Shown here: one piece after another, positions 1-64,000 of the stretch | Numbering within the stretch: position 1 is the stretch's first letter | Layout: every line of letters starts with the position of its first letter | Assembly: GCF_000497575.1 (NCBI RefSeq) | Contig: NZ_APJI01000004.1 | Location: forward strand, 62,001 to 126,000 | Source of the DNA: Afipia sp. OHSU_II-C1 | GTDB lineage: Bacteria; Pseudomonadota; Alphaproteobacteria; Rhizobiales; Xanthobacteraceae | DNA: 64,000 bases | Direction: 5' to 3' | Made by a program: the position numbers and the translations under genes | The notes under the pieces: generated by a model | What the model was told of the DNA's origin: nothing | Seen by the model: the letters and a program-made list of their open reading frames with translations, nothing else | The model's database searches: none

Positions 1-813
1 CCCGGCGCCGGACCAGGCGGCGTCGCGGCGACCCGTCCCGCATTTGCGCCGGCGTTGCCACCGTCGGCGACACGGCGCGCGAATCTGATCAATCAGGGTA
101 AGGTTGCCGCACCTCCGGGCGTTCTGCCGGGAGCGGGCCGTCCGGGTGGTCCGGGACAAGTGCAGCCGGGGCAAGTGCAGCCGGGCGTTGTCAGGCCCGG
201 GAATCTTCGTCCGGACAATGTGCTGCCAGGGCAGGGAGCTGGACCGGGAGGACGGCCGGTCGGTCGGCCTCTGCCGAGTACGTTGCCTGCGCCCGGGGCA
301 ACCGGCCCGCAGCCGGGACAGGACGGCCGACCCGGACGGGGTGACCGTGGTCCGGATGGCCGGCCCGGCCTTGCGCGGCCATCGGTTCAGCCAGGATCTC
401 CGCAGCCAGGGGTTGCCGCTCCATCGGGCCCGGCGGCAAGACCGGGCCGTCCGGAACGGTCTGCCGGTCAGCCTCGGCCGCAGTTCCAGAGGCCCGAACC
501 TCGGCCTCAGGCGACCCCGCGTCCGCAGATTCAACGACCGCAGCCCCAGTTCCAGCGTCCGCCGCAAGCGGCGCCTCGGCCGCAGCCGCAGTTCCAGCGG
601 CCACAAATGGCTCCGAGGCCTCAGCCCCAGATGGCACCGCGTCCCCAACCGCAGTTCCAGCGGCCAGCTGCACCGACTCCGCGGCCTCAAATGGCGCCTC
701 GGCCCCAGATGGCTCCGCCGCGCCCCGCAGCGCCACCGCCACGGGCAGCTCCTCCGCCCAGACCGGCTCCGGCTGCGGTCAAGCGATGCCCGCCGAATGT
801 GCCAAGGTGCTGA
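1..813 (+). CDS. Proline-rich protein of unknown function, C-terminal part only
   Basis: The frame is open to the left edge of the window, so the true start is outside it; a TTG at 55 is only an internal alternative. About 270 residues are visible, dominated by Pro, Arg, Gln and Ala. From about base 480 there are short degenerate repeats of the types QFQRP and MAPRPQ, and the protein ends in KRCPPNVPRC. Such tails are usually disordered and attached to an exported or envelope domain, but the domain itself is not visible. The repeat structure exists only in this frame, which argues for real coding although the other strand is also open. No function is assigned. Confidence 0.6.
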   Translation, partial: PGAGPGGVAATRPAFAPALPPSATRRANLINQGKVAAPPGVLPGAGRPGGPGQVQPGQVQPGVVRPGNLRPDNVLPGQGAGPGGRPVGRPLPSTLPAPGATGPQPGQDGRPGRGDRGPDGRPGLARPSVQPGSPQPGVAAPSGPAARPGRPERSAGQPRPQFQRPEPRPQATPRPQIQRPQPQFQRPPQAAPRPQPQFQRPQMAPRPQPQMAPRPQPQFQRPAAPTPRPQMAPRPQMAPPRPAAPPPRAAPPPRPAPAAVKRCPPNVPRC

Positions 814-889
814 ACAGGTGGCCGGTCGGACCATGTTCCGGCCGGCGTTTCGCAGGGCCTTGGAGGCCAAGAAAAACGGCCATAAATCC

Positions 890-918
890 TTGCTTCGACG
901 CGGCGCGGCAGTTATAAG
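890..918 (+). promoter_or_regulatory. Predicted sigma-70-type promoter of rpsB
   Basis: A TTGCTT box at 890-895 and a TATAAG box at 913-918 are separated by exactly 17 bases. They lie in the 247-base gap before rpsB, leaving a leader of about 135 bases. Ribosomal protein S2 leaders often carry autoregulatory structure, but no recognised S2-binding element was identified here. Confidence 0.5.
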
Positions 919-1060
919 CCGCGGCATCTCACACGGAAGCATGGCTGTTAAAGGCCGTCCGGTGGCAACCGGGCCGCAAGGTGTTTGCTTTTTTGCGCAG
1001 ACGTTTTGCCGGTTCGACTTGCTCACACGCTTCCGGAGGAACCAACCGGAGAATTGAACT

Positions 1061-2053
1061 ATGGCGTTACCTGAATTTTCTATGCGTCAGCTTCTGGAAG
1101 CTGGCGTGCACTTTGGTCACCAGTCGCACCGATGGAATCCGAAGATGGCGGATTACATCTTCGGTGCCCGCAACAACATTCACATCATCGATCTCGCTCA
1201 GACCGTGCCGCTGCTTCATCGCGCGCTGCAGGCTGTCAGCGATACCGTCGCCAAGGGCGGCCGTATCCTGTTCGTCGGCACCAAGCGCCAGGCGCAGGAC
1301 GGCGTGGCGGAAGCCGCCAAGCGTTCCGCGCAGTACTTCGTCAACTCCCGTTGGCTCGGCGGCACGCTGACCAACTGGAAGACCGTGTCCGGTTCGATCA
1401 AGCGTCTGCGTCAGCTCGACGAGATGCTCGCCTCGGGTGAAGGCGCGCAGTACACGAAGAAGGAGCGCCTGACGCTTCAGCGCGAGCGCGACAAGCTCGA
1501 CCGCTCGCTCGGCGGTATCAAGGACATGGGCGGTCTGCCCGACCTGATCTTCGTGATCGACACCAACAAGGAAGACATCGCGATCCAGGAGGCCCAGCGC
1601 CTCAACATTCCGGTCGCCGCGATCGTCGACACCAACTGCGATCCGAAGGGCATCTCCTACGTGGTTCCCGGCAACGACGACGCCGGCCGTGCGATCTCGC
1701 TGTATTGCGACCTCATCGCCCGTGCGGCGATCGACGGTATTTCGCGCGCGCAGGGCGGTGCCGGCATCGACATCGGCGCTCTGGCCAATCCAACCGCTGA
1801 AGCTGTGCCTGCTAAGTCGGAAGGCTTCCAGGGTCTTGCCGGTCCGCGCGGCGTTGCCGACGACCTCAAGAAGCTCTCCGGCGTGTCCGGCGCGATTGAG
1901 AAGAAGCTAAACGATCTCGGCGTTTTCCACTACTGGCAGATCGCCGAGCTCGACCACGACACCGCTCACAAGATCGGCGAAGAAGTCGGCTTGCCGGCGC
2001 GTGCCGATAGCTGGGTCGCCCAGTCCAAGGCGCTGACCGCGGACGCGGAATAA
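1061..2053 (+). CDS. rpsB: 30S ribosomal protein S2 with C-terminal helix-hairpin-helix-like extension
   Basis: Small-subunit protein S2, needed for S1 binding and initiation. The canonical S2 body occupies roughly residues 1-230 (opening [20 protein letters not shown], then [11 protein letters not shown] near 97-106). The protein is 330 residues, against about 240 in E. coli. The extra tail contains [20 protein letters not shown] at about 267-286, which looks like a helix-hairpin-helix (Gx-type nucleic-acid-binding) module. Long S2 tails are known in alphaproteobacteria, so this is lineage-typical. The start is fixed by GGAG at 1048-1051, nine bases before the ATG. A strong hairpin separates it from tsf, its usual operon partner. 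Confidence 0.97.
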
Positions 2054-2068
2054 GCCTCAAACGCATCT

Positions 2069-2091
2069 CGCGGCCGGTTCATCCGGCCGCG
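2069..2091 (+). terminator. Hairpin between rpsB and tsf (attenuator or partial terminator)
   Basis: A perfect 9-bp GC-only stem (CGCGGCCGG / CCGGCCGCG) closes a TTCAT loop 16 bases after the rpsB stop. It lacks a strong U tract, so partial termination or mRNA 3'-end protection is more likely than full termination. In E. coli the rpsB-tsf gap is also a site of attenuation. Confidence 0.5.
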
Positions 2092-2184
2092 ACATTCCCC
2101 GACTAGAAAAATCCTGCGCGTCGAATCCGGCTAGCCAGCACATCGCTGCGCCGCGCGGCCCGCACAGGCAAAGGACATCCGGCA

Positions 2185-3108
2185 ATGGCAACAATCACAG
2201 CGGCAATGGTCAAGGATCTGCGCGAGAAAACCGGCGCGGGCATGATGGATTGCAAGCAGGCGCTCACCGAAACCAATGGCGACATCGATGCTGCGGTTGA
2301 CTGGCTGCGCAAGAAGGGCCTCTCCAAGGCCGCGAAGAAGTCCGGCCGCGTTGCGGCCGAAGGCCTGATCGCAGCCGTCACCGACGGCAAGAAGGGCGTT
2401 CTCGTCGAAGTCAATTCCGAGACCGACTTCGTTGCGCGCAATGAGCAGTTCCAGGGCCTGGTCAAGATGATCGGCCAGGTTGCGCTCAAGGCCGGCGCGG
2501 ACGTCGAGAAGATCAAGGCTGCCAAGGTTGGCGAGTATGACGTCGACCGCGCCATCGCGGACGCGATCGCGACCATCGGCGAGAACATGACGCTGCGCCG
2601 CGCGGCCGAGCTTTCGGTCAGCGATGGCGTTGTCGGCAGCTACATCCATGGCGCCGTGATCGACGGCCTCGGCAAGATGGGCGTGATCGTCGCGCTCGAA
2701 TCCACCGGCAAGAAGGATGAGCTTGCAGCGCTCGCGCGCCAGATCGCGATGCACGTTGCCGCGTCCAACCCTCAGGCGCTCGACGCGTCGGGCCTCGACC
2801 CCGCCGTGGTCAGCCGCGAGAAGGACGTGATGGCGGACAAGTACCGCCAGCAGGGCAAGCCGGACGCGATGATCGCAAAGATCGTCGAATCGGGCCTGAA
2901 GACCTACTACAAGGAAGTTACCCTGCTGGAGCAGGCGTTTATCCACGACAGTGCCAAGAGCGTGGCGCAGGCCGTGAAGGATGCTGAGGGCAAGGTCGGC
3001 GCGCCTATCAAGGTTGCCGGGTTTGTGCGCTATGCTCTGGGCGAGGGAATCGAGAAGCAGGAATCCGATTTCGCCGCCGAGGTCGCCGCCGCTGCCGGTC
3101 AGGGGTAA
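2185..3108 (+). CDS. tsf: Translation elongation factor Ts
   Basis: Guanine nucleotide exchange factor for EF-Tu. The N-terminal UBA-like domain (about 1-55, with [16 protein letters not shown]) is followed by the TDFVARN motif at 80-86, whose Asp and Phe insert into EF-Tu to displace Mg-GDP. The length of 307 residues is normal for the family. It follows rpsB by 131 bases and precedes pyrH and frr, the standard bacterial order. Confidence 0.98.
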
Positions 3109-3203
3109 CGAGACGACGCGCGCCGATCGGGATCCTGGGCGTATTCAGCAAGGCAGCCTGTTTTGCACTGGAATGCGCTCAATTCGAATGAGTGAGCGAT
3201 CCT

Positions 3204-3920
3204 ATGGCTGAACCGTCTTATCGACGTGTCGTGATCAAGGTCTCCGGCGAATATCTCGCCGGTGACCAGTCCTTCGGTATTCACCAGCCCACCATCGACC
3301 GGATCGCCAGCGATATCATCAAGGCGCGGGAACTCGGCGTAGAGATCGCCGTCGTCGTTGGCGGCGGCAACATCTTTCGCGGCGTGGAAGTTTCATCGCG
3401 CGGCGTGTCGCGCACCACCGGCGACACAATGGGCATGCTCGCCACCGTGATGAACTGTCTGGCGCTCGAATCGGCGCTGGAGCGCAAGGGCCAGTCAGCC
3501 CGCACGCTGTGCGCGTTCGTGATGCCGCAGATCAGCGAACTCTTCACGCGCGCCGCGGCCCACCGGTATCTCGCCGAAGGCCGCATCGTGCTGCTCGCCG
3601 GCGGCACCGGCAATCCGTACTTCACGACCGACACCACGGCGGTATTGCGCGCAGCCGAAATCGGGGCGCAGGCGGTTCTCAAGGCCACCAACGTTGACGG
3701 GGTCTACAGCGCCGATCCGAAGAAGGACCCATCCGCCAAGCGATTTGAACGGCTGAGCCATTCGCAGGCGGTGGAAGGCGGTTATAAGGTGATGGACGCG
3801 ACGGCCTTCGCGCTTGCCCGCGAAACGTCCTTGCCTATCATCGTGTTTTCGATCGCCGAGCCGGGCTCGATCGGCGCCATTCTGAGCGGCAAGGGCAAGG
3901 GCACGATTGTCTCCGGCTGA
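3204..3920 (+). CDS. pyrH: UMP kinase
   Basis: Phosphorylates UMP to UDP in pyrimidine nucleotide synthesis; amino acid kinase fold, hexameric in bacteria and GTP-regulated. Visible motifs are [11 protein letters not shown] near the N-terminus (phosphate-binding Lys), [11 protein letters not shown] around residue 50, and [16 protein letters not shown] (nucleotide binding). ATG 3204 is chosen, giving [10 protein letters not shown] and 238 residues, the usual length. An in-frame GTG at 3192 would add only four residues. Neither start has a strong Shine-Dalgarno sequence. It lies between tsf and frr as in most bacteria. Confidence 0.96.
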
Positions 3921-4021
3921 CGCAGGGCTGGTGTCGTGAACTTAAAAGTTGTGCCTGAACAATAAGATACTGGATGCGGTGAGGTTATGAGCCGCGTCGG
4001 ACTTGAAGGGAGTAGCATCGC

Positions 4022-4585
4022 ATGGCGGCCGGGAATTTCGATATCAATGATCTGAAGCGGCGCATGGAAGGCGCCATTGCATCGCTCAAGCACGAGCTGG
4101 GCGGATTGCGTACGGGCCGTGCAGCGATCTCGATGGTCGAGCCGGTGCAGGTCGAGGCCTATGGCAGCCATATGCCGCTCAATCAGGTGGCCACCGTGAG
4201 CGTGCCCGAGCCGCGCCTGCTGTCGGTGCAGGTCTGGGACAAGTCGATGGTGAAGGCGGTTGAAACCGCAATCGTCAATTCGAATCTCGGTCTTTCTCCC
4301 GCGACGGAAGGACAGGTGATCCGTTTGCGGATTCCTGAACTCAACGAAGAGCGCCGCAAGGAGCTGGTGAAGGTCGCGCACAAGTATGCCGAAGCTGCGC
4401 GCGTCGCGGTTCGTCACGTGCGCCGCGACGGACTCGATGTCCTCAAAAAGCTCGAAAAGGATCATCTGATCTCGGAGGACGACGAGAAGCGTCATTCGAA
4501 CGAGGTTCAGAAGGTGACTGATGCCGCCATCGCCGACGTCGATAAGGCGCTTGCGACAAAGGAAAAAGAAATTCTCACGGTTTAA
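4022..4585 (+). CDS. frr: Ribosome recycling factor
   Basis: Works with EF-G to split post-termination ribosomes. The 187-residue protein shows the typical features: [20 protein letters not shown], then the long three-helix bundle rich in charged residues with [20 protein letters not shown], and a C-terminal helix. A GAAGGGAG Shine-Dalgarno sequence lies just before the ATG. The stop is ten bases upstream of uppS. Confidence 0.98.
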
Positions 4586-4595
4586 GAGATCGCGA

Positions 4596-5354
4596 ATGTC
4601 GAACGGCGCCATGCCAAAGCCAGGAGAATCGGATCGTGCCGATGCGCCGCGGCACGTCGCGATTATCATGGACGGCAATGGACGCTGGGCGGCGGCGCGG
4701 GGATTGCCGCGTGCCGAGGGACACCGCCGCGGTGTCGATGCGCTGCGCAAGGTGGTGCGCGCCTCCCACGAACTCGGGATTTCCTATCTCACGATCTTCT
4801 CGTTCAGCTCCGAGAACTGGTCGCGGCCGGCGAGCGAGATCGGCGATCTGTTCGGCCTGCTGCGCCGCTTCATCCGCAACGATCTTGCGACCCTGCATGC
4901 CGACGGCGTGCGGGTTCGCGTCATCGGCGAGCGGGAAGGGCTCGAGTCCGACATCTGTGCGCTGCTCACCGAAGCGGAAGAACTGACGCGAAACAACACC
5001 CGTCTCACACTTGTCGTGGCCTTCAACTACGGATCGAGGCAGGAGATCGCCAACGCAGCGCAGCGGCTCGCGCGTGAAGTTGCCGAAGGCAAGCGTGATC
5101 CGGCAACGATCACGCCCGATGTGCTGGGTGCTCATCTCGATACGTCGGACATTCCGGACCCCGATCTGATCATCCGCACCAGCGGCGAGCAGCGTCTTTC
5201 GAACTTCCTGATGTGGCAGGCGGCTTATAGCGAACTGGTGTTCGTTCCGATTCACTGGCCGGACTTCGACAAGGCTGCGCTCGAAGGCGCGATTGCCGAA
5301 TACGCGACCCGCGAACGCCGCTTCGGCGGGCTCGTCGCCAAAACCGGATCGTGA
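4596..5354 (+). CDS. uppS: Isoprenyl transferase (undecaprenyl diphosphate synthase)
   Basis: Condenses isopentenyl diphosphate units onto farnesyl diphosphate to make the C55 carrier used for peptidoglycan and O-antigen. [13 protein letters not shown] at 20-32 contains the catalytic Asp26. The C-terminal signature [20 protein letters not shown] is intact. The open frame extends upstream into frr, but ATG 4596 ([10 protein letters not shown]) gives the normal 252 residues and follows frr by ten bases. The stop overlaps the cdsA start in GTGA, suggesting translational coupling. Confidence 0.96.
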
Positions 5355-6205
5355 GCGGCGTGGCCCCGGAGACTCCAGCCACATCCGATACCGCGAAAGC
5401 GTCGAGCAATCTCTACATGCGCGTCGTCGCCGCGCTGGTCCTCGCACCGCTGACCATCGCCGTCGCGTGGATCGGCGGCTGGCCGTGGACCTGCATTGTC
5501 ATCGCGGCCGCGGCCTTGCTGTATTTCGAGTGGCTGATGATTGTCGGTGTCTCGGGCAATCGTCTTGTCGCTGCTGTGGGCATCGTTGCCTTGGCGATTG
5601 CCGGCATCTGCCTGATGCTGCGGCGGACCGATCTCGCGTTCGGGATCGCGGCTGCTGGAATTGTGCTGGCCGCGGCACTCGTGCGCGAGCGGCGCGGATG
5701 GGTTGCAGGCGGACTGGTCTATGCGACGGCGGCGCTGATTGCCTCGATTGTCGTCCGGCGCGACCCGGAGTTCGGATTTGTCGCGCTGATGTTCGTTCTC
5801 CTCATTGTATGGGTGACCGATATCGGCGGTTACTTCGCGGGACGGGGCATCGGCGGGCCGAAGCTCTGGCCGCGCGTCAGCCCGAAGAAGACATGGGCGG
5901 GCGCCATCGGCGGACTGGTGTTGGGCCTGGTGGTCGCTGCCGGATTCGCGCTGCTGGGTTTCGGCAAGATGCTTCCGCTGCTTCTGCTCGGTGCCGTGCT
6001 GTCGATCGTTTCGCAGTTCGGCGACCTGTTCGAGTCCGCGGTCAAGCGTCGCTTCGACGTCAAGGATTCGAGCCACATCATTCCTGGTCACGGCGGATTG
6101 CTTGACCGGCTCGACGGTTTCGTTGCGGCGATCGTTTTCGCCGCCCTTATTGGCTATATGCGCGGCGGCCTTGATGGCGTCGGTCGCGGTTTCATGGTTT
6201 GGTGA
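5351..6205 (+). CDS. cdsA: Phosphatidate cytidylyltransferase (CDP-diacylglycerol synthase)
   Basis: Integral inner-membrane enzyme that makes CDP-diacylglycerol from phosphatidate and CTP for all phospholipids. The family signature is complete near the C-terminus: [20 protein letters not shown] followed by GLLDRLDG. Six to eight hydrophobic segments are visible across 284 residues. The start is GTG, overlapping the uppS stop by four bases. It is followed within five bases by dxr. Confidence 0.96.
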
Positions 6206-6209
6206 TGTG

Positions 6210-7433
6210 ATGAACGCTGTTCCGTTGCGTAACAACAAGGCCGCGGCATCATCCGTGCGGACTGTCACCGTGCTCGGCGCGACGGGCTCCATCGGCGACA
6301 GCACGATGGATTTGCTGCGCGCGTCGCCCGAGCGCTATCAGGTCGAGGCGCTTACCGCCAACGGCAACGTCGAGGGGCTGGTGAAGCTCGCGAAGGAATT
6401 TGGCGCGCGGTTTGTCGCCGTGGCCGATCCCTCGAAGCTCAATGAATTGCGTGATGCTCTGGCCGGAACCAACATTGCGTTTGGTGCAGGCGAGAGCGCG
6501 ATCATCGAAGCTGCGGAGCGACCGGCCGACTGGGTGATGGCTGCAGTGAGCGGCGCGGCGGGACTGAAGCCTGCGCTCGCGGCCGCCGATCGTGGTGCCA
6601 CGATCGCACTCGCCAACAAGGAATGCCTTGTTTGCGCCGGCGACTTCTTCATGGGTCGCGCAGCCAAAGCCGGCGCGTGCATTCTGCCGGCGGATTCGGA
6701 ACACAACGCGCTGTTTCAGGCGCTAGCCTCCGGCAACCGCGAGGAACTGGTTCGCGTCATTATCACCGCATCCGGCGGTCCGTTCCGGACCTGGAAGGCG
6801 GCTGACATCGCGCAGGCCACGCTGGCTCAGGCGCTGAAGCATCCGAACTGGAGCATGGGCCAGAAGATCACCATCGATTCCGCCTCGATGATGAACAAGG
6901 GGCTGGAAGTCATCGAGGCGTCATATCTGTTCGCGCTGTCGCCGGATGAGATCGATGTGCTGGTGCATCCGCAATCCATCGTTCACGGCATGGTCGAATT
7001 CTCGGACCGCTCTGTGATGGCGCAACTCGGAACTCCGGACATGCGCACGCCGATTGCGCATTGCCTTGGCTGGCCGGATCGCATTAGCGGGCGTGCTGCG
7101 ACGCTGGATCTTGCCAAGATCGGCTCGCTGACGTTTGAGGCGCCGGATTACGACCGGTTCCCCGGATTGAAACTCGCCTATGACGCGCTGCGCATCGGCA
7201 ACGGCGCGACCACCGTCTACAATGCGGCGAATGAGGTCGCGGTGGCGGCTTTCGTCGCGCAGAGAATCCGGTTTGGCGGTATCGCGCAGCTGGTCGAAGC
7301 CACGTTGAACAACTGGGTGAAGGCAGGGAATCTCGCGCCGCTGACCTCAGCGGATGATGCGATTTCCGTTGACCATGATGCGCGAAATAGTGCTGCCGCC
7401 CTCTTGCCTCAAATTGCCTTAAAGGCATCCTAG
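6210..7433 (+). CDS. dxr: 1-deoxy-D-xylulose 5-phosphate reductoisomerase
   Basis: Second step of the MEP isoprenoid pathway, converting DXP to MEP with NADPH and a divalent metal. The dinucleotide motif LGATGSIG lies at 22-29; [11 protein letters not shown] and [11 protein letters not shown] provide metal- and substrate-binding residues. The frame is open far upstream inside cdsA, but ATG 6210 ([10 protein letters not shown]) gives 407 residues, the family norm. It supplies precursors for the uppS product in the same operon. The linkage uppS-cdsA-dxr-rseP-bamA is widely conserved. Confidence 0.97.
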
Positions 7434-7478
7434 ATCGTTGGGACCGGGCCGGGCAGCCCGCTGGTGAGGGATTGAGTT

Positions 7479-8627
7479 GTGGATTTTTTCCTGAATAGTT
7501 TCAATACGTTGAGTCATGGCCTGATCGGCTACATCATCCCCTTCCTGTTTGTCCTGACCATCGTTGTCTTCTTCCACGAGCTTGGCCATTTCCTTGTCGC
7601 CCGCTGGGCCGGGGTGAAGGTCTTAACGTTCTCGCTCGGCTTCGGGCCGGAACTCTTCGGCTTCAACGATCGCCACGGCACGCGCTGGAAGGTTTCGGCG
7701 ATTCCGCTCGGCGGCTACGTCAAGTTTTTCGGGGACGATTCCGAGGCCAGCACGCCATCCTCCGAAACGCTCCAGACCATGAGCGCGGAAGAGCGCAAGG
7801 TCAGTTTCCACCACAAGAAGGTCGGGCCGCGCGCTGCCATTGTTGCCGCGGGTCCGATTGCGAACTTCCTGCTCGCAATTGTCATTTTCGCGGCCCTCTT
7901 CACGTTCTTCGGCAAGCCGAGCCAGACCGCGCGGGTCGATTCCATTCAGGAAAACAGCGCCGCAGCGGCAGCCGGCTTCAAGCCCGGCGACGTCGTGACG
8001 GCGATCAACGGCGACGCGATCGAGAGCTTCACCGACATGCAGCGGCTTGTGAGCACCAAGGCGGGTACGTCGCTGGTCTTCACCGTGAAACGCGGCGACG
8101 AGGTCGTGAAGCTGACCGGAACGCCCCAGCTCAAGGAAATCAAGGACACCTTCGGCAACGTCCATCGGGTCGGCATCCTCGGAATCACCCGCGCTTCGGG
8201 GCCGGGCGACACCGTCACCAAACCAGTGAATCCCGCGACCGCTGTTTGGCTGGGCGTCAAGGAGACTTGGTTCGTCGTTGACCGGACCGTTTCCTACATC
8301 GGCGGAATCTTCACCGGCCGGGAGAATGCCGATCAGGTCGGCGGGCCGATCCGGATCGCCCAGATATCGGGACAGGTTGCCACGATTGGCCTTGCGGCGC
8401 TGATTCACCTGGCTGCGGTTCTTTCGGTGTCGATCGGCCTTCTCAACCTGTTTCCGGTCCCGCTTCTCGATGGCGGTCACCTTTTGTTCTACGCGGTGGA
8501 AGCGGTGCGGGGAAAGCCGCTGTCGGAACGATCGCAGGAGCTGGGTTTCCGGGTCGGACTGGCCCTGGTGCTGATGCTGATGATCTTCGCGACCTACAAC
8601 GACATCCTGCATTTGGCGGCGTCCTGA
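7479..8627 (+). CDS. rseP: RIP-type zinc metalloprotease RseP
   Basis: Site-2-protease family intramembrane protease; in other bacteria it cleaves anti-sigma factors and signal-peptide remnants. The HExxH zinc motif is FFHELGHFLVARW (His33, Glu34, His37) in the first membrane segment. The LDG motif (NLFPVPLLDGGHL) is near residue 330. One PDZ domain is evident (FKPGDVVTAINGD, about 170-230), whereas E. coli RseP has two. The start is GTG at 7479. At 382 residues it is typical for Rhizobiales. It sits directly before bamA, fitting envelope quality control. Confidence 0.95.
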   Translation: MDFFLNSFNTLSHGLIGYIIPFLFVLTIVVFFHELGHFLVARWAGVKVLTFSLGFGPELFGFNDRHGTRWKVSAIPLGGYVKFFGDDSEASTPSSETLQTMSAEERKVSFHHKKVGPRAAIVAAGPIANFLLAIVIFAALFTFFGKPSQTARVDSIQENSAAAAAGFKPGDVVTAINGDAIESFTDMQRLVSTKAGTSLVFTVKRGDEVVKLTGTPQLKEIKDTFGNVHRVGILGITRASGPGDTVTKPVNPATAVWLGVKETWFVVDRTVSYIGGIFTGRENADQVGGPIRIAQISGQVATIGLAALIHLAAVLSVSIGLLNLFPVPLLDGGHLLFYAVEAVRGKPLSERSQELGFRVGLALVLMLMIFATYNDILHLAAS

Positions 8628-8799
8628 TTGCGGCTTTTTTACAGGCGTGGCCGATCAGCAACGTCTTGTTGGGAAATTGGAATTGTCTTGCGAAAGGTCG
8701 TTTGCCCGTTAGGCAAAATTGGCTACAAGCAGTGCAATATTTGGGGAATCTCCCGGCCCGGCAACGGGTCGGCGTTGGAATGACAAGGGCGCCTGGCGC

Positions 8800-11340
8800 A
8801 TGATGGTTGGATTGCGAGTGCTACGGGGCGGTTTGGCCGCTGCCCTGATCATGTTTGCTTTGCCGGTTGCCGCGGTGGCGACCGCTTCGCTCGTATCGTC
8901 GCAGGCTGTTGCCCAGACCGCGGCTTCCATTGGCGTCGAAGGCAACCGCCGGATCGAGGCCGATACCATCCGTTCCTATTTTAAGCCGGGTCCGAGCGGG
9001 CGCCTTGACAGCGCGCGCATCGACGACGGCCTGAAGGCCCTGATCGAGACCGGCCTGTTCCAGGATGTGAAGATCAACCAGGCTGGCGGCCGGCTGGTCG
9101 TTGTGGTCGTTGAAAACCCCGTCATTGGCCGGGTCGCCTTCGAAGGCAACAAGAAGGTCAAGGACGAGCAGCTCACGGCCGAAGTGCAGTCCAAAGCCCG
9201 CGGAACCCTGTCGCGGGCGATGGTTCAGTCCGACACTGCGCGTATCACCGAAATCTATCGCCGCAACGGCCGTTACGACGTCAAGGTCGAACCCAAGATC
9301 ATCGAGCAGCCGAACAACCGCGTCGATCTCGTTTTCGAGATCACCGAAGGCGCGAAGACCGGTGTGAAGTCGATCGAATTCGTCGGCAATCAGGCCTATT
9401 CGGCCTATCGCCTGCGGGACGTCATCAAGACCCGCGAAACCAACTTCCTGAGCTTCCTGGGCTCCAACGACGTTTATGACCCGGACCGTATTGAGGCCGA
9501 CCGCGATATCCTGCGCCGGTTCTACCTCAAGAACGGCTACGCCGACGTTCAGATCGTTGCCGCGCTGACCGAGTACGATCCGGAGCGCAAGGGCTTCCTC
9601 GTGACCTTCAAGATCGAGGAAGGCCAGCAGTACCGCGTCGGTTCTGTCGACTTCCAGTCCAGCATCGCCTCGCTCGACGGCAATTCGTTCCGCAGCCTTT
9701 CGCGCGTCAGCGTCGGTTCGGTCTACAACGCCGAAGCCGTGGAAAAGTCGGTCGAGGAGATGACGGTCGAAGCGTCACGGCGCGGCTATGCCTTCGCGTC
9801 GGTGAAGCCGCGTGGCGACCGCAACTTCGAGGCGCACACCGTGTCGATCGTGTTTGCGATCGAAGAGGGCCCGCGCGTCTACATCGAGCGAATCAACGTT
9901 CGCGGCAACACGCGAACACGCGACTACGTCATCCGCCGCGAGTTCGATATTTCGGAAGGCGACGCATACAACCGTGCGCTGGTCGATCGCGCCGAGCGCC
10001 GCCTCAAGAACCTCGACTACTTCAAGACGGTCAAGATCATCTCCGAGCCGGGCTCGTCGTCCGATCGCGTTGTTCTGAACGTCGATGTTGAAGAAAAGTC
10101 GACCGGCGACTTCTCGGTGTCCGGTGGTTATTCGACGGCGGACGGCTTCCTCGGCGAAGTCAGCGTCTCGGAGCGTAACCTGCTGGGCCGCGGCCTTTAT
10201 GCGAAGGCGTCCGTACAGTACGGCCAGCGCACGCAAGGCTACTCGCTGTCGTTCGTCGAGCCCTATCTGCTCGGCTACCGCGTCGCGCTGGGTCTCGACT
10301 TCTATCAGCGCAAGCAGCTCGCTTCGAATTACGTGTCGTATGACTCGAAAACGATCGGTTTCAGCCCGCGTCTCGGCTTCCAGCTCCGCGAAGACCTGAA
10401 CCTGCAGCTGCGTTACTCGATCTCGCGGCAGGAAATCACGCTGCCGGACTATCTCAAGAACTGTAATAACTTTGACGGCACGCTCGGATACTTCCCAACC
10501 CCAGGCTACATCAATGCCGGTGGATCGACGGCGTCTATCCCGGGAGCGACCTATGGCGGTCCGTTCAGCGGAGTGCTTGGCGGCAACAACTGTTTGGTTG
10601 ACGGCGAAGCCTCGGTTGCTGTGAAGCAGGGACTTGCCAACGGCGCGGTTGTTACATCGGCGGTGGGTTACACGCTTGCCTACAACACGCTCGACAACAA
10701 CAAGGATCCAACCAGCGGTCTTCTCGCGACCCTCAATCAGGATTTCGCGGGTGTTGGCGGCGATGTGGGCTACCTGAAGACGACCGGCGACGTGAAGCTC
10801 TACACGCCGATCGTGTCCGATATCGTCGGCGTGCTGCGCCTGCAGGGCGGCGTGCTGACCGATACCGGCAAGGGCATCCGCATGCTGGATCACTTCCAGA
10901 TGGGTCCGAACCTCGTCCGCGGCTTCGCGCCGGTGGGCATCGGTCCGCGCGACGTCACCAACTTCTCTCAGACGGGGTATGGTGATGCGCTCGGCGGCAC
11001 CAAGTACTGGGGCGCTTCGGCTGAATTGCAGATGCCGTTCTGGTTCCTGCCCAAGGAAATTGGCTTGAAGGGCGCTGTCTATGCCGACGCTGGTTCGGTG
11101 TTCGGCTACGAAGGTGTGACCTCGCTTATTGGCGGCTGTAACGGGACACCGATACAAAATGCCCAGAATCAGTGTCTGACGGTCGGCGCGGACAATGGGT
11201 TGATCCGCACCTCGGTCGGTGTGGGCCTGATCTGGCAGTCGCCATTCGGACCGCTGCGCTTCGACTACGCCATCCCGCTGACCAAGGATAAGTACGACCG
11301 GACGCAGGAATTCCGGTTCGGTGGTGGTACGTCATTCTGA
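8800..11340 (+). CDS. bamA: Outer membrane protein assembly factor BamA
   Basis: Omp85-family core of the BAM complex. A signal peptide ends near AQTAAS; five POTRA repeats follow (first: IGVEGNRRIEADTIRSYF), then a C-terminal 16-strand beta-barrel ending in the expected terminal Phe (FGGGTSF). The barrel also holds the Omp85 motif FDYAIPL near the C-terminus. The frame is open to a TTG at 8719, but tandem ATGs at 8800 and 8803 begin a normal signal peptide and are preceded by AAGGGCG, so 8800 is chosen (846 residues). A loop insertion around 10450-10620 is rich in Gly, Asn and Ser. Confidence 0.96.
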   Translation: MMVGLRVLRGGLAAALIMFALPVAAVATASLVSSQAVAQTAASIGVEGNRRIEADTIRSYFKPGPSGRLDSARIDDGLKALIETGLFQDVKINQAGGRLVVVVVENPVIGRVAFEGNKKVKDEQLTAEVQSKARGTLSRAMVQSDTARITEIYRRNGRYDVKVEPKIIEQPNNRVDLVFEITEGAKTGVKSIEFVGNQAYSAYRLRDVIKTRETNFLSFLGSNDVYDPDRIEADRDILRRFYLKNGYADVQIVAALTEYDPERKGFLVTFKIEEGQQYRVGSVDFQSSIASLDGNSFRSLSRVSVGSVYNAEAVEKSVEEMTVEASRRGYAFASVKPRGDRNFEAHTVSIVFAIEEGPRVYIERINVRGNTRTRDYVIRREFDISEGDAYNRALVDRAERRLKNLDYFKTVKIISEPGSSSDRVVLNVDVEEKSTGDFSVSGGYSTADGFLGEVSVSERNLLGRGLYAKASVQYGQRTQGYSLSFVEPYLLGYRVALGLDFYQRKQLASNYVSYDSKTIGFSPRLGFQLREDLNLQLRYSISRQEITLPDYLKNCNNFDGTLGYFPTPGYINAGGSTASIPGATYGGPFSGVLGGNNCLVDGEASVAVKQGLANGAVVTSAVGYTLAYNTLDNNKDPTSGLLATLNQDFAGVGGDVGYLKTTGDVKLYTPIVSDIVGVLRLQGGVLTDTGKGIRMLDHFQMGPNLVRGFAPVGIGPRDVTNFSQTGYGDALGGTKYWGASAELQMPFWFLPKEIGLKGAVYADAGSVFGYEGVTSLIGGCNGTPIQNAQNQCLTVGADNGLIRTSVGVGLIWQSPFGPLRFDYAIPLTKDKYDRTQEFRFGGGTSF

Positions 11341-11367
11341 GCTCATAAAGAGCTCGCACTTCGAAAC

Positions 11368-11399
11368 AGCGGGTTCCAGCCATCCGGTTGGGACCCGCT
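11368..11399 (+). terminator. Hairpin after bamA
   Basis: AGCGGGTTCC (11368-11377) pairs with GGGACCCGCT (11390-11399) with one G-U pair, closing a 12-base loop. The following bases, CGACTATTTTGTTG, are moderately T-rich. It is a plausible intrinsic terminator or attenuator between bamA and lpxD. lpxD would then need its own promoter or read-through. Confidence 0.45.
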
Positions 11400-11484
11400 C
11401 GACTATTTTGTTGCAGGCATTTTCCTTCTGCGGTCCGGAGTTGGTGTCGCGGGAAAATGCATTTTCCTGACCGCGGCGGATCGA

Positions 11485-12570
11485 ATGACGCAGAGGACAT
11501 TCTTTAAACGTCCTTCACCGGTGACGCTGGCAGAGCTTGCCGCGCTGACCGGAGCCCAGCTTGCCGATGCATCGCAAGCCGAAAGGGTCATTGCGGGAGC
11601 GGCGTCGCTGGACCGGGCTGGGCCCGGTCACCTGACATTTTGCGAAAACAAGAAGTACGCCGCCCAGCTTGAGCAAACCCACGCTGGTGCCTGTCTGGTC
11701 AACGAGCGGCTGGAGGGCAGCGTTCCCCCGCATGTCGCCGTTCTGCGCGTTGCGGAGCCTTACAAGGCCTTTGTTACGGCCATGCGCGCCCTTTATCCCG
11801 ATACGCTGCGGCCCGCCTCGTGGTTCGACAACAGCGGGGTCGCGGCGGCTGCCGTGGTGCATCCATCGGCGTATCTCGAGGACGACGTGGTGGTCGATCC
11901 GCTGGCGGTGATCGGGCCGGACGTCGAAATCGGGTCCGGTACCGTGATTGCCTCAGGTGCGGTGATCGGAGCGGGTGTCCGGATCGGCCGGGATTGCCAT
12001 ATCGGCGCGAACGCATCGGTCCTTTGTGCCTTTATCGGTAACGATGTCATCATCCATCCGGGGTGCCGGATCGGGCAGGACGGGTTTGGGTACCTGATGG
12101 GCGCGAAGGGGCATGTGAAGGTGCCGCAGGCGGGCCGGGTGATCATCCAGAACGGTGTCGAGATCGGCGCGGGCTGCGCCATCGACCGCGGGGCGCTCAA
12201 CGACACCGTCATCGGCGAGGGCAGCAAGATCGACAACTTGGTCCAGATCGGCCACAACGTGGTCATCGGCCGCAACTGTGTCGTGGTCAGCCAGAGCGGA
12301 ATTGCCGGCAGTTCGACATTGGGCGACGGCGTCGTCCTGGGCGCGCGCGCCGGCATCAGCGATCACGCCACCATCGGCGACGGAACGCAGATCGCGGCAC
12401 GCAGCAGCGTCGTCGGCGAAGTGCCGCCGGGCGCGCGCTGGGGCGGTTCGCCGGCCAAGCCTATCAAGCAGTTCTTCCGCGAGCTGTTTGAGGTGGAGCG
12501 CCTCGGCCGCGAAGGCAGTGCGAAATTGAAATCGAAGCCGTCCGGTTCGGGCGACGAGGAACAGAGATAA
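11485..12570 (+). CDS. lpxD: UDP-3-O-(3-hydroxyacyl)glucosamine N-acyltransferase
   Basis: Third step of lipid A synthesis: N-acylation from hydroxyacyl-ACP. A short N-terminal uridine-binding domain (about 1-110) is followed by a left-handed beta-helix of hexapeptide repeats (for example [20 protein letters not shown]). The catalytic His region is HNVVIG. The C-terminal helix is long ([14 protein letters not shown]). The stop TAA shares its last base with the fabZ ATG, so the two are tightly coupled. At 361 residues it has the usual length. Confidence 0.96.
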
Positions 12571-13028
12571 TGGACGAGAAGGCGCCAATCACCATCGAGG
12601 CGGTGGACATCGGGCAGATCCTGAAGACGCTGCCGCATCGCTATCCCATGCTGCTGATCGATCGCGTGATCGATATCCGCAAGGACTTCAGCGGTATCGG
12701 CATCAAGAATGTCTCGGTCAACGAGCCCGTATTCCAGGGGCACTTTCCGAACCGGCCGATTTATCCGGGCGTGCTGATGATCGAAGGCATGGCGCAGACC
12801 GCGGGGGTCATCGGCATGCTGTCGACCGAAACTGATCGCCCGACGGCGGTCTATTTCCTCACGATCGACAAGTGCAAGTTTCGCAAACCGACGGGGCCGG
12901 GGAATATCATCGAGTATCACATGCGGCTGGTCACGCGCCGGCGCGACATGTGGTGGTTTCACGGCGACGCCAAGGTCAACGGTGAAATCGTCGCTCAGGC
13001 CGATGTCGGTGCGATGCTGGCCGACTGA
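12570..13028 (+). CDS. fabZ: 3-hydroxyacyl-[acyl-carrier-protein] dehydratase FabZ
   Basis: Dehydrates 3-hydroxyacyl-ACP in fatty acid elongation, competing with LpxD and LpxA for the same substrates. Hot-dog fold; catalytic His58 lies in FQGHFPNRP and Glu72 in [10 protein letters not shown]. The length of 152 residues is standard. Its start overlaps the lpxD stop by one base. The lpxD-fabZ-lpxA order is highly conserved and balances membrane phospholipid against lipid A. Confidence 0.97.
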
Positions 13029-13172
13029 CCCGTCTGTCATTGTGCGTAACAATTGATGACCGCGCCCGTGTCGCCTTTCACTCCTTATGCCGGACGGGCT
13101 TGCATTATAACGGCGTTTTATCGTCTGCACGCGTCCCTCGGCGGGTGAAGGATATGCAGGCAAGAGGAATTG

Positions 13173-14003
13173 ATGAGCAAGATCGATCCAACTGCGCGAA
13201 TTGAGGATGGAGCCGTCATCGGCGACGGCGTCACCATCGGGCCTTACTGTGTGATCGGGCCGAACGTGACGATCGGCGCGGACTGCAAGCTGCACGCTCA
13301 TGTCAACATCGGCGGTTACACGACACTCGGCGCCGGCTGCGCGGTGTTTCCATTTGCGTCACTCGGAATGGCGCCGCAGGATCTTGGCTATCGCGACGAA
13401 CCGACCACGCTCGACATCGGCGAGGGCTGCATCATCCGCGAAAGCGTGACCATGAATGTTGGCACCGTCAAAGGCGGCGGCAAGACGCGCGTCGGCAAGC
13501 GCGGTTTCTTCATGGCTTATTCCCATATCGGTCACGACTGCCTCGTCGGAGACAATGTGATCTTCGCCAACAGCGCGACGCTGGGCGGTCATTGCGAGAT
13601 CGGCGACTTCGTCTATTTCGGCGGCCTCTCGGCGGCACATCAGTTCGTCCGGATCGGGCATCAGGCCATGATCGGCGGTGTCTCCGGTCTACGTCACGAC
13701 GTCATTCCATATGGACTTGCGAGCGGCCAGTTCGCGCATCTCGAAGGCATGAATGTGGTCGGCATGCGCCGCCGCGGATTCAGTCACAAGCGCTTGCAGG
13801 TGGTGCGCGACTTCTACCAGCAGCTGTTTCATGGCGGCGGTATCTTCGCCGAACGGCTTGAAGCGCTGCGGCCGATGGGAAGTGCCGATCCGGCGATCGC
13901 CGAGATACTGACCTTCATCGACAACGGCATCAAACGGCCGCTCTGCATGGCGCACAACAATCCCAACAAACCCTCAGAGCGCGCTCACCTCGAACAGCGA
14001 TGA
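13173..14003 (+). CDS. lpxA: UDP-N-acetylglucosamine O-acyltransferase
   Basis: First, reversible step of lipid A synthesis. Left-handed beta-helix of hexapeptide repeats from residue 1 (IDPTARIEDGAVIGDGVTIG) with the catalytic His in YSHIGHDCLVG. The C-terminal helical domain begins about residue 190. ATG 13173 is chosen over the TTG three bases before it; AGAGGA precedes it. At 276 residues it is slightly longer than the E. coli enzyme (262). The stop overlaps the lpxI start by four bases. Confidence 0.96.
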   Translation: MSKIDPTARIEDGAVIGDGVTIGPYCVIGPNVTIGADCKLHAHVNIGGYTTLGAGCAVFPFASLGMAPQDLGYRDEPTTLDIGEGCIIRESVTMNVGTVKGGGKTRVGKRGFFMAYSHIGHDCLVGDNVIFANSATLGGHCEIGDFVYFGGLSAAHQFVRIGHQAMIGGVSGLRHDVIPYGLASGQFAHLEGMNVVGMRRRGFSHKRLQVVRDFYQQLFHGGGIFAERLEALRPMGSADPAIAEILTFIDNGIKRPLCMAHNNPNKPSERAHLEQR

Positions 14004-14854
14004 TGACACCTCCCGCATTGTCCTCGACAGTCGGCATCGTTGCGGGAAGCGGAGTGCTGCCGTTTTCGGTCGCAGAGCTGTTGCAGGCGCGGGGGATCGC
14101 GCCGTTTCTGTTCGCGATCCGCGGCTTCTGCGATCCGGTGCGGGTCGCGCAATATCCTCATCACTGGGTCGCACTCGGTCAGGTCGGGCGGCTGACGCGC
14201 CTGATGCGGTCCGAAGGTTGCCGCGAGATCGTATTCATCGGTGGCCTGGTCAGACCCGCGCTATCCGAGATTCGTCTGGACTGGGGCACGCTGCGCGCCA
14301 TCCCGGCGATTGCTGCGGCATTGCGAGGCGGCGACGATCATCTGCTGACCGGTGTCAGCCGCATCTTCGAGCGCCATGGAATTCGCGTCGTCGGCATTCA
14401 GGACGTCGCGCCCGAACTGCTGATGCCGGAGGGCAGCCTCACACGCCGCACCCCCGATGCCGAGGCCGTCGCCGATATCGCCAAGGCGCGTGAACTGATG
14501 CGCGCGATCAGTCCTTTCGACGTCGGTCAGGGCGTTGTCGTGATCGATGGCCATGTGGTCGCCGTTGAAGACATCGAGGGGACGGACGGGCTTCTGGCGC
14601 GGGTGGCGCGGCTGCGTGCGGAAAAAAGAATCCGCGCCAAACCGGGACGCGGCGTGCTGGTCAAAATGCCAAAGGCGCAACAGGATTTGCGCTTCGATCT
14701 TCCCACGCTTGGTCCGAAGACCATCGACGGCGTCATTGCCGCCGGGCTGGCAGGTATCGGTATCGTTGCCGGACACACCCTCGTTGCCGAGGCGGATGTG
14801 ATGACCGCGAAGGCGGATCAGGCGGGGCTCTTTGTCACGGGATTGCCGCTGTGA
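14000..14854 (+). CDS. lpxI: UDP-2,3-diacylglucosamine diphosphatase LpxI
   Basis: Hydrolyses UDP-2,3-diacylglucosamine to lipid X, the step done by LpxH in gammaproteobacteria. The 284-residue DUF1009-type protein starts with VGIVAGSGVLPFSVAE and contains the family region DVGQGVVVIDGHVVAVEDIEGTD (split here between the two LpxI domains). ATG 14000 overlaps the lpxA stop, and the stop overlaps the lpxB start in GTGA, placing it between its pathway neighbours. Confidence 0.95.
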   Translation: MMTPPALSSTVGIVAGSGVLPFSVAELLQARGIAPFLFAIRGFCDPVRVAQYPHHWVALGQVGRLTRLMRSEGCREIVFIGGLVRPALSEIRLDWGTLRAIPAIAAALRGGDDHLLTGVSRIFERHGIRVVGIQDVAPELLMPEGSLTRRTPDAEAVADIAKARELMRAISPFDVGQGVVVIDGHVVAVEDIEGTDGLLARVARLRAEKRIRAKPGRGVLVKMPKAQQDLRFDLPTLGPKTIDGVIAAGLAGIGIVAGHTLVAEADVMTAKADQAGLFVTGLPL

Positions 14855-16026
14855 GCACGAGCGGGAGCGATGCGCGCAAGTCTCCGACGATATTTCTGAT
14901 CGCAGCCGAGGAGTCCGGCGACCGGCTCGGCTCGGGCCTGATCAAGGCCTTGCGCGCGCGGCTTGGACCGGCGGCGAAGATCGTCGGAGTTGGCGGGCGT
15001 CACATGGCCGAGCAGGGCGTGCCGTCGCTGTTTCCCACCGATGAGCTGTCGATCATCGGTCTTGCGGCGATTCCGAAACGCCTTCCCATGATCCTGCGCA
15101 GGATTCGCGAGACGACCGATGCCGTCCTGAAGGAGCGGCCCGACATTCTGGTCATCATCGACAGTCCGGATTTCACCCATCGCGTGGCGCGCCGCGTTCG
15201 TGCCCGCAATCCATCGATCCCGATTGTCGACTACGTATCGCCCACGGTGTGGGTGTGGCGGCCAGGACGCGCGCGCAAAATGCGCGCGTATGTCGACCGG
15301 CTTCTGGCCGTCCTGCCGTTCGAGCCGGAGATCCATCGCAAGCTGGGCGGCCCGCCGTGCACCTATGTCGGTCATCCGCTGCTGGATGAACTCGATACGT
15401 TGCGGCCCAACGATGATGAACGGAAGCATCGCCTGGCGCAGCCGCCGTCGTTGCTGGTGTTGCCTGGCAGCCGGCGCAGCGAGATCAAACGCAACATGGC
15501 GATTTTCGGCGATACGTTGCGCTTGTTGCGGGCGCAGGGTGTTGCGTTCGAGCCCGTGCTGCCGACGATCCCCGGTTTGCTGGACAGGGTTCGCGCCGCT
15601 GCAGCGGATTGGCCGGTGCAGCCAAGGATCGTTGTCAGCGATGACGACAAGAAAGCCGCGTTTCGGAGCGCACGCGCCGCTTTGGCGAAGTCCGGCACCG
15701 TGACGCTTGAACTGGCGCTCGCTGGTGTGCCGATGGTGACCGCCTATCGCGTCACCGAGGTCGAGGCCTTCATCGCCCGGCGCGTCATCAAAACCTCCTC
15801 GATCATTCTGGCGAACATCATTCTCGGAGAGAATGTGATTCCGGAATTTCTGCAGCAGGATTTCACGGCAGAGAAACTTGCACCGGCGTTGCGGGACATT
15901 CTGGCGGATACGCCCGCACGGCAGCGGCAGGTGGATGCGTTCGCCCGTCTGGAAGCGATCATGTCCACGGGCGGTAAGCCGCCCAGCGAGCTGGCGGCGG
16001 ACGGGGTTATCGCGATGCTGCGCTGA
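14851..16026 (+). CDS. lpxB: Lipid A disaccharide synthase
   Basis: GT19 glycosyltransferase that joins lipid X and UDP-diacylglucosamine. Motifs include LIAAEESGDRLGSGLIKAL near the N-terminus (family AGExSGD), DSPDFTHRVARRV, and SPTVWVWRPGRA. C-terminal LLVLPGSRRSEI binds the nucleotide. The start is GTG overlapping the lpxI stop. At 391 residues it is complete. It is the last gene of the envelope block and is followed by a strong terminator. Confidence 0.96.
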   Translation: MSTSGSDARKSPTIFLIAAEESGDRLGSGLIKALRARLGPAAKIVGVGGRHMAEQGVPSLFPTDELSIIGLAAIPKRLPMILRRIRETTDAVLKERPDILVIIDSPDFTHRVARRVRARNPSIPIVDYVSPTVWVWRPGRARKMRAYVDRLLAVLPFEPEIHRKLGGPPCTYVGHPLLDELDTLRPNDDERKHRLAQPPSLLVLPGSRRSEIKRNMAIFGDTLRLLRAQGVAFEPVLPTIPGLLDRVRAAAADWPVQPRIVVSDDDKKAAFRSARAALAKSGTVTLELALAGVPMVTAYRVTEVEAFIARRVIKTSSIILANIILGENVIPEFLQQDFTAEKLAPALRDILADTPARQRQVDAFARLEAIMSTGGKPPSELAADGVIAMLR

Positions 16027-16043
16027 CGTCCTGCTGTTCAACG

Positions 16044-16072
16044 AAAAGGCCGGTGCATTGCACCGGCCTTTT
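16044..16072. terminator. Bidirectional terminator between lpxB and gltA
   Basis: AAAAGGCCGGTGC pairs perfectly with GCACCGGCCTTTT (13 bp) around an ATT loop. The A-run on one side and T-run on the other make a textbook intrinsic terminator in both directions. It lies between the converging ends of lpxB and gltA. Confidence 0.88.
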
Positions 16073-16092
16073 GTCTGTAATGGCGTTTGCGC

Positions 16093-17397
16093 TTACTTGC
16101 GCTTGTCGATCCCGACGTAGTCGCGGGACGTTGCGCCAGAGTAGAGCTGGCGCGGACGGCCGATCTTCTGCTGCGGGTCCTGAATCATCTCGCTCCACTG
16201 GCTGATCCAGCCGACGGTGCGGGCGACAGCGAACAGCACGGTGAACATCGAGGTCGGGAAGCCCATCGCCTTCAGGGTGATGCCCGAATAGAAATCGACG
16301 TTCGGATAGAGCTTGCGCTGAATGAAGTATTCATCGCTCAGCGCGATCTTCTCGAGTTCCATGGCGACATGGAGCAGCGGGTCGTTCTGGTGGCCGGTTT
16401 CCGCCAGCACCTTGTGACACATCTTCTGCATGATCTTCGCGCGTGGATCGTAGTTCTTGTAGACGCGGTGACCGAAGCCCATCAGGCGGACGCTGGAGTT
16501 CTTGTCCTTCACCTTGGCGATGAATTCCGGAATCTTGTCCACGGTGCCGATCTCGGCCAGCATTTGCAGCGCGGCTTCGTTGGCGCCGCCGTGAGCGGGG
16601 CCCCACAGGCAGGCGATGCCGGCGGCGATACAGGCGAACGGGTTGGCGCCGGACGAGCCGGCGATGCGCACGGTCGAGGTCGATGCGTTCTGTTCATGGT
16701 CGGCGTGGAGAATGAAGATCTTGTCCAGCGCCTCGGCCATCACCGGGTTCACCTTGTACTCTTCACAAGGCACGCTGAAGCACATCTGCAGGAAGTTCGA
16801 CGCGTAATCGAGCGAGTTCTTCGGATACACGAAGGGCTGGCCGACGTTGTACTTATAGGCCATCGCCGCGAGCGTCGGAATCTTCGCGATCATACGCATC
16901 GAGGCAATCATGCGCTGCGTCGGATCGGAGATGTCGGTGGAGTCATTGTAGAAGGCGGCGAGGGCGCCGACCGAGGCGACCATCACGGCCATCGGGTGCG
17001 CGTCGCGGCGGAAGCCCTGGAAGAAGCGGGCCATCTGCTCGTGAACCATCGTGTGACGGGTCACGCGGTTGTCGAAATCTTCCTTCTGCGCCTTGGTCGG
17101 CAGTTCGCCGTACAGCAGCAGATAGCAGGTTTCGAGGAAGTCGCCCTTCTCGGCGAGCTGTTCGATCGGATAGCCGCGATAGAGCAGGATACCTTCGTCG
17201 CCGTCGATGTAGGTAATCTTGGATTCACAGCTGCCGGTCGACGTAAAGCCAGGATCGTAGGTGAACATCCCGGTCTGGGCGTAGAGCTTGCTGATGTCGA
17301 TAACATCAGGTCCGACCGTGCCGGACAGAACCGGGAAATCGACGGTCTTCCCTTCGACCGTCAGCGTGGCTTTTTTGGTGTTGGTCTTTGCATCCAT
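16093..17397 (-). CDS. gltA: Citrate synthase (type II)
   Basis: Condenses oxaloacetate and acetyl-CoA at entry to the TCA cycle. The 434-residue protein has the long N-terminal domain of the NADH-sensitive, hexameric type. Active-site motifs are HADHEQNAS near residue 231 and [12 protein letters not shown] near 266, with [14 protein letters not shown] and DFYSGI further on. A long open frame on the opposite strand is a shadow. It shares orientation with gltX but is separated by 161 bases, so it probably has its own promoter. Confidence 0.98.
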
Positions 17398-17558
17398 CGT
17401 GAAGTCCCCGGTAAGTGTGGCTCAGGGCGAGTGACGCTTACGGCCATATAGGGGCGTAAGCGCTTTATTCCAGAAGTGTGGCCCGAATGGGTAGCTTATT
17501 GCTGTGTGCGCTGCAAGATAGGTGGGCTGCACCTAAAGTTTGGGCAGCCCTGCGTTAG

Positions 17559-18989
17559 CTATGAAGGGCTTTCAGCCTGATCCTGCAGGCGGTCCAGACA
17601 GGTTTGCCGCCCCAGCACCGCCAGAACGTCGAAAATGCCCGGGGAGGTGGTCCGCCCGGTCAGGGCGACACGTAACGGCTGCGCGATCGCCCCGAGCTTG
17701 AGGCTGTTTTTCTCGGCAAACTGACGCATGGCCGCCTCGGCGGCCTCGGCGGTCCACGGATTGACCGCCTCCAGCGCCGAACGGAGTTCCCCGATCAGCT
17801 TGCGCGTCTCGGATGTGAGCACCGCTGCCGCCTTGGGCTCCATCTGGAGCGGACGGTCGGCGAAGATAAAATTGGAACTGTCGACCAGTTCGAGGAGCGT
17901 CTTGGCGCGCTCTTTCAGGCCGGGCATGGCGGCCAGCAATTGGGCGCGGGTCGTGTCGTTCAGCTTGGCCCGGATGACAGCGCCGTCAGGAATGAACTGG
18001 AGCACGTCTTCGAAGCTGGCCAGCAGCGCCTTGTCGTCGGCGTTGCGAATGTAATGACCGTTGAGATTTTCGAGCTTGGCGAAATCGAACCGCGCCGCAG
18101 AACGCCCGATCGCGGGCAGGTCGAATTCCCGGATCATCTCTTCGGTCGAGAAGATTTCCTGGTCGCCATGGCTCCAGCCGAGCCGCACCAGATAGTTCCG
18201 AAGCGCCTCGGGCAGATACCCCTTGGCCCGGTAGGCATCGACGCCAAGCGCGCCATGGCGCTTGGAGAGTTTCGAGCCGTCGGGACCGTGGATCAGCGGA
18301 ATGTGAGCCATCACCGGAACGGTCCAGCCGAGCGCGTCGTAGATGTGTTTCTGCCGGGCGGCGTTGATCAGATGATCGTCGCCGCGAATAACGTGGGTCA
18401 CGCCCATGTCGTGATCGTCCACCACCACGGCGAGCATGTAGGTCGGGTTGCCGTCGGAGCGCAGCAGCACGAGGTCGTCGAGATTTTCGTTCTGCCAGAC
18501 CACGCGGCCCTGTACCTGATCCTCGATCACGGTTTCGCCGGTCTGCGGTGCACGAAGCCGGATGACGGGCTTGGCGCCGGCCGGTGCTTCCGACGGATCG
18601 CGGTCGCGCCAGCGGCCGTCGTAACGGATCGCGCGGCCCTCGGCCTTGGCGGCCTCGCGCATCTGCGTCAGTTCCTCGGCGGTCGCGTAGCACCGGTAGG
18701 CCTTGCCGTCGGCCAGCAATTGTTCGGCGACCTCACGATGCCGTGCGGCGCGGGTGAACTGATAAACCGTCTCGTCGTCCCATTCGATGCCGAGCCAATT
18801 CAGTCCATCGAGAATAGCCTCGATGGCCGCATCGGTGGAACGCTCGCGATCGGTATCCTCGATCCGCAGCAGCATCTTGCCGCCGCGCTTGCGCGCATAG
18901 AGCCAGTTGAACAGCGCGGTGCGCGCGCCGCCGATGTGGAGGAAGCCGGTCGGGGACGGCGCAAAGCGGGTAACGACAGTTTCGGTCAT
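17559..18989 (-). CDS. gltX: Glutamate-tRNA ligase
   Basis: Class I aminoacyl-tRNA synthetase charging tRNA-Glu. The HIGH-type motif is [20 protein letters not shown] and the KMSKS-type motif is KLSKRHG near residue 239. At 476 residues it is complete with the C-terminal anticodon-binding domain. It is transcribed away from glnS across a 212-base spacer. The genome therefore carries a GluRS and a GlnRS side by side. Confidence 0.97.
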
Positions 18990-19201
18990 TTCAGGCGGTT
19001 CGATCGATCTCGGGGAGGGTTATCGGCGGGCGTTTATCACAACAACGGCACACTGTCTCAGCACGAATTGCCCGGATTTAAAACGCGCCCAAAGCCCGAA
19101 TGCGGGCTTCGCCAGCAAAAAAGCACGGTCTGGCCAGCACCGGGCAGCACTTGGCGGGGCCTCCCGGATTTGGCACATAGGGCCCAACTGAAAGGGTACC
19201 A

Positions 19202-20875
<1,674 letters not shown>

Positions 20876-20906
20876 ATATCTCGCTGATTTGACGATTGCT
20901 CGCCGT

Positions 20907-20992
20907 CGTCATGTCCGGCCTTGTGCCGGGCATCGACGTCTTGAGATCAAGACAAGGAGACGTGGATCACCGGGACAAGCCCGGTGATGACG
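20907..20992. repeat. Long imperfect palindrome of the interspersed GTCATG...CATGAC type
   Basis: CGTCATGTCCGGCC...GTGCCGGGCATCGACGTC on the left mirrors GACGTGGATCACCGGG...CCCGGTGATGACG on the right, giving an 86-base imperfect inverted repeat between glnS and comEC. I recognise this layout as a family of intergenic repeats common in Bradyrhizobium and Rhodopseudomonas; copy number cannot be judged here. It can be read as an in-frame extension of comEC (VMSGLVPGIDV), which is an artefact. Confidence 0.75.
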
Positions 20993-21081
20993 ATCCTGTT
21001 GTTGCGCACATTCTGCTTCCGTTCCGCTATCCAGCCGGATCGCTTGCGTTAGCATTGTCTCGGCGATGCCGGAGCAACGCG

Positions 21082-23379
21082 ATGGCGGGCGGGGGCGGCG
21101 AAGACCGAGAGAGATCCAAAGGCCGGGCGGGGCGCGCCATCGGCCGAGCTATTTCTTGGCCGCCGCGCAGTGCTGTGCCTGCCGCCGCCGGCTTCACGGA
21201 AAGCGCATCGTCATTCCTCATCGGAAGAGCCCGAAGCTGGATCGCGGCGGAAGCCGGACCGGGCCGGCTGTTGCCCTGGGTGCCGGTCGCGTTCGGCGCG
21301 GGAATTGCGATCTACTTTGCGGCGGACCGCGAGCCCGTGGCACTGGTCGCCGCCGCGACGGCATTCGCGTTCTGTGTTGCGGCCTTCGTTGCGCGGCGCG
21401 GCCGCGTCTTCCCCCTTGTGGTGATGCTGGCCGCGTTATCAGCAGGATTTGCCGCAGCTACTCTGAAGACCGCGCGCGTCGCTCACGGTGTTCTCGCGCG
21501 TCCGATGTTCTCGGTGGCGCTGAAGGGGTTCGTTGAGACCCGTGACGAGCGCGAGCGCACGGACCGCTTCGTGCTGCGCGTCGAAGAGATGGACTCGCCG
21601 CGCGGCGGGATCAAGCTCGAACGCGTGCGGCTGTCGGTGAAGAAGGGGACGGCGCCCGCCGTCGGCAGCTTTGTCGAACTGAAGGCGCGATTGCTGCCAC
21701 CGCTCTCGCCGCTGCGTCCGGGGAGCTACGACTTCGGACGCGACATGTACTTCCAGGGCATCGGCGCGTCGGGCTTCGTCATGGGCGCGATCAAGACGGT
21801 TGATGCCCCAAGCAGCGGCGGCGTGTATCTGCGCTACGCCGCCACGATGCAAGGGATGCGCGACACCATCGACGCGCGCATTCGCAGCGTGCTCAGCGGC
21901 GACAACCGCGCCATCGCGACGGCGCTGCTCACCGGCCGGCGTGACGCGATTTCCGCGCCGGTCAACGACGCGATGTTCATTTCAGGGCTCGGCCATGTGC
22001 TGTCGATCTCCGGCTATCACATGGCGGTGGTCGCGGGCGTGGTGTTCTTCGCGGTGCGCGCGCTGCTTGCGCTGTTTCCAGCACTCACTGTGACGTTCCC
22101 GATCAAGAAATGGTCGGCAGTTGCCGCGCTGATTGCCGCAGCATTCTATCTGCTCCTATCGGGCGCGGAGGTTGCCACCCAACGCTCGTTCTTCATGACG
22201 GCGGTGGTGCTGATCGCGGTGATGGTCGATCGCCGCGCGATTACGTTCCGTACGCTGGCGGTCGCGGCGATGATCGTGCTCTTGATCGCGCCGGAAGCAC
22301 TGGTGCATCCGAGTTTCCAGATGTCGTTCGCGGCGACGCTTGGCCTCGTGGCGCTGATCCAGATCGGCATGCCGAACCTGTTTGCCTCGCCGGACAATTC
22401 GCAGGTGGCGCGTGCGGCGCTCTGGGGCGGGCGCGAGATCACGATGCTGGCGCTGGCGTCGCTGGTGGCCGGGTTCGCGACCATGCCGTACGCGGCGTTT
22501 CATTTTCATCGCGTGACGCCTTACGGCGTGCTCGCCAATCTGGCGGCGATGCCGGTGGTGTCGGGACTGGTGATGCCGGCGGGACTATTGGGACTGCTGG
22601 CAATGCCGTTCGGGTTGGACGGCGTGTTCTGGCGGCTGATGGACGTCGGCATCGGCTGGATGGTCTCGGTGTCGCAATGGGTCGCGTCGCTGCCTGGCGC
22701 CATCGGCCAGATCGCATCGTTCGGTGCCGGCCCGCTGGCCGTGATGAGTGCGGGGATCATTGTACTCGGTCTGCTGCGGACGCCGCTGCGTTGGGCGGGT
22801 GCAGGGCTCATCGCATTCGCAACGGTCTGGGCACTGACGGCGCCGCAGCCGGATATTCTTGTAGCGGGAGACGGCCACACCGTTGCGGTGCGAGGGAAGG
22901 ACGGCAGACTGCGCCTGATGCGCACCGGAAAGGACGTCTTCCTGTCGCGCGAGTGGCTCGCGGCCGACGCCGACATGCGCAAGGCTACCGATGTATCGCT
23001 CAGCGATGGCGTCTCGTGCGACACGTCCGGATGTGTGGTGCAGACAGCGGACGGCTCGACAGTTGCGCTGACACTGAAACCGGAAGCATTCGGGGACGAC
23101 TGCGTGCGGGCCGCTGTGATCGTGACACTGCGTCAGCCGCCCGCCGACTGTGCGGCCATGGTGCTGGATCAGGAAATGCTGCGCAGGCGCGGCACACTCG
23201 CTCTGCGCAAAACCGCGGACGGTTACGCGATCACGGCCAACAAGCCGCGCGGCGTGGACCGTCCGTGGTCACCGGCAAATGTCGATGATGACATCGAAAC
23301 ACCCGCTGTCCGGTCAAACCGTCCCGCACAGCCTGTCGATGCGACGCCGGCAGAGAGCGATCTCCAGCCGGACGATTGA
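21082..23379 (+). CDS. comEC: ComEC/Rec2-type DNA uptake channel protein
   Basis: Polytopic inner-membrane protein of the ComEC/Rec2 family, which imports single-stranded DNA in competent bacteria. The N-terminal DUF4131-like region is followed by the Competence domain with LLTGRRDAISAPVNDAMFIS and GLGHVLSISGYHMAVVAGVV, and then many membrane segments. The C-terminal part (about 590-765) lacks an evident HxHxDH metallo-beta-lactamase motif. ATG 21082 is chosen (765 residues) because the open frame further upstream lies inside an intergenic palindrome. It converges with lexA, 13 bases apart. Natural competence is not shown by this gene alone. Confidence 0.88.
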   Translation: MAGGGGEDRERSKGRAGRAIGRAISWPPRSAVPAAAGFTESASSFLIGRARSWIAAEAGPGRLLPWVPVAFGAGIAIYFAADREPVALVAAATAFAFCVAAFVARRGRVFPLVVMLAALSAGFAAATLKTARVAHGVLARPMFSVALKGFVETRDERERTDRFVLRVEEMDSPRGGIKLERVRLSVKKGTAPAVGSFVELKARLLPPLSPLRPGSYDFGRDMYFQGIGASGFVMGAIKTVDAPSSGGVYLRYAATMQGMRDTIDARIRSVLSGDNRAIATALLTGRRDAISAPVNDAMFISGLGHVLSISGYHMAVVAGVVFFAVRALLALFPALTVTFPIKKWSAVAALIAAAFYLLLSGAEVATQRSFFMTAVVLIAVMVDRRAITFRTLAVAAMIVLLIAPEALVHPSFQMSFAATLGLVALIQIGMPNLFASPDNSQVARAALWGGREITMLALASLVAGFATMPYAAFHFHRVTPYGVLANLAAMPVVSGLVMPAGLLGLLAMPFGLDGVFWRLMDVGIGWMVSVSQWVASLPGAIGQIASFGAGPLAVMSAGIIVLGLLRTPLRWAGAGLIAFATVWALTAPQPDILVAGDGHTVAVRGKDGRLRLMRTGKDVFLSREWLAADADMRKATDVSLSDGVSCDTSGCVVQTADGSTVALTLKPEAFGDDCVRAAVIVTLRQPPADCAAMVLDQEMLRRRGTLALRKTADGYAITANKPRGVDRPWSPANVDDDIETPAVRSNRPAQPVDATPAESDLQPDD

Positions 23380-23392
23380 TCTCGAGTCGAAC

Positions 23393-24100
23393 TCAGTACT
23401 TGCGGACCAGGCCGATCAGCTTGCCCTGAATCCGCACGCGGTTGGGCGGCAGGATGCGGACTTCGTACGCTGCGTTGGCAGGCTCCAGTGCGATGGACGC
23501 GCCGCGGCGGCGGAAGCGCTTCAGGGTGGCTTCTTCCTCGTCGATCAGCGCCACCACGATGTCGCCGGTGTCGGCGGTCTCGTTGCGCTGGATCAGCACG
23601 GTGTCGCCATCGAGAATACCAGCCTCCATCATGGAGTCGCCGCGCACTTCGAGGGCGTAATGTTCGCCGGACCCGAGCATGTCGGGCGGCACGCTGATGG
23701 TGTGGCTGCGGGTCTGCAGCGCCTCGATTGGAGTACCGGCCGCGATCCGGCCCATGACCGGTACGGCGACAGGGAAGCTTGCATCCTCGTCGGGGCCGAG
23801 CGACGGCGCCGAGCGAACCTTGCCCAGGTTGCCCTCGATGACGCTGGGAGTGAAGCCGCGGCGTGCGCCGCCGGGGCTGGCACTCGTTTCGGGAAGCTTG
23901 ATGACCTCGATGGCGCGGGCCCGGTTGGCGAGCCGCCGGATAAAGCCGCGCTCCTCGAGAGCAGTGATGAGCCGGTGGATACCGGACTTCGACCGCAGGT
24001 CCAGCGCATCCTTCATCTCATCGAAGGAGGGCGGAACACCAGCTTCCTTGAGCCGCTCGTTGATGAAGCGCAGAAGCTCGTACTGTTTGCGTGTCAGCAT
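23393..24100 (-). CDS. lexA: LexA repressor
   Basis: SOS repressor with autoproteolytic activity. The N-terminal winged HTH ([20 protein letters not shown] onward) recognises the SOS box. The cleavage bond is Ala121-Gly122 in [11 protein letters not shown]. The catalytic dyad is Ser156 (GDSMMEAGI) and Lys194 (ATLKRF). The 235-residue length, with a linker longer than in E. coli, is normal for alphaproteobacteria. A matching SOS box lies upstream, indicating autoregulation. Confidence 0.97.
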
Positions 24101-24237
24101 CTGAATTGGTCCCCGATCCCAAGGATCTCAAGAATTCCCGTGTCTGATCCGAAGCCGCGCCTCTCTGGATCCCCACTGCGAAACAATGAAAAGGGACACT
24201 CAGGAGTTGCGAGTCACTCGAAACAAATCATGAACGA

Positions 24238-24266
24238 ACACTATCTGTTCCATATGTGTTCCGCAA
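24238..24266 (-). promoter_or_regulatory. Predicted lexA promoter
   Basis: On the minus strand, TTGCGG (24266-24261) and TAGTGT (24243-24238) are 17 bases apart. The SOS box fills most of the spacer, the expected placement for LexA to block RNA polymerase. The boxes are only moderately close to consensus. A TTGACG lies further upstream. Confidence 0.45.
24247..24261 (-). promoter_or_regulatory. SOS box (LexA operator) upstream of lexA
   Basis: Plus strand GTTC-CATATGT-GTTC, read as GAAC-ACATATG-GAAC on the minus strand. It is an exact match to the alphaproteobacterial LexA site, a direct repeat GAAC-N7-GAAC. It lies about 147 bases upstream of the lexA start, with no other gene reading away from it. 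Confidence 0.88.
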
Positions 24267-24304
24267 CCCCTTAATTTCACGTCAACGACGAAGAGGTTTC
24301 AGGG

Positions 24305-25513
24305 TCAGTCCGGCAGCCGCAGGATCGTGCAGGGCGAGCCGGCGGCGGCTGCCGGAGCGAACGGCGGCCGGACGATCAGCGCATTCGCCTCGACCAGCTT
24401 TGCCACCAGCGAACTGTCCTGCGCGCCCACCGAGGTCGCGACGGGCACCCCGTCGCGGCCGGGCGCGACACGCGCGCGCAGATAGTCCTGCCGCTTGTCG
24501 TTCTCGGGCAGTTCGTGTCCCAGCACCGCATGTTCAAGCGGATGATCGACGCGCGTTCGCCCGGAGAGCGAACGGATCAGCGGCACCAGAAACAGGAAGG
24601 CGCAGACGTAGGACGACACCGGGTTGCCGGGCAGGCCGAGCACGCGCATCGCTCCGAGTCGTCCGTTCATCATCGGCTTGCCGGGCCGCAGCGCGATTTT
24701 CCAGAAGGCCATGTCGAAGCCTTCGGCTGTCAGCGCGGCCTGAACCAGGTCGTGATCGCCGACCGAGGCGCCGCCGGTGGTGATGAGAATGTCCGCGCCG
24801 AGATCGCGCGCACGCTTGATTCCGTTCGAGGTTGAATCGAGCGTGTCGCGTGCGATGCCGAGATCAATCGGTTCGGCGCCTTCGTTGCGCACGAGCGCGC
24901 TCAGCGCAAAGAAATTGCTGTAGACGATCTGTCCCGGGGCGGGTGTTGTGCCCGGCGCGACCAGCTCATCGCCGGTGGCAAGGATCGCGACCTTGGGACG
25001 GCGATGGACCGGCAAACGCGGATGGTTCATCCCCGCCGCCAGCGCAAGCGCGCGATCGTTGAGCAGGGAGCCGCGCGGCAACAGCACGTCGCCTTCGCGA
25101 AAATCGATGCCGGCGGGACGGATGTTCTTTCCCTCCGCGATGGCTTCGTTGACGATGACAAACTCGCCGTCGCGCGTGGTGTCTTCCTGAATGACCACGG
25201 CATCCACGCCACCGGGAATGACGCCACCGGTGAAGATCCGCGCCGCCTGTCCCGCACCGATCGTCTGATTGAAGGGCCGGCCTGCGGCGACTTCGCCGAT
25301 TACCTTCAGCCGCGCGCCGGTCACTGCGTCGATGGCGCGTACCGCGTATCCATCCATTGCCGACATGGCGGCGGGGGGCTGGGTGCGAAGCGCCGCGACG
25401 TCGCGGGAGAGTGTGCGATGAAACGCTTCGCCGAGCGCAACCGTTTCTTCGGGAAGGGCGCTGGCGTCCATGAGAACGGCGGCATAGGCCTCGGCGACCG
25501 GCATCAGCGCCAT
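24305..25513 (-). CDS. moeA: Molybdopterin molybdenumtransferase
   Basis: Inserts molybdate into adenylylated molybdopterin at the end of molybdenum cofactor synthesis. The conserved N-terminal AAMSAMDGYAVRA and the MogA/MoaB-like domain (GGASVGDHDLVQ, then GLPGNPVSSYVCA) are both present. At 402 residues it is complete. It is ten bases downstream of moaC in the same direction, forming a moaC-moeA pair attached to the trp genes. Confidence 0.96.
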   Translation of the reverse strand: MALMPVAEAYAAVLMDASALPEETVALGEAFHRTLSRDVAALRTQPPAAMSAMDGYAVRAIDAVTGARLKVIGEVAAGRPFNQTIGAGQAARIFTGGVIPGGVDAVVIQEDTTRDGEFVIVNEAIAEGKNIRPAGIDFREGDVLLPRGSLLNDRALALAAGMNHPRLPVHRRPKVAILATGDELVAPGTTPAPGQIVYSNFFALSALVRNEGAEPIDLGIARDTLDSTSNGIKRARDLGADILITTGGASVGDHDLVQAALTAEGFDMAFWKIALRPGKPMMNGRLGAMRVLGLPGNPVSSYVCAFLFLVPLIRSLSGRTRVDHPLEHAVLGHELPENDKRQDYLRARVAPGRDGVPVATSVGAQDSSLVAKLVEANALIVRPPFAPAAAAGSPCTILRLPD

Positions 25514-25523
25514 GGTGCAATCC

Positions 25524-26033
25524 TTAATCGTCTGCCAGATAATGGCCAGACTTGCCGCCCTTTTTCTCGACCAGACGGATGGCCTCGATCTGAATGCCGC
25601 GCTCCACAGCTTTCACCATGTCATAGATGGTGAGGCACGCGACCGATACCGCGGTCAGCGCTTCCATTTCGACGCCGGTCGGGCCCTTGACCTTCACGGT
25701 CGCGCGCACGCGGCAGCCGGGCAATTTGGTGTCGGGGGTGATGTCGAGCGTTACCTTCGACAGCGCCAATGGATGACAGAGCGGAATGATGTCGCAGGTG
25801 CGCTTTGCCGCCATGATGCCGGCGACGCGCGCGGTGCCGAGCACGTCGCCCTTGCTGGCATTGCCCTTCACGATCAGATCGAGCGTCTTGCGGGTCATGA
25901 TGACATGACCTTCGGCCACGGCCACACGCTCGGTGTCCGGCTTGGCGGAGACGTCCACCATGCGCGCTTCACCCTTGGCGTCGATATGGGTGAGGGCAGC
26001 GCCTACCTTCTTCTTTGATGTCTTTCTGGCCAC
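25524..26033 (-). CDS. moaC: Cyclic pyranopterin monophosphate synthase
   Basis: Converts 3',8-cyclo-7,8-dihydro-GTP (the MoaA product) to cyclic pyranopterin monophosphate. Motifs: [29 protein letters not shown] with the conserved His, and [20 protein letters not shown] with active-site Glu and Asp. The N-terminus is a basic stretch (MARKTSKKK). At 169 residues it is normal. It lies three bases after the trpC stop. Confidence 0.97.
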
Positions 26034-26036
26034 GGC

Positions 26037-26879
26037 TCAGCGCGTCCCGGTGGCGCGTTGTGCATCGCTGCGGGCAAGCAACGTGCGCGTCGCAGCCGTC
26101 ACGTCGGCCTGGCGCATCAGGCTTTCGCCGACGAGGAACGTGTTCATGCCCACACGCGCAAGCCGTGCAAGATCGTCGGGCGCGAAGATGCCGCTTTCGC
26201 CGACGCTGATGCGATCCTTCGGGATCAGCGGTGCAAGCTCTTCGCTGGTCGCAAGCGTGACCTCGAATGTCCGCAGATTGCGGTTGTTCACGCCGAGCAG
26301 CGGCGACTTCAGCTTCAACGCGCGGTCGAGTTCCTCACGATTGTGCACCTCGAGCAGCACGTCCATGCCGTGGGCGAAGGCGGCATCCTCGATGTCCTTT
26401 GCTGCCGCGTCGTCGAGCGCGGCCATGATGATCAGGATACAGTCGGCGCCGTGCGCCCGGGCTTCGGCCACCTGATAGGTGTCGTACATGAAGTCCTTGC
26501 GCAGCACCGGAAGGGAAACGGCTGCACGCGCGGCGACCATGAATGCGAGCGAGCCCTGGAACGAGGGCGTATCGGTCAGCACCGAAAGACACGCCGCTCC
26601 ACCGGCTTCATAAGCTTTGGCGAGAAGAGGCGGATCGAAGTCTGCGCGAATGAGTCCCTTCGACGGCGAGGCCTTCTTGATCTCTGCGATCAGTGCATAG
26701 TCGCCGTTGGCGTGCTTCGCGCGAATGGCGTTGACGAAACCGCGCGGTGCGGGCGCTGCCTTGGCACGCGCCTCCATCTCGCTGAGAGGAACAGCGCGCT
26801 TGGCGGCGGCGATTTCCTCGCGCTTGTAGGTTTCGATTTTATCGAGGATGTCCGACAAGGGTATTGGCTCCTCAAGCAT
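26037..26879 (-). CDS. trpC: Indole-3-glycerol phosphate synthase
   Basis: TIM-barrel enzyme closing the indole ring in tryptophan synthesis. Visible motifs: [15 protein letters not shown] (catalytic Lys), [37 protein letters not shown] and VGESGIF. The frame is open upstream, but ATG 26879 ([19 protein letters not shown]) gives 280 residues and starts eight bases inside the end of trpD. No fused trpF domain is present. Confidence 0.96.
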
Positions 26880-27885
26880 TGGAGACGGCGACAAGGCGCT
26901 TGAGCCTGTCCGCCGCCGCACCAGTGTCCAGCGCCTTGGTGCCGAGCGCAACGCCTTCCTTGAGGTCCTTGGCCTTGCCTGCAACCACGAGCGCAGCCGC
27001 GGCATTCAATAGCGCGACATTGCGGTAGGCGTTCTTCTTGCCCTCCAGCACGTCGCGAAGCGCCCTGGCATTGGCCTCGGCGTCGCCGCCCTTGAGTTCC
27101 GCAGCCGTCGCGCGCGGAAGTCCGCCGTCCTCGGGCGTGACTTCAAATGTGCGGATGTTGCCCTTTTCGAGAGCCGCGACGAAGGTCGGGCCGGTGAGGG
27201 TGATCTCGTCGAGGCCGTCGGAGCCGTGCACGACCCAGACGGATTCAGCGCCAAGATTTTTCAGTACCTGCGCCAGCGGCTCGACCCAGTGCTTGGAGAA
27301 CACGCCGACCATCTGCCGCTTGACGCCGGCAGGATTGGACAGCGGCCCGAGCAGGTTGAAGATTGTGCGGGTGGCGAGTTCGACGCGGGTGGGACCGACG
27401 TTCTTCATCGCCGGGTGATGCGTCGGCGCGAACATGAAGCCGATGCCTGCCTCGGCGATGCAGCGGCCAACGCCTTCCGGCGCGATGTTGATGTTAACGC
27501 CGAGCGCGGCCAGCGCGTCGGCCGCGCCTGATTTCGACGACAGCGCGCGGTTGCCGTGCTTGGCGACGGGAACGCCGGCGCCGGCAAGAATGAACGACGC
27601 GCAGGTCGAGACATTCACGGAGCCGGAGCCGTCTCCGCCGGTGCCGACGATATCGACCGCGTCGGCAGGCGCCTTCACGGTCAGCATCTTGGAGCGCATC
27701 GCCGAGACCGCGCCGGTGATCTCGTCCACGGTTTCACCGCGCACACGCAGGCCCATCAGCAGGGCGCCCATCTGCGAGGGCGTTGCTTCGCCGGACATCA
27801 TGCGATCGAACGCGGAGGCTGCCTCGTCACGCGACAGCGCCGCGCCGGTGGCGACTTTTCCGATAATGGCTTTCAGGTCGTCCAT
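26872..27885 (-). CDS. trpD: Anthranilate phosphoribosyltransferase
   Basis: Transfers phosphoribosyl from PRPP to anthranilate. The glycine-rich PRPP loop is [17 protein letters not shown], with [20 protein letters not shown] for anthranilate binding. ATG 27885 ([11 protein letters not shown]) gives 337 residues and has GCGGAAG before it; the longer open frame enters the gap to ppiD. No trpE or trpG is next to it, so anthranilate synthase must be encoded elsewhere. In related rhizobia it is a fused TrpE(G). Confidence 0.96.
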
Positions 27886-27919
27886 ATGACTTCCGCTCAA
27901 ATGAGCTTTTATCCCAACA

Positions 27920-29827
27920 TCACTGAGCGGCTGAGGCGCCGGTCGCCACGGCAAACGCGTTCTGGTTGATGGTCACGCCGATATCGGTTTCGAGCTTTGC
28001 GATATAGGCTGTCAGTTGCTCTTCCATCTGCGCGCGGCGAAGGCTCTCGGTCAGCTTCTTGACGTCCTCGGATGCCATGTCGACCGGCGGCACCACGACG
28101 TCTGTGACCTTGAACACGATCCATTCGCTCGCACCGCTGCCTTCGGTCTGACCGACGCCGTCCTTCGGGGTGCGGAACACAGCCGCCACCAGCCGCTCAG
28201 GAATATCTTTGGCGTCGGTGTCGCGCTTGAACAGCTTGGCCGTCTCGACCTTGAGTCCTGCAGCCGCGGCCTCGGCGTCGAAGGCCGCGCCCTTTTCCAG
28301 CTTTCCGACGATCTCGGCGGCCTTGGCGCGAAGGCGGGTCGAGATCTGTTCGTCACGCCAGCGCGTTTCGACCTGATCCTTCACTTCATCAAGCGAACGG
28401 TCGCGCGAGGGCGTGACACTGAGCACGTCGAACCACAACTCGCCGCCGTTGTACTGCACGGGCTCGTTCTCGACGCCGATGTTGCTGGCGAACGCGGGCG
28501 ACACGAGATCGATGCCCTGCGGCAATCCGGTGACCGGCTTGCCGTCCGGTCCGCGGCCGGAGCGGTCGATGGCTTCGATCGTGGTGGCCTTGAGCCCGAG
28601 CTTCTGGGCCGCTTCGGCAATGTTCGATCCGCCGCCGCGCTCGTCCTCGATCTTGTTGTGCAGGTCCTGCATCTGGGCCCGCGCACGCTCTAGCGCGATC
28701 TCGCGCTTGATCGTCGGTGCAACGGTCTCATAGGTCGGGTTGGTGCCGGGTTCGACCTTGGTGACTTTGAGCAGCGCTGTGATGAGGGTGCCTTTGACCG
28801 GCTGGCTCACGGTGTCCGGCGCGAGCGCGAATGCGGCGTCGGCGATCGCGGAATCGCCGATTGAGCCCTTCGCGACATTGCCGAGATCGGTGTCGGCCGT
28901 GGTCAGCTTGCGTTCCTTGGCGATGTCCTCGAACGACGTTCCGGCGGCGATGCGCTCGCGCGCCGCCTTGGCTTCGTCGGAATTCGGGAACGGAATCTGG
29001 AAAATCTGGCGCTTCTCCGGCGTCGCGTACCGTTCGCGGCGCTGCTCGAAGACCTTCTTTGCGTCCTCGTCAGACACCGTGATCGACTTGGCGAGTTCGT
29101 CCGGTGTGAGAGCAAGCACGGCGATCTTGCGATACTCCGGCGCCCTGAACAGTTGCTTGCGTTCGTCGAAATACGTCGCCAGCGCTTCGGGCGAGGGCGG
29201 CGCGATGGTGCCGGCCTGCGCGGCGGTCAGCTTGACGTAGTTGGCCGAGCGCTGTTCGTTCTGGAAACGGACCAGCGCTTCGACCTGGGTCTTCGTCGGC
29301 TCGAGGCCCGCGACGATGGTGCCTGTGAGCTGGCGGCGCATCGCCACGCGGCGCTGTTCGGCGATGAAGCGCTGTTCGGTGTAGCCGGCCTGGCGGATCG
29401 TCTGGAGGAACCGGTCATGATCGAATTTGCCGTCGAGGCCCCTGAAGGTCGGGTCGCTCGAAATGGCGCGCACGATATCTGCGTCGGACTGTCCAAGCCC
29501 CATGCGGCGCGCGGTCTCGTCCAGGGCAGCATCGGAGATGACCTCCTGAAGCACCTGACGGTCGAGGCCGAAGGTGCGCGCCTGCTCCATGGTCAGAGGC
29601 CGGCCAAAGCGGCGGCCGATCTGCTGGACCTTGTCGGTGAACAGATTCCGGAACTGTTCAGTGGTGATTTCGGTGCTGCCGATCTTGGCGAGCGATGACT
29701 GTCCGAATCCCTTGAAGATGTCGGCGATGCCCCAGATGCCGAAACTGATGATCAGCACGCCGAACATGACGGACATCACCGTCTTGCCGAGCCAATTCGA
29801 TGAGGCTTTACGCATTCCTCGGAGCAT
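27920..29827 (-). CDS. ppiD: PpiD/SurA-like periplasmic folding factor, inner-membrane anchored
   Basis: A single N-terminal membrane segment (about residues 14-36) anchors a large periplasmic part. It has a SurA_N-like chaperone domain (about 40-200), a parvulin-type region near 240-370 and a C-terminal SurA-like domain. The parvulin core looks degenerate: the usual GYHIIKV strand reads LITALLKVT, so chaperone rather than isomerase activity is possible. ATG 29827 ([15 protein letters not shown]) gives 635 residues. In many rhizobia this gene heads the trpDC-moaC-moeA cluster, as here. Confidence 0.88.
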
Positions 29828-29894
29828 GGGTCCAACTTGATGTTCAGGGGGTGGGGCGGTCCGCCGCAGAGGCATTACCGCGTTGTTTCGCCAA

Positions 29895-29923
29895 CATATA
29901 AAGGGGTGCCGGTTCCCTAGCAA
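29895..29923 (-). promoter_or_regulatory. Predicted promoter of ppiD-trpDC-moaC-moeA
   Basis: On the minus strand, TTGCTA (29923-29918) and TATATG (29900-29895) are separated by exactly 17 bases. They are about 68 bases upstream of the ppiD start, in the 219-base gap shared with divergent tpiA. No equally good pair was seen facing tpiA. Confidence 0.5.
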
Positions 29924-30046
29924 CCATACAGACGGCGGCGCTTCAGCGCGGTTAACCTTCTGCAATGTGGAAACGGCGCCGGGGAACTGGCGTCTGTGGG
30001 CACCCTCTGCTAGCGCAAATCGACCAATTACAAGGTGAGATCAACG

Positions 30047-30802
30047 ATGACCGACACGCGCCGCCCCCTGATCGCCGGGAACTGGAAGATGAATGGCCTC
30101 AAGGCTTCGATGAGCGAGCTTGGGGCCATCGCGCAAGGCGCGGGGGATATCTGGCGCAAGGCCGATCTCCTGATCTGTCCTCCCGCGACGCTGATGTTCA
30201 CGTCTGCAGCGGTGGTGATCGGATCGAAGGTCGCAATCGGGGCGCAGGATTGTCATCCCGCGCCATCCGGCGCTCACACCGGCGATATTTCGGCGGAAAT
30301 GCTGGCGGATGCCGGAGCAACGGCGATCATCGTCGGGCATTCCGAACGCCGCACGGATCATCACGAGAGTGATGCGCTCGTGCGTCAGAAGGCCGAGGCG
30401 GCCTGGCGCGCAGGCCTTGTCGCCATCGTCTGCGTCGGTGAAACGCAGGCCGAGCGCGATGCCGGACAGGCGCTGGATGTGGTCGGGCGTCAGCTTGCCG
30501 GATCGCTTCCGGACGGGACGACGGCAGTCAATTTGGTGGTCGCCTACGAGCCGGTTTGGGCCATTGGAACCGGACGTACCCCGACGACGAAAGATGTCGA
30601 GGAAGTCCATGGGTTTATCCGGGCCAAGCTGAAAGATCGGTTCAAGGGTGAGGGCGGCAACGTGCGCATTCTCTACGGAGGTTCCGTAAAGCCGTCGAAC
30701 GCGGCCGAATTGATGGCCGTCGCCAACGTGGACGGTGCCCTGGTGGGTGGCGCCAGCCTGAAAGCGGCTGATTTCCTTGCGATTGCGGCGGCGTGCCCCT
30801 AA
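30047..30802 (+). CDS. tpiA: Triosephosphate isomerase
   Basis: Interconverts dihydroxyacetone phosphate and glyceraldehyde 3-phosphate. GNWKMNG at 11-17 carries the catalytic Lys14; the catalytic His is in VGHSERR near residue 95; the catalytic Glu is in [11 protein letters not shown] near 165. ATG 30047 is preferred over an in-frame GTG at 30035 because AAGGTGAG lies just before it; the length is 251 residues. Confidence 0.97.
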
Positions 30803-30819
30803 ATCTCCCGCAATCCTGA

Positions 30820-30867
30820 GCGGTCTGTCGGGGGTGACAATCACCCCCGCAATCGTGTACAGACCGC
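30820..30867. terminator. Nested hairpin between tpiA and secG
   Basis: An inner perfect 9-bp stem (CGGGGGTGA / TCACCCCCG, loop CAA) sits inside an outer perfect 9-bp inverted repeat (GCGGTCTGT / ACAGACCGC). There is no T run, so it may slow transcription, protect the tpiA mRNA end or bind a protein rather than terminate. Confidence 0.45.
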
Positions 30868-30937
30868 GCAACTTCAACCCCCGCAAGCACCGATGCGACC
30901 GGCTCCCGGCGCAGGAGGCTTGTGACGGAAGGTAACG

Positions 30938-31324
30938 ATGCAGACTGTCATTATCGTCATCCATCTCATGCTCGTCCTTGGCCTGATCGGCGTCGTGCTG
31001 TTGCAGCGCTCGGAAGGCGGCGGCCTCGGCGTCGGAGGTGGCGGTGGTGGCGGCTTCATGTCCAGCCGCGGTACGACCAACCTGCTGACCCGCACCACGG
31101 CCATTCTGGCGACGGGCTTCTTCATCACCAGCCTGTTCCTGTCGTGGCTCGCGAGCTACGAGCGCAAGCCCGCGTCGATTCTCAACACCAGCCCTGCGCC
31201 GATCTCGCAGCCGGGTGGCGCGCCGCAGGCTCCGGTCGGCGGCCTGCTCGACTCGCTCAAGAAGCCGGACGCACCGGCTGCTCCTTCGGCTCCGGCCGCA
31301 CCGCAGGCGCCGCAGTCCAAGTAA
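30938..31324 (+). CDS. secG: Preprotein translocase subunit SecG
   Basis: Small auxiliary subunit of the SecYEG channel. Two membrane segments (about 1-20 and 52-72) flank the conserved LLQRSEGGGLG loop, which here is extended by a run of glycines. The C-terminal tail, rich in Ala and Pro (APAAPSAPAAPQAPQSK), is typical of alphaproteobacterial SecG. At 128 residues it is complete. It follows tpiA as in many proteobacteria. Confidence 0.95.
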   Translation: MQTVIIVIHLMLVLGLIGVVLLQRSEGGGLGVGGGGGGGFMSSRGTTNLLTRTTAILATGFFITSLFLSWLASYERKPASILNTSPAPISQPGGAPQAPVGGLLDSLKKPDAPAAPSAPAAPQAPQSK

Positions 31325-31418
31325 TCCAGACAAATGCTGTGCAGTCATGCGTGAGCCGCTTGCCTGCACATCTGAGAATTGCCTTCCAAGTTACTGACTG
31401 AACTTCCATATCAGGGCT

Positions 31419-31455
31419 ACCCACAGCGCATTGGAATCCCGATGCGCGCGTGGGT
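31419..31455 (+). terminator. Terminator after secG, before pyrG
   Basis: ACCCAC-A-GCGCAT pairs with ATGCGC-GC-GTGGGT with a small internal bulge, closing a 10-base loop, and is followed by TTCGTTTT. It lies in the 174-base secG-pyrG gap. It may alternatively be an attenuator in the pyrG leader, but no run of C residues for the reiterative mechanism known in Bacillus was seen. Confidence 0.6.
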
Positions 31456-31492
31456 TTCGTTTTGCGAATCACACCGGCGGAGCTAAAGGTAG

Positions 31493-33762
<2,270 letters not shown>

Positions 33763-33969
33763 TGATGCTCCAGAACGAATTGACGAGCGGGCGGTGCCGC
33801 TCGTGTGCCGTCCCGAATCGCAACCGATGACGGGACGCGCGCAATATCGCGGCCGTGCATTGCGACAACATTGCGTGACGTCTTGCGGAGGAGTGACTCG
33901 AGGATCGAGTGAGGCGGACGCATTCGCGCGCGATGCGCCGGCGCGGAGGTTGCGTGTGTGACTGTCGTG

Positions 33970-35346
33970 CTACGGAGAAAAAATGGCAGGCAGTGTTATC
34001 CTGAAACAGGCGCCGCCGTACTGATTGTCGAGCACGGTCACGTATCCCCGATGCAGGTGAACGATTTCGCGGACGAGATTAAGTCCGAGCCCTGCGCCGC
34101 GGTCGAGCGGCTGAATCCTGTAGAAAGGCTCGAAGATGCGTGCGCGCTGTTCCGCAGGTATGCCTATTCCCTGATCGATGACGTCGATGGTGCAGGGGAA
34201 TGTAACCCTGACGCTGATTGTGCCCTGGTGACCCGCGTGTTCGATCGCATTCTGCACCAGATTGGTGATCGCTCGCTCAAGCGCGGTTTGGTCTCCAAGC
34301 GTTTCAACCGGTTCGGCTGCGGCCTCGAATGATATGTCGTAACCCGCAGCGATTGCGAGCGGCGCAAGGTCGGCAACGACGCGCCGCCCGACCGCCACGA
34401 GATCAACCCGGGAGAATGGCGTTCGGTTCTGGTCGAGCCGCTGAATGTCGAGCAGTTGCTCGGCCAGCGTTGCCAGGCGGGCTGCATCCTCCATCAGGCG
34501 CGTCTTGTCCGGGCCCTGCGGCAATGACTCGAGCCGCGTGCTCAGGATGGCGATCGGTGTGCGAAGCTCATGGGCAGCATCAGCGGTAAAACGCTTGTGG
34601 CGAGCATATCCCTCGTCGAGCCGCACGAGTGCGTCGTTCACGGCGTTGACCAGCGGTGCGACTTCAGCGGGAACATCCTCGAGCGGCAATCTGGCGCCGC
34701 GCTTGTCAATATCGATACGACGGGCCTGATCGGCTGCGGCGTCCAGGCCGGTAAGGGCGCGGCGAACAACGATCGGTGTTGCGATGACGGTTGTCAGGGT
34801 CATGAGCAACAGGCTCGGCAGCGCGAAGCCGACGAACACCATGAACGCTACCAGCGCAGCCTTGCCGGCGGACATGTCGCCCTGCGTCGCCGTCAGTATC
34901 TGCACATTGCCCGCGGCGGTTTCGACGCGCTTCAACCGCGCAGCGGGTTTGCGCGGATCGTCATTCAGCATCTGCCAGCCAAGCCGGGCCTGACTGATGT
35001 GGTCAAGCGCGCCGCCGATCTGCGCGAACTCGAGCGGGACGGACCCCTCCGACAGGGATTGTCCCTGCCGGTCCCGGATGACGAACCAGAGATCGGGAAC
35101 ATCGGACCGCAACTTCTTAAGTTGCGGCGTCGAGACCAGATCGAGCTTGCCCTCTGCGTCGCGCTCGACAGCCTTTTGTAGGACATCGATGGCATGCTCT
35201 TCGTCGCGGTTGTCGAGAAGAAGACCCGTGCCCCACAACGTACCGACGATCAGCAGAACGAGAAGCGCCAGCAGCGCGGCCTGCAACGGCACCAAGCGCC
35301 AGACCAGCCGCGATTTCAGGGAAGGCGAGGTGGATTGCAGCATCAT
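33970..35346 (-). CDS. Sensor histidine kinase
   Basis: Membrane-bound kinase of a two-component system. Two membrane segments (about 15-43 and 160-188) bracket a periplasmic sensor region of about 115 residues. A HAMP-like linker follows. The phospho-acceptor His is in FTADAAHELRTPIAIL near residue 258. The ATPase domain has the N box NLVQNAIEHAG and glycine boxes DQGIGIP and GAGLGLNLV. Its start overlaps the response regulator stop by four bases, so the pair is co-translated. The signal is unknown; the sensor domain resembles those of PhoQ/QseC-type kinases only loosely. Confidence 0.92.
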   Translation of the reverse strand: MMLQSTSPSLKSRLVWRLVPLQAALLALLVLLIVGTLWGTGLLLDNRDEEHAIDVLQKAVERDAEGKLDLVSTPQLKKLRSDVPDLWFVIRDRQGQSLSEGSVPLEFAQIGGALDHISQARLGWQMLNDDPRKPAARLKRVETAAGNVQILTATQGDMSAGKAALVAFMVFVGFALPSLLLMTLTTVIATPIVVRRALTGLDAAADQARRIDIDKRGARLPLEDVPAEVAPLVNAVNDALVRLDEGYARHKRFTADAAHELRTPIAILSTRLESLPQGPDKTRLMEDAARLATLAEQLLDIQRLDQNRTPFSRVDLVAVGRRVVADLAPLAIAAGYDISFEAAAEPVETLGDQTALERAITNLVQNAIEHAGHQGTISVRVTFPCTIDVIDQGIGIPAEQRARIFEPFYRIQPLDRGAGLGLNLVREIVHLHRGYVTVLDNQYGGACFRITLPAIFSP

Positions 35347-36017
35347 GTCTGCTGCTTCAGCAAATAGCCGACGCCGCGAATGCCGTGAATTTCGACGCCG
35401 GCGTTCGCGTCGGTGAGTTTCCGCCGAAGCCGCGACACATGCGTGTCCAGCGCATTCGACTGAATCTCGTCGTCGAAGTTGTAGACGGCCTCTTCAAGGG
35501 TCGGCCTTAGCACGGTGCGGCCCAGACGCCGCAGCAAGGCTTCCAGAACGAGCAACTCACGGCGCGGCAACTCCAGCAAACGCCCCTCAACGCTGGCCTC
35601 GCGGTGGCTGAAATCGAAGGTGAGGCGACCGGCCCGCATGTGACTGGATTGAAGGCCCGCAGGCCGGCGTAGGACCGCGCGCAGCCTCGCCAGCAGTTCT
35701 TCGACGGAAAACGGTTTCGTCAGATAATCATCCGCGCCGCTGTCGAGACCGGCAATGCGGTCCGCGAGATCGCCGCGCGCGGTCAGGACGATGATGGGGA
35801 TGCCGTCGGCTCGGGCCCGAACCTTTGGAATCAGCGAGAGACCATCGCCGTCGGGGAGCCGGCGATCGAGCAGAACGGCGGCATGGACATCGGCCGCGAT
35901 GGCTTCTTCTGCGTCGGCAAGGGTCGGCACATGGTCGACCACCATGTCATAGCCCTTCAGCGCGGCGGACAGGGCGGCGGCCATTTCCGGTTCGTCTTCC
36001 ACCAGCAGGATTCGCAT
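35343..36017 (-). CDS. OmpR-family response regulator
   Basis: Receiver domain (1-115) with acidic residues in LLVEDEPEM, phosphoacceptor Asp51 (VLLDRRLPDGDGL) and Lys in LTKPFS. A winged-helix DNA-binding domain follows (about 130-224, ending RGVGYLLKQQT). ATG 36017 (MRILLVEDE) is chosen over a GTG nine bases upstream. The next gene on the left is its cognate kinase. The promoter must lie in 36018-36112, back to back with the zinc-finger gene. Targets are unknown. Confidence 0.93.
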   Translation of the reverse strand: MRILLVEDEPEMAAALSAALKGYDMVVDHVPTLADAEEAIAADVHAAVLLDRRLPDGDGLSLIPKVRARADGIPIIVLTARGDLADRIAGLDSGADDYLTKPFSVEELLARLRAVLRRPAGLQSSHMRAGRLTFDFSHREASVEGRLLELPRRELLVLEALLRRLGRTVLRPTLEEAVYNFDDEIQSNALDTHVSRLRRKLTDANAGVEIHGIRGVGYLLKQQT

Positions 36018-36112
36018 TACGTGCACTCGCTCATGAGAGATGTCCTAGAGCACGTGCATTGCGGCTGCATTGCGGGAACTGGATAACGGGTATCGACAAC
36101 ACCTCCAAACCG

Positions 36113-36133
36113 CCGTCAAGCGATCCTTGACGG
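36113..36133. promoter_or_regulatory. Palindromic operator 1 of the zinc-finger/HTH gene
   Basis: CCGTCAAG-CGATC-CTTGACGG is a perfect inverted repeat with 8-base arms and a 5-base spacer. Its right half overlaps the predicted -35 box. The same core GTCAAG-N5-CTTGAC recurs 40 bases downstream. Confidence 0.65.
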
Positions 36134-36156
36134 ATTTATAAAGGCGGACATATTGT
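36127..36156 (+). promoter_or_regulatory. Predicted promoter of the zinc-finger/HTH gene
   Basis: TTGACG (36127-36132) and TATTGT (36151-36156) are 18 bases apart. Both boxes overlap the palindromes on either side, so a protein bound there would exclude RNA polymerase. The predicted start of transcription falls in operator 2, giving a very short leader. Confidence 0.55.
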
Positions 36157-36171
36157 CAAGATATCCTTGAC
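36155..36171. promoter_or_regulatory. Palindromic operator 2 of the zinc-finger/HTH gene
   Basis: GTCAAG-ATATC-CTTGAC is a perfect inverted repeat; the central ATATC itself is nearly symmetric. Its centre is 40 bases (about four helical turns) from the centre of operator 1. It ends just before the Shine-Dalgarno GGAGG at 36172-36176. Confidence 0.65.
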
Positions 36172-36183
36172 GGAGGCCATGCC

Positions 36184-36552
36184 ATGGCTGGAAAGTCTGA
36201 AGCCGCTGCTCCGAAAGCGGCCACAGACATTTTATTCTGCTCGTTCTGCGGCAAGTCGAAGGACGCCGTCAAAACGCTGATCGCCGGTCCGACCGTTTTC
36301 ATCTGTAATGAATGCGTCGCTGTCTGCACCAAGTTTATCAGCGGCGAGGCGTCGCCCGAGCAAACGGATTGGGACAAGTGTTCCGACGAATTCCTGCTTG
36401 AACAACTTCCGCGCACATCGGCCATCGCGGACGCCGCCGGCGATCACCTGGCGTCGCACGTCGCAACGCTGCGCAAGCGGGAAGTGACATGGGAGGCGAT
36501 CGGCAGGGCGCTTGGGATTTCCCGGCAGGCGGCATGGGAGCGGTTCTCCTGA
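36184..36552 (+). CDS. Small ClpX-type zinc-finger protein with C-terminal HTH
   Basis: A 122-residue protein. The N-terminal half is a ClpX C4-type zinc finger (Cys19-x2-Cys22, Cys41-x2-Cys44, in [10 protein letters not shown] and [10 protein letters not shown]). The AAA+ part of ClpX is absent. The C-terminal end, [20 protein letters not shown] (101-120), reads as a helix-turn-helix. The likely role is a DNA-binding regulator, with the zinc finger used for dimerisation or partner contact. Two identical-core palindromes overlap its predicted promoter, suggesting autorepression. GGAGG lies seven bases before the ATG. Function is inferred from domains only. Confidence 0.82.
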
Positions 36553-36577
36553 GACGAGAATCGGGATCTGGTCGAGC

Positions 36578-37390
36578 ATGACTCCCAAAATAAAACCGCC
36601 GCCTCTTCAATCGACAGACGATCCGGTGCGGCCATGGGGAGAACGTCCGGCTGACCGGCAGCCGGACGTGCCGGTTGACCAGCCACCCGTTCCTGTCAGG
36701 CGGCGCAGGCGCGGCTCGGGGATGTTGGCGTCCGTGATCTTCGCGGGTCTTCTGTTGGCGGGCGTCCTCATTCCTGCATATCGGGATATCTCGTCGCCGG
36801 GCGCATGGTCCTATTGGAGAGAGTTTTTCGGTTCGCCCAGCATGACCGCATCGACGGTCAGCGTGGCCGACGGCCGGAGGGGGCTCGCCATCGACGGGCG
36901 GGTCGGACCTGCGTCCGCAAGCTGGTTTCGTGAACAGCTCGACGCGGCCAAGCTCACCAGCGGCGATGTGGTCTTCCTGTCGTCGCCGGGCGGCGCGCTC
37001 GATCAGGGCCTGATCATGGGGGCGGTGGTCCGTTCGCGCGGACTGACGACGGTGGTCGGGAGAGTCGATTCCAGCGGGAGTCCGCAACCAGCGCGCTGCG
37101 CCAGTGCATGCGTGTTTGTCTTCGCAGGCGGCAAGGTCCGCGAGGCGATGCCGCGTTCCATGCTCGGCGTTCACCAGTTCAGCAGCACAGGGGCAAAAGG
37201 CGATGAATCGGCGGGCGATCTGGTCTCGCGGACTCAGCGCACCACCGGAATCATTCTCGACTACATGACACAGATGGGTGTTTCACCGTCGATCATGCAG
37301 GCGATGACGGCGAGCAAGGATATCCGCTGGCTTACCGAGAAAGAGGCGTTCGAGATGAACCTGGTCACGGCGCGTTACGCAGGAAGCTGA
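36578..37390 (+). CDS. Membrane-anchored ClpP/crotonase-fold protein
   Basis: A 270-residue protein with a Pro/Arg-rich cytoplasmic N-terminus, one membrane segment (about 48-67) and a periplasmic domain of the ClpP/crotonase superfamily (COG3904-like). VVFLSSPGGALDQGLIMGAV (131-150) corresponds to the oxyanion-forming strand-turn of ClpP. CASAC (174-178) puts Ser176 at the nucleophile position, and GVHQF supplies His199. Proteolytic activity is plausible but unproven. ATG 36578 is chosen over a start inside the upstream gene. It is 25 bases downstream of the zinc-finger gene and is probably co-transcribed. Confidence 0.75.
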   Translation: MTPKIKPPPLQSTDDPVRPWGERPADRQPDVPVDQPPVPVRRRRRGSGMLASVIFAGLLLAGVLIPAYRDISSPGAWSYWREFFGSPSMTASTVSVADGRRGLAIDGRVGPASASWFREQLDAAKLTSGDVVFLSSPGGALDQGLIMGAVVRSRGLTTVVGRVDSSGSPQPARCASACVFVFAGGKVREAMPRSMLGVHQFSSTGAKGDESAGDLVSRTQRTTGIILDYMTQMGVSPSIMQAMTASKDIRWLTEKEAFEMNLVTARYAGS

Positions 37391-37401
37391 GAACGCAAAG
37401 C

Positions 37402-37755
37402 CTACTTCGGACAGCCCGAGGTCTGATCGCCGGTGCGCGCCGCGGGCTTGCCGTTGATATAGATGCCACCTGCGCCGCCAACCACAACGCCGCCGCATCC
37501 GGTCTTGCCGCTCATCACAGCCGCAGGCTTGCCGTTGATGAAGACGTTTGGAGAGCCTTCGACAATCACGCTGCCGCCGCTGGTGGTATCGCCCTGCCGC
37601 GCGGCGGGCTTGCCGTTGAAGGTGACGCCGCCTGCGCCACCTGTGACCACGCCGGGCGCTCCGGGTGACTGCGCAGGAGCGGATGTTATCAAGCCGGATG
37701 CCGCGATGGCCAGCGTCAAGCTAAGCAAAGTCTTTTGCATGAATAGTTCTCGCAT
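37402..37755 (-). CDS. Sec-exported PAAR-like repeat protein
   Basis: A signal peptide (MRELFMQKTLLSLTL... to about SAPAQ) is followed by about 90 residues of Gly-rich beta repeats with PAAR-type units: FNGKPAARQGDTTSGG, VFINGKPAAVMSGKTGCGG and IYINGKPAARTGDQTSGCPK. PAAR proteins normally cap type VI secretion spikes and are cytoplasmic. Here a Sec signal is present and no T6SS gene is nearby. ATG 37755 has GAGGA close by; an internal ATG at 37740 would start with MQKTLLSLTL. The gene ends 11 bases from the ClpP-fold gene, tail to tail. Confidence 0.75.
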   Translation of the reverse strand: MRELFMQKTLLSLTLAIAASGLITSAPAQSPGAPGVVTGGAGGVTFNGKPAARQGDTTSGGSVIVEGSPNVFINGKPAAVMSGKTGCGGVVVGGAGGIYINGKPAARTGDQTSGCPK

Positions 37756-37872
37756 TGGTCCTCGAGAAGCGCTTGATAACGGATCGCTCAGGCCACTATA
37801 TGCCGTTCCTTGAGAGCCTGCATAATCCAGTCGGCGTAATTCGTCCGCCGGTTCAATCAACAAGAGGGGCTA

Positions 37873-38205
37873 ATGACCAAAATCTATGAAATGCGCGTTT
37901 ATCGCTGCCTTCCGGGACGGCTTCCCGATCTGATGAATCGTTTTCAGAACCACACGCTGAAGATTTGGGAAAAGCATGGCATCCGTCAGGCCGGTTTTTT
38001 CACCACGGTGGTCGGCCAGTCCAATCAGGAACTGACATACTTCCTGGCGTGGGACTCGCTTGCGGAGCGCGAGCAGAAATGGACTGCATTTTCGACCGAT
38101 CCGGTCTGGATATCCACCCGCGCCGAGACCGAGAAGAACGGTCAGATCGTCGAGAACATCGTCAGCCAGTTTCTGGCGCCGACGGCATTTTCCTCGGTGA
38201 AGTGA
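37873..38205 (+). CDS. NIPSNAP family protein
   Basis: A 110-residue dimeric alpha-beta barrel protein. It opens with KIYEMRVYRCLPGRLPDLMN and continues with HTLKIWEKHGIRQAGFFTTVVG and LTYFLAWDSLAEREQKWTAF, all typical of NIPSNAP. The biochemical role of bacterial members is mostly unknown; some sit with degradation genes. It is followed after 21 bases by a VOC-family gene, suggesting one transcript and perhaps a shared catabolic or detoxification task. Confidence 0.85.
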   Translation: MTKIYEMRVYRCLPGRLPDLMNRFQNHTLKIWEKHGIRQAGFFTTVVGQSNQELTYFLAWDSLAEREQKWTAFSTDPVWISTRAETEKNGQIVENIVSQFLAPTAFSSVK

Positions 38206-38226
38206 GGGCGCCTCCGCGCATCGGTC

Positions 38227-39099
38227 ATGTCCCGCGGTCTCGATCATATCGTCCATGCCGTCCGCGATCTCGATGCTGCGGCGGATTTCTACCGCCGCGC
38301 CGGCTTCACGGTCGGCGCGCGCAACCGGCATCCGTGGGGCACGCATAATCTTGTCGTGCAGTTTCCCGGCTTTTTCATAGAGGTTCTGACGGTCGCCGAA
38401 CCCGAGAAACTTGGAGACGACGGCCTGTCGCTGCATTTCGGCGTTCCGAACCGCGAGGCTATCGCGCGCGGCGATGGCTTCTCGATGCTGGTGTTCGAGA
38501 GTACGGACAGCGAAGCCGATGTCGCCGACTTCGCGCGACATGGCATTGGTGCATCGAAGTCGTTGCCGTTTTCGCGCGAGGCGAAGCTGCCTGATGGAAG
38601 CGCCACGACTGTCGGTTTTTCGCTCGCCTTCGCGCGTGATGCACTGTCGCCCCACACGACGTTCTTCACCTGCAAGCAGCACAATCCGGCCGCGTTCTGG
38701 AAACCGGACTATCAGCAGCATGCCAATGGCGCGAGCAGCGTTCTCGGCGCGGTCCTTGTCGCGGACAATCCCGCTGATCATCATATTTTCCTCGGTGCAC
38801 TGACCGGGGTGCGCGATCTCCATTCCAGTTCGATCGGCGTCACCGCAAACACCCCGCGCGGCGATGTCGAGATCATGGAAGCGGTGTCGTTCCGCGACCA
38901 GTTTGGAACCCTGCCGAAACTGGACGGCGAGGGCGCTTCGATCAAAGGGCTGCGCCTTGCGGTGCCAGACATCGATGCAACCGAGCGAATCCTCAAAAGC
39001 GGCGGGGTGGCCTCGAACCGGCACATCGGCCGGCTGGTGGTGCCGCCTGAGGCAGCCTTTGGCGCAACCCTGATATTCGAGACACCGGCCGGGATTTGA
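38227..39099 (+). CDS. VOC (glyoxalase-like) family protein
   Basis: A 290-residue protein beginning RGLDHIVHAVRDLDAAADFY, the hallmark of the vicinal oxygen chelate fold; His7 is a likely metal ligand. The N-terminal half fits a Glyoxalase_3-like domain. The C-terminal half, with GASIKGLRLAVPDIDATERI, looks like a second VOC module. The substrate is unknown. It could be a dioxygenase or lyase acting on an organic metabolite. It follows the NIPSNAP gene. Confidence 0.82.
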   Translation: MSRGLDHIVHAVRDLDAAADFYRRAGFTVGARNRHPWGTHNLVVQFPGFFIEVLTVAEPEKLGDDGLSLHFGVPNREAIARGDGFSMLVFESTDSEADVADFARHGIGASKSLPFSREAKLPDGSATTVGFSLAFARDALSPHTTFFTCKQHNPAAFWKPDYQQHANGASSVLGAVLVADNPADHHIFLGALTGVRDLHSSSIGVTANTPRGDVEIMEAVSFRDQFGTLPKLDGEGASIKGLRLAVPDIDATERILKSGGVASNRHIGRLVVPPEAAFGATLIFETPAGI

Positions 39100-39167
39100 C
39101 GGGCCGGACTTGATAGGGCACTCCCTCACCGGCATGGTCCAACCGATTTTCTGAAAAGGGACACCCT

Positions 39168-40019
39168 TTGAACGCCAAGATTTCCGCGGCCCCGGTGGTT
39201 TCCGCAGGCAACGTCAAGTTCGGCAACGCGCTGCCTTTGGCGGTGATCGCCGGGCCGTGCCAGTTGGAGAGCCGCGCGCATGGGCTGGAAGTCGCGTCCG
39301 CGCTGAAGGAGATCGCCGCGCGCCTCAAGATCGGGCTCGTCTACAAGACCTCGTTCGACAAGGCCAACCGCACCAGCGCGTCCGGCGCGCGCGGCATGGG
39401 CCTCGAGAAGGCGCTGCCGATCTTTGCCGAAATTCGCGAAACACTCGGTCTGCCGGTGCTGACCGATGTCCACGAAGTCGAACAATGCGCGCCCGTGGCC
39501 GAGGCGGTCGACGTGTTGCAGATCCCGGCGTTCCTCTGCCGTCAGACCGACCTGCTGCTGGCGGCCGCGGCGACCGGCAAGATCGTGAATGTGAAGAAGG
39601 GCCAGTTCCTCGCGCCGTGGGACATGGCCAACGTCGTCGGCAAGGTCACCGGGGGCGGCAATCCGAATGTCATGGTGACCGAACGCGGCGCATCGTTCGG
39701 TTACAACACCTTGGTCTCCGACATGCGGGCGCTGCCGATCCTTGCGCGCACCACCGGTGCGCCGGTGATCTTCGATGCGACTCACTCGGTGCAGCAGCCG
39801 GGCGGCAAGGGGACTTCATCCGGCGGCGAACGGGAGTTCGTGCCGGTGCTGGCGCGCGCTGCCGTGGCCGTTGGCGTCGCGGGTGTGTTCATCGAGACGC
39901 ATCCCGATCCCGACAACGCGCCGTCGGACGGGCCGAACATGGTGCCGCTGAAGGATTTCGAGGCACTGGTGAAAAATCTGATGGGATTTGATGCGCTCGC
40001 AAAGAGCGGAGCGCGCTAG
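39168..40019 (+). CDS. kdsA: 3-deoxy-8-phosphooctulonate synthase (KDO-8-P synthase)
   Basis: Condenses phosphoenolpyruvate and arabinose 5-phosphate to KDO-8-P for the lipopolysaccharide core. Motifs: [45 protein letters not shown] and [12 protein letters not shown]. The start is TTG at 39168, with AAGGG seven bases upstream; the next in-frame ATG would remove the active-site N-terminus. At 283 residues it is normal. It is near pyrG and eno, as in many proteobacteria. Confidence 0.96.
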
Positions 40020-40060
40020 GCCTGCGCCGGCGCGGCGTTAAAGGAACGAACGAAGTCCTG

Positions 40061-41236
40061 ATGCTGCCGATCCTCAATGTCATCGCCGCGACGACGTTCG
40101 CATCGGCCCTTTCGTCGCGTGCGATGGAACCAGTGCTGCCGCTCGTGGCTGGCGATTTCGGCGTCACGGTCGCGACCGCAGCGAGCCTGTCGGCAGCCGT
40201 CGCGCTGACATTCGCCATTGTGCAGCCGATCCTTGGTGCCGCGGCCGACATGTTCGGCAAGCCCCGGTTGATGATCGCGTGTCTGGTTCTGCTCGGCGGT
40301 GCCAACATCGTCGGCGCAATGGCGACCTCGTTCGAAATGCTGTTCCTGTCCCGCATCCTCTGCGGCATCGCCGCGGGAGGTACATTCCCGATCGCATTCG
40401 GATTGACCGGCGATCTGGTGCCGACGGCGCAAAGACAAGTGGCGCTGAGCCGTGTGCTGGCAGGCGCCATGACCGGAAACCTTCTGGGGGCGTCGGCGGC
40501 CGGGGTGATCGGCGACTTTCTCGGATGGCGCGGCGTTCTGGCAGTTCTCGGCGCGGTCATGGTGGTTGCGTCGGCGGCGGTGTTCATGGGCTTCCGGCGC
40601 GGCGGCGTGACCAGTCCGCGAAGCGGTGTCAGCTTCAAGTCGCTGAAAGACGGCTATCGCACGATCCTGCACAATCCCAATGCGCGGGTGTGTTTCACCG
40701 CGGTCTTTATCGAGGGAATCTGCGTTCTCGGTCTTTTGCCGTTCGTCGCCGCGTTTCTGTTCGAACTCGGCGAGACCCGCGCGTCGATACCGGGCGTCGT
40801 GATCGCCGCATTCGCACTGGGCGGGTTGCTTTACAGCATGAGCGTCGCGCGGCTGCTGCCGCGATTTGGCGTCAACGGCTTGATGATCGGCGGCGCCGTG
40901 GTCGTGGCGCTGCAGTTCGTGATTATCGCGTTCGGGCCGCGGTGGGAGATCCAGGCGATCTCGTTCCTCATCATGGGCTGGGGGTTCTATTCGCTGCACG
41001 GCTCGTTGCAGGTGTTCTCCAGCGATCTCGCGCCCGAGGCGCGCGCCTCGGCGATGTCGCTGCATGCGTTCTGCTTCTTCATGGGGCAGGCGGTGGGGCC
41101 GATCGTCTACGGCTTTACGCTGGCGCATGCCGGCAAGCAGGCGACGCTGATCATGAGCGCGATGGTCATCCTCGTGCTCGGCATCGTGGCCGCGCGGCTG
41201 CTGCATCAGAAGCCGGCGGAGATGGCGGATATCTAG
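40061..41236 (+). CDS. MFS transporter
   Basis: A 391-residue major facilitator superfamily protein with about 12 predicted membrane segments. The cytoplasmic loop 2-3 motif is LGAAADMFGKPRLM (family DRxGRR-like, weak). CGIAAGGTFPIAFGL fits an antiporter-type motif in helix 4-5. Drug or metabolite export is likely but the substrate cannot be read. It lies 41 bases after kdsA in the same direction and is followed by an intergenic palindrome. Confidence 0.85.
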   Translation: MLPILNVIAATTFASALSSRAMEPVLPLVAGDFGVTVATAASLSAAVALTFAIVQPILGAAADMFGKPRLMIACLVLLGGANIVGAMATSFEMLFLSRILCGIAAGGTFPIAFGLTGDLVPTAQRQVALSRVLAGAMTGNLLGASAAGVIGDFLGWRGVLAVLGAVMVVASAAVFMGFRRGGVTSPRSGVSFKSLKDGYRTILHNPNARVCFTAVFIEGICVLGLLPFVAAFLFELGETRASIPGVVIAAFALGGLLYSMSVARLLPRFGVNGLMIGGAVVVALQFVIIAFGPRWEIQAISFLIMGWGFYSLHGSLQVFSSDLAPEARASAMSLHAFCFFMGQAVGPIVYGFTLAHAGKQATLIMSAMVILVLGIVAARLLHQKPAEMADI

Positions 41237-41284
41237 CGCATGATCCAAAAAAGCAGGAATCAGTTTTCCGACCAGATCATGCGC
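41236..41284. repeat. Interspersed palindrome GCGCATGATC...GATCATGCGC
   Basis: Perfect 10-base arms flank a 29-base centre (CCAAAAAAGCAGG... ...TTTTCC...). It begins at the last base of the MFS stop codon and separates that gene from convergent queF. The pattern matches a family of intergenic palindromes I recognise from Bradyrhizobium-type genomes. It may serve as a bidirectional terminator. Confidence 0.72.
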
Positions 41285-41291
41285 AAGTAGA

Positions 41292-41771
41292 TCATCCCCG
41301 TCCGCGATAGGGCGGGACGCCCTGATCCGGCATCCATACATTCGCCGGAAGTTTTCCAGCCTGCCAGAACACATCGATCGGCATGCCCCCGCGTGGATAG
41401 AAATATCCGCCGATCCGCAGCCAGCGCGGCGCCAGCAGCTTTGTCAGCCGCTTGCCGATGGACACCGTGCAATCTTCATGGAACGAGCCGACGTTGCGGA
41501 AGCTGTTGAGATAGAGCTTCAGCGACTTCGACTCCACGAGCCATTTATTTGGCACGTAATCGATGACGAGAATGGCGAAATCCGGCTGGCCGGTGACCGG
41601 GCAGATCGAGGTGAATTCCGGCATCGTGAAACGTGCGACATAATTCGTGTCGGAGTGCGGGTTCGGAACCCGGTCGAGCTGCGCCTGTTCGGGCGAGGCA
41701 GGTGTTTCGACCTGCTGGCCGAGTTGCAACGACGGCGCGGCGGTCTTGGTGATGCGGGGCTTTCTGGACAT
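41292..41771 (-). CDS. queF: NADPH-dependent preQ0 reductase QueF
   Basis: Reduces 7-cyano-7-deazaguanine to preQ1 for queuosine in tRNA. The 159-residue unimodular (T-fold) type. Catalytic Cys57 is in [14 protein letters not shown] with Asp64; the substrate motif is [14 protein letters not shown] (80-93), and SFHED has His98-Glu99. ATG 41771 is preferred because GGAG lies six bases upstream, inside the alternative longer start at 41783. No preQ1 riboswitch was recognised upstream. Confidence 0.96.
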
Positions 41772-41868
41772 CGGTATCTCCATTTATCCCCTGATAGCGA
41801 TTCCTGATCAAAACGTCACGGGATCAAAGACTTCGGTTGGCCTTTTCGAGCGCGGCGCGTTCCTGTAG

Positions 41869-43194
<1,326 letters not shown>

Positions 43195-43325
43195 ACCGCG
43201 TTCTACCGGAAGGCGTGCCGACGCAACGCTGGGTTTCGTTTTCATATCGCGCTTGCGGCTTGCCTTGGCGGGCCGCACTCGCTTGAGTGGCGTCCGCGAA
43301 AATCAAGCTGCGGGAGACATACGCC

Positions 43326-44450
43326 ATGAATGGTCCGCTTGCCGGAATTAAAGTCATCGAAATCGGGCAGGCGCTCGCGGGTCCGCTGGCCGGCGCGATC
43401 ATGGCCGACATGGGCGCGGACGTCATCAAGATCGAGAAGCCCGACGGCGGCGACGACGCCCGCAGCTGGGGACCTCCTTTTATCGAAGAAGCCTCGATCA
43501 TGTTTCACGTCACCAACCGCAACAAGCGGTCGGTGACGCTCGACATGAAGAACGCGGATGATATCGAGAAGCTCAAGACCCTCGTTCGTGATGCCGACAT
43601 CCTCATCCAGAATCTCCGGTCGGGCGTGGTCAACGATCTCGGCATCGGCCCCGAGCACATGCGCGCGATCAATCCGCGATTGATCTACTGTTCGATCTGG
43701 GCGTTCGGGCCGAAGGGGCCGCTGTCGAAGGCGCCGGGTTTTGATCCGCTGCTTCAGGCCTTCGGCGGCGTGATGATGCAGACCGGCCGTCACGAAGACC
43801 CGCCAACGTTCTGCGCACCTGCGATCAACGACAAGGCGACCGCGCAATGGTGCGTGATCGGCGCACTCGGCGCGCTTCAGCAGCGTCACGTCACCGGCAA
43901 GGGATGTGTGATTGACACCTCGCTGCTCGACAGTGCGGCGTCGTGGGTGGATTCATCGCTGGCGACCTATCACATCACGCAGGAGCTTTCGCCGCGCACC
44001 GGCGCGGCGACCCCGACCATTGTGCCGTATCAGGTGTTCGACACCGCCGATCACCCGCTGGTAATCGCCGCCGGTTATGACCGGCTGTTTCACAAGCTTG
44101 CCACCGTGCTCGGATTCCCCGAATGGTGCACCGATCCGCGGTTCGCGCGGGGCAGGGACAGGTTCGTCCATCGCGACGTTCTGATCGGATTGCTGAAGCC
44201 TGTATTGCTGACAAAGACGCGTGCGGAGTGGCTCGCCGCCTTCGAGGCGGTGGGCGTGCCGTCCAGCCCGGTGAACACCATCGCGGAGTTGCAGCAGACC
44301 GAACAGTTCAAGGCGTCCGACCTGATGCGCACGCTGCCGGGCAGCGAATTGCCGGTGGTGGGCTTGCCGATTTCGTTCGACGGGCAGCGTCCGCATCCGC
44401 ACTCAGGCGCACCCCGGCTGGGGCAGCACAACGACGAACTGCTGGGCTAG
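43326..44450 (+). CDS. CaiB/BaiF (family III) CoA-transferase
   Basis: A 374-residue family III CoA-transferase. Motifs: GIKVIEIGQALAGPLAGAIMADMGADVIKIEKPDGG (broken here as IGQALAGPLAGAIMADMGAD), NRNKRSVTLDMK, LIYCSIWAFGPKGP and GFDPLLQAFGG. The active-site Asp expected near residue 170 lies in the APAINDKATAQ stretch. The acyl substrate is unknown. ATG 43326 has GGGAG before it. It lies alone between eno and an FMN reductase. Confidence 0.88.
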   Translation: MNGPLAGIKVIEIGQALAGPLAGAIMADMGADVIKIEKPDGGDDARSWGPPFIEEASIMFHVTNRNKRSVTLDMKNADDIEKLKTLVRDADILIQNLRSGVVNDLGIGPEHMRAINPRLIYCSIWAFGPKGPLSKAPGFDPLLQAFGGVMMQTGRHEDPPTFCAPAINDKATAQWCVIGALGALQQRHVTGKGCVIDTSLLDSAASWVDSSLATYHITQELSPRTGAATPTIVPYQVFDTADHPLVIAAGYDRLFHKLATVLGFPEWCTDPRFARGRDRFVHRDVLIGLLKPVLLTKTRAEWLAAFEAVGVPSSPVNTIAELQQTEQFKASDLMRTLPGSELPVVGLPISFDGQRPHPHSGAPRLGQHNDELLG

Positions 44451-44554
44451 CCGGCAGAACACGATCCCGCGATCTGAGTTAATGCACTTGCATCCTTTTT
44501 AGGGCGCGGCTAAGCCCGCTTACGGAATTTCTTTGCCGTTGAAAGGATGTCCTC

Positions 44555-45106
44555 ATGGCCCATACCGTTGCCGTTATCGTCGGCAGCCTCCGCAAGGAGT
44601 CGTTTTCGCTCAAGATCGCCAATGCCTTGGCGAAGATTGCTCCGCCATCTCTCAAGCTTGAGATCGTGACGCTTCACGGGCTGTCATTTTTCAATCAGGA
44701 CCTTGAAGCGACGCCGCCGGCGGACTGGGTCGCATTCCGCGAGAAGATCCAGAAGTCCGACGCGGTTCTTTTCGTCACGCCCGAATACAACAGGTCGACC
44801 TCCGGCGTGTTGAAAAACGCGATCGATGTCGCGTCGCGCCCCTACGGGAAGAGCTCGTTTCTCGGTAAGCCGACCGGCATCGTTGCCAATTCACCCGGCC
44901 CGCTGGGCGGCGTTGCCGCGGCCATGCATCTGAAATCGATTCTTCCGGGCATTTCCGGACCGATCCTCCAGCAGCCCGAAATCTATCTGAACGGGGTGGG
45001 CGACGCGTTCGACGACAAGGGCAACCTCACCAAGGAAGCGCTCGAGAAGGTGCTGAAGACCTACATCAATGCCTTCGCGACATGGGTCGACAAGCTCAAG
45101 ACATGA
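44555..45106 (+). CDS. NADPH-dependent FMN reductase (ChrR/YieF-like)
   Basis: A 183-residue flavodoxin-like reductase. The phosphate-binding loop is VGSLRKESFSLKIANAL (9-25) and the second family motif is TPEYNRSTSGVLKNAIDVAS, with SPGPLGGV after it. Homologues reduce quinones, chromate or azo compounds and give oxidative-stress protection. The physiological substrate here is unknown. Confidence 0.9.
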   Translation: MAHTVAVIVGSLRKESFSLKIANALAKIAPPSLKLEIVTLHGLSFFNQDLEATPPADWVAFREKIQKSDAVLFVTPEYNRSTSGVLKNAIDVASRPYGKSSFLGKPTGIVANSPGPLGGVAAAMHLKSILPGISGPILQQPEIYLNGVGDAFDDKGNLTKEALEKVLKTYINAFATWVDKLKT

Positions 45107-45171
45107 TTCTGTCGTGATGCGGCGGCCCGGCTGTTAGCAATAGGTTAACCGGGCTGTCGCATCGTGCGGGT

Positions 45172-45489
45172 ATGGTTTCACGCACACGACTCAAAGCCAT
45201 CATGACCGGCCTCGCGCTGTACGCGATTGCGGCGGCGCTGATCGCCTATTTCGGCGTCAACGCCTATACCGGCAAGTACGGTCTGAATGCGCGCCAGGAA
45301 CTCGATCAGGAAATCGTGCTGCTGACCGCGGAGTTGGCGCGGCTCAAGGCGGAGCGAACTGCGGCAGAACAGCGCGTTTCACTGCTTCGTTCCGACCGTG
45401 TTGATCCTGACATGCTCGACGAACGTGCGCGTTACCAGCTCGACTATGTGCATCCACGCGACCTCGTTCGGATGATCGGTCAGAACTAG
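45172..45489 (+). CDS. ftsB: FtsB/DivIC-type septum formation initiator
   Basis: A 105-residue bitopic protein: short basic N-terminus, membrane segment (about 12-30), then a coiled coil (LDQEIVLLTAELARLKAER, about 42-75) and a C-terminal DPDMLDERARYQLDYVHP region characteristic of FtsB. It forms the FtsQLB complex of the divisome. The eno-ftsB-pdhA order is conserved in alphaproteobacteria, which supports the call. Confidence 0.9.
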   Translation: MVSRTRLKAIMTGLALYAIAAALIAYFGVNAYTGKYGLNARQELDQEIVLLTAELARLKAERTAAEQRVSLLRSDRVDPDMLDERARYQLDYVHPRDLVRMIGQN

Positions 45490-45643
45490 GTTTCAAATTT
45501 CAAAAATCGTTCGCTTTCGATTCTAAAATTGCTGTCGCTGCATTGCGTCATAGATGAGCGAAGCGTTTGTGCACGCTTTGCTTTTCATTGCGATACGAGT
45601 TGGGGTACAGAAGTTGGTACCCGCTCTCTTATCCGGACAAGCC

Positions 45644-46666
45644 ATGGCAACAGCGAAGAAAACCGCCGCGCAAGATGCTGGCAACGGCTCCCGCCATCCC
45701 AATAATCTGACATTCACGAAGGACCAGGAGCTTCGCGCGTTTCGCGAGATGATGCTGATCCGGCGCTTCGAGGAGAAGGCGGGTCAACTCTACGGCATGG
45801 GCGCGATCGGCGGTTTCTGTCATCTTTACATCGGTCAGGAAGCGGTCGTGGTGGGCATGCAGATGTCGCTCGAGCAAGGTGACCAGATCATCACCAGCTA
45901 TCGTGATCACGGTCATATGCTGGCCTGCGGGATGGACCCCAAGGGCGTGATGGCGGAACTCACAGGACGCGAAGCCGGCTATTCCAAGGGCAAGGGCGGC
46001 TCCATGCACATGTTCAGCAAGGAGAAGAACTTCTACGGCGGCCACGGCATCGTCGGTGCACAGGTTCCGCTCGGCACAGGTCTCGCGTTCGCCAACCGCT
46101 ATCGCGGCGACAAGAATGTCAGCGTCGCTTATTTCGGCGACGGCGCGGCCAATCAGGGGCAGGTCTACGAGAGCTTCAACATGGCGGAGCTCTGGAAGCT
46201 TCCCATCATCTACGTCATCGAGAACAACCGTTACGCCATGGGCACTTCGGTCTCGCGTTCGTCGGCGCAGACCGATTTCTCCAAGCGCGGCGCGTCGTTC
46301 AACATCCCGGGCGAACAGGTCGACGGTATGGACGTCCGTGCGGTGAAAGCCGCGGGCGACAAGGCGGTGCAGTGGTGCCGCGAAGGCAACGGGCCTTACA
46401 TTCTCGAGATGCAGACGTACCGTTACCGTGGCCACTCGATGTCCGATCCCGCCAAGTATCGGACCCGTGAGGAAGTGGACAAGGTGCGCCACGACAGCGA
46501 TCCGATCGAGCAGGTGAGGCAGCGGTTGCTGGACCTCAAGGTCAGCGAGCAGGAGCTGAAGGCGATCGACGCGGAAGTGCGCGAGATCGTCAACGAGGCG
46601 GCGGACTTCGCGCAGCACGCGCCGGAGCCGGATGCGTCCGAGCTATACACCGACATCTACCGATAA
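45644..46666 (+). CDS. pdhA: Pyruvate dehydrogenase E1 component, alpha subunit
   Basis: Thiamine-diphosphate-dependent decarboxylating subunit. The ThDP motif is [20 protein letters not shown], ending in [17 protein letters not shown] holds the phosphorylation-loop residues of the family. The frame is open upstream, but ATG 45644 ([12 protein letters not shown]) gives 340 residues, normal for the type. An inverted repeat GGGTAC-N8-GTACCC lies 22-41 bases before the start. It heads the pdh gene set. Confidence 0.96.
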
Positions 46667-46679
46667 GTGCGGAGCCACC

Positions 46680-48101
46680 ATGCCGATTCAAGTTCTGATG
46701 CCCGCGCTTTCGCCCACCATGGAGAAAGGCAATCTTTCCAAATGGTTGAAAAAAGAGGGTGAAGCCATCAAGTCCGGCGACGTGATCGCCGAAATCGAAA
46801 CCGACAAAGCCACCATGGAAGTCGAGGCGACCGACGAGGGGACGCTCGGCAAGATTCTTGTCGCTGAAGGCACCAACGATGTCGCCGTCAACACACCGAT
46901 CGCGACCATCCTCAGTGACGGTGAGAGCGCCGCCGATCTGGGCAAGGCCCCGGCCGCCGCTGCCGCCAAGGCCCCTGAGGCCAGTCCTCAAGTTAAGCAA
47001 GAAGTTGAAGAGTCGCGCTCACCCGTCGGGGAAGGCAAGCCCCAGATCAGCGCTCCGCCGGTGGTCGCGGCGCCAGCCGCTCCGGTCGAGCCGGACCCCG
47101 AAGTGCCGCCCGGCACCGAGATGGTCAAGATGACGGTGCGCGAAGCGCTCCGCGATGCCATGGCCGAGGAAATGCGCCGCGACGGCGATGTGTTCGTGAT
47201 GGGTGAAGAGGTCGCTGAATATCAGGGCGCCTACAAGATCACCCAGGGCCTGTTGCAGGAATTCGGCGCGCGCCGCGTGATCGATACGCCGATCACCGAG
47301 CACGGTTTCGCCGGCGTCGGCGTCGGTGCGGCGATGGCCGGGCTGAAGCCCATTGTTGAGTTCATGACCTTCAACTTCGCGATGCAGGCGATTGACCAGA
47401 TCATCAACTCCGCGGCGAAGACGCTCTACATGTCCGGCGGCCAGATGGGCTGCTCGATAGTGTTCCGCGGACCGAACGGCGCGGCGGCACGCGTGGCCGC
47501 CCAGCACAGCCAGGACTACTCGGCGTGGTACTCGCAGATTCCGGGCCTCAAGGTTGTCGCGCCGTATTCGGCGGCGGATGCGAAGGGTCTGCTCAAGGCG
47601 GCGATCCGCGATCCGAACCCGGTGATCTTCCTTGAAAACGAAATTCTGTACGGGCACACCGGCGATGTGCCGAAGCTCGACGACTATGTCGTTCCGATCG
47701 GCAAGGCGCGGATCGTGCGGCCGGGCAAGGACGTGACGCTGGTGTCATGGTCGAACGGCATGACCTATGCGCTGGGCGCCGCCGATGAACTCGCCAAGGA
47801 AGGCATCGAGGCGGAGGTCATCGATCTGCGCACGCTGCGTCCGATGGACACCGAGACGATCATCAATTCGGTGAAGAAAACCGGACGCGCGGTCGCGGTC
47901 GAGGAAGGCTGGCAGCAGTCCGGCGTCGGCGCGGAAATCGCGGCGCGGATCATGGAGCAGGCGTTCGATTATCTCGACGCGCCGGTTGCGCGCGTGTCGG
48001 GCAAGGACGTGCCGATGCCGTACGCGGCCAATCTCGAAAAGCTTGCGCTGCCGACGGTGGCGGAAGTCGTCGCCGCCGCCAAGGCTGTTAGTTATCGCTG
48101 A
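46680..48101 (+). CDS. pdhB: Pyruvate dehydrogenase E1 component, beta subunit, with lipoyl domain
   Basis: A 473-residue E1-beta carrying an extra N-terminal lipoyl domain (1-80; lipoylation Lys in [13 protein letters not shown]) and an Ala/Pro linker (90-140) before the transketolase-like E1-beta body (from [18 protein letters not shown]). This arrangement is typical of alphaproteobacterial PDH. GGAG precedes ATG 46680, 13 bases after the pdhA stop. A composite repeat follows it, separating it from pdhC. Confidence 0.96.
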
Positions 48102-48111
48102 GAGAGCAGGA

Positions 48112-48188
48112 CCAGTGCGGTGGTTCAGAAGTTCGCTTCATCATTCCGCGAATTCTTCAAGCGAACTTCTGAACCGAAACCGCACTGG
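48112..48188. repeat. First hairpin of a paired palindromic element (pdhB-pdhC gap)
   Basis: CCAGTGCGGT (48112-48121) pairs with ACCGCACTGG (48179-48188). The adjoining 17 bases at 48122-48138 pair perfectly with 48159-48175. A 3-base GAA bulge lies on the 3' side and the loop is 20 bases. Read in reverse complement it has the layout of the hairpin at 48201-48276, including a TTC bulge on the 5' side. It is one half of a two-part element. Confidence 0.85.
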
Positions 48189-48200
48189 ATAGTAGATTTG

Positions 48201-48276
48201 CGAGTGTCCCTTCGAATCCGAAGTTCGTAACGGAGGGCGCCGTACAATGAGACGAACTTCGGATTCGGGACACTCG
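48201..48276. repeat. Second hairpin of the paired palindromic element (pdhB-pdhC gap)
   Basis: CGAGTGTCCC (48201-48210) pairs with GGGACACTCG (48267-48276); a TTC bulge follows; then 15 bases (48214-48228) pair with 48252-48266; the loop is 23 bases. It is closely similar to the hairpin at 59308-59384. It ends four bases before the pdhC ATG, and its 3' arm holds the only purine-rich GGGA near that start. Confidence 0.87.
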
Positions 48277-48280
48277 TATC

Positions 48281-49636
48281 ATGCCGATCAACATTCTGAT
48301 GCCTGCACTGTCTCCCACCATGGAGAAGGGTAACCTCTCCAAGTGGCTCAAGAAGGAAGGCGACAAGGTCAAGTCAGGCGATGTGATTGCCGAGATCGAG
48401 ACCGACAAGGCGACGATGGAAGTCGAAGCCGTCGATGAAGGCACCATCGCGAAGATCCTCGTGCCGGAAGGCACCCAGGATGTTCCGGTCAACAATGTCA
48501 TTGCGGTGCTTGCTGGTGACGGCGAAGACGTGAAGGCCGCCGGAGCAGGTGCCGCATCGGCTGCGCCTGCGAAATCGGAAGCCGCGCCTGCGCCGGCTCC
48601 GAAAGCTGCTGCGCCTGCCGCAGTACCGGCTCCGGCTGCTGCATCCGCGCCAGCGAAGCCTGCTGCTGCACCAGCCGCCGCAGCGGCTTCTGTACCAAGC
48701 AACGGCGCGCGCGTGTTCTCGTCGCCACTGGCGCGGCGTCTTGCGAAGGAAGCCGGGATTGATCTGTCCCGCGTCACCGGTTCGGGGCCGCATGGCCGCG
48801 TGGTGGCGCGCGACATCGATCAGGCGAAGTCCGGCAAGGGCCTCAAGCCCGCAGCCAGCGCAGGCGCTGCCACCGGCGCAGTCGGTGCGCCCGCGATGTC
48901 GGACCAGCAGATCCTAGCGCTGTATGAGGAGGGCGGTTACGAGAGCGTGCCGCACGACTCGATGCGCCGGACCATCGCGCAGCGTCTCACCGCTGCGACC
49001 AATTCGATGCCGACGTTCTATCTCACGATTGATTGCGATCTCGGCAAGCTCAACGCGGCGCGCGAGGATATCAACGCCGCTGCGGGCAAGAACGCAGACG
49101 GCAAGCCGCTCTACAAGATTTCGGTGAACGACTTTGTCATCAAGGCGATGGCGCTCGCGCTGCAGAAGATTCCGGAGGCAAACGTCTCATGGACCGAGAC
49201 GGCGATGCTTCGCCACAAGCATTCGGACATCGGCGTCGCGGTGGCTCTGCCATTCGGCCTGATTACCCCGATCATTCGCCAGGCCGAAATCAAGACCCTG
49301 TCGGCAATTTCCAGCGAGATGAAGGATCTCGCTGCGCGCGCCAAGGCCAAGAAGCTCAAGCCGAACGAGTATCAGGGTGGCACGTCGTCGGTATCGAACC
49401 TCGGCATGTACGGCATCAAGGACTTTACCGCGGTGATCAATCCGCCGCAGTCATCGATCCTTGCCGTCGGCACGAGCGAAGATCGGGCTGTCGTGCGCAA
49501 TGGCCAGATCGTTGCTGCGTCCATGATGAGCGTGACATTGTCCTGTGATCATCGCGCCATCGATGGCGCGCTTGGCGCGGAACTGATCACCGCGTTCAAG
49601 AAGCTGATCGAAAACCCCGTGATGATGGTGGTGTAG
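48281..49636 (+). CDS. pdhC: Dihydrolipoamide acetyltransferase (E2 of pyruvate dehydrogenase)
   Basis: Core subunit transferring acetyl to CoA. One lipoyl domain (1-80; Lys in [13 protein letters not shown]), an Ala/Pro/Lys linker, a peripheral-subunit-binding domain ([20 protein letters not shown], near 147-166), another flexible linker, then the catalytic domain ending in [15 protein letters not shown] (catalytic His and Asp). At 451 residues it is complete. No strong Shine-Dalgarno sequence precedes ATG 48281 apart from GGGA inside the hairpin, so that structure may affect translation. Confidence 0.97.
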
Positions 49637-49649
49637 GCCGGGAGCGCAT

Positions 49650-50114
49650 ATGCGCCGGTTTGGGATCATTGCACTTGCCTGCGTGCTCGGTCTTGCTGCA
49701 GCCCTCGCGTTCGGTTACGTCGCTGGGCTTTTGCGGCCGTGCCAGGGTGAGCGGCTGTCGTGTTCGATGACGGAGATTATCGGCCTTATCTATACGCCGG
49801 TCTTCAGCGTCATTGCGCTGATCTGCTTTACTGTGGCGGTGTTCTGGAGGAGCGGCCCTCGCGCCCTGAATATCGCGCTGCTGGTGCCATTGGTGCCATT
49901 CCTGTTGCTGGCTGCGGGCCTGAAGTATTCCGACATATCGGTCCGCGAGTTTCATGAAATTCGCGAGGGCGACATTCAGGAAATGCTGCAGATTGTCGGC
50001 CCCATCATCCTGACGTTGATCCTGCCATGGGCCATGCTCCGGCGTTTTGCAGAGCGTCTCGAACCGAAAAACATTCGAACGGCTGAGACATCTTTCAGTG
50101 GAGGCGGCCACTGA
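49650..50114 (+). CDS. Small membrane protein of unknown function
   Basis: A 154-residue protein with about four hydrophobic segments (near 5-27, 42-66, 70-92 and 114-130) and a polar tail. Two Cys (PCQGERLSCS) lie in the first loop. I do not recognise the family. It sits 13 bases after pdhC and 146 bases before lpdA, so it is probably carried on the pdh transcript; a functional link to PDH is not shown. Confidence 0.7.
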   Translation: MRRFGIIALACVLGLAAALAFGYVAGLLRPCQGERLSCSMTEIIGLIYTPVFSVIALICFTVAVFWRSGPRALNIALLVPLVPFLLLAAGLKYSDISVREFHEIREGDIQEMLQIVGPIILTLILPWAMLRRFAERLEPKNIRTAETSFSGGGH

Positions 50115-50260
50115 CGAAGCCAATGATGTTCCGAACGGCGAGATGGACTCAGTCGGCGCTTGCGGGCGCGGCGACCGCGGCGTTTCTACAGGACGTCGCG
50201 TGGACAACAGTGCAAGACTACTACCGGCAATAGCGCGCCAACGGGCGAATGGAGTTCTTT

Positions 50261-51682
50261 ATGGCTGATACATCTTTCGACGTTGTCGTGATCGGTTCCG
50301 GCCCCGGCGGCTATGTCACCGCCATCCGCGCGGCGCAGCTTGGTTTCAAGACCGCCATTGTCGAGAAGGCCTATCTCGGCGGCATCTGCAACAACTGGGG
50401 CTGTATTCCGACCAAGGCGCTGCTGCGCTCGGCGGAAATCTATCACTACATGAAGCACGCCAAGGACTATGGCCTGTCGGCGGACAACGTCTCGTTCGAT
50501 CCGAAAGCCGTGATCGCGCGCTCGCGCGGCGTGGTGAAGCGCCTCAATGGCGGCGTCGAATTCCTGATGAACAAGAACAAGATCACGATCATCTGGGGTG
50601 AGGCGACGCTGGACGGCGGCGGCAAGTTCACCGTGAAGAAAACCGAAGCCGCCGCGCCCAAGGGCGCGCTGGGTGCGGGCACTTACAACGCAAAGCACAT
50701 TATCGTCGCGACCGGCGCGCGGCCGCGCGTGCTGCCGGGTCTCGAGCCCGACAAGAAACTGGTCTGGACCTACTTCGAGGCGATGAACCCGGACAAGATG
50801 CCGAAGTCGCTGCTGGTGGTCGGCTCAGGCGCCATCGGCATCGAGTTCGCATCGTTCTACCGCACCATGGGGGCGGAGGTGACCGTGGTTGAGGTGCTGC
50901 CGCAAATCCTTCCCGTGGAGGACGCCGAGATCGCAGGTTTCGCGCGCAAGCAGTTCGAGAAGCAGGGCATCAAGGTGATGTCGAACACCAAGGTGACCAA
51001 ACTCGCCAAGAAGGCCGACAGCGTTGTCGCCACCATCGATGACGGCAAGGGCAAGCCGGTGCAGATCGAGGTGGATCGCGTCATCTCGGCGGTCGGCGTG
51101 GTCGGCAACATCGAAGGCTTCGGTCTCGAAAAGCTCGGTGTGAAAACCGATCGCGGCTGCATCGTGATCGATGGCTACGGCAAGACCAACGTGCCCGGCA
51201 TCTATGCCATCGGCGATGTCGCAGGTCCGCCGATGCTCGCCCACAAGGCCGAGCATGAAGGCATTATCTGCGTCGAGGCCATCAAGGGGTTGCATCCGCA
51301 TCCGATGGACAAGACGCTCATTCCCGGCTGTACCTATTGCCATCCGCAGATCGCATCGGTCGGCCTCACCGAGGCGAAGGCGAAGGAAGCAGGCAAGGAC
51401 ATTCGCGTCGGCCGTTTCCCGTTCGTCGGCAACGGCAAGGCCATCGCACAGGGCGAAGACCAGGGCATGGTCAAGGTGGTGTTCGACAAGAAGACCGGTC
51501 AGCTTCTCGGCGCGCACATGGTCGGATCGGAAGTCACCGAACTGATCCAGGGCTTCGTTGTGGCAATGAACCTCGAGACCACCGAGGAAGAACTGTTCCA
51601 CACCATCTTCCCGCATCCGACCATTTCGGAGACGATGAAGGAAGCTGTGCTCGATGCCTACGGCCGCGTGCTGAACATGTAA
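50261..51682 (+). CDS. lpdA: Dihydrolipoyl dehydrogenase (E3)
   Basis: Flavoprotein that reoxidises lipoamide on E2. FAD motif VIGSGPGGYV (10-19); redox disulfide Cys43/Cys48 in GGICNNWGCIPTK; NAD motif VVGSGAIGIEFASFY; C-terminal FPHPTISE with the His-Glu pair. ATG 50261 (MADTSFDVV) has GGAG six bases upstream and gives 473 residues; an ATG 12 bases earlier is less likely. It closes the pdh gene group. Confidence 0.97.
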   Translation: MADTSFDVVVIGSGPGGYVTAIRAAQLGFKTAIVEKAYLGGICNNWGCIPTKALLRSAEIYHYMKHAKDYGLSADNVSFDPKAVIARSRGVVKRLNGGVEFLMNKNKITIIWGEATLDGGGKFTVKKTEAAAPKGALGAGTYNAKHIIVATGARPRVLPGLEPDKKLVWTYFEAMNPDKMPKSLLVVGSGAIGIEFASFYRTMGAEVTVVEVLPQILPVEDAEIAGFARKQFEKQGIKVMSNTKVTKLAKKADSVVATIDDGKGKPVQIEVDRVISAVGVVGNIEGFGLEKLGVKTDRGCIVIDGYGKTNVPGIYAIGDVAGPPMLAHKAEHEGIICVEAIKGLHPHPMDKTLIPGCTYCHPQIASVGLTEAKAKEAGKDIRVGRFPFVGNGKAIAQGEDQGMVKVVFDKKTGQLLGAHMVGSEVTELIQGFVVAMNLETTEEELFHTIFPHPTISETMKEAVLDAYGRVLNM

Positions 51683-51760
51683 TCCGGAAGCTGGAGCCTG
51701 ATCCAGATCAAGGCGCTCGGCTGCGCAAGGGCCTGCAATCGTCAGTGAGGACAGTCCGAC

Positions 51761-52501
51761 GTGCTGATTGCAGTGTTTGCCGATATTCATGCCAACCGTC
51801 AGGCGTTCGAGGCTTGCCTCGCGCGCGCGAAAAGCGATGGCGCGGAGAAAATCTATCTGCTCGGTGACATCGTGGGTTATGGCGCGGACCCGGACTGGTG
51901 CACGCAGACGGCCATGGAACTGGTCGGGCATGGTGCGCTCGCCGTCCGCGGCAATCATGACAATGCCATTGCGGTCCCCAGCGAGCGCATGAATGCAAAG
52001 GCGCAGGTTGCGATTGAGTGGACGCGGAACGTGCTCGGCCGTGCCGAGCGGCAGTTTCTCGCCGAACTGCCATTGTCGGTCGAGGATGGCGGGCGGCTGC
52101 TTGTTCACGCGGATGCCACCGCGCCCGCTCAGTGGCACTATGTGACCGATGGCCAGAGCGCGACCCGAAGTCTGGAAGTGACACGACTGCCACTGACCCT
52201 GTGCGGCCACGTTCACATTCCCGCGCTCTATTCGCTCTCGTCGATTGGAAAGATTACGCCCTTCACGCCCAAAACGGGCGTACCGATCCAGTTGATGAAG
52301 GGCCGGCAGTGGCTCGCGGTGGTCGGTTCTGTGGGCCAGCCGCGCGACGGCAATCCGGCAGCGTCCTATGCCATGCTGGATACCGACCGGAACGAGATCA
52401 CCTTCTGCCGCGCTCCCTATGACATCGACGGCGCCGCCGCGCGAATTCGCGACAACGGATTGCCCCCTTCGCTCGCCGAGCGATTGTACGAGGGGCACTG
52501 A
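51761..52501 (+). CDS. Calcineurin-like metallophosphoesterase
   Basis: A 246-residue phosphoesterase with the complete metal set: FADIHAN (Asp8, His10), LLGDIVGYG (Asp36), RGNHDN (Asn65, His66) and GHVHIP near residue 150. The start is GTG. It resembles bacterial phosphoprotein phosphatases and YfcE-like enzymes. It shares one base with the downstream Ser/Thr kinase gene (TGATG), so the two products likely act together, perhaps as an opposing kinase/phosphatase pair. Confidence 0.88.
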   Translation: MLIAVFADIHANRQAFEACLARAKSDGAEKIYLLGDIVGYGADPDWCTQTAMELVGHGALAVRGNHDNAIAVPSERMNAKAQVAIEWTRNVLGRAERQFLAELPLSVEDGGRLLVHADATAPAQWHYVTDGQSATRSLEVTRLPLTLCGHVHIPALYSLSSIGKITPFTPKTGVPIQLMKGRQWLAVVGSVGQPRDGNPAASYAMLDTDRNEITFCRAPYDIDGAAARIRDNGLPPSLAERLYEGH

Positions 52502-53931
52502 TGGCCAGGCCCGAACTCGTTCCCGGCGAAGTACTCGATGGTTTCCTGGTCGAGGAACAGGTGCATCGCGGCGGCATGGCGACCCTATGGCGTGTGTCGC
52601 ATCCGGACCATCCGCAGCCGATGCTGATGAAAGTGCCACGGTTCGGAGACAGCCCGGATCCCGCGGCCATTGTCAGCTTCGAGATGGAGCAGATGATTTT
52701 GCCGCGCCTCTCCGGCATCCATGTTCCAAAATTCATAGCGTTGGGAGATTTCTCCACACCGCAGCCCTACATCGTGATGGAGCGCATCCCTGGCGACACC
52801 CTCTACAAGCGATTAGCGGATCTCCCGCTTCCGTATGAGGAGGCTGTCGGAATCGGGCTGAAAATTGCCACGGCGCTGGATGATCTGCATCGGCAGAGCG
52901 TCGTGCATCTCGACATCAAGCCGAGCAACATCATGTTCAGGCCGACAGGCGAGGCCGTGCTGATCGACTATGGCCTGTCGCATCACGATCATCTGCCGGA
53001 CCTGATGCAGGAGGAGTTTCGCGTGCCGTTCGGGACCGCGCCATACATGGCGCCCGAACAACTGCTCGGCACCCGTAATGATCCCCGCAGCGATCTGTTT
53101 GCGCTCGGTGTGCTGCTTTATTTCTTCACCACGGGCGAGCGGCCGTTCGGTGAATCTGAAACCTTGAGCGGGATGCGGCGGCGTCTTTGGAAAGACCCGG
53201 TTCCGCCGCGCCGTCTGCGTCCGGACTATCCGCCGTGGCTTCAGGAAATCGTCCTCCACTGTCTCGAGGTGCAGCCGGCGTGGCGTTATCCGTCCGCGCG
53301 GCAGCTTGCCTTCGATCTTGGCAATCCCGATCAGGTCAAAATGACCGCACGCGCCGAGAGGCTGAAGCGTGACGGACTTGCCACCGTTCTGCGCCGGCGC
53401 TTCAACAACGAACTCATGGCTTCGCGGTCGCGCCCGGATATTGCCTCACACCTCGCACAGGTCCCGATCATCGCTGTGGCGATCAATCTCGACGACGCCA
53501 ACGAGGCCCTTAACGAAGCCCTTCGCACGGAGGCCGCGCGCATTGCGAAGGCCGTTCCCGGTGCGCGGCTCGCATGCGTCAACGTCCTCAAGCTCGCGCG
53601 TCTTACCGTCGATCATGCGCTGAACGAGGAAGGGCACAACAAACATGTCGGGCGGCTTGCCGAGTTGAAGAACTGGGCGCGGACGCTTGGACTTGGCGAT
53701 GAGAGTTTTACGGTCCATGTGATCGAAGCCTTCGATCCGGCAAACGCCATCCTCGAGTTCGCCAGCTCAAATCTGGTCGATCATGTCCTGATCGGCGCGC
53801 GCGAGAACTCGTTTCGAAAGACGGTTCTCGGCAGCGTATCGGCGAAGGTCGCGGCGGAAGCACCCTGCAGTGTGACCGTCGTTCGTCCCACTCGCAGGCG
53901 GGCCGGTCAGGATGGGGAAGGGCGGCCGTAG
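52501..53931 (+). CDS. Serine/threonine protein kinase fused to a universal stress protein domain
   Basis: A 476-residue fusion. The N-terminal kinase domain (about 15-275) has a Gly-rich loop (VHRGGMATLW), Lys44 (PMLMKVPRF), a catalytic loop HLDIKPSNIMF (Asp138, Lys140, Asn143; HLD for HRD), DYG at 157-159 and an APEQ motif. A UspA-like domain (about 321-470) follows, with the ATP-binding ending LIGARENSFRKTVLGSVSAK. No membrane segment is evident, so it is a soluble stress-linked kinase. Its upstream partner is a metallophosphoesterase. Targets are unknown. Confidence 0.9.
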   Translation: MARPELVPGEVLDGFLVEEQVHRGGMATLWRVSHPDHPQPMLMKVPRFGDSPDPAAIVSFEMEQMILPRLSGIHVPKFIALGDFSTPQPYIVMERIPGDTLYKRLADLPLPYEEAVGIGLKIATALDDLHRQSVVHLDIKPSNIMFRPTGEAVLIDYGLSHHDHLPDLMQEEFRVPFGTAPYMAPEQLLGTRNDPRSDLFALGVLLYFFTTGERPFGESETLSGMRRRLWKDPVPPRRLRPDYPPWLQEIVLHCLEVQPAWRYPSARQLAFDLGNPDQVKMTARAERLKRDGLATVLRRRFNNELMASRSRPDIASHLAQVPIIAVAINLDDANEALNEALRTEAARIAKAVPGARLACVNVLKLARLTVDHALNEEGHNKHVGRLAELKNWARTLGLGDESFTVHVIEAFDPANAILEFASSNLVDHVLIGARENSFRKTVLGSVSAKVAAEAPCSVTVVRPTRRRAGQDGEGRP

Positions 53932-54009
53932 CCCCGCCGGTATAGACGCACGGTCATATAGTTCCTGTAAGATCGGGTTATGATGACATTCCACTGAGGG
54001 GATTCGTCG

Positions 54010-54285
54010 ATGAACGAAGCACAGGCATTTTTCAGCCAGCCCGGGGTGGGCTTTTTCACCATGCTCCTGATCGGCGCGATTGCCGGCTGGATTGCCGAAC
54101 GGGTGACGGAGTCCAACCATGGCATCTTCACTAACATTCTGGTCGGCATTGCCGGTTCGTTTGTCGGCGCCAAGCTCGCGGAAATCGCACAGGTGCCGGT
54201 CTTTGGCTTCTGGCGGACGCTGATTTCCGCGTCCATCGGCGCAGTTCTCCTGCTGTTTGCCTGGCGCATGATCCGTCAGCGTTAA
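54010..54285 (+). CDS. GlsB/YeaQ/YmgE-type small membrane protein
   Basis: A 91-residue protein with three hydrophobic segments. The family patterns are LIGAIAGWIAERV, NILVGIAGSFVGAKLAEIAQ and a C-terminal FAWRMIRQR. Homologues are general-stress proteins of unknown mechanism, often called transglycosylase-associated. It lies downstream of the kinase-Usp gene, in keeping with a stress context. Confidence 0.88.
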   Translation: MNEAQAFFSQPGVGFFTMLLIGAIAGWIAERVTESNHGIFTNILVGIAGSFVGAKLAEIAQVPVFGFWRTLISASIGAVLLLFAWRMIRQR

Positions 54286-54318
54286 CGGGTCGCTCCCTTT
54301 CTCAATCGCTGGACTGGC

Positions 54319-54342
54319 CGCCGCGGTATCGTTGCCGCGGCG
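54319..54342. terminator. Hairpin upstream of ilvD
   Basis: CGCCGCGG pairs perfectly with CCGCGGCG around an 8-base loop, 33 bases after the GlsB-type gene. There is no T run, so terminator function is uncertain. Confidence 0.35.
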
Positions 54343-54548
54343 CAACGAATGTTGCGTGCCTACAACACTTCGTGAACATTTAACCGTGGCCCCAGCAAGC
54401 ACTTGCGCGCGCCGCTATTTAGCCACACGCCTCCATGAGATCATTATTCCGTAGGCGAAACGCCACGGCATTCGCGATGGCATCGGAAGAACCTCCCATT
54501 TTTAGGGGGTTTTCTGGCTCTCGGGGCGGCTGCGGGACAAGGTTCACG

Positions 54549-56259
<1,711 letters not shown>

Positions 56260-56273
<14 letters not shown>

Positions 56274-57084
56274 GCGCATCGGTATCGTTGGTGCTCTGGT
56301 TGTCGTGTTTTTCGCGGCAGGTCCGGCCTTTGCGTTCGAGGGAACATCGCCGGGCGGTCAGGAAGCTGCGTTGCCGATGGTTGCCGCGCCGAGCGGCGTT
56401 CCGGTGCTGAAGAAGCCGGTTCCGCCGGCGGACATTCCGCAGCCGGCGGCGTTGACGGCCCTGCAGTATGCCGCCGAGGGCGGTCACCCTGTGGCACAGT
56501 GGAAGCTCGGGCGCATGTACGCCAAGGGCGACGGCGTCGCCCAGGACGATCTGCGCGCCTATGACTATTTCAGCAAGATCGCCAACGCCCACGCCGAAGA
56601 CAGCCCGTCGGCGCCGCAGGCCACGATCGTCGCGAACGCGTTCGTAGCGCTCGGCCGCTACTACGTGTCCGGCATCCCGAACTCCAAGGTGAAGGCCGAT
56701 CCGGAGCGGGCGCGGGAAATGTTCTCCTACGCCGCATCGTATTTCGGCAACGCCGAAGCGCAGTACAATCTCGCAAGGATGTATCTCGACGGCGTCGGCA
56801 TGCCGCGCGATACCAGGTACGGCATTCGCTGGCTCGGGCTGGCAGCGCGCAAGGGCCAGCATCAAGCGCAAGCGCTGCTCGGCCAGATGCTGTTCAACGG
56901 TACCGGCTCTCAGCGTCAGGCGGCCCGCGGTCTGATGTGGCTGACCTTGGCGCAGGACAGCGCGGGGCCCGACGAGATCTGGATCAAGGACAGCTACAAG
57001 ACGGCGATGGCCAAGGCGTCTGAGGATGATCGGGCCATGGCGTTGCAGATGCTCGAGCGCTGGGTTCAGGGCCGCCGGGACTAA
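56260..57084 (+). CDS. ExoR-like periplasmic Sel1-repeat protein
   Basis: A 274-residue protein with a Sec signal peptide (cleavage about AFA-FEG, residue 25) and four or so Sel1/TPR-like repeats: [38 protein letters not shown] and [15 protein letters not shown]. The ordering, length and phrases such as [20 protein letters not shown] parallel ExoR of Sinorhizobium, the periplasmic inhibitor of the ExoS sensor kinase. The regulatory role here is inferred. It overlaps the ilvD end by 14 bases. Confidence 0.82.
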
Positions 57085-57112
57085 CCTGTTCGCTTCGCGA
57101 ACCGGGCGCCGC

Positions 57113-57898
57113 TTAGTTCAGATCCAGATCGATCCACACCGGAACGTGATCTGACGCCTTTTCCCATCCCCGCACGTACCGATCGATGCCGGCATCGAGC
57201 AACCGATCGCTGGCCTGCGGCGACAGCAGCAGGTGGTCGATCCGGATGCCGTTGTTCTTCGGCCATGCGCCGGCCTGATAATCCCAGAACGTATATTGGC
57301 CGGGCTGGTCCGAAACCGCGCGGATCGCGTCGGTCAGCCCGAGATTGAGCAGGGTGCGGAAGCGCTCGCGCGTCTTTGGCAGGAACAGAGCGTCGTTCGC
57401 CCAGGCGGCAGGATTGTAGACGTCGCCATTGGCGGGGATGACGTTGAAGTCGCCCGCCAGCACCAGCGGCTGCTCACCCTTCAGGCGCTCTTTCGAATAC
57501 TGAATAAGCCTGTCCATCCACTTGATTTTGTAAGGATATTTATCCGTTTCCGGCGGGTTGCCGTTGGGCAGGTAAAGGCACGCGATCCGCAGGGTGCCGT
57601 TTGCGTGAGACACGACTCCTTCGAGAAAGCGAGCGTGGAGATCTTCGGCGTCGCCGTCCAGACGCGGCGTGGTTTCGTCGAACCGGTACTTGGAGAGCAG
57701 CGCCACACCGTTGAAGGTCTTCTGGCCGTGGGTCACCACGTTGTAGCCGAGCGCCTCGATCGGCTCGCGCGGAAACGCCTCGTCCACGCACTTGATCTCC
57801 TGCAGGCAGACGATGTCCGGGGACCGCTCCTTGAGCCACGTCAGCAGATGATCGAGCCGCTGTCGGACAGAGTTAACGTTCCAGGTGGCGATCCGCAT
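57113..57898 (-). CDS. xth: Exodeoxyribonuclease III
   Basis: AP endonuclease and 3'-5' exonuclease of base excision repair. Motifs: MRIATWNVNSVRQRLDHLL, CLQEIKCVDEAFP (catalytic Glu34), LAGDFNVIPANGDVYNP, GIRIDHLLLS and KASDHVPVWIDL. ATG 57898 is chosen because GGAA lies six bases before it; ATG 57904 would add two residues. At 261 residues it is normal. It converges with the ExoR-like gene. Confidence 0.96.
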   Translation of the reverse strand: MRIATWNVNSVRQRLDHLLTWLKERSPDIVCLQEIKCVDEAFPREPIEALGYNVVTHGQKTFNGVALLSKYRFDETTPRLDGDAEDLHARFLEGVVSHANGTLRIACLYLPNGNPPETDKYPYKIKWMDRLIQYSKERLKGEQPLVLAGDFNVIPANGDVYNPAAWANDALFLPKTRERFRTLLNLGLTDAIRAVSDQPGQYTFWDYQAGAWPKNNGIRIDHLLLSPQASDRLLDAGIDRYVRGWEKASDHVPVWIDLDLN

Positions 57899-58080
57899 GG
57901 CCATTTCCGTTAGTGACGTGGGCAATATTACGAAGAATCCACCTGTAAGCCGTACCACGGGCGGAGCGGCTGTGATAAGCCGAATACAAATTAACGCTGG
58001 AAAACCAGCACCATGGGGTTGGGGAAACGGCGGCTGTTAGGCGTTTTTGCACAGCCTGAATCCTGAACCCGAGAAACGGC

Positions 58081-59217
58081 ATGACTGGAAATTTTTTCAA
58101 ACGGCGTATTTTGCTCGCGGCCATCGTTGTTGCGGCTGTCGCGCTCTATGCAACGCGATCGACGTGGATGGGCGGCGCGACCACCGCGCAGGCTCCGCCT
58201 CGGCCTCGCGCCATTTCCGTGGAGATCGCGAAAGCCGAGAAGAAGCGGGTTCCGGTCGATGTGGATTCCATCGGAATGGTGACGCCGATCTCGAGCGTGG
58301 CGCTGAAATCCCGGGTCGAGACCACCATCGTCGGAGTTCACTTCGAGGACGGCGCTCGCGTCAAGGAAGGCGATCTGCTGTTCACACTGGACTCGCGCCA
58401 GATCGACGCGCAGATCGCGCAGGCTGAAGGCAATCTCGCGCGGTCTCAATCGACACTCGTCGCGGCGGAGCGCGACATGAGGCGTTTCAACGAGTTGATC
58501 GGCAAGGGGGCAACCACACAGGTCAACGTCGACAATGCGAAGACCGCCGCCGACACTGCGACCGCGACCATTCAGGCCGATCAGGCCATTCTGGACAATC
58601 TGAAGGTCCAGAAGAGCTACACCAGGATTGTCGCGCCGATCAGCGGCCGCATCAGCGCAGCGTCGGTCAAGGTCGGGAATTTCGTCCGTCCTGCGGATAC
58701 GTCGCCGCTCGCGACCATCAACCAGATGGCGCCGGTCTATGTGACGTTCGCAATCCCGCAGCGTGTGCTGAGCGATTTGCGCGATGCCATGAAGGAAAAT
58801 CAGTCGTCGGTGACGGCGACCATTCCCGGCAACAACAAATCCGAAACCGGCACTGTTGCGATGGTCGAGAACACCGTCGATGCCACCACCGGCATGGTGA
58901 CCGTGCGCGGCATCATGGGCAACGAGAGCGAGGTCTTGTGGCCCGGTATCCTCGTCAACGCGACCCTTACGGTTCGTAATGAAACCGCAGTCGTCGTGCC
59001 CTCGGTCGGCATCCAGCGAAGCCAGACCGGCAACTTCGTCTTCGTCGTCCGTGACGGGAAGGCGCAGATGCAACCGGTGACGGTCAGCCGCACGTTTCAG
59101 GGACTGTCCGTGGTTGAGACCGGCCTCGGAGGCGGGGAGGATATCGTTGTCGATGGGCAGCTCCTTCTGTCCAACGGTTCGCCGGTGGAGCCGCGCAACC
59201 GCAAGGCCGGAGCATAA
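58081..59217 (+). CDS. RND efflux periplasmic adaptor (membrane fusion protein)
   Basis: A 378-residue HlyD/AcrA-type adaptor. An N-terminal membrane anchor (about 8-24) is followed by a barrel-sandwich lipoyl-like domain, a coiled-coil hairpin (about 105-185, IDAQIAQAEGNLARSQSTL) and beta-barrel/MP domains. It links the inner-membrane RND pump to an outer-membrane channel. No TolC-like gene is adjacent. It is separated from the pump gene by the second copy of the paired palindromic element. Confidence 0.94.
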   Translation: MTGNFFKRRILLAAIVVAAVALYATRSTWMGGATTAQAPPRPRAISVEIAKAEKKRVPVDVDSIGMVTPISSVALKSRVETTIVGVHFEDGARVKEGDLLFTLDSRQIDAQIAQAEGNLARSQSTLVAAERDMRRFNELIGKGATTQVNVDNAKTAADTATATIQADQAILDNLKVQKSYTRIVAPISGRISAASVKVGNFVRPADTSPLATINQMAPVYVTFAIPQRVLSDLRDAMKENQSSVTATIPGNNKSETGTVAMVENTVDATTGMVTVRGIMGNESEVLWPGILVNATLTVRNETAVVVPSVGIQRSQTGNFVFVVRDGKAQMQPVTVSRTFQGLSVVETGLGGGEDIVVDGQLLLSNGSPVEPRNRKAGA

Positions 59218-59218
59218 T

Positions 59219-59294
59219 CTAGTGATCCGACTCTAACATTCGCGTCCCTTCTCAGCAGGCATTTTTGCGAATGTTAGAAACAAGGGGTCACTAG
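59219..59294. repeat. First hairpin of a paired palindromic element (adaptor-RND gap)
   Basis: CTAGTGATCC pairs with GGGTCACTAG (one G-U). The inner TCTAACATTCGC (59232-59243) pairs perfectly with GCGAATGTTAGA (59267-59278). The loop is 23 bases and unpaired bases sit at the junction. The layout is similar to the hairpin at 48112-48188, and it occupies the same position relative to its partner. Confidence 0.82.
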
Positions 59295-59307
59295 CAAATA
59301 TAAGTTT

Positions 59308-59384
59308 TCGAGTGTCCTTCCGATCCGACGTTCGCTGCGGAAGGCGCTGCAAGGTTCAAGCGAACGGCGGATCGGGACACTCGA
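59308..59384. repeat. Second hairpin of the paired palindromic element (adaptor-RND gap)
   Basis: TCGAGTGTCC (59308-59317) pairs with GGACACTCGA (59375-59384). A TTC bulge follows, then CGATCCG and CGTTCGCT pair with CGGATCG and AGCGAACG, with one mismatch between. The loop is 22 bases. The last paired base is immediately before the ATG at 59385, and GGGA (59374-59377) in the stem is the only Shine-Dalgarno-like sequence. Confidence 0.87.
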
Positions 59385-62300
59385 ATGAACCTGTCGGAGC
59401 TTTGTATCCGCAGACCGGTGATGACGACGCTGATGACGGCGTCGATCATCGCGTTCGGTGTGTTCGGCTTCCGGCTGCTGCCGGTTTCCGCGCTTCCCAA
59501 GGTTGATTTTCCGACCATTCAGGTCACGGCAACCCTGCCGGGCGCCAGCGCCGACACCATGGCGGCGTCTGTTGCGGGTCCGATCGAGCGCCAGCTTTCG
59601 ACCGTCGCGGGTATCTCCTCGATGTCGTCGAGTTCGTCGCAGGGCACGACCTCGATCACCATCCAGTTCGACCTCAACCGCAACATCGATGGCGCGGCTC
59701 TCGACGTGCAGACCGCGCTGACTGTCGCGCAGCGACGTCTGCCGGTGGAAATGCTGGTCCCGCCGAGCTTCCGCAAGGTGAACCCGGCCGACTTCCCCGT
59801 GCTGTTCGTGTCGCTGAGTTCCGAAACCCTGCCGCTCTCGACCGTCAACGAATACGGCGACATCACCATTGGACAGACCCTGTCGCAGATTCCGGGCGTG
59901 GCGCAGGTCCTGATCTACGGTCCGCAGAAGTTCGCGGTTCGTGTGCAGGCCGATCCCGAAGCCGCCGCGGCGCGCGGCTTGTCGCTGGAAGACATCCGCA
60001 CCGCCGTGTCGCGTGCCAATTCGTCAACGCCGGTCGGCACCCTGAACGGTCCGAAGCAGGACATCGCGATCCAGGCCTCGGGACAGCTCAGCAAGGCGAG
60101 CGACTATCGTCAGGTCGTGGTGGCTTGGCGCAACGGCTCGCCGGTGAAGCTCGACGAAGTCGCGAAAATCTACGACAGCGTCGAGAACGACAAGGCTGCG
60201 ACCTGGTTCAACGGCACCCGTTCCATCGTGCTGGCGATCCAGAAACAGCCCGACGCCAACACCGTGGCGGTGGTCGATGCGGTGCGCGCCAAGCTGCCAT
60301 CGCTGCGAGCGCAGATCCCGCCGTCGGTCACGATGGACGTCACCCTCGACCGCTCGGTGTCGATCCGCGAGTCCGTTGCCGACGTGGAGGAGACGCTGCT
60401 GATCGCCGTCGGCCTCGTGATCGTCGTGATCTTCCTGTTCCTGCGCTCGGCGTCCGCCACCCTTATTCCGGCGCTTGCGGTTCCGATTTCGGTGCTGGGC
60501 ACCTGCGCGGTGATGTACGCGCTCGACTACTCGATCAACAACATGACGCTGCTGGCGCTGACGCTGTCGGTCGGCTTCGTGGTCGACGACGCCATCGTCA
60601 TGCTTGAAAACATCATGCGCCACATCGAGGAGGGCATGAAGCCTTACGAGGCCGCGTTGAAGGGCGCGCGCGAGATCGGCTTCACCATCCTGTCGATCAC
60701 GTTCTCGCTGATCGCGGTGTTCATCCCGGTGCTGCTGATGGGCGGCATTGTCGGCCGCGTGTTCCGTGAGTTCGCCGTAACGATCTCTGTAGCCATCCTT
60801 GTGTCCGGATTCGTGTCGCTGACCCTGACGCCCATGCTCTGCGCGCGGGTGCTCAAGCCCCACGATCCGCATCACAAACCCAACTTCGTGCTGCGCTGGT
60901 TCGAGGCGATGTTTGAGTCCTGGCTGCGCGCCTATGAATGGACGCTGGATCGCGTGCTGGCCTACAAGTCGGTCATGCTGTTGGTGACGTTCGCAACACT
61001 TGGCCTCACCATCTGGCTCTACATGATCGTGCCGAAGGGTTTCTTCCCGCAGGAAGACACCGGCTTCCTCAGCGGCACGACGGAAGCCGCGACCGATACC
61101 TCGTTCGCGGCGATGAGTGACCGCCAGAAAATTCTTGCCGACATTCTGCGGGCCGATCCGGCGGTGGAATTCGTCAACAGCACCGTCGGCTCCGGCGGCC
61201 CCAATCCGACCGCGAACTACGGACGCCTGTTCATCGGTCTGAAGCCGAAGGACGAGCGCGATCCGGCACCGGTGGTGATGGCGCGGCTGCGGCAGAAGGC
61301 GCTGCAGGTGCCGGGCCTGCAGGCGTTCTTCCAGGGCATCCAGAACCTGAATATCGGCGGACGCCCGTCCAAGAGCCAGTACCAGTACACGTTGCAGAGC
61401 GGCGATACGGATTCGCTCTACCGCGCGGCGCCTGAAATGCGCGATCGCATCGCGAAGGTCGATGGATTGCAGGATGTCACCACGGATCTTTACATCAAGA
61501 ACCCGCAGCTCACAGTCGAGATCGACCGCGAGAAGGCCGCAGTCTATGGCGTTACTGCGGACCAGATCCGCAACCAGCTCTTCAACGCCTACGGCGCGCG
61601 GCAGGTGGGCACGATCTACATGCCCTCGAATGACTACCAGATCATTCTGGAAGTGCAGCCGAAGTTCCGCGTCGATCCGACCGACCTGTCCAAGCTGTAT
61701 GTGAAGACCACGAACAATCAGACCATTCCGCTCGATGCGGTGGCCAAAATGGTGCCGACTGTCGGGCCGTTGCAGATCAATCACCAGGGCCAGCAGCCGG
61801 CGGTGACGATCTCGTTCAACCTGCGGCCCGGCACGTCGCTCGGCTATGCGGTCGATCAGATCACCAAGATCGAGCAGGATTCGAATTTGCCGGCGACCAT
61901 TGCGACCGGCTTCTCAGGCACTGCGCAGGTGTTCCAGGATTCGCTGCGCGGGCAAGGCGTGCTCATTCTCGCCGCCGTGTTCGCCGCCTTCGTCATTCTC
62001 GGCATTCTCTACGAGAGCTTCATCCATCCGATCACCATCATCTCGGGCCTGCCGTCCGCGGGCATCGGCGCGATCCTGACGCTGATGCTGTTTAAGATGG
62101 AGTTGTCGGTGATCGCCATGATCGGCATCGTCATGCTGGTCGGCATCGTGAAGAAGAACGCCATCATGATGGTCGACTTCGCCATCGAGCGCCGCTCCGT
62201 GGGCCTGAGCGCGGAGCATGCTATTCGCGAGGCGGCGCTGATGCGCTTCCGGCCGATCATGATGACGACCTTCGCCGCGATCTTCGGCACGCTCCCGATC

Positions 62301-62513
62301 GCGCTGGGCGCGGGCGCCGGCGCCGAGTTGCGTCAGCCGCTCGGCGTGGCGGTGGTGGGCGGGCTTCTGGTGTCGCAACTGCTGACGCTGTTCATCACGC
62401 CGGTGATCTACATTTATCTCGACCGGATCGATCGCCGTCTGAAGCGCCGCCTCGATCCGACGCTGATCGAGGCGCCGGACGTCGAACCGCCGCGCGCTGC
62501 GGCGGCTGAGTAG
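59385..62513 (+). CDS. RND family multidrug efflux permease (MdtB/MdtC-type)
   Basis: A 1042-residue inner-membrane proton-driven pump of the HAE1 class. It starts MNLSELCIRRPVMTTLMTAS, has 12 membrane helices in two halves with large periplasmic loops after helices 1 and 7, and the proton-relay acidic pair in VGFVVDDAIVMLENI (about residue 400). The second half has VGIVKKNAIMMVDFA. Substrates are unknown. The start codon abuts a long hairpin that may tune its expression. Confidence 0.95.
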   Translation: MNLSELCIRRPVMTTLMTASIIAFGVFGFRLLPVSALPKVDFPTIQVTATLPGASADTMAASVAGPIERQLSTVAGISSMSSSSSQGTTSITIQFDLNRNIDGAALDVQTALTVAQRRLPVEMLVPPSFRKVNPADFPVLFVSLSSETLPLSTVNEYGDITIGQTLSQIPGVAQVLIYGPQKFAVRVQADPEAAAARGLSLEDIRTAVSRANSSTPVGTLNGPKQDIAIQASGQLSKASDYRQVVVAWRNGSPVKLDEVAKIYDSVENDKAATWFNGTRSIVLAIQKQPDANTVAVVDAVRAKLPSLRAQIPPSVTMDVTLDRSVSIRESVADVEETLLIAVGLVIVVIFLFLRSASATLIPALAVPISVLGTCAVMYALDYSINNMTLLALTLSVGFVVDDAIVMLENIMRHIEEGMKPYEAALKGAREIGFTILSITFSLIAVFIPVLLMGGIVGRVFREFAVTISVAILVSGFVSLTLTPMLCARVLKPHDPHHKPNFVLRWFEAMFESWLRAYEWTLDRVLAYKSVMLLVTFATLGLTIWLYMIVPKGFFPQEDTGFLSGTTEAATDTSFAAMSDRQKILADILRADPAVEFVNSTVGSGGPNPTANYGRLFIGLKPKDERDPAPVVMARLRQKALQVPGLQAFFQGIQNLNIGGRPSKSQYQYTLQSGDTDSLYRAAPEMRDRIAKVDGLQDVTTDLYIKNPQLTVEIDREKAAVYGVTADQIRNQLFNAYGARQVGTIYMPSNDYQIILEVQPKFRVDPTDLSKLYVKTTNNQTIPLDAVAKMVPTVGPLQINHQGQQPAVTISFNLRPGTSLGYAVDQITKIEQDSNLPATIATGFSGTAQVFQDSLRGQGVLILAAVFAAFVILGILYESFIHPITIISGLPSAGIGAILTLMLFKMELSVIAMIGIVMLVGIVKKNAIMMVDFAIERRSVGLSAEHAIREAALMRFRPIMMTTFAAIFGTLPIALGAGAGAELRQPLGVAVVGGLLVSQLLTLFITPVIYIYLDRIDRRLKRRLDPTLIEAPDVEPPRAAAAE

Positions 62514-62521
62514 GATCACAG

Positions 62522-63370
62522 ATGCCGATCATATCCGCACGGGCAGGGTGGCGCGTTCTCATCGCCGCCGTTGCTCTGCTCGCGGCCGGGCCCGTTCGCG
62601 CGAGTGAAGAGCCGATCGAGATTTTCGACGCCCATCTGCATTACAACTGGGAGCCGAAGCCCTACTATCAGGTCGATGAAGTGCTCGCGTTGTTCAAGAA
62701 GCACCGCGTCACCGGCATTCTGGCGACCAGCCGTCCCAACACCGGCACCCATGCACTGATGGACGCAAAGGCCGACGGCTTGTGGATCGTCCCGTTCATC
62801 CGGCCCTATCGCGTTCGTCCCGACATTCAGACCTGGTTCAACGATCCGACGATCTTCGATCTGGTGCAGGACGAGTTCAAGCGTGGCTACTATCGCGGTG
62901 TCGGCGAGTTTCATCTGTCGGGGAAGGCCGCAGCCACCGAGTGGGTGAAGAAGGCTGTCGACTTCGCGGTCGCTAACGATCTCTACCTGCATGCTCATGC
63001 CGACGACGAGGCAGTCGAGATTCTGATGCGCCACAACGGCCGCGCCAAGATCATCTGGGCGCATACCGGCTTCAGCCTCGCGCCGAGCCGTGTCGCTGCG
63101 ATGCTGGCGACTTATCCGCAGCTTTGGGGCGAACTGTCGTATCGCGGCGGCATCACCGGTGCCGGAGGTGAGTTGACGCCGGAATGGCGGGCGATGTTCG
63201 AGAAGTATCCGGATCGTTTCCTGCTGGGCTCGGATACCTGGATCAGCGAGCGCTGGTCGAGTTACGGTTCGATCATGGCGGAGTATCGCAGCTGGCTGAA
63301 GCAGTTGCCGCTGCCCGTGGCGAAGCAAATCGCGCATGGCAACGCGAAGCGGCTGTTTGCGGAGAAGTAG
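62522..63370 (+). CDS. Exported amidohydrolase-family (amidohydrolase 2) protein
   Basis: A 282-residue protein with a probable Sec signal peptide (cleavage near ARA-SEE, residue 28) and a metal-dependent TIM-barrel hydrolase fold. Metal-site motifs: FDAHLHYNW (HxH), YLHAHADDEAV, IIWAHTGFS and LLGSDTW. The substrate is unknown; related proteins act on lactones or decarboxylate aromatic acids, although most are cytoplasmic. It starts nine bases after the RND gene and may share its transcript. Confidence 0.85.
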   Translation: MPIISARAGWRVLIAAVALLAAGPVRASEEPIEIFDAHLHYNWEPKPYYQVDEVLALFKKHRVTGILATSRPNTGTHALMDAKADGLWIVPFIRPYRVRPDIQTWFNDPTIFDLVQDEFKRGYYRGVGEFHLSGKAAATEWVKKAVDFAVANDLYLHAHADDEAVEILMRHNGRAKIIWAHTGFSLAPSRVAAMLATYPQLWGELSYRGGITGAGGELTPEWRAMFEKYPDRFLLGSDTWISERWSSYGSIMAEYRSWLKQLPLPVAKQIAHGNAKRLFAEK

Positions 63371-63385
63371 CGGCATCTTCAGCCG

Positions 63386-63429
63386 TCATCCTGAGGTGCG
63401 AGCCGTTTCCGGCGAGACTCAAAGGATGA
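63386..63429. repeat. Interspersed palindrome TCATCCT...AGGATGA
   Basis: A 44-base imperfect palindrome with outer arms TCATCCT and AGGATGA and inner GTGCGAGC / GGCGAGACTC pairing. It lies after the amidohydrolase gene and resembles an intergenic repeat type frequent in Bradyrhizobium-like genomes, based on pattern memory. It carries no coding potential. Confidence 0.65.
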
Positions 63430-63441
63430 GAGTTTGCTTTA

Positions 63442-63542
63442 CCTCTCCCATGGGGAGAGGTCGGCGCGTAGCGCCGGGTGAGGGGGTACGCTCTCTCGAT
63501 AGATTCTACGCCCTCACCCCAACCCTCTCCCCACGGGAGAGG
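63442..63542. repeat. Composite palindrome of CCTCTCCC/GGGAGAGG and GGGTGAGGG/CCCTCACCC
   Basis: Two short hairpins (CCTCTCCC-AT-GGGGAGAGG at the left, CCTCTCCC-CAC-GGGAGAGG at 63524-63542) flank a longer-range perfect pairing of GGGTGAGGG (63476-63484) with CCCTCACCC (63511-63519). This is the widespread intergenic repeat seen in many Gram-negative genomes. Lying between two converging genes, it may act as a terminator for both. Confidence 0.7.
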
Positions 63543-63587
63543 GAGTTGGACTGCGCTCGCGTCGGAGCAGGTGTCTAATTCAAGAAA

Positions 63588-63938
63588 CTAAATCGAAAAA
63601 CTGGTGCCGCAGCCGCAGGAGGCGGTGGCGTTCGGATTGACCACGCGGAACGACGCGCCGATCAGGTCATCGACAAAGTCGACTTCCGATCCGGCCAGGA
63701 ACGGCACGGACGAGGGGTCCACCAGAACCACGGCATCGTCACGTTCGATCACAAGATCGTCGTCTGCCTTGGCGCGTTCGACATCGAACTTGTACTGGAA
63801 GCCCGAGCAGCCGCCGCCCTCGACGCTGATGCGCAGCATCGCGCCTTCGCCCTCGGATTTGAGGATCACGCCGATTCGCTTCGCGGCCCGCTCCGAAATT
63901 GTGACGTTGGCGGCCGGTGCTAAGTCGGTGGCGGTCAT
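63588..63938 (-). CDS. erpA: Iron-sulfur cluster insertion protein ErpA
   Basis: A-type carrier that delivers Fe-S clusters to apoproteins. The three ligand cysteines are present: Cys44 in EGGGCSGFQY, and Cys108 and Cys110 in ASCGCGTSFSI. At 116 residues it has the family length. It is convergent with the amidohydrolase gene. The 62 bases upstream to the window edge contain no recognised gene. Confidence 0.94.
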   Translation of the reverse strand: MTATDLAPAANVTISERAAKRIGVILKSEGEGAMLRISVEGGGCSGFQYKFDVERAKADDDLVIERDDAVVLVDPSSVPFLAGSEVDFVDDLIGASFRVVNPNATASCGCGTSFSI

Positions 63939-64000
63939 AATAAGTCTCCGGAAACGGGGCTATTTGAACATCCCGTGTGGCATAGTTAAGTGCGCTCAAC

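Follow-up and report, generated by a model that had tools for sequence, protein, structure and literature searches.

What are the two pairs of inverted hairpins that stand between consecutive genes at two places in the 64-kb stretch of DNA analysed here (the window), and how did they come to be there? Mobile repeats that are tiny and carry no gene shape the gaps between bacterial genes, and REPINs, the hairpin doublets of bacteria that are best explained, depend on RAYT. The original prediction regarded the pairs as copies of a BIME-like composite of two inverted units, possibly mobilised by a RAYT-type transposase encoded elsewhere. The reading that we favour, and consider likely, is that of a ~165-bp non-autonomous mobile DNA element, which moves as a whole composite, inserts at CTAG-like tetranucleotides and is mobilised by a putative transposase acting in trans. 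The moving unit would consist of both inverted hairpins around a 12-14-nt AT-rich spacer, insertion at a CTAG-like tetranucleotide would leave one such tetranucleotide at each end, and the enzyme would probably read folded single-stranded DNA (or a cruciform) and not a fixed terminal repeat sequence. This twin-hairpin family combines a REPIN-like lifestyle with CTAG-like sites, and hence stop codons, and with no RAYT found in the genus studied. Its many comparable insertions, which are filled, empty or half-deleted in sister genomes, open two questions, namely which enzyme serves an element defined by its shape, and why the stems stay paired long after insertion.

Two hairpin composites in the window

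The positions of both copies and of their neighbouring genes are collected in Table 1. RNA folding of positions 59215-59390 and 48100-48285 yielded -78.7 kcal/mol (z -7.6) and -97.5 kcal/mol (z -10.5), respectively, values that were equalled by none of 200 dinucleotide shuffles in either case; the hairpin pairs at 59219-59383 and 48112-48276 are real, far beyond chance. A covariance model (R1) located the four hairpins at 60 to 84 bits and no other in a scan of the window at E values of up to 1, in agreement with the two copies originally claimed; since these four hairpins and 31 others had served to build it, its scores in the window are not independent.

Table 1. Hairpin composites of the window and the genes on either side of them.
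Feature	Positions	Strand	Details
Pyruvate dehydrogenase E1 beta with lipoyl domain, before copy 1	46632..48101	+	
H1 of copy 1	48112..48188	-	model R1 83.0 bits; outer foot CCAG
AT-rich spacer of copy 1	48189..48200	.	12 nt
H2 of copy 1	48201..48276	+	model R1 84.3 bits; inner foot CGAG, outer foot CTCG
Pyruvate dehydrogenase E2 (acetyltransferase), after copy 1	48281..49636	+	
HlyD/CusB-type membrane-fusion (RND adaptor) protein, upstream of copy 2	58081..59217	+	PF16576, PF13437; stop TAA 59215-59217
H1 of copy 2	59219..59294	-	model R1 73.0 bits, E 1.8e-15; outer foot CTAG 59219-59222
AT-rich spacer of copy 2	59295..59308	.	14 nt
H2 of copy 2	59309..59383	+	model R1 60.3 bits, E 2.2e-12; inner foot CGAG, outer foot CTCG 59380-59383
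AcrB-type RND permease, downstream of copy 2	59385..62513	+	PF00873, 1045 bits

In its canonical form a hairpin begins with a foot, CTAG (or CCAG, CTGG, CGAG), followed by TG, inside a 10-bp outer stem; inward from this, the arm on the spacer side has a 3-nt T-rich bulge, beyond which an inner stem of 15 bp is capped by a loop of ~22 nt. The two hairpins of a composite are mutually inverted, and the picture is identical on both strands. Some details of the original description needed correction: of the two spacers given as 12 and 13 bases the former is accurate but the latter, by the boundaries of the model, measures 14 nt, the bulge said to be common to both copies reads TTC in copy 1 but TCC in copy 2, and the last pair of the conserved stem, said to touch the permease ATG, stops one base short of it, although two possible extra A-U pairs would reach its A. 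At the opposite end of copy 2 the outer foot lies one base past the adaptor stop, and here too the bulge is in the spacer-side arm. Two non-standard pairs are present in H1 of this copy and one in its H2, and H1 is, by virtue of its two, partly decayed.

Across the 21 composites of the genome that carries the window (the own genome) the spacers are 8-14 nt long and 79% A+T; TATAAT-like letters occur in several of them, e.g. AATTATAATTT. A search of the window against Rfam 15 returned no matches above the curated scores, and the same database applied to three other loci gave two sub-threshold microRNA-family matches only, on a copy from the single-contig genome G095.

A widespread family with compensated stems

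Model R1 identified at least 21 composites and five lone hairpins in the own genome (84 matches, many of them one hairpin found on both strands), a lower bound as 150 of 2315 first-look candidates were scored. Matches were obtained in all 25 genomes of the genus that were searched and, at the family level, in 83 of 149 genomes representing 32 of 47 genera, which bears out the expected presence in Bradyrhizobium-type genomes. None of 16 genomes from other families of the order gave a match, while a class-wide draw produced matches in 19 of 385 genomes, the own genome included, across 15 families; the genus and order, family, and class searches employed stricter filters, with 117, 32 and 12 candidates scored per genome, respectively, and their counts are likewise lower bounds. 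Elsewhere in the class the matching paired build occurs with other stem sequences. A compact hairpin of about 55-60 nt with a very short loop was additionally observed at L402, L403, L404, L406-L408 and L421, in three genomes of other alphaproteobacterial families. Searches of plasmids (two queries), phages (one query) and viral contigs (one pattern) found no copy.

When 35 hairpins of the own genome were aligned, 98.2% of the cells were paired and both-sided change was evident in 18 of 25 pairs. Neither value was reached by any of 500 shuffles of the alignment (the number of further pair types was reached by 11 of 500), and shifting the partner by 1-3 columns reduced pairing to 27-38%. A wider set of 39 hairpins, to which the own genome contributed 13 and G095 together with eleven further genomes the remainder, was 97.8% paired with both-sided change in 22 of 25 pairs; these hairpins had been chosen by model and structure scan, which biases the percentage paired towards structure and the both-sided changes to a smaller extent. 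In shape (foot, 3-nt bulge and 15-bp inner stem) the ~76-nt hairpin is constant, while its stem sequence varies with compensation.

Because the stem sequence is free, but the pairing, the position of the bulge and the foot are fixed, recognition of a folded form is probable, and it would be single-stranded DNA (or a cruciform) that the enzyme recognises. An extended form of this reading is that of a shape-read mobile element whose inner-foot tetranucleotide guides by pairing with the target tetranucleotide, with a single-stranded intermediate, a transposase class new to such elements, a spread across the Alphaproteobacteria and, in places, capture as a hairpin before a start codon; taken as a whole we deem this extension unlikely.

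The composite as the dispersed unit

The youngest copies were encountered in G095, where 39 tight pairs were present among 95 listed hairpins, all of them with H1 on the minus and H2 on the plus strand and with spacers of 12-14 nt; the reverse order was not represented by a single tight pair among these 95. Of twenty G095 loci picked for like scores, 17 share a single 165-bp composite with 97.6-100% identity, two are at 93% and one had no match over 150 bases. The flanks of the near-identical composites are unrelated, barring three nested copies (L270, L273 and L274), which lie exactly on the CTAG foot of older composites, and L266, the flanking repeat of which is common to the 93% copy L276. 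Furthermore, locus pairs from G072, G106 and G182 are 97-99% identical over roughly the length of the composite (147-172 bp). As far as such alignments can define it, the composite is the unit that is dispersed, and transposition would be the cause of its dispersal. The BIME-like composite of two inverted units proposed at the outset is accordingly upheld as a dispersed, mobile element of gene-gene junctions. The closest pair of composites in the own genome is 90% identical, and movement in this genome is therefore not recent.

Other dispersed repeats adjoin the composites in the G095 flanks of L257, L263, L266 and L276; one of these repeats has a AAACCGGTTTTCGG-like core and another starts with CTAGAGCG, with two composites located at the same end of the second.

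Empty sites and the target tetranucleotide

The adaptor-permease gap was compared in 29 genomes of the genus, in 20 of which both flanks could be aligned, the remaining nine having a more distant permease match only. The composite is present in six of the 20 (gaps of 161-166 nt) and the gap is reduced to -1 to 5 nt in the other 14, so that the empty orthologous sites anticipated for sister strains do exist. In G005, one of the 14 empty gaps, about eleven bases match the left arm exactly, which is likely a deletion footprint. Composite leftovers (about 6 to 34 nt, arm ends) were noted in L215 (G005), L323 (G184) and L302 (G185), where sister genomes have a filled or an empty site, and these short leftovers are likely to be deletion footprints also. 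A 15-nt composite-like remnant in L295 (G019) lies a few bases from its counterpart own site C13:468877, which suggests two independent insertions in one gene gap.

The gap between the pyruvate dehydrogenase genes contained no family hairpin in 80 named relatives (two of which have fewer than 300 bases before E2), four scan matches being unrelated hairpins, and R1 gave no match over 552 kb around the gap in these relatives.

To read the joints, the 100-bp flanks of the 21 own composites were joined and aligned to six relatives, yielding 90 stretches, seven of them filled. Exactly 4 nt stand at the joint in at least one relative at nine of the 21 sites, no 4-nt joint being observed at the other 12. 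The tetranucleotides are GCAA, GCAA and GCAG at site 0; CTAG at site 2; CTGG, CCGG and CCGG at site 4; CCAG (five times) at site 5, which is copy 1; CTCG (twice) at site 6; CTAG (twice) and CCTG at site 7; CTGG (four times) at site 12; CTAG (twice) and TTAA at site 15; and CTGG (twice), TTGG and GATG (twice) at site 19. A 5-nt joint was present in a relative at sites 1, 8, 9, 10, 13 and 17, and by eye those of sites 8, 13 and 17 are compatible with a CTAG-like 4-mer shifted by one. No joint tetranucleotide is readable at sites 3, 11, 16, 18 and 20, and site 14 provided no data. At the readable sites the target, as it appears in these alignments, is mostly CTAG-like.

Copy 1 may serve as an example, as its empty joint is CCAG in five of the six relatives and its filled feet are CCAG on the left and CTCG on the right; the sixth relative, G185, has kept CACTCG, likely a remnant. 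The nine sites thus carry one tetranucleotide when empty and two when filled, the two often being unequal. Since the feet are often unequal and many of them match their inner partner, a 4-bp duplication is indistinguishable from feet that are partly carried by the element. In the case of G095, joined flanks could be aligned over the joint for two queries only, with identities of 81% and 74%, which is too diverged for the target to be read.

Placement at gene junctions

None of the 21 own composites and none of 19 in G095 are situated inside a gene as defined by a simple gene caller, with the qualification that an insertion truncating a gene at the foot would score as a gene end. The gene-junction bias that had been proposed is evident here, and much of it follows from the targets. 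The TAG in the terminal foot forms the end of an adjacent gene at six of the 21 own composites and at 11 of 16 non-nested composites of G095. Outside the elements, the 13 occurrences of CTAG in the window comprise five stop codons, five intergenic and three coding sites, and the 12 in the G095 flanks comprise four stop codons, six intergenic and two coding sites. CTAG is a rare word overall, scarce within genes and common in gene gaps and as C|TAG stops, which explains much of the junction bias with no special liking for operons. The target words CTGG, CCAG, CTCG and CGAG are common inside genes, and with these words the absence of composites from genes thus requires selection in addition.

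The proposed bias towards the start of the second gene was not borne out: a start codon lies within 15 nt at seven of 14 same-direction insertions, with 6.7 expected, and start-codon targeting was rejected. For this test the 14 same-direction gaps were entered by hand with the permease start at its true distance; the gene caller, a simple codon-score method, misplaces some starts (59421 for 59385), and start distances derived from it are rough. Nine of the 14 same-direction insertions are near stops, a number reached in 1161 of 20000 random placements.

The same counts bear on the rival view that the hairpins are host regulatory RNA or mRNA-stability structures, kept for their function and not mobile. 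In its favour, of the 20 own copies that were classified 14 have genes of the same direction on both sides; however, this share is that of the window, where same-direction gaps make up 4287 of the 5910 intergenic bases, with both elements counted. The many empty sites, the near-identical dispersed copies and the strand-symmetric shape likewise argue for mobility.

Search for a mobilising gene and comparison with known elements

If the composites were REPINs or BIMEs proper, they would be REP doublets moved by a Y1/RAYT transposase that has since been lost from the genus. The element shares with REPINs its non-autonomous nature and high copy number, together with traits reported for them in PMC3116915, namely an extragenic doublet of inverted hairpins, compensatory stem changes and nested clusters. 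A profile search with PF01797, which had been expected to reveal the RAYT or Y1 mobiliser, gave no match in the own genome or in any of seven genus genomes, four of which (G000, G013, G024 and G159) stand at the top of the listed R1 match numbers; these negatives apply to draft genomes at a cut-off of 1e-3, at which a divergent gene could be missed. Within the genus, the suggestion of a RAYT mobiliser is thus not supported, and no Y1 gene was found in these genomes. At the family level, PF01797 is matched in 35 of 149 genomes, including G095 with its youngest copies, where a 176-aa frame with a weak match (23.8 bits) is RAYT-like by eye, and a RAYT partner outside the genus is possible.

The distribution of hairpin-rich genomes (at least 26 R1 matches, counted by hand) is 13 of 35 with PF01797 versus 29 of 114 without, which leans towards a RAYT partner, yet 29 of the 42 hairpin-rich family genomes gave no match to it. 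Composites of 97% identity also recur within each of the draft genomes G106 and G182, neither of which has a PF01797 match. Moreover, REPs flank their RAYT, whereas hairpins lie within about 2 kb of just two of 20 chosen PF01797 genes, and no family hairpin was found within 2 kb of the RAYT-like gene of G095. The units themselves also differ, being 75-80 nt long with a tetranucleotide at both ends and with paired feet (mostly CTAG, CCAG, CTGG, CTCG or CGAG), while REPs are of 20-40 nt with GTAG or CGTC tags (PMC3733652). On balance a REPIN proper is unlikely.

One of the two PF01797 genes close to family hairpins belongs to an IS200-type element of G072 (L251:1690-2500), the transposase gene of which adjoins the outer foot of a composite and has its own short hairpin at both ends; given these different hairpin ends it was rejected as the parent and is considered a neighbour or passenger.

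RIME and Caulobacter-type repeats are palindromic intergenic repeats of alphaproteobacteria, and are likened to the present element by description only. Br-REP1 and Br-REP2 of Bradyrhizobium japonicum are similarly palindromic intergenic repeats of related bacteria, but the consensus printed in PMC5082802 (a 20-nt palindrome and an imperfect one of roughly 40 nt) is, by eye, unlike the arms and feet of the element. The GTAG-14 repeats of Rhodopseudomonas and Bradyrhizobium come close in being palindromic, in having loop regions that are complementary to themselves (up to 27 bp in Bradyrhizobium) and in forming dimers, but they are defined by a terminal GTAG, and this distinction is drawn from the text description in PMC3733652. 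A search of the literature (mostly freely accessible papers) and of Rfam retrieved no description of the twin-hairpin element, and the family looks like an apparently undescribed group of tiny non-coding mobile elements. It would belong with the small non-autonomous hairpin elements, of which the nearest in print (REPINs, GTAG/CGTC repeats and Br-REP1/2) have a like lifestyle but differ at tested or visible features.

The target preference raises a further rival, namely that of a MITE derived by internal deletion from a DDE insertion sequence with a CTAG habit (such as an IS5- or IS630-type element), the ends of which are read as double-stranded DNA. IS5 duplicates the tetranucleotide Py-T-A-Pu, most often CTAG (15 of the 24 cases listed in PMC5493358), a habit that resembles the sites described here. 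Additionally, an IS630-type element (DDE_3, HTH_Tnp_IS630; L119:2603-3811 in G082) has landed on the inner CTAG foot of a composite, which it splits. In contrast to such insertion sequences and their MITEs, the element has no gene, its ends are hairpins with covarying arms, and the two ends differ: their 5' arms are 48-75% identical over the 28-nt outer arm (mean 0.64 in 21 composites), which is little for a terminal inverted repeat. Compensated arm changes are not required by recognition of double-stranded ends, and a full-length parent with the same ends was not found in the loci read. We regard a MITE origin as rather unlikely. The IS630-type element itself has other ends and looks like a passenger. 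A rule that the two hairpins of a composite must differ was not borne out, for none of the 21 composites has arms that are at least 85% alike, yet 34 of 300 random re-pairings give zero as well.

Returning to the element moved in trans, no mobilising gene was found at the composites, the two transposase genes seen there (the IS630 of L119 and the IS200 of L251) resembling passengers. An autonomous copy with a gene between its halves was suspected because equal scores recurred close to contig ends and some clusters were spaced by about 1 kb. The frames that separate the hairpins of L003, L113, L118 and L119 were judged by eye and none was recognised as such a gene, the Pfam search of inter-hairpin frames covering the two transposase frames of L119 only; nor was a widely spaced lone minus-plus pair noticed among the listed G095 hairpins.

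Fate of the hairpins after insertion

Orthologous filled copies could be compared at five sites, where differences amount to 30 of 910 stem positions, 51 of 445 unpaired positions and 114 of 1078 positions in the 60-base flanks, a set in which retained copies are over-represented. In the adaptor-permease gap of six species, H2 has 24 of 720 differences in the stem and 83 of 390 in unpaired positions, while H1 has 98 of 750 and 113 of 390, respectively, and the spacer 39 of 198. By these counts the stems of inserted copies have diverged about a third as much as their loops or the flanks. Exceptions include site 1 in G184, where one H2 is mostly broken, and site 3, where the H2 stem differs more than the loop (4 of 156 versus 0 of 72).

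The lower divergence of the stems is what a regulatory RNA would lead one to expect, both at the five sites and in H2 of the RND gap. In view of the empty sites and dispersed copies described above, an immobile host RNA is nevertheless very unlikely as an account of the family, although at some loci a captured element may have acquired a function. If one arm were repaired from the other, pairing would persist with no obvious drop in the rate of change, and host selection on the hairpin is consequently a fair reading at some loci.

The adaptor-permease junction illustrates what such a capture would entail. In most of the empty forms GGAG stands some eight bases ahead of the permease ATG, a position that is occupied in the filled form by the 3' arm of H2. 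The composite thereby moves the permease start away from the ribosome-binding-like letters with which the adaptor gene ends and sets a strong hairpin directly before the ATG. An effect on expression would be anticipated from this arrangement, an altered ratio of the pump subunits or altered translation of the permease being the likely outcome at this locus.
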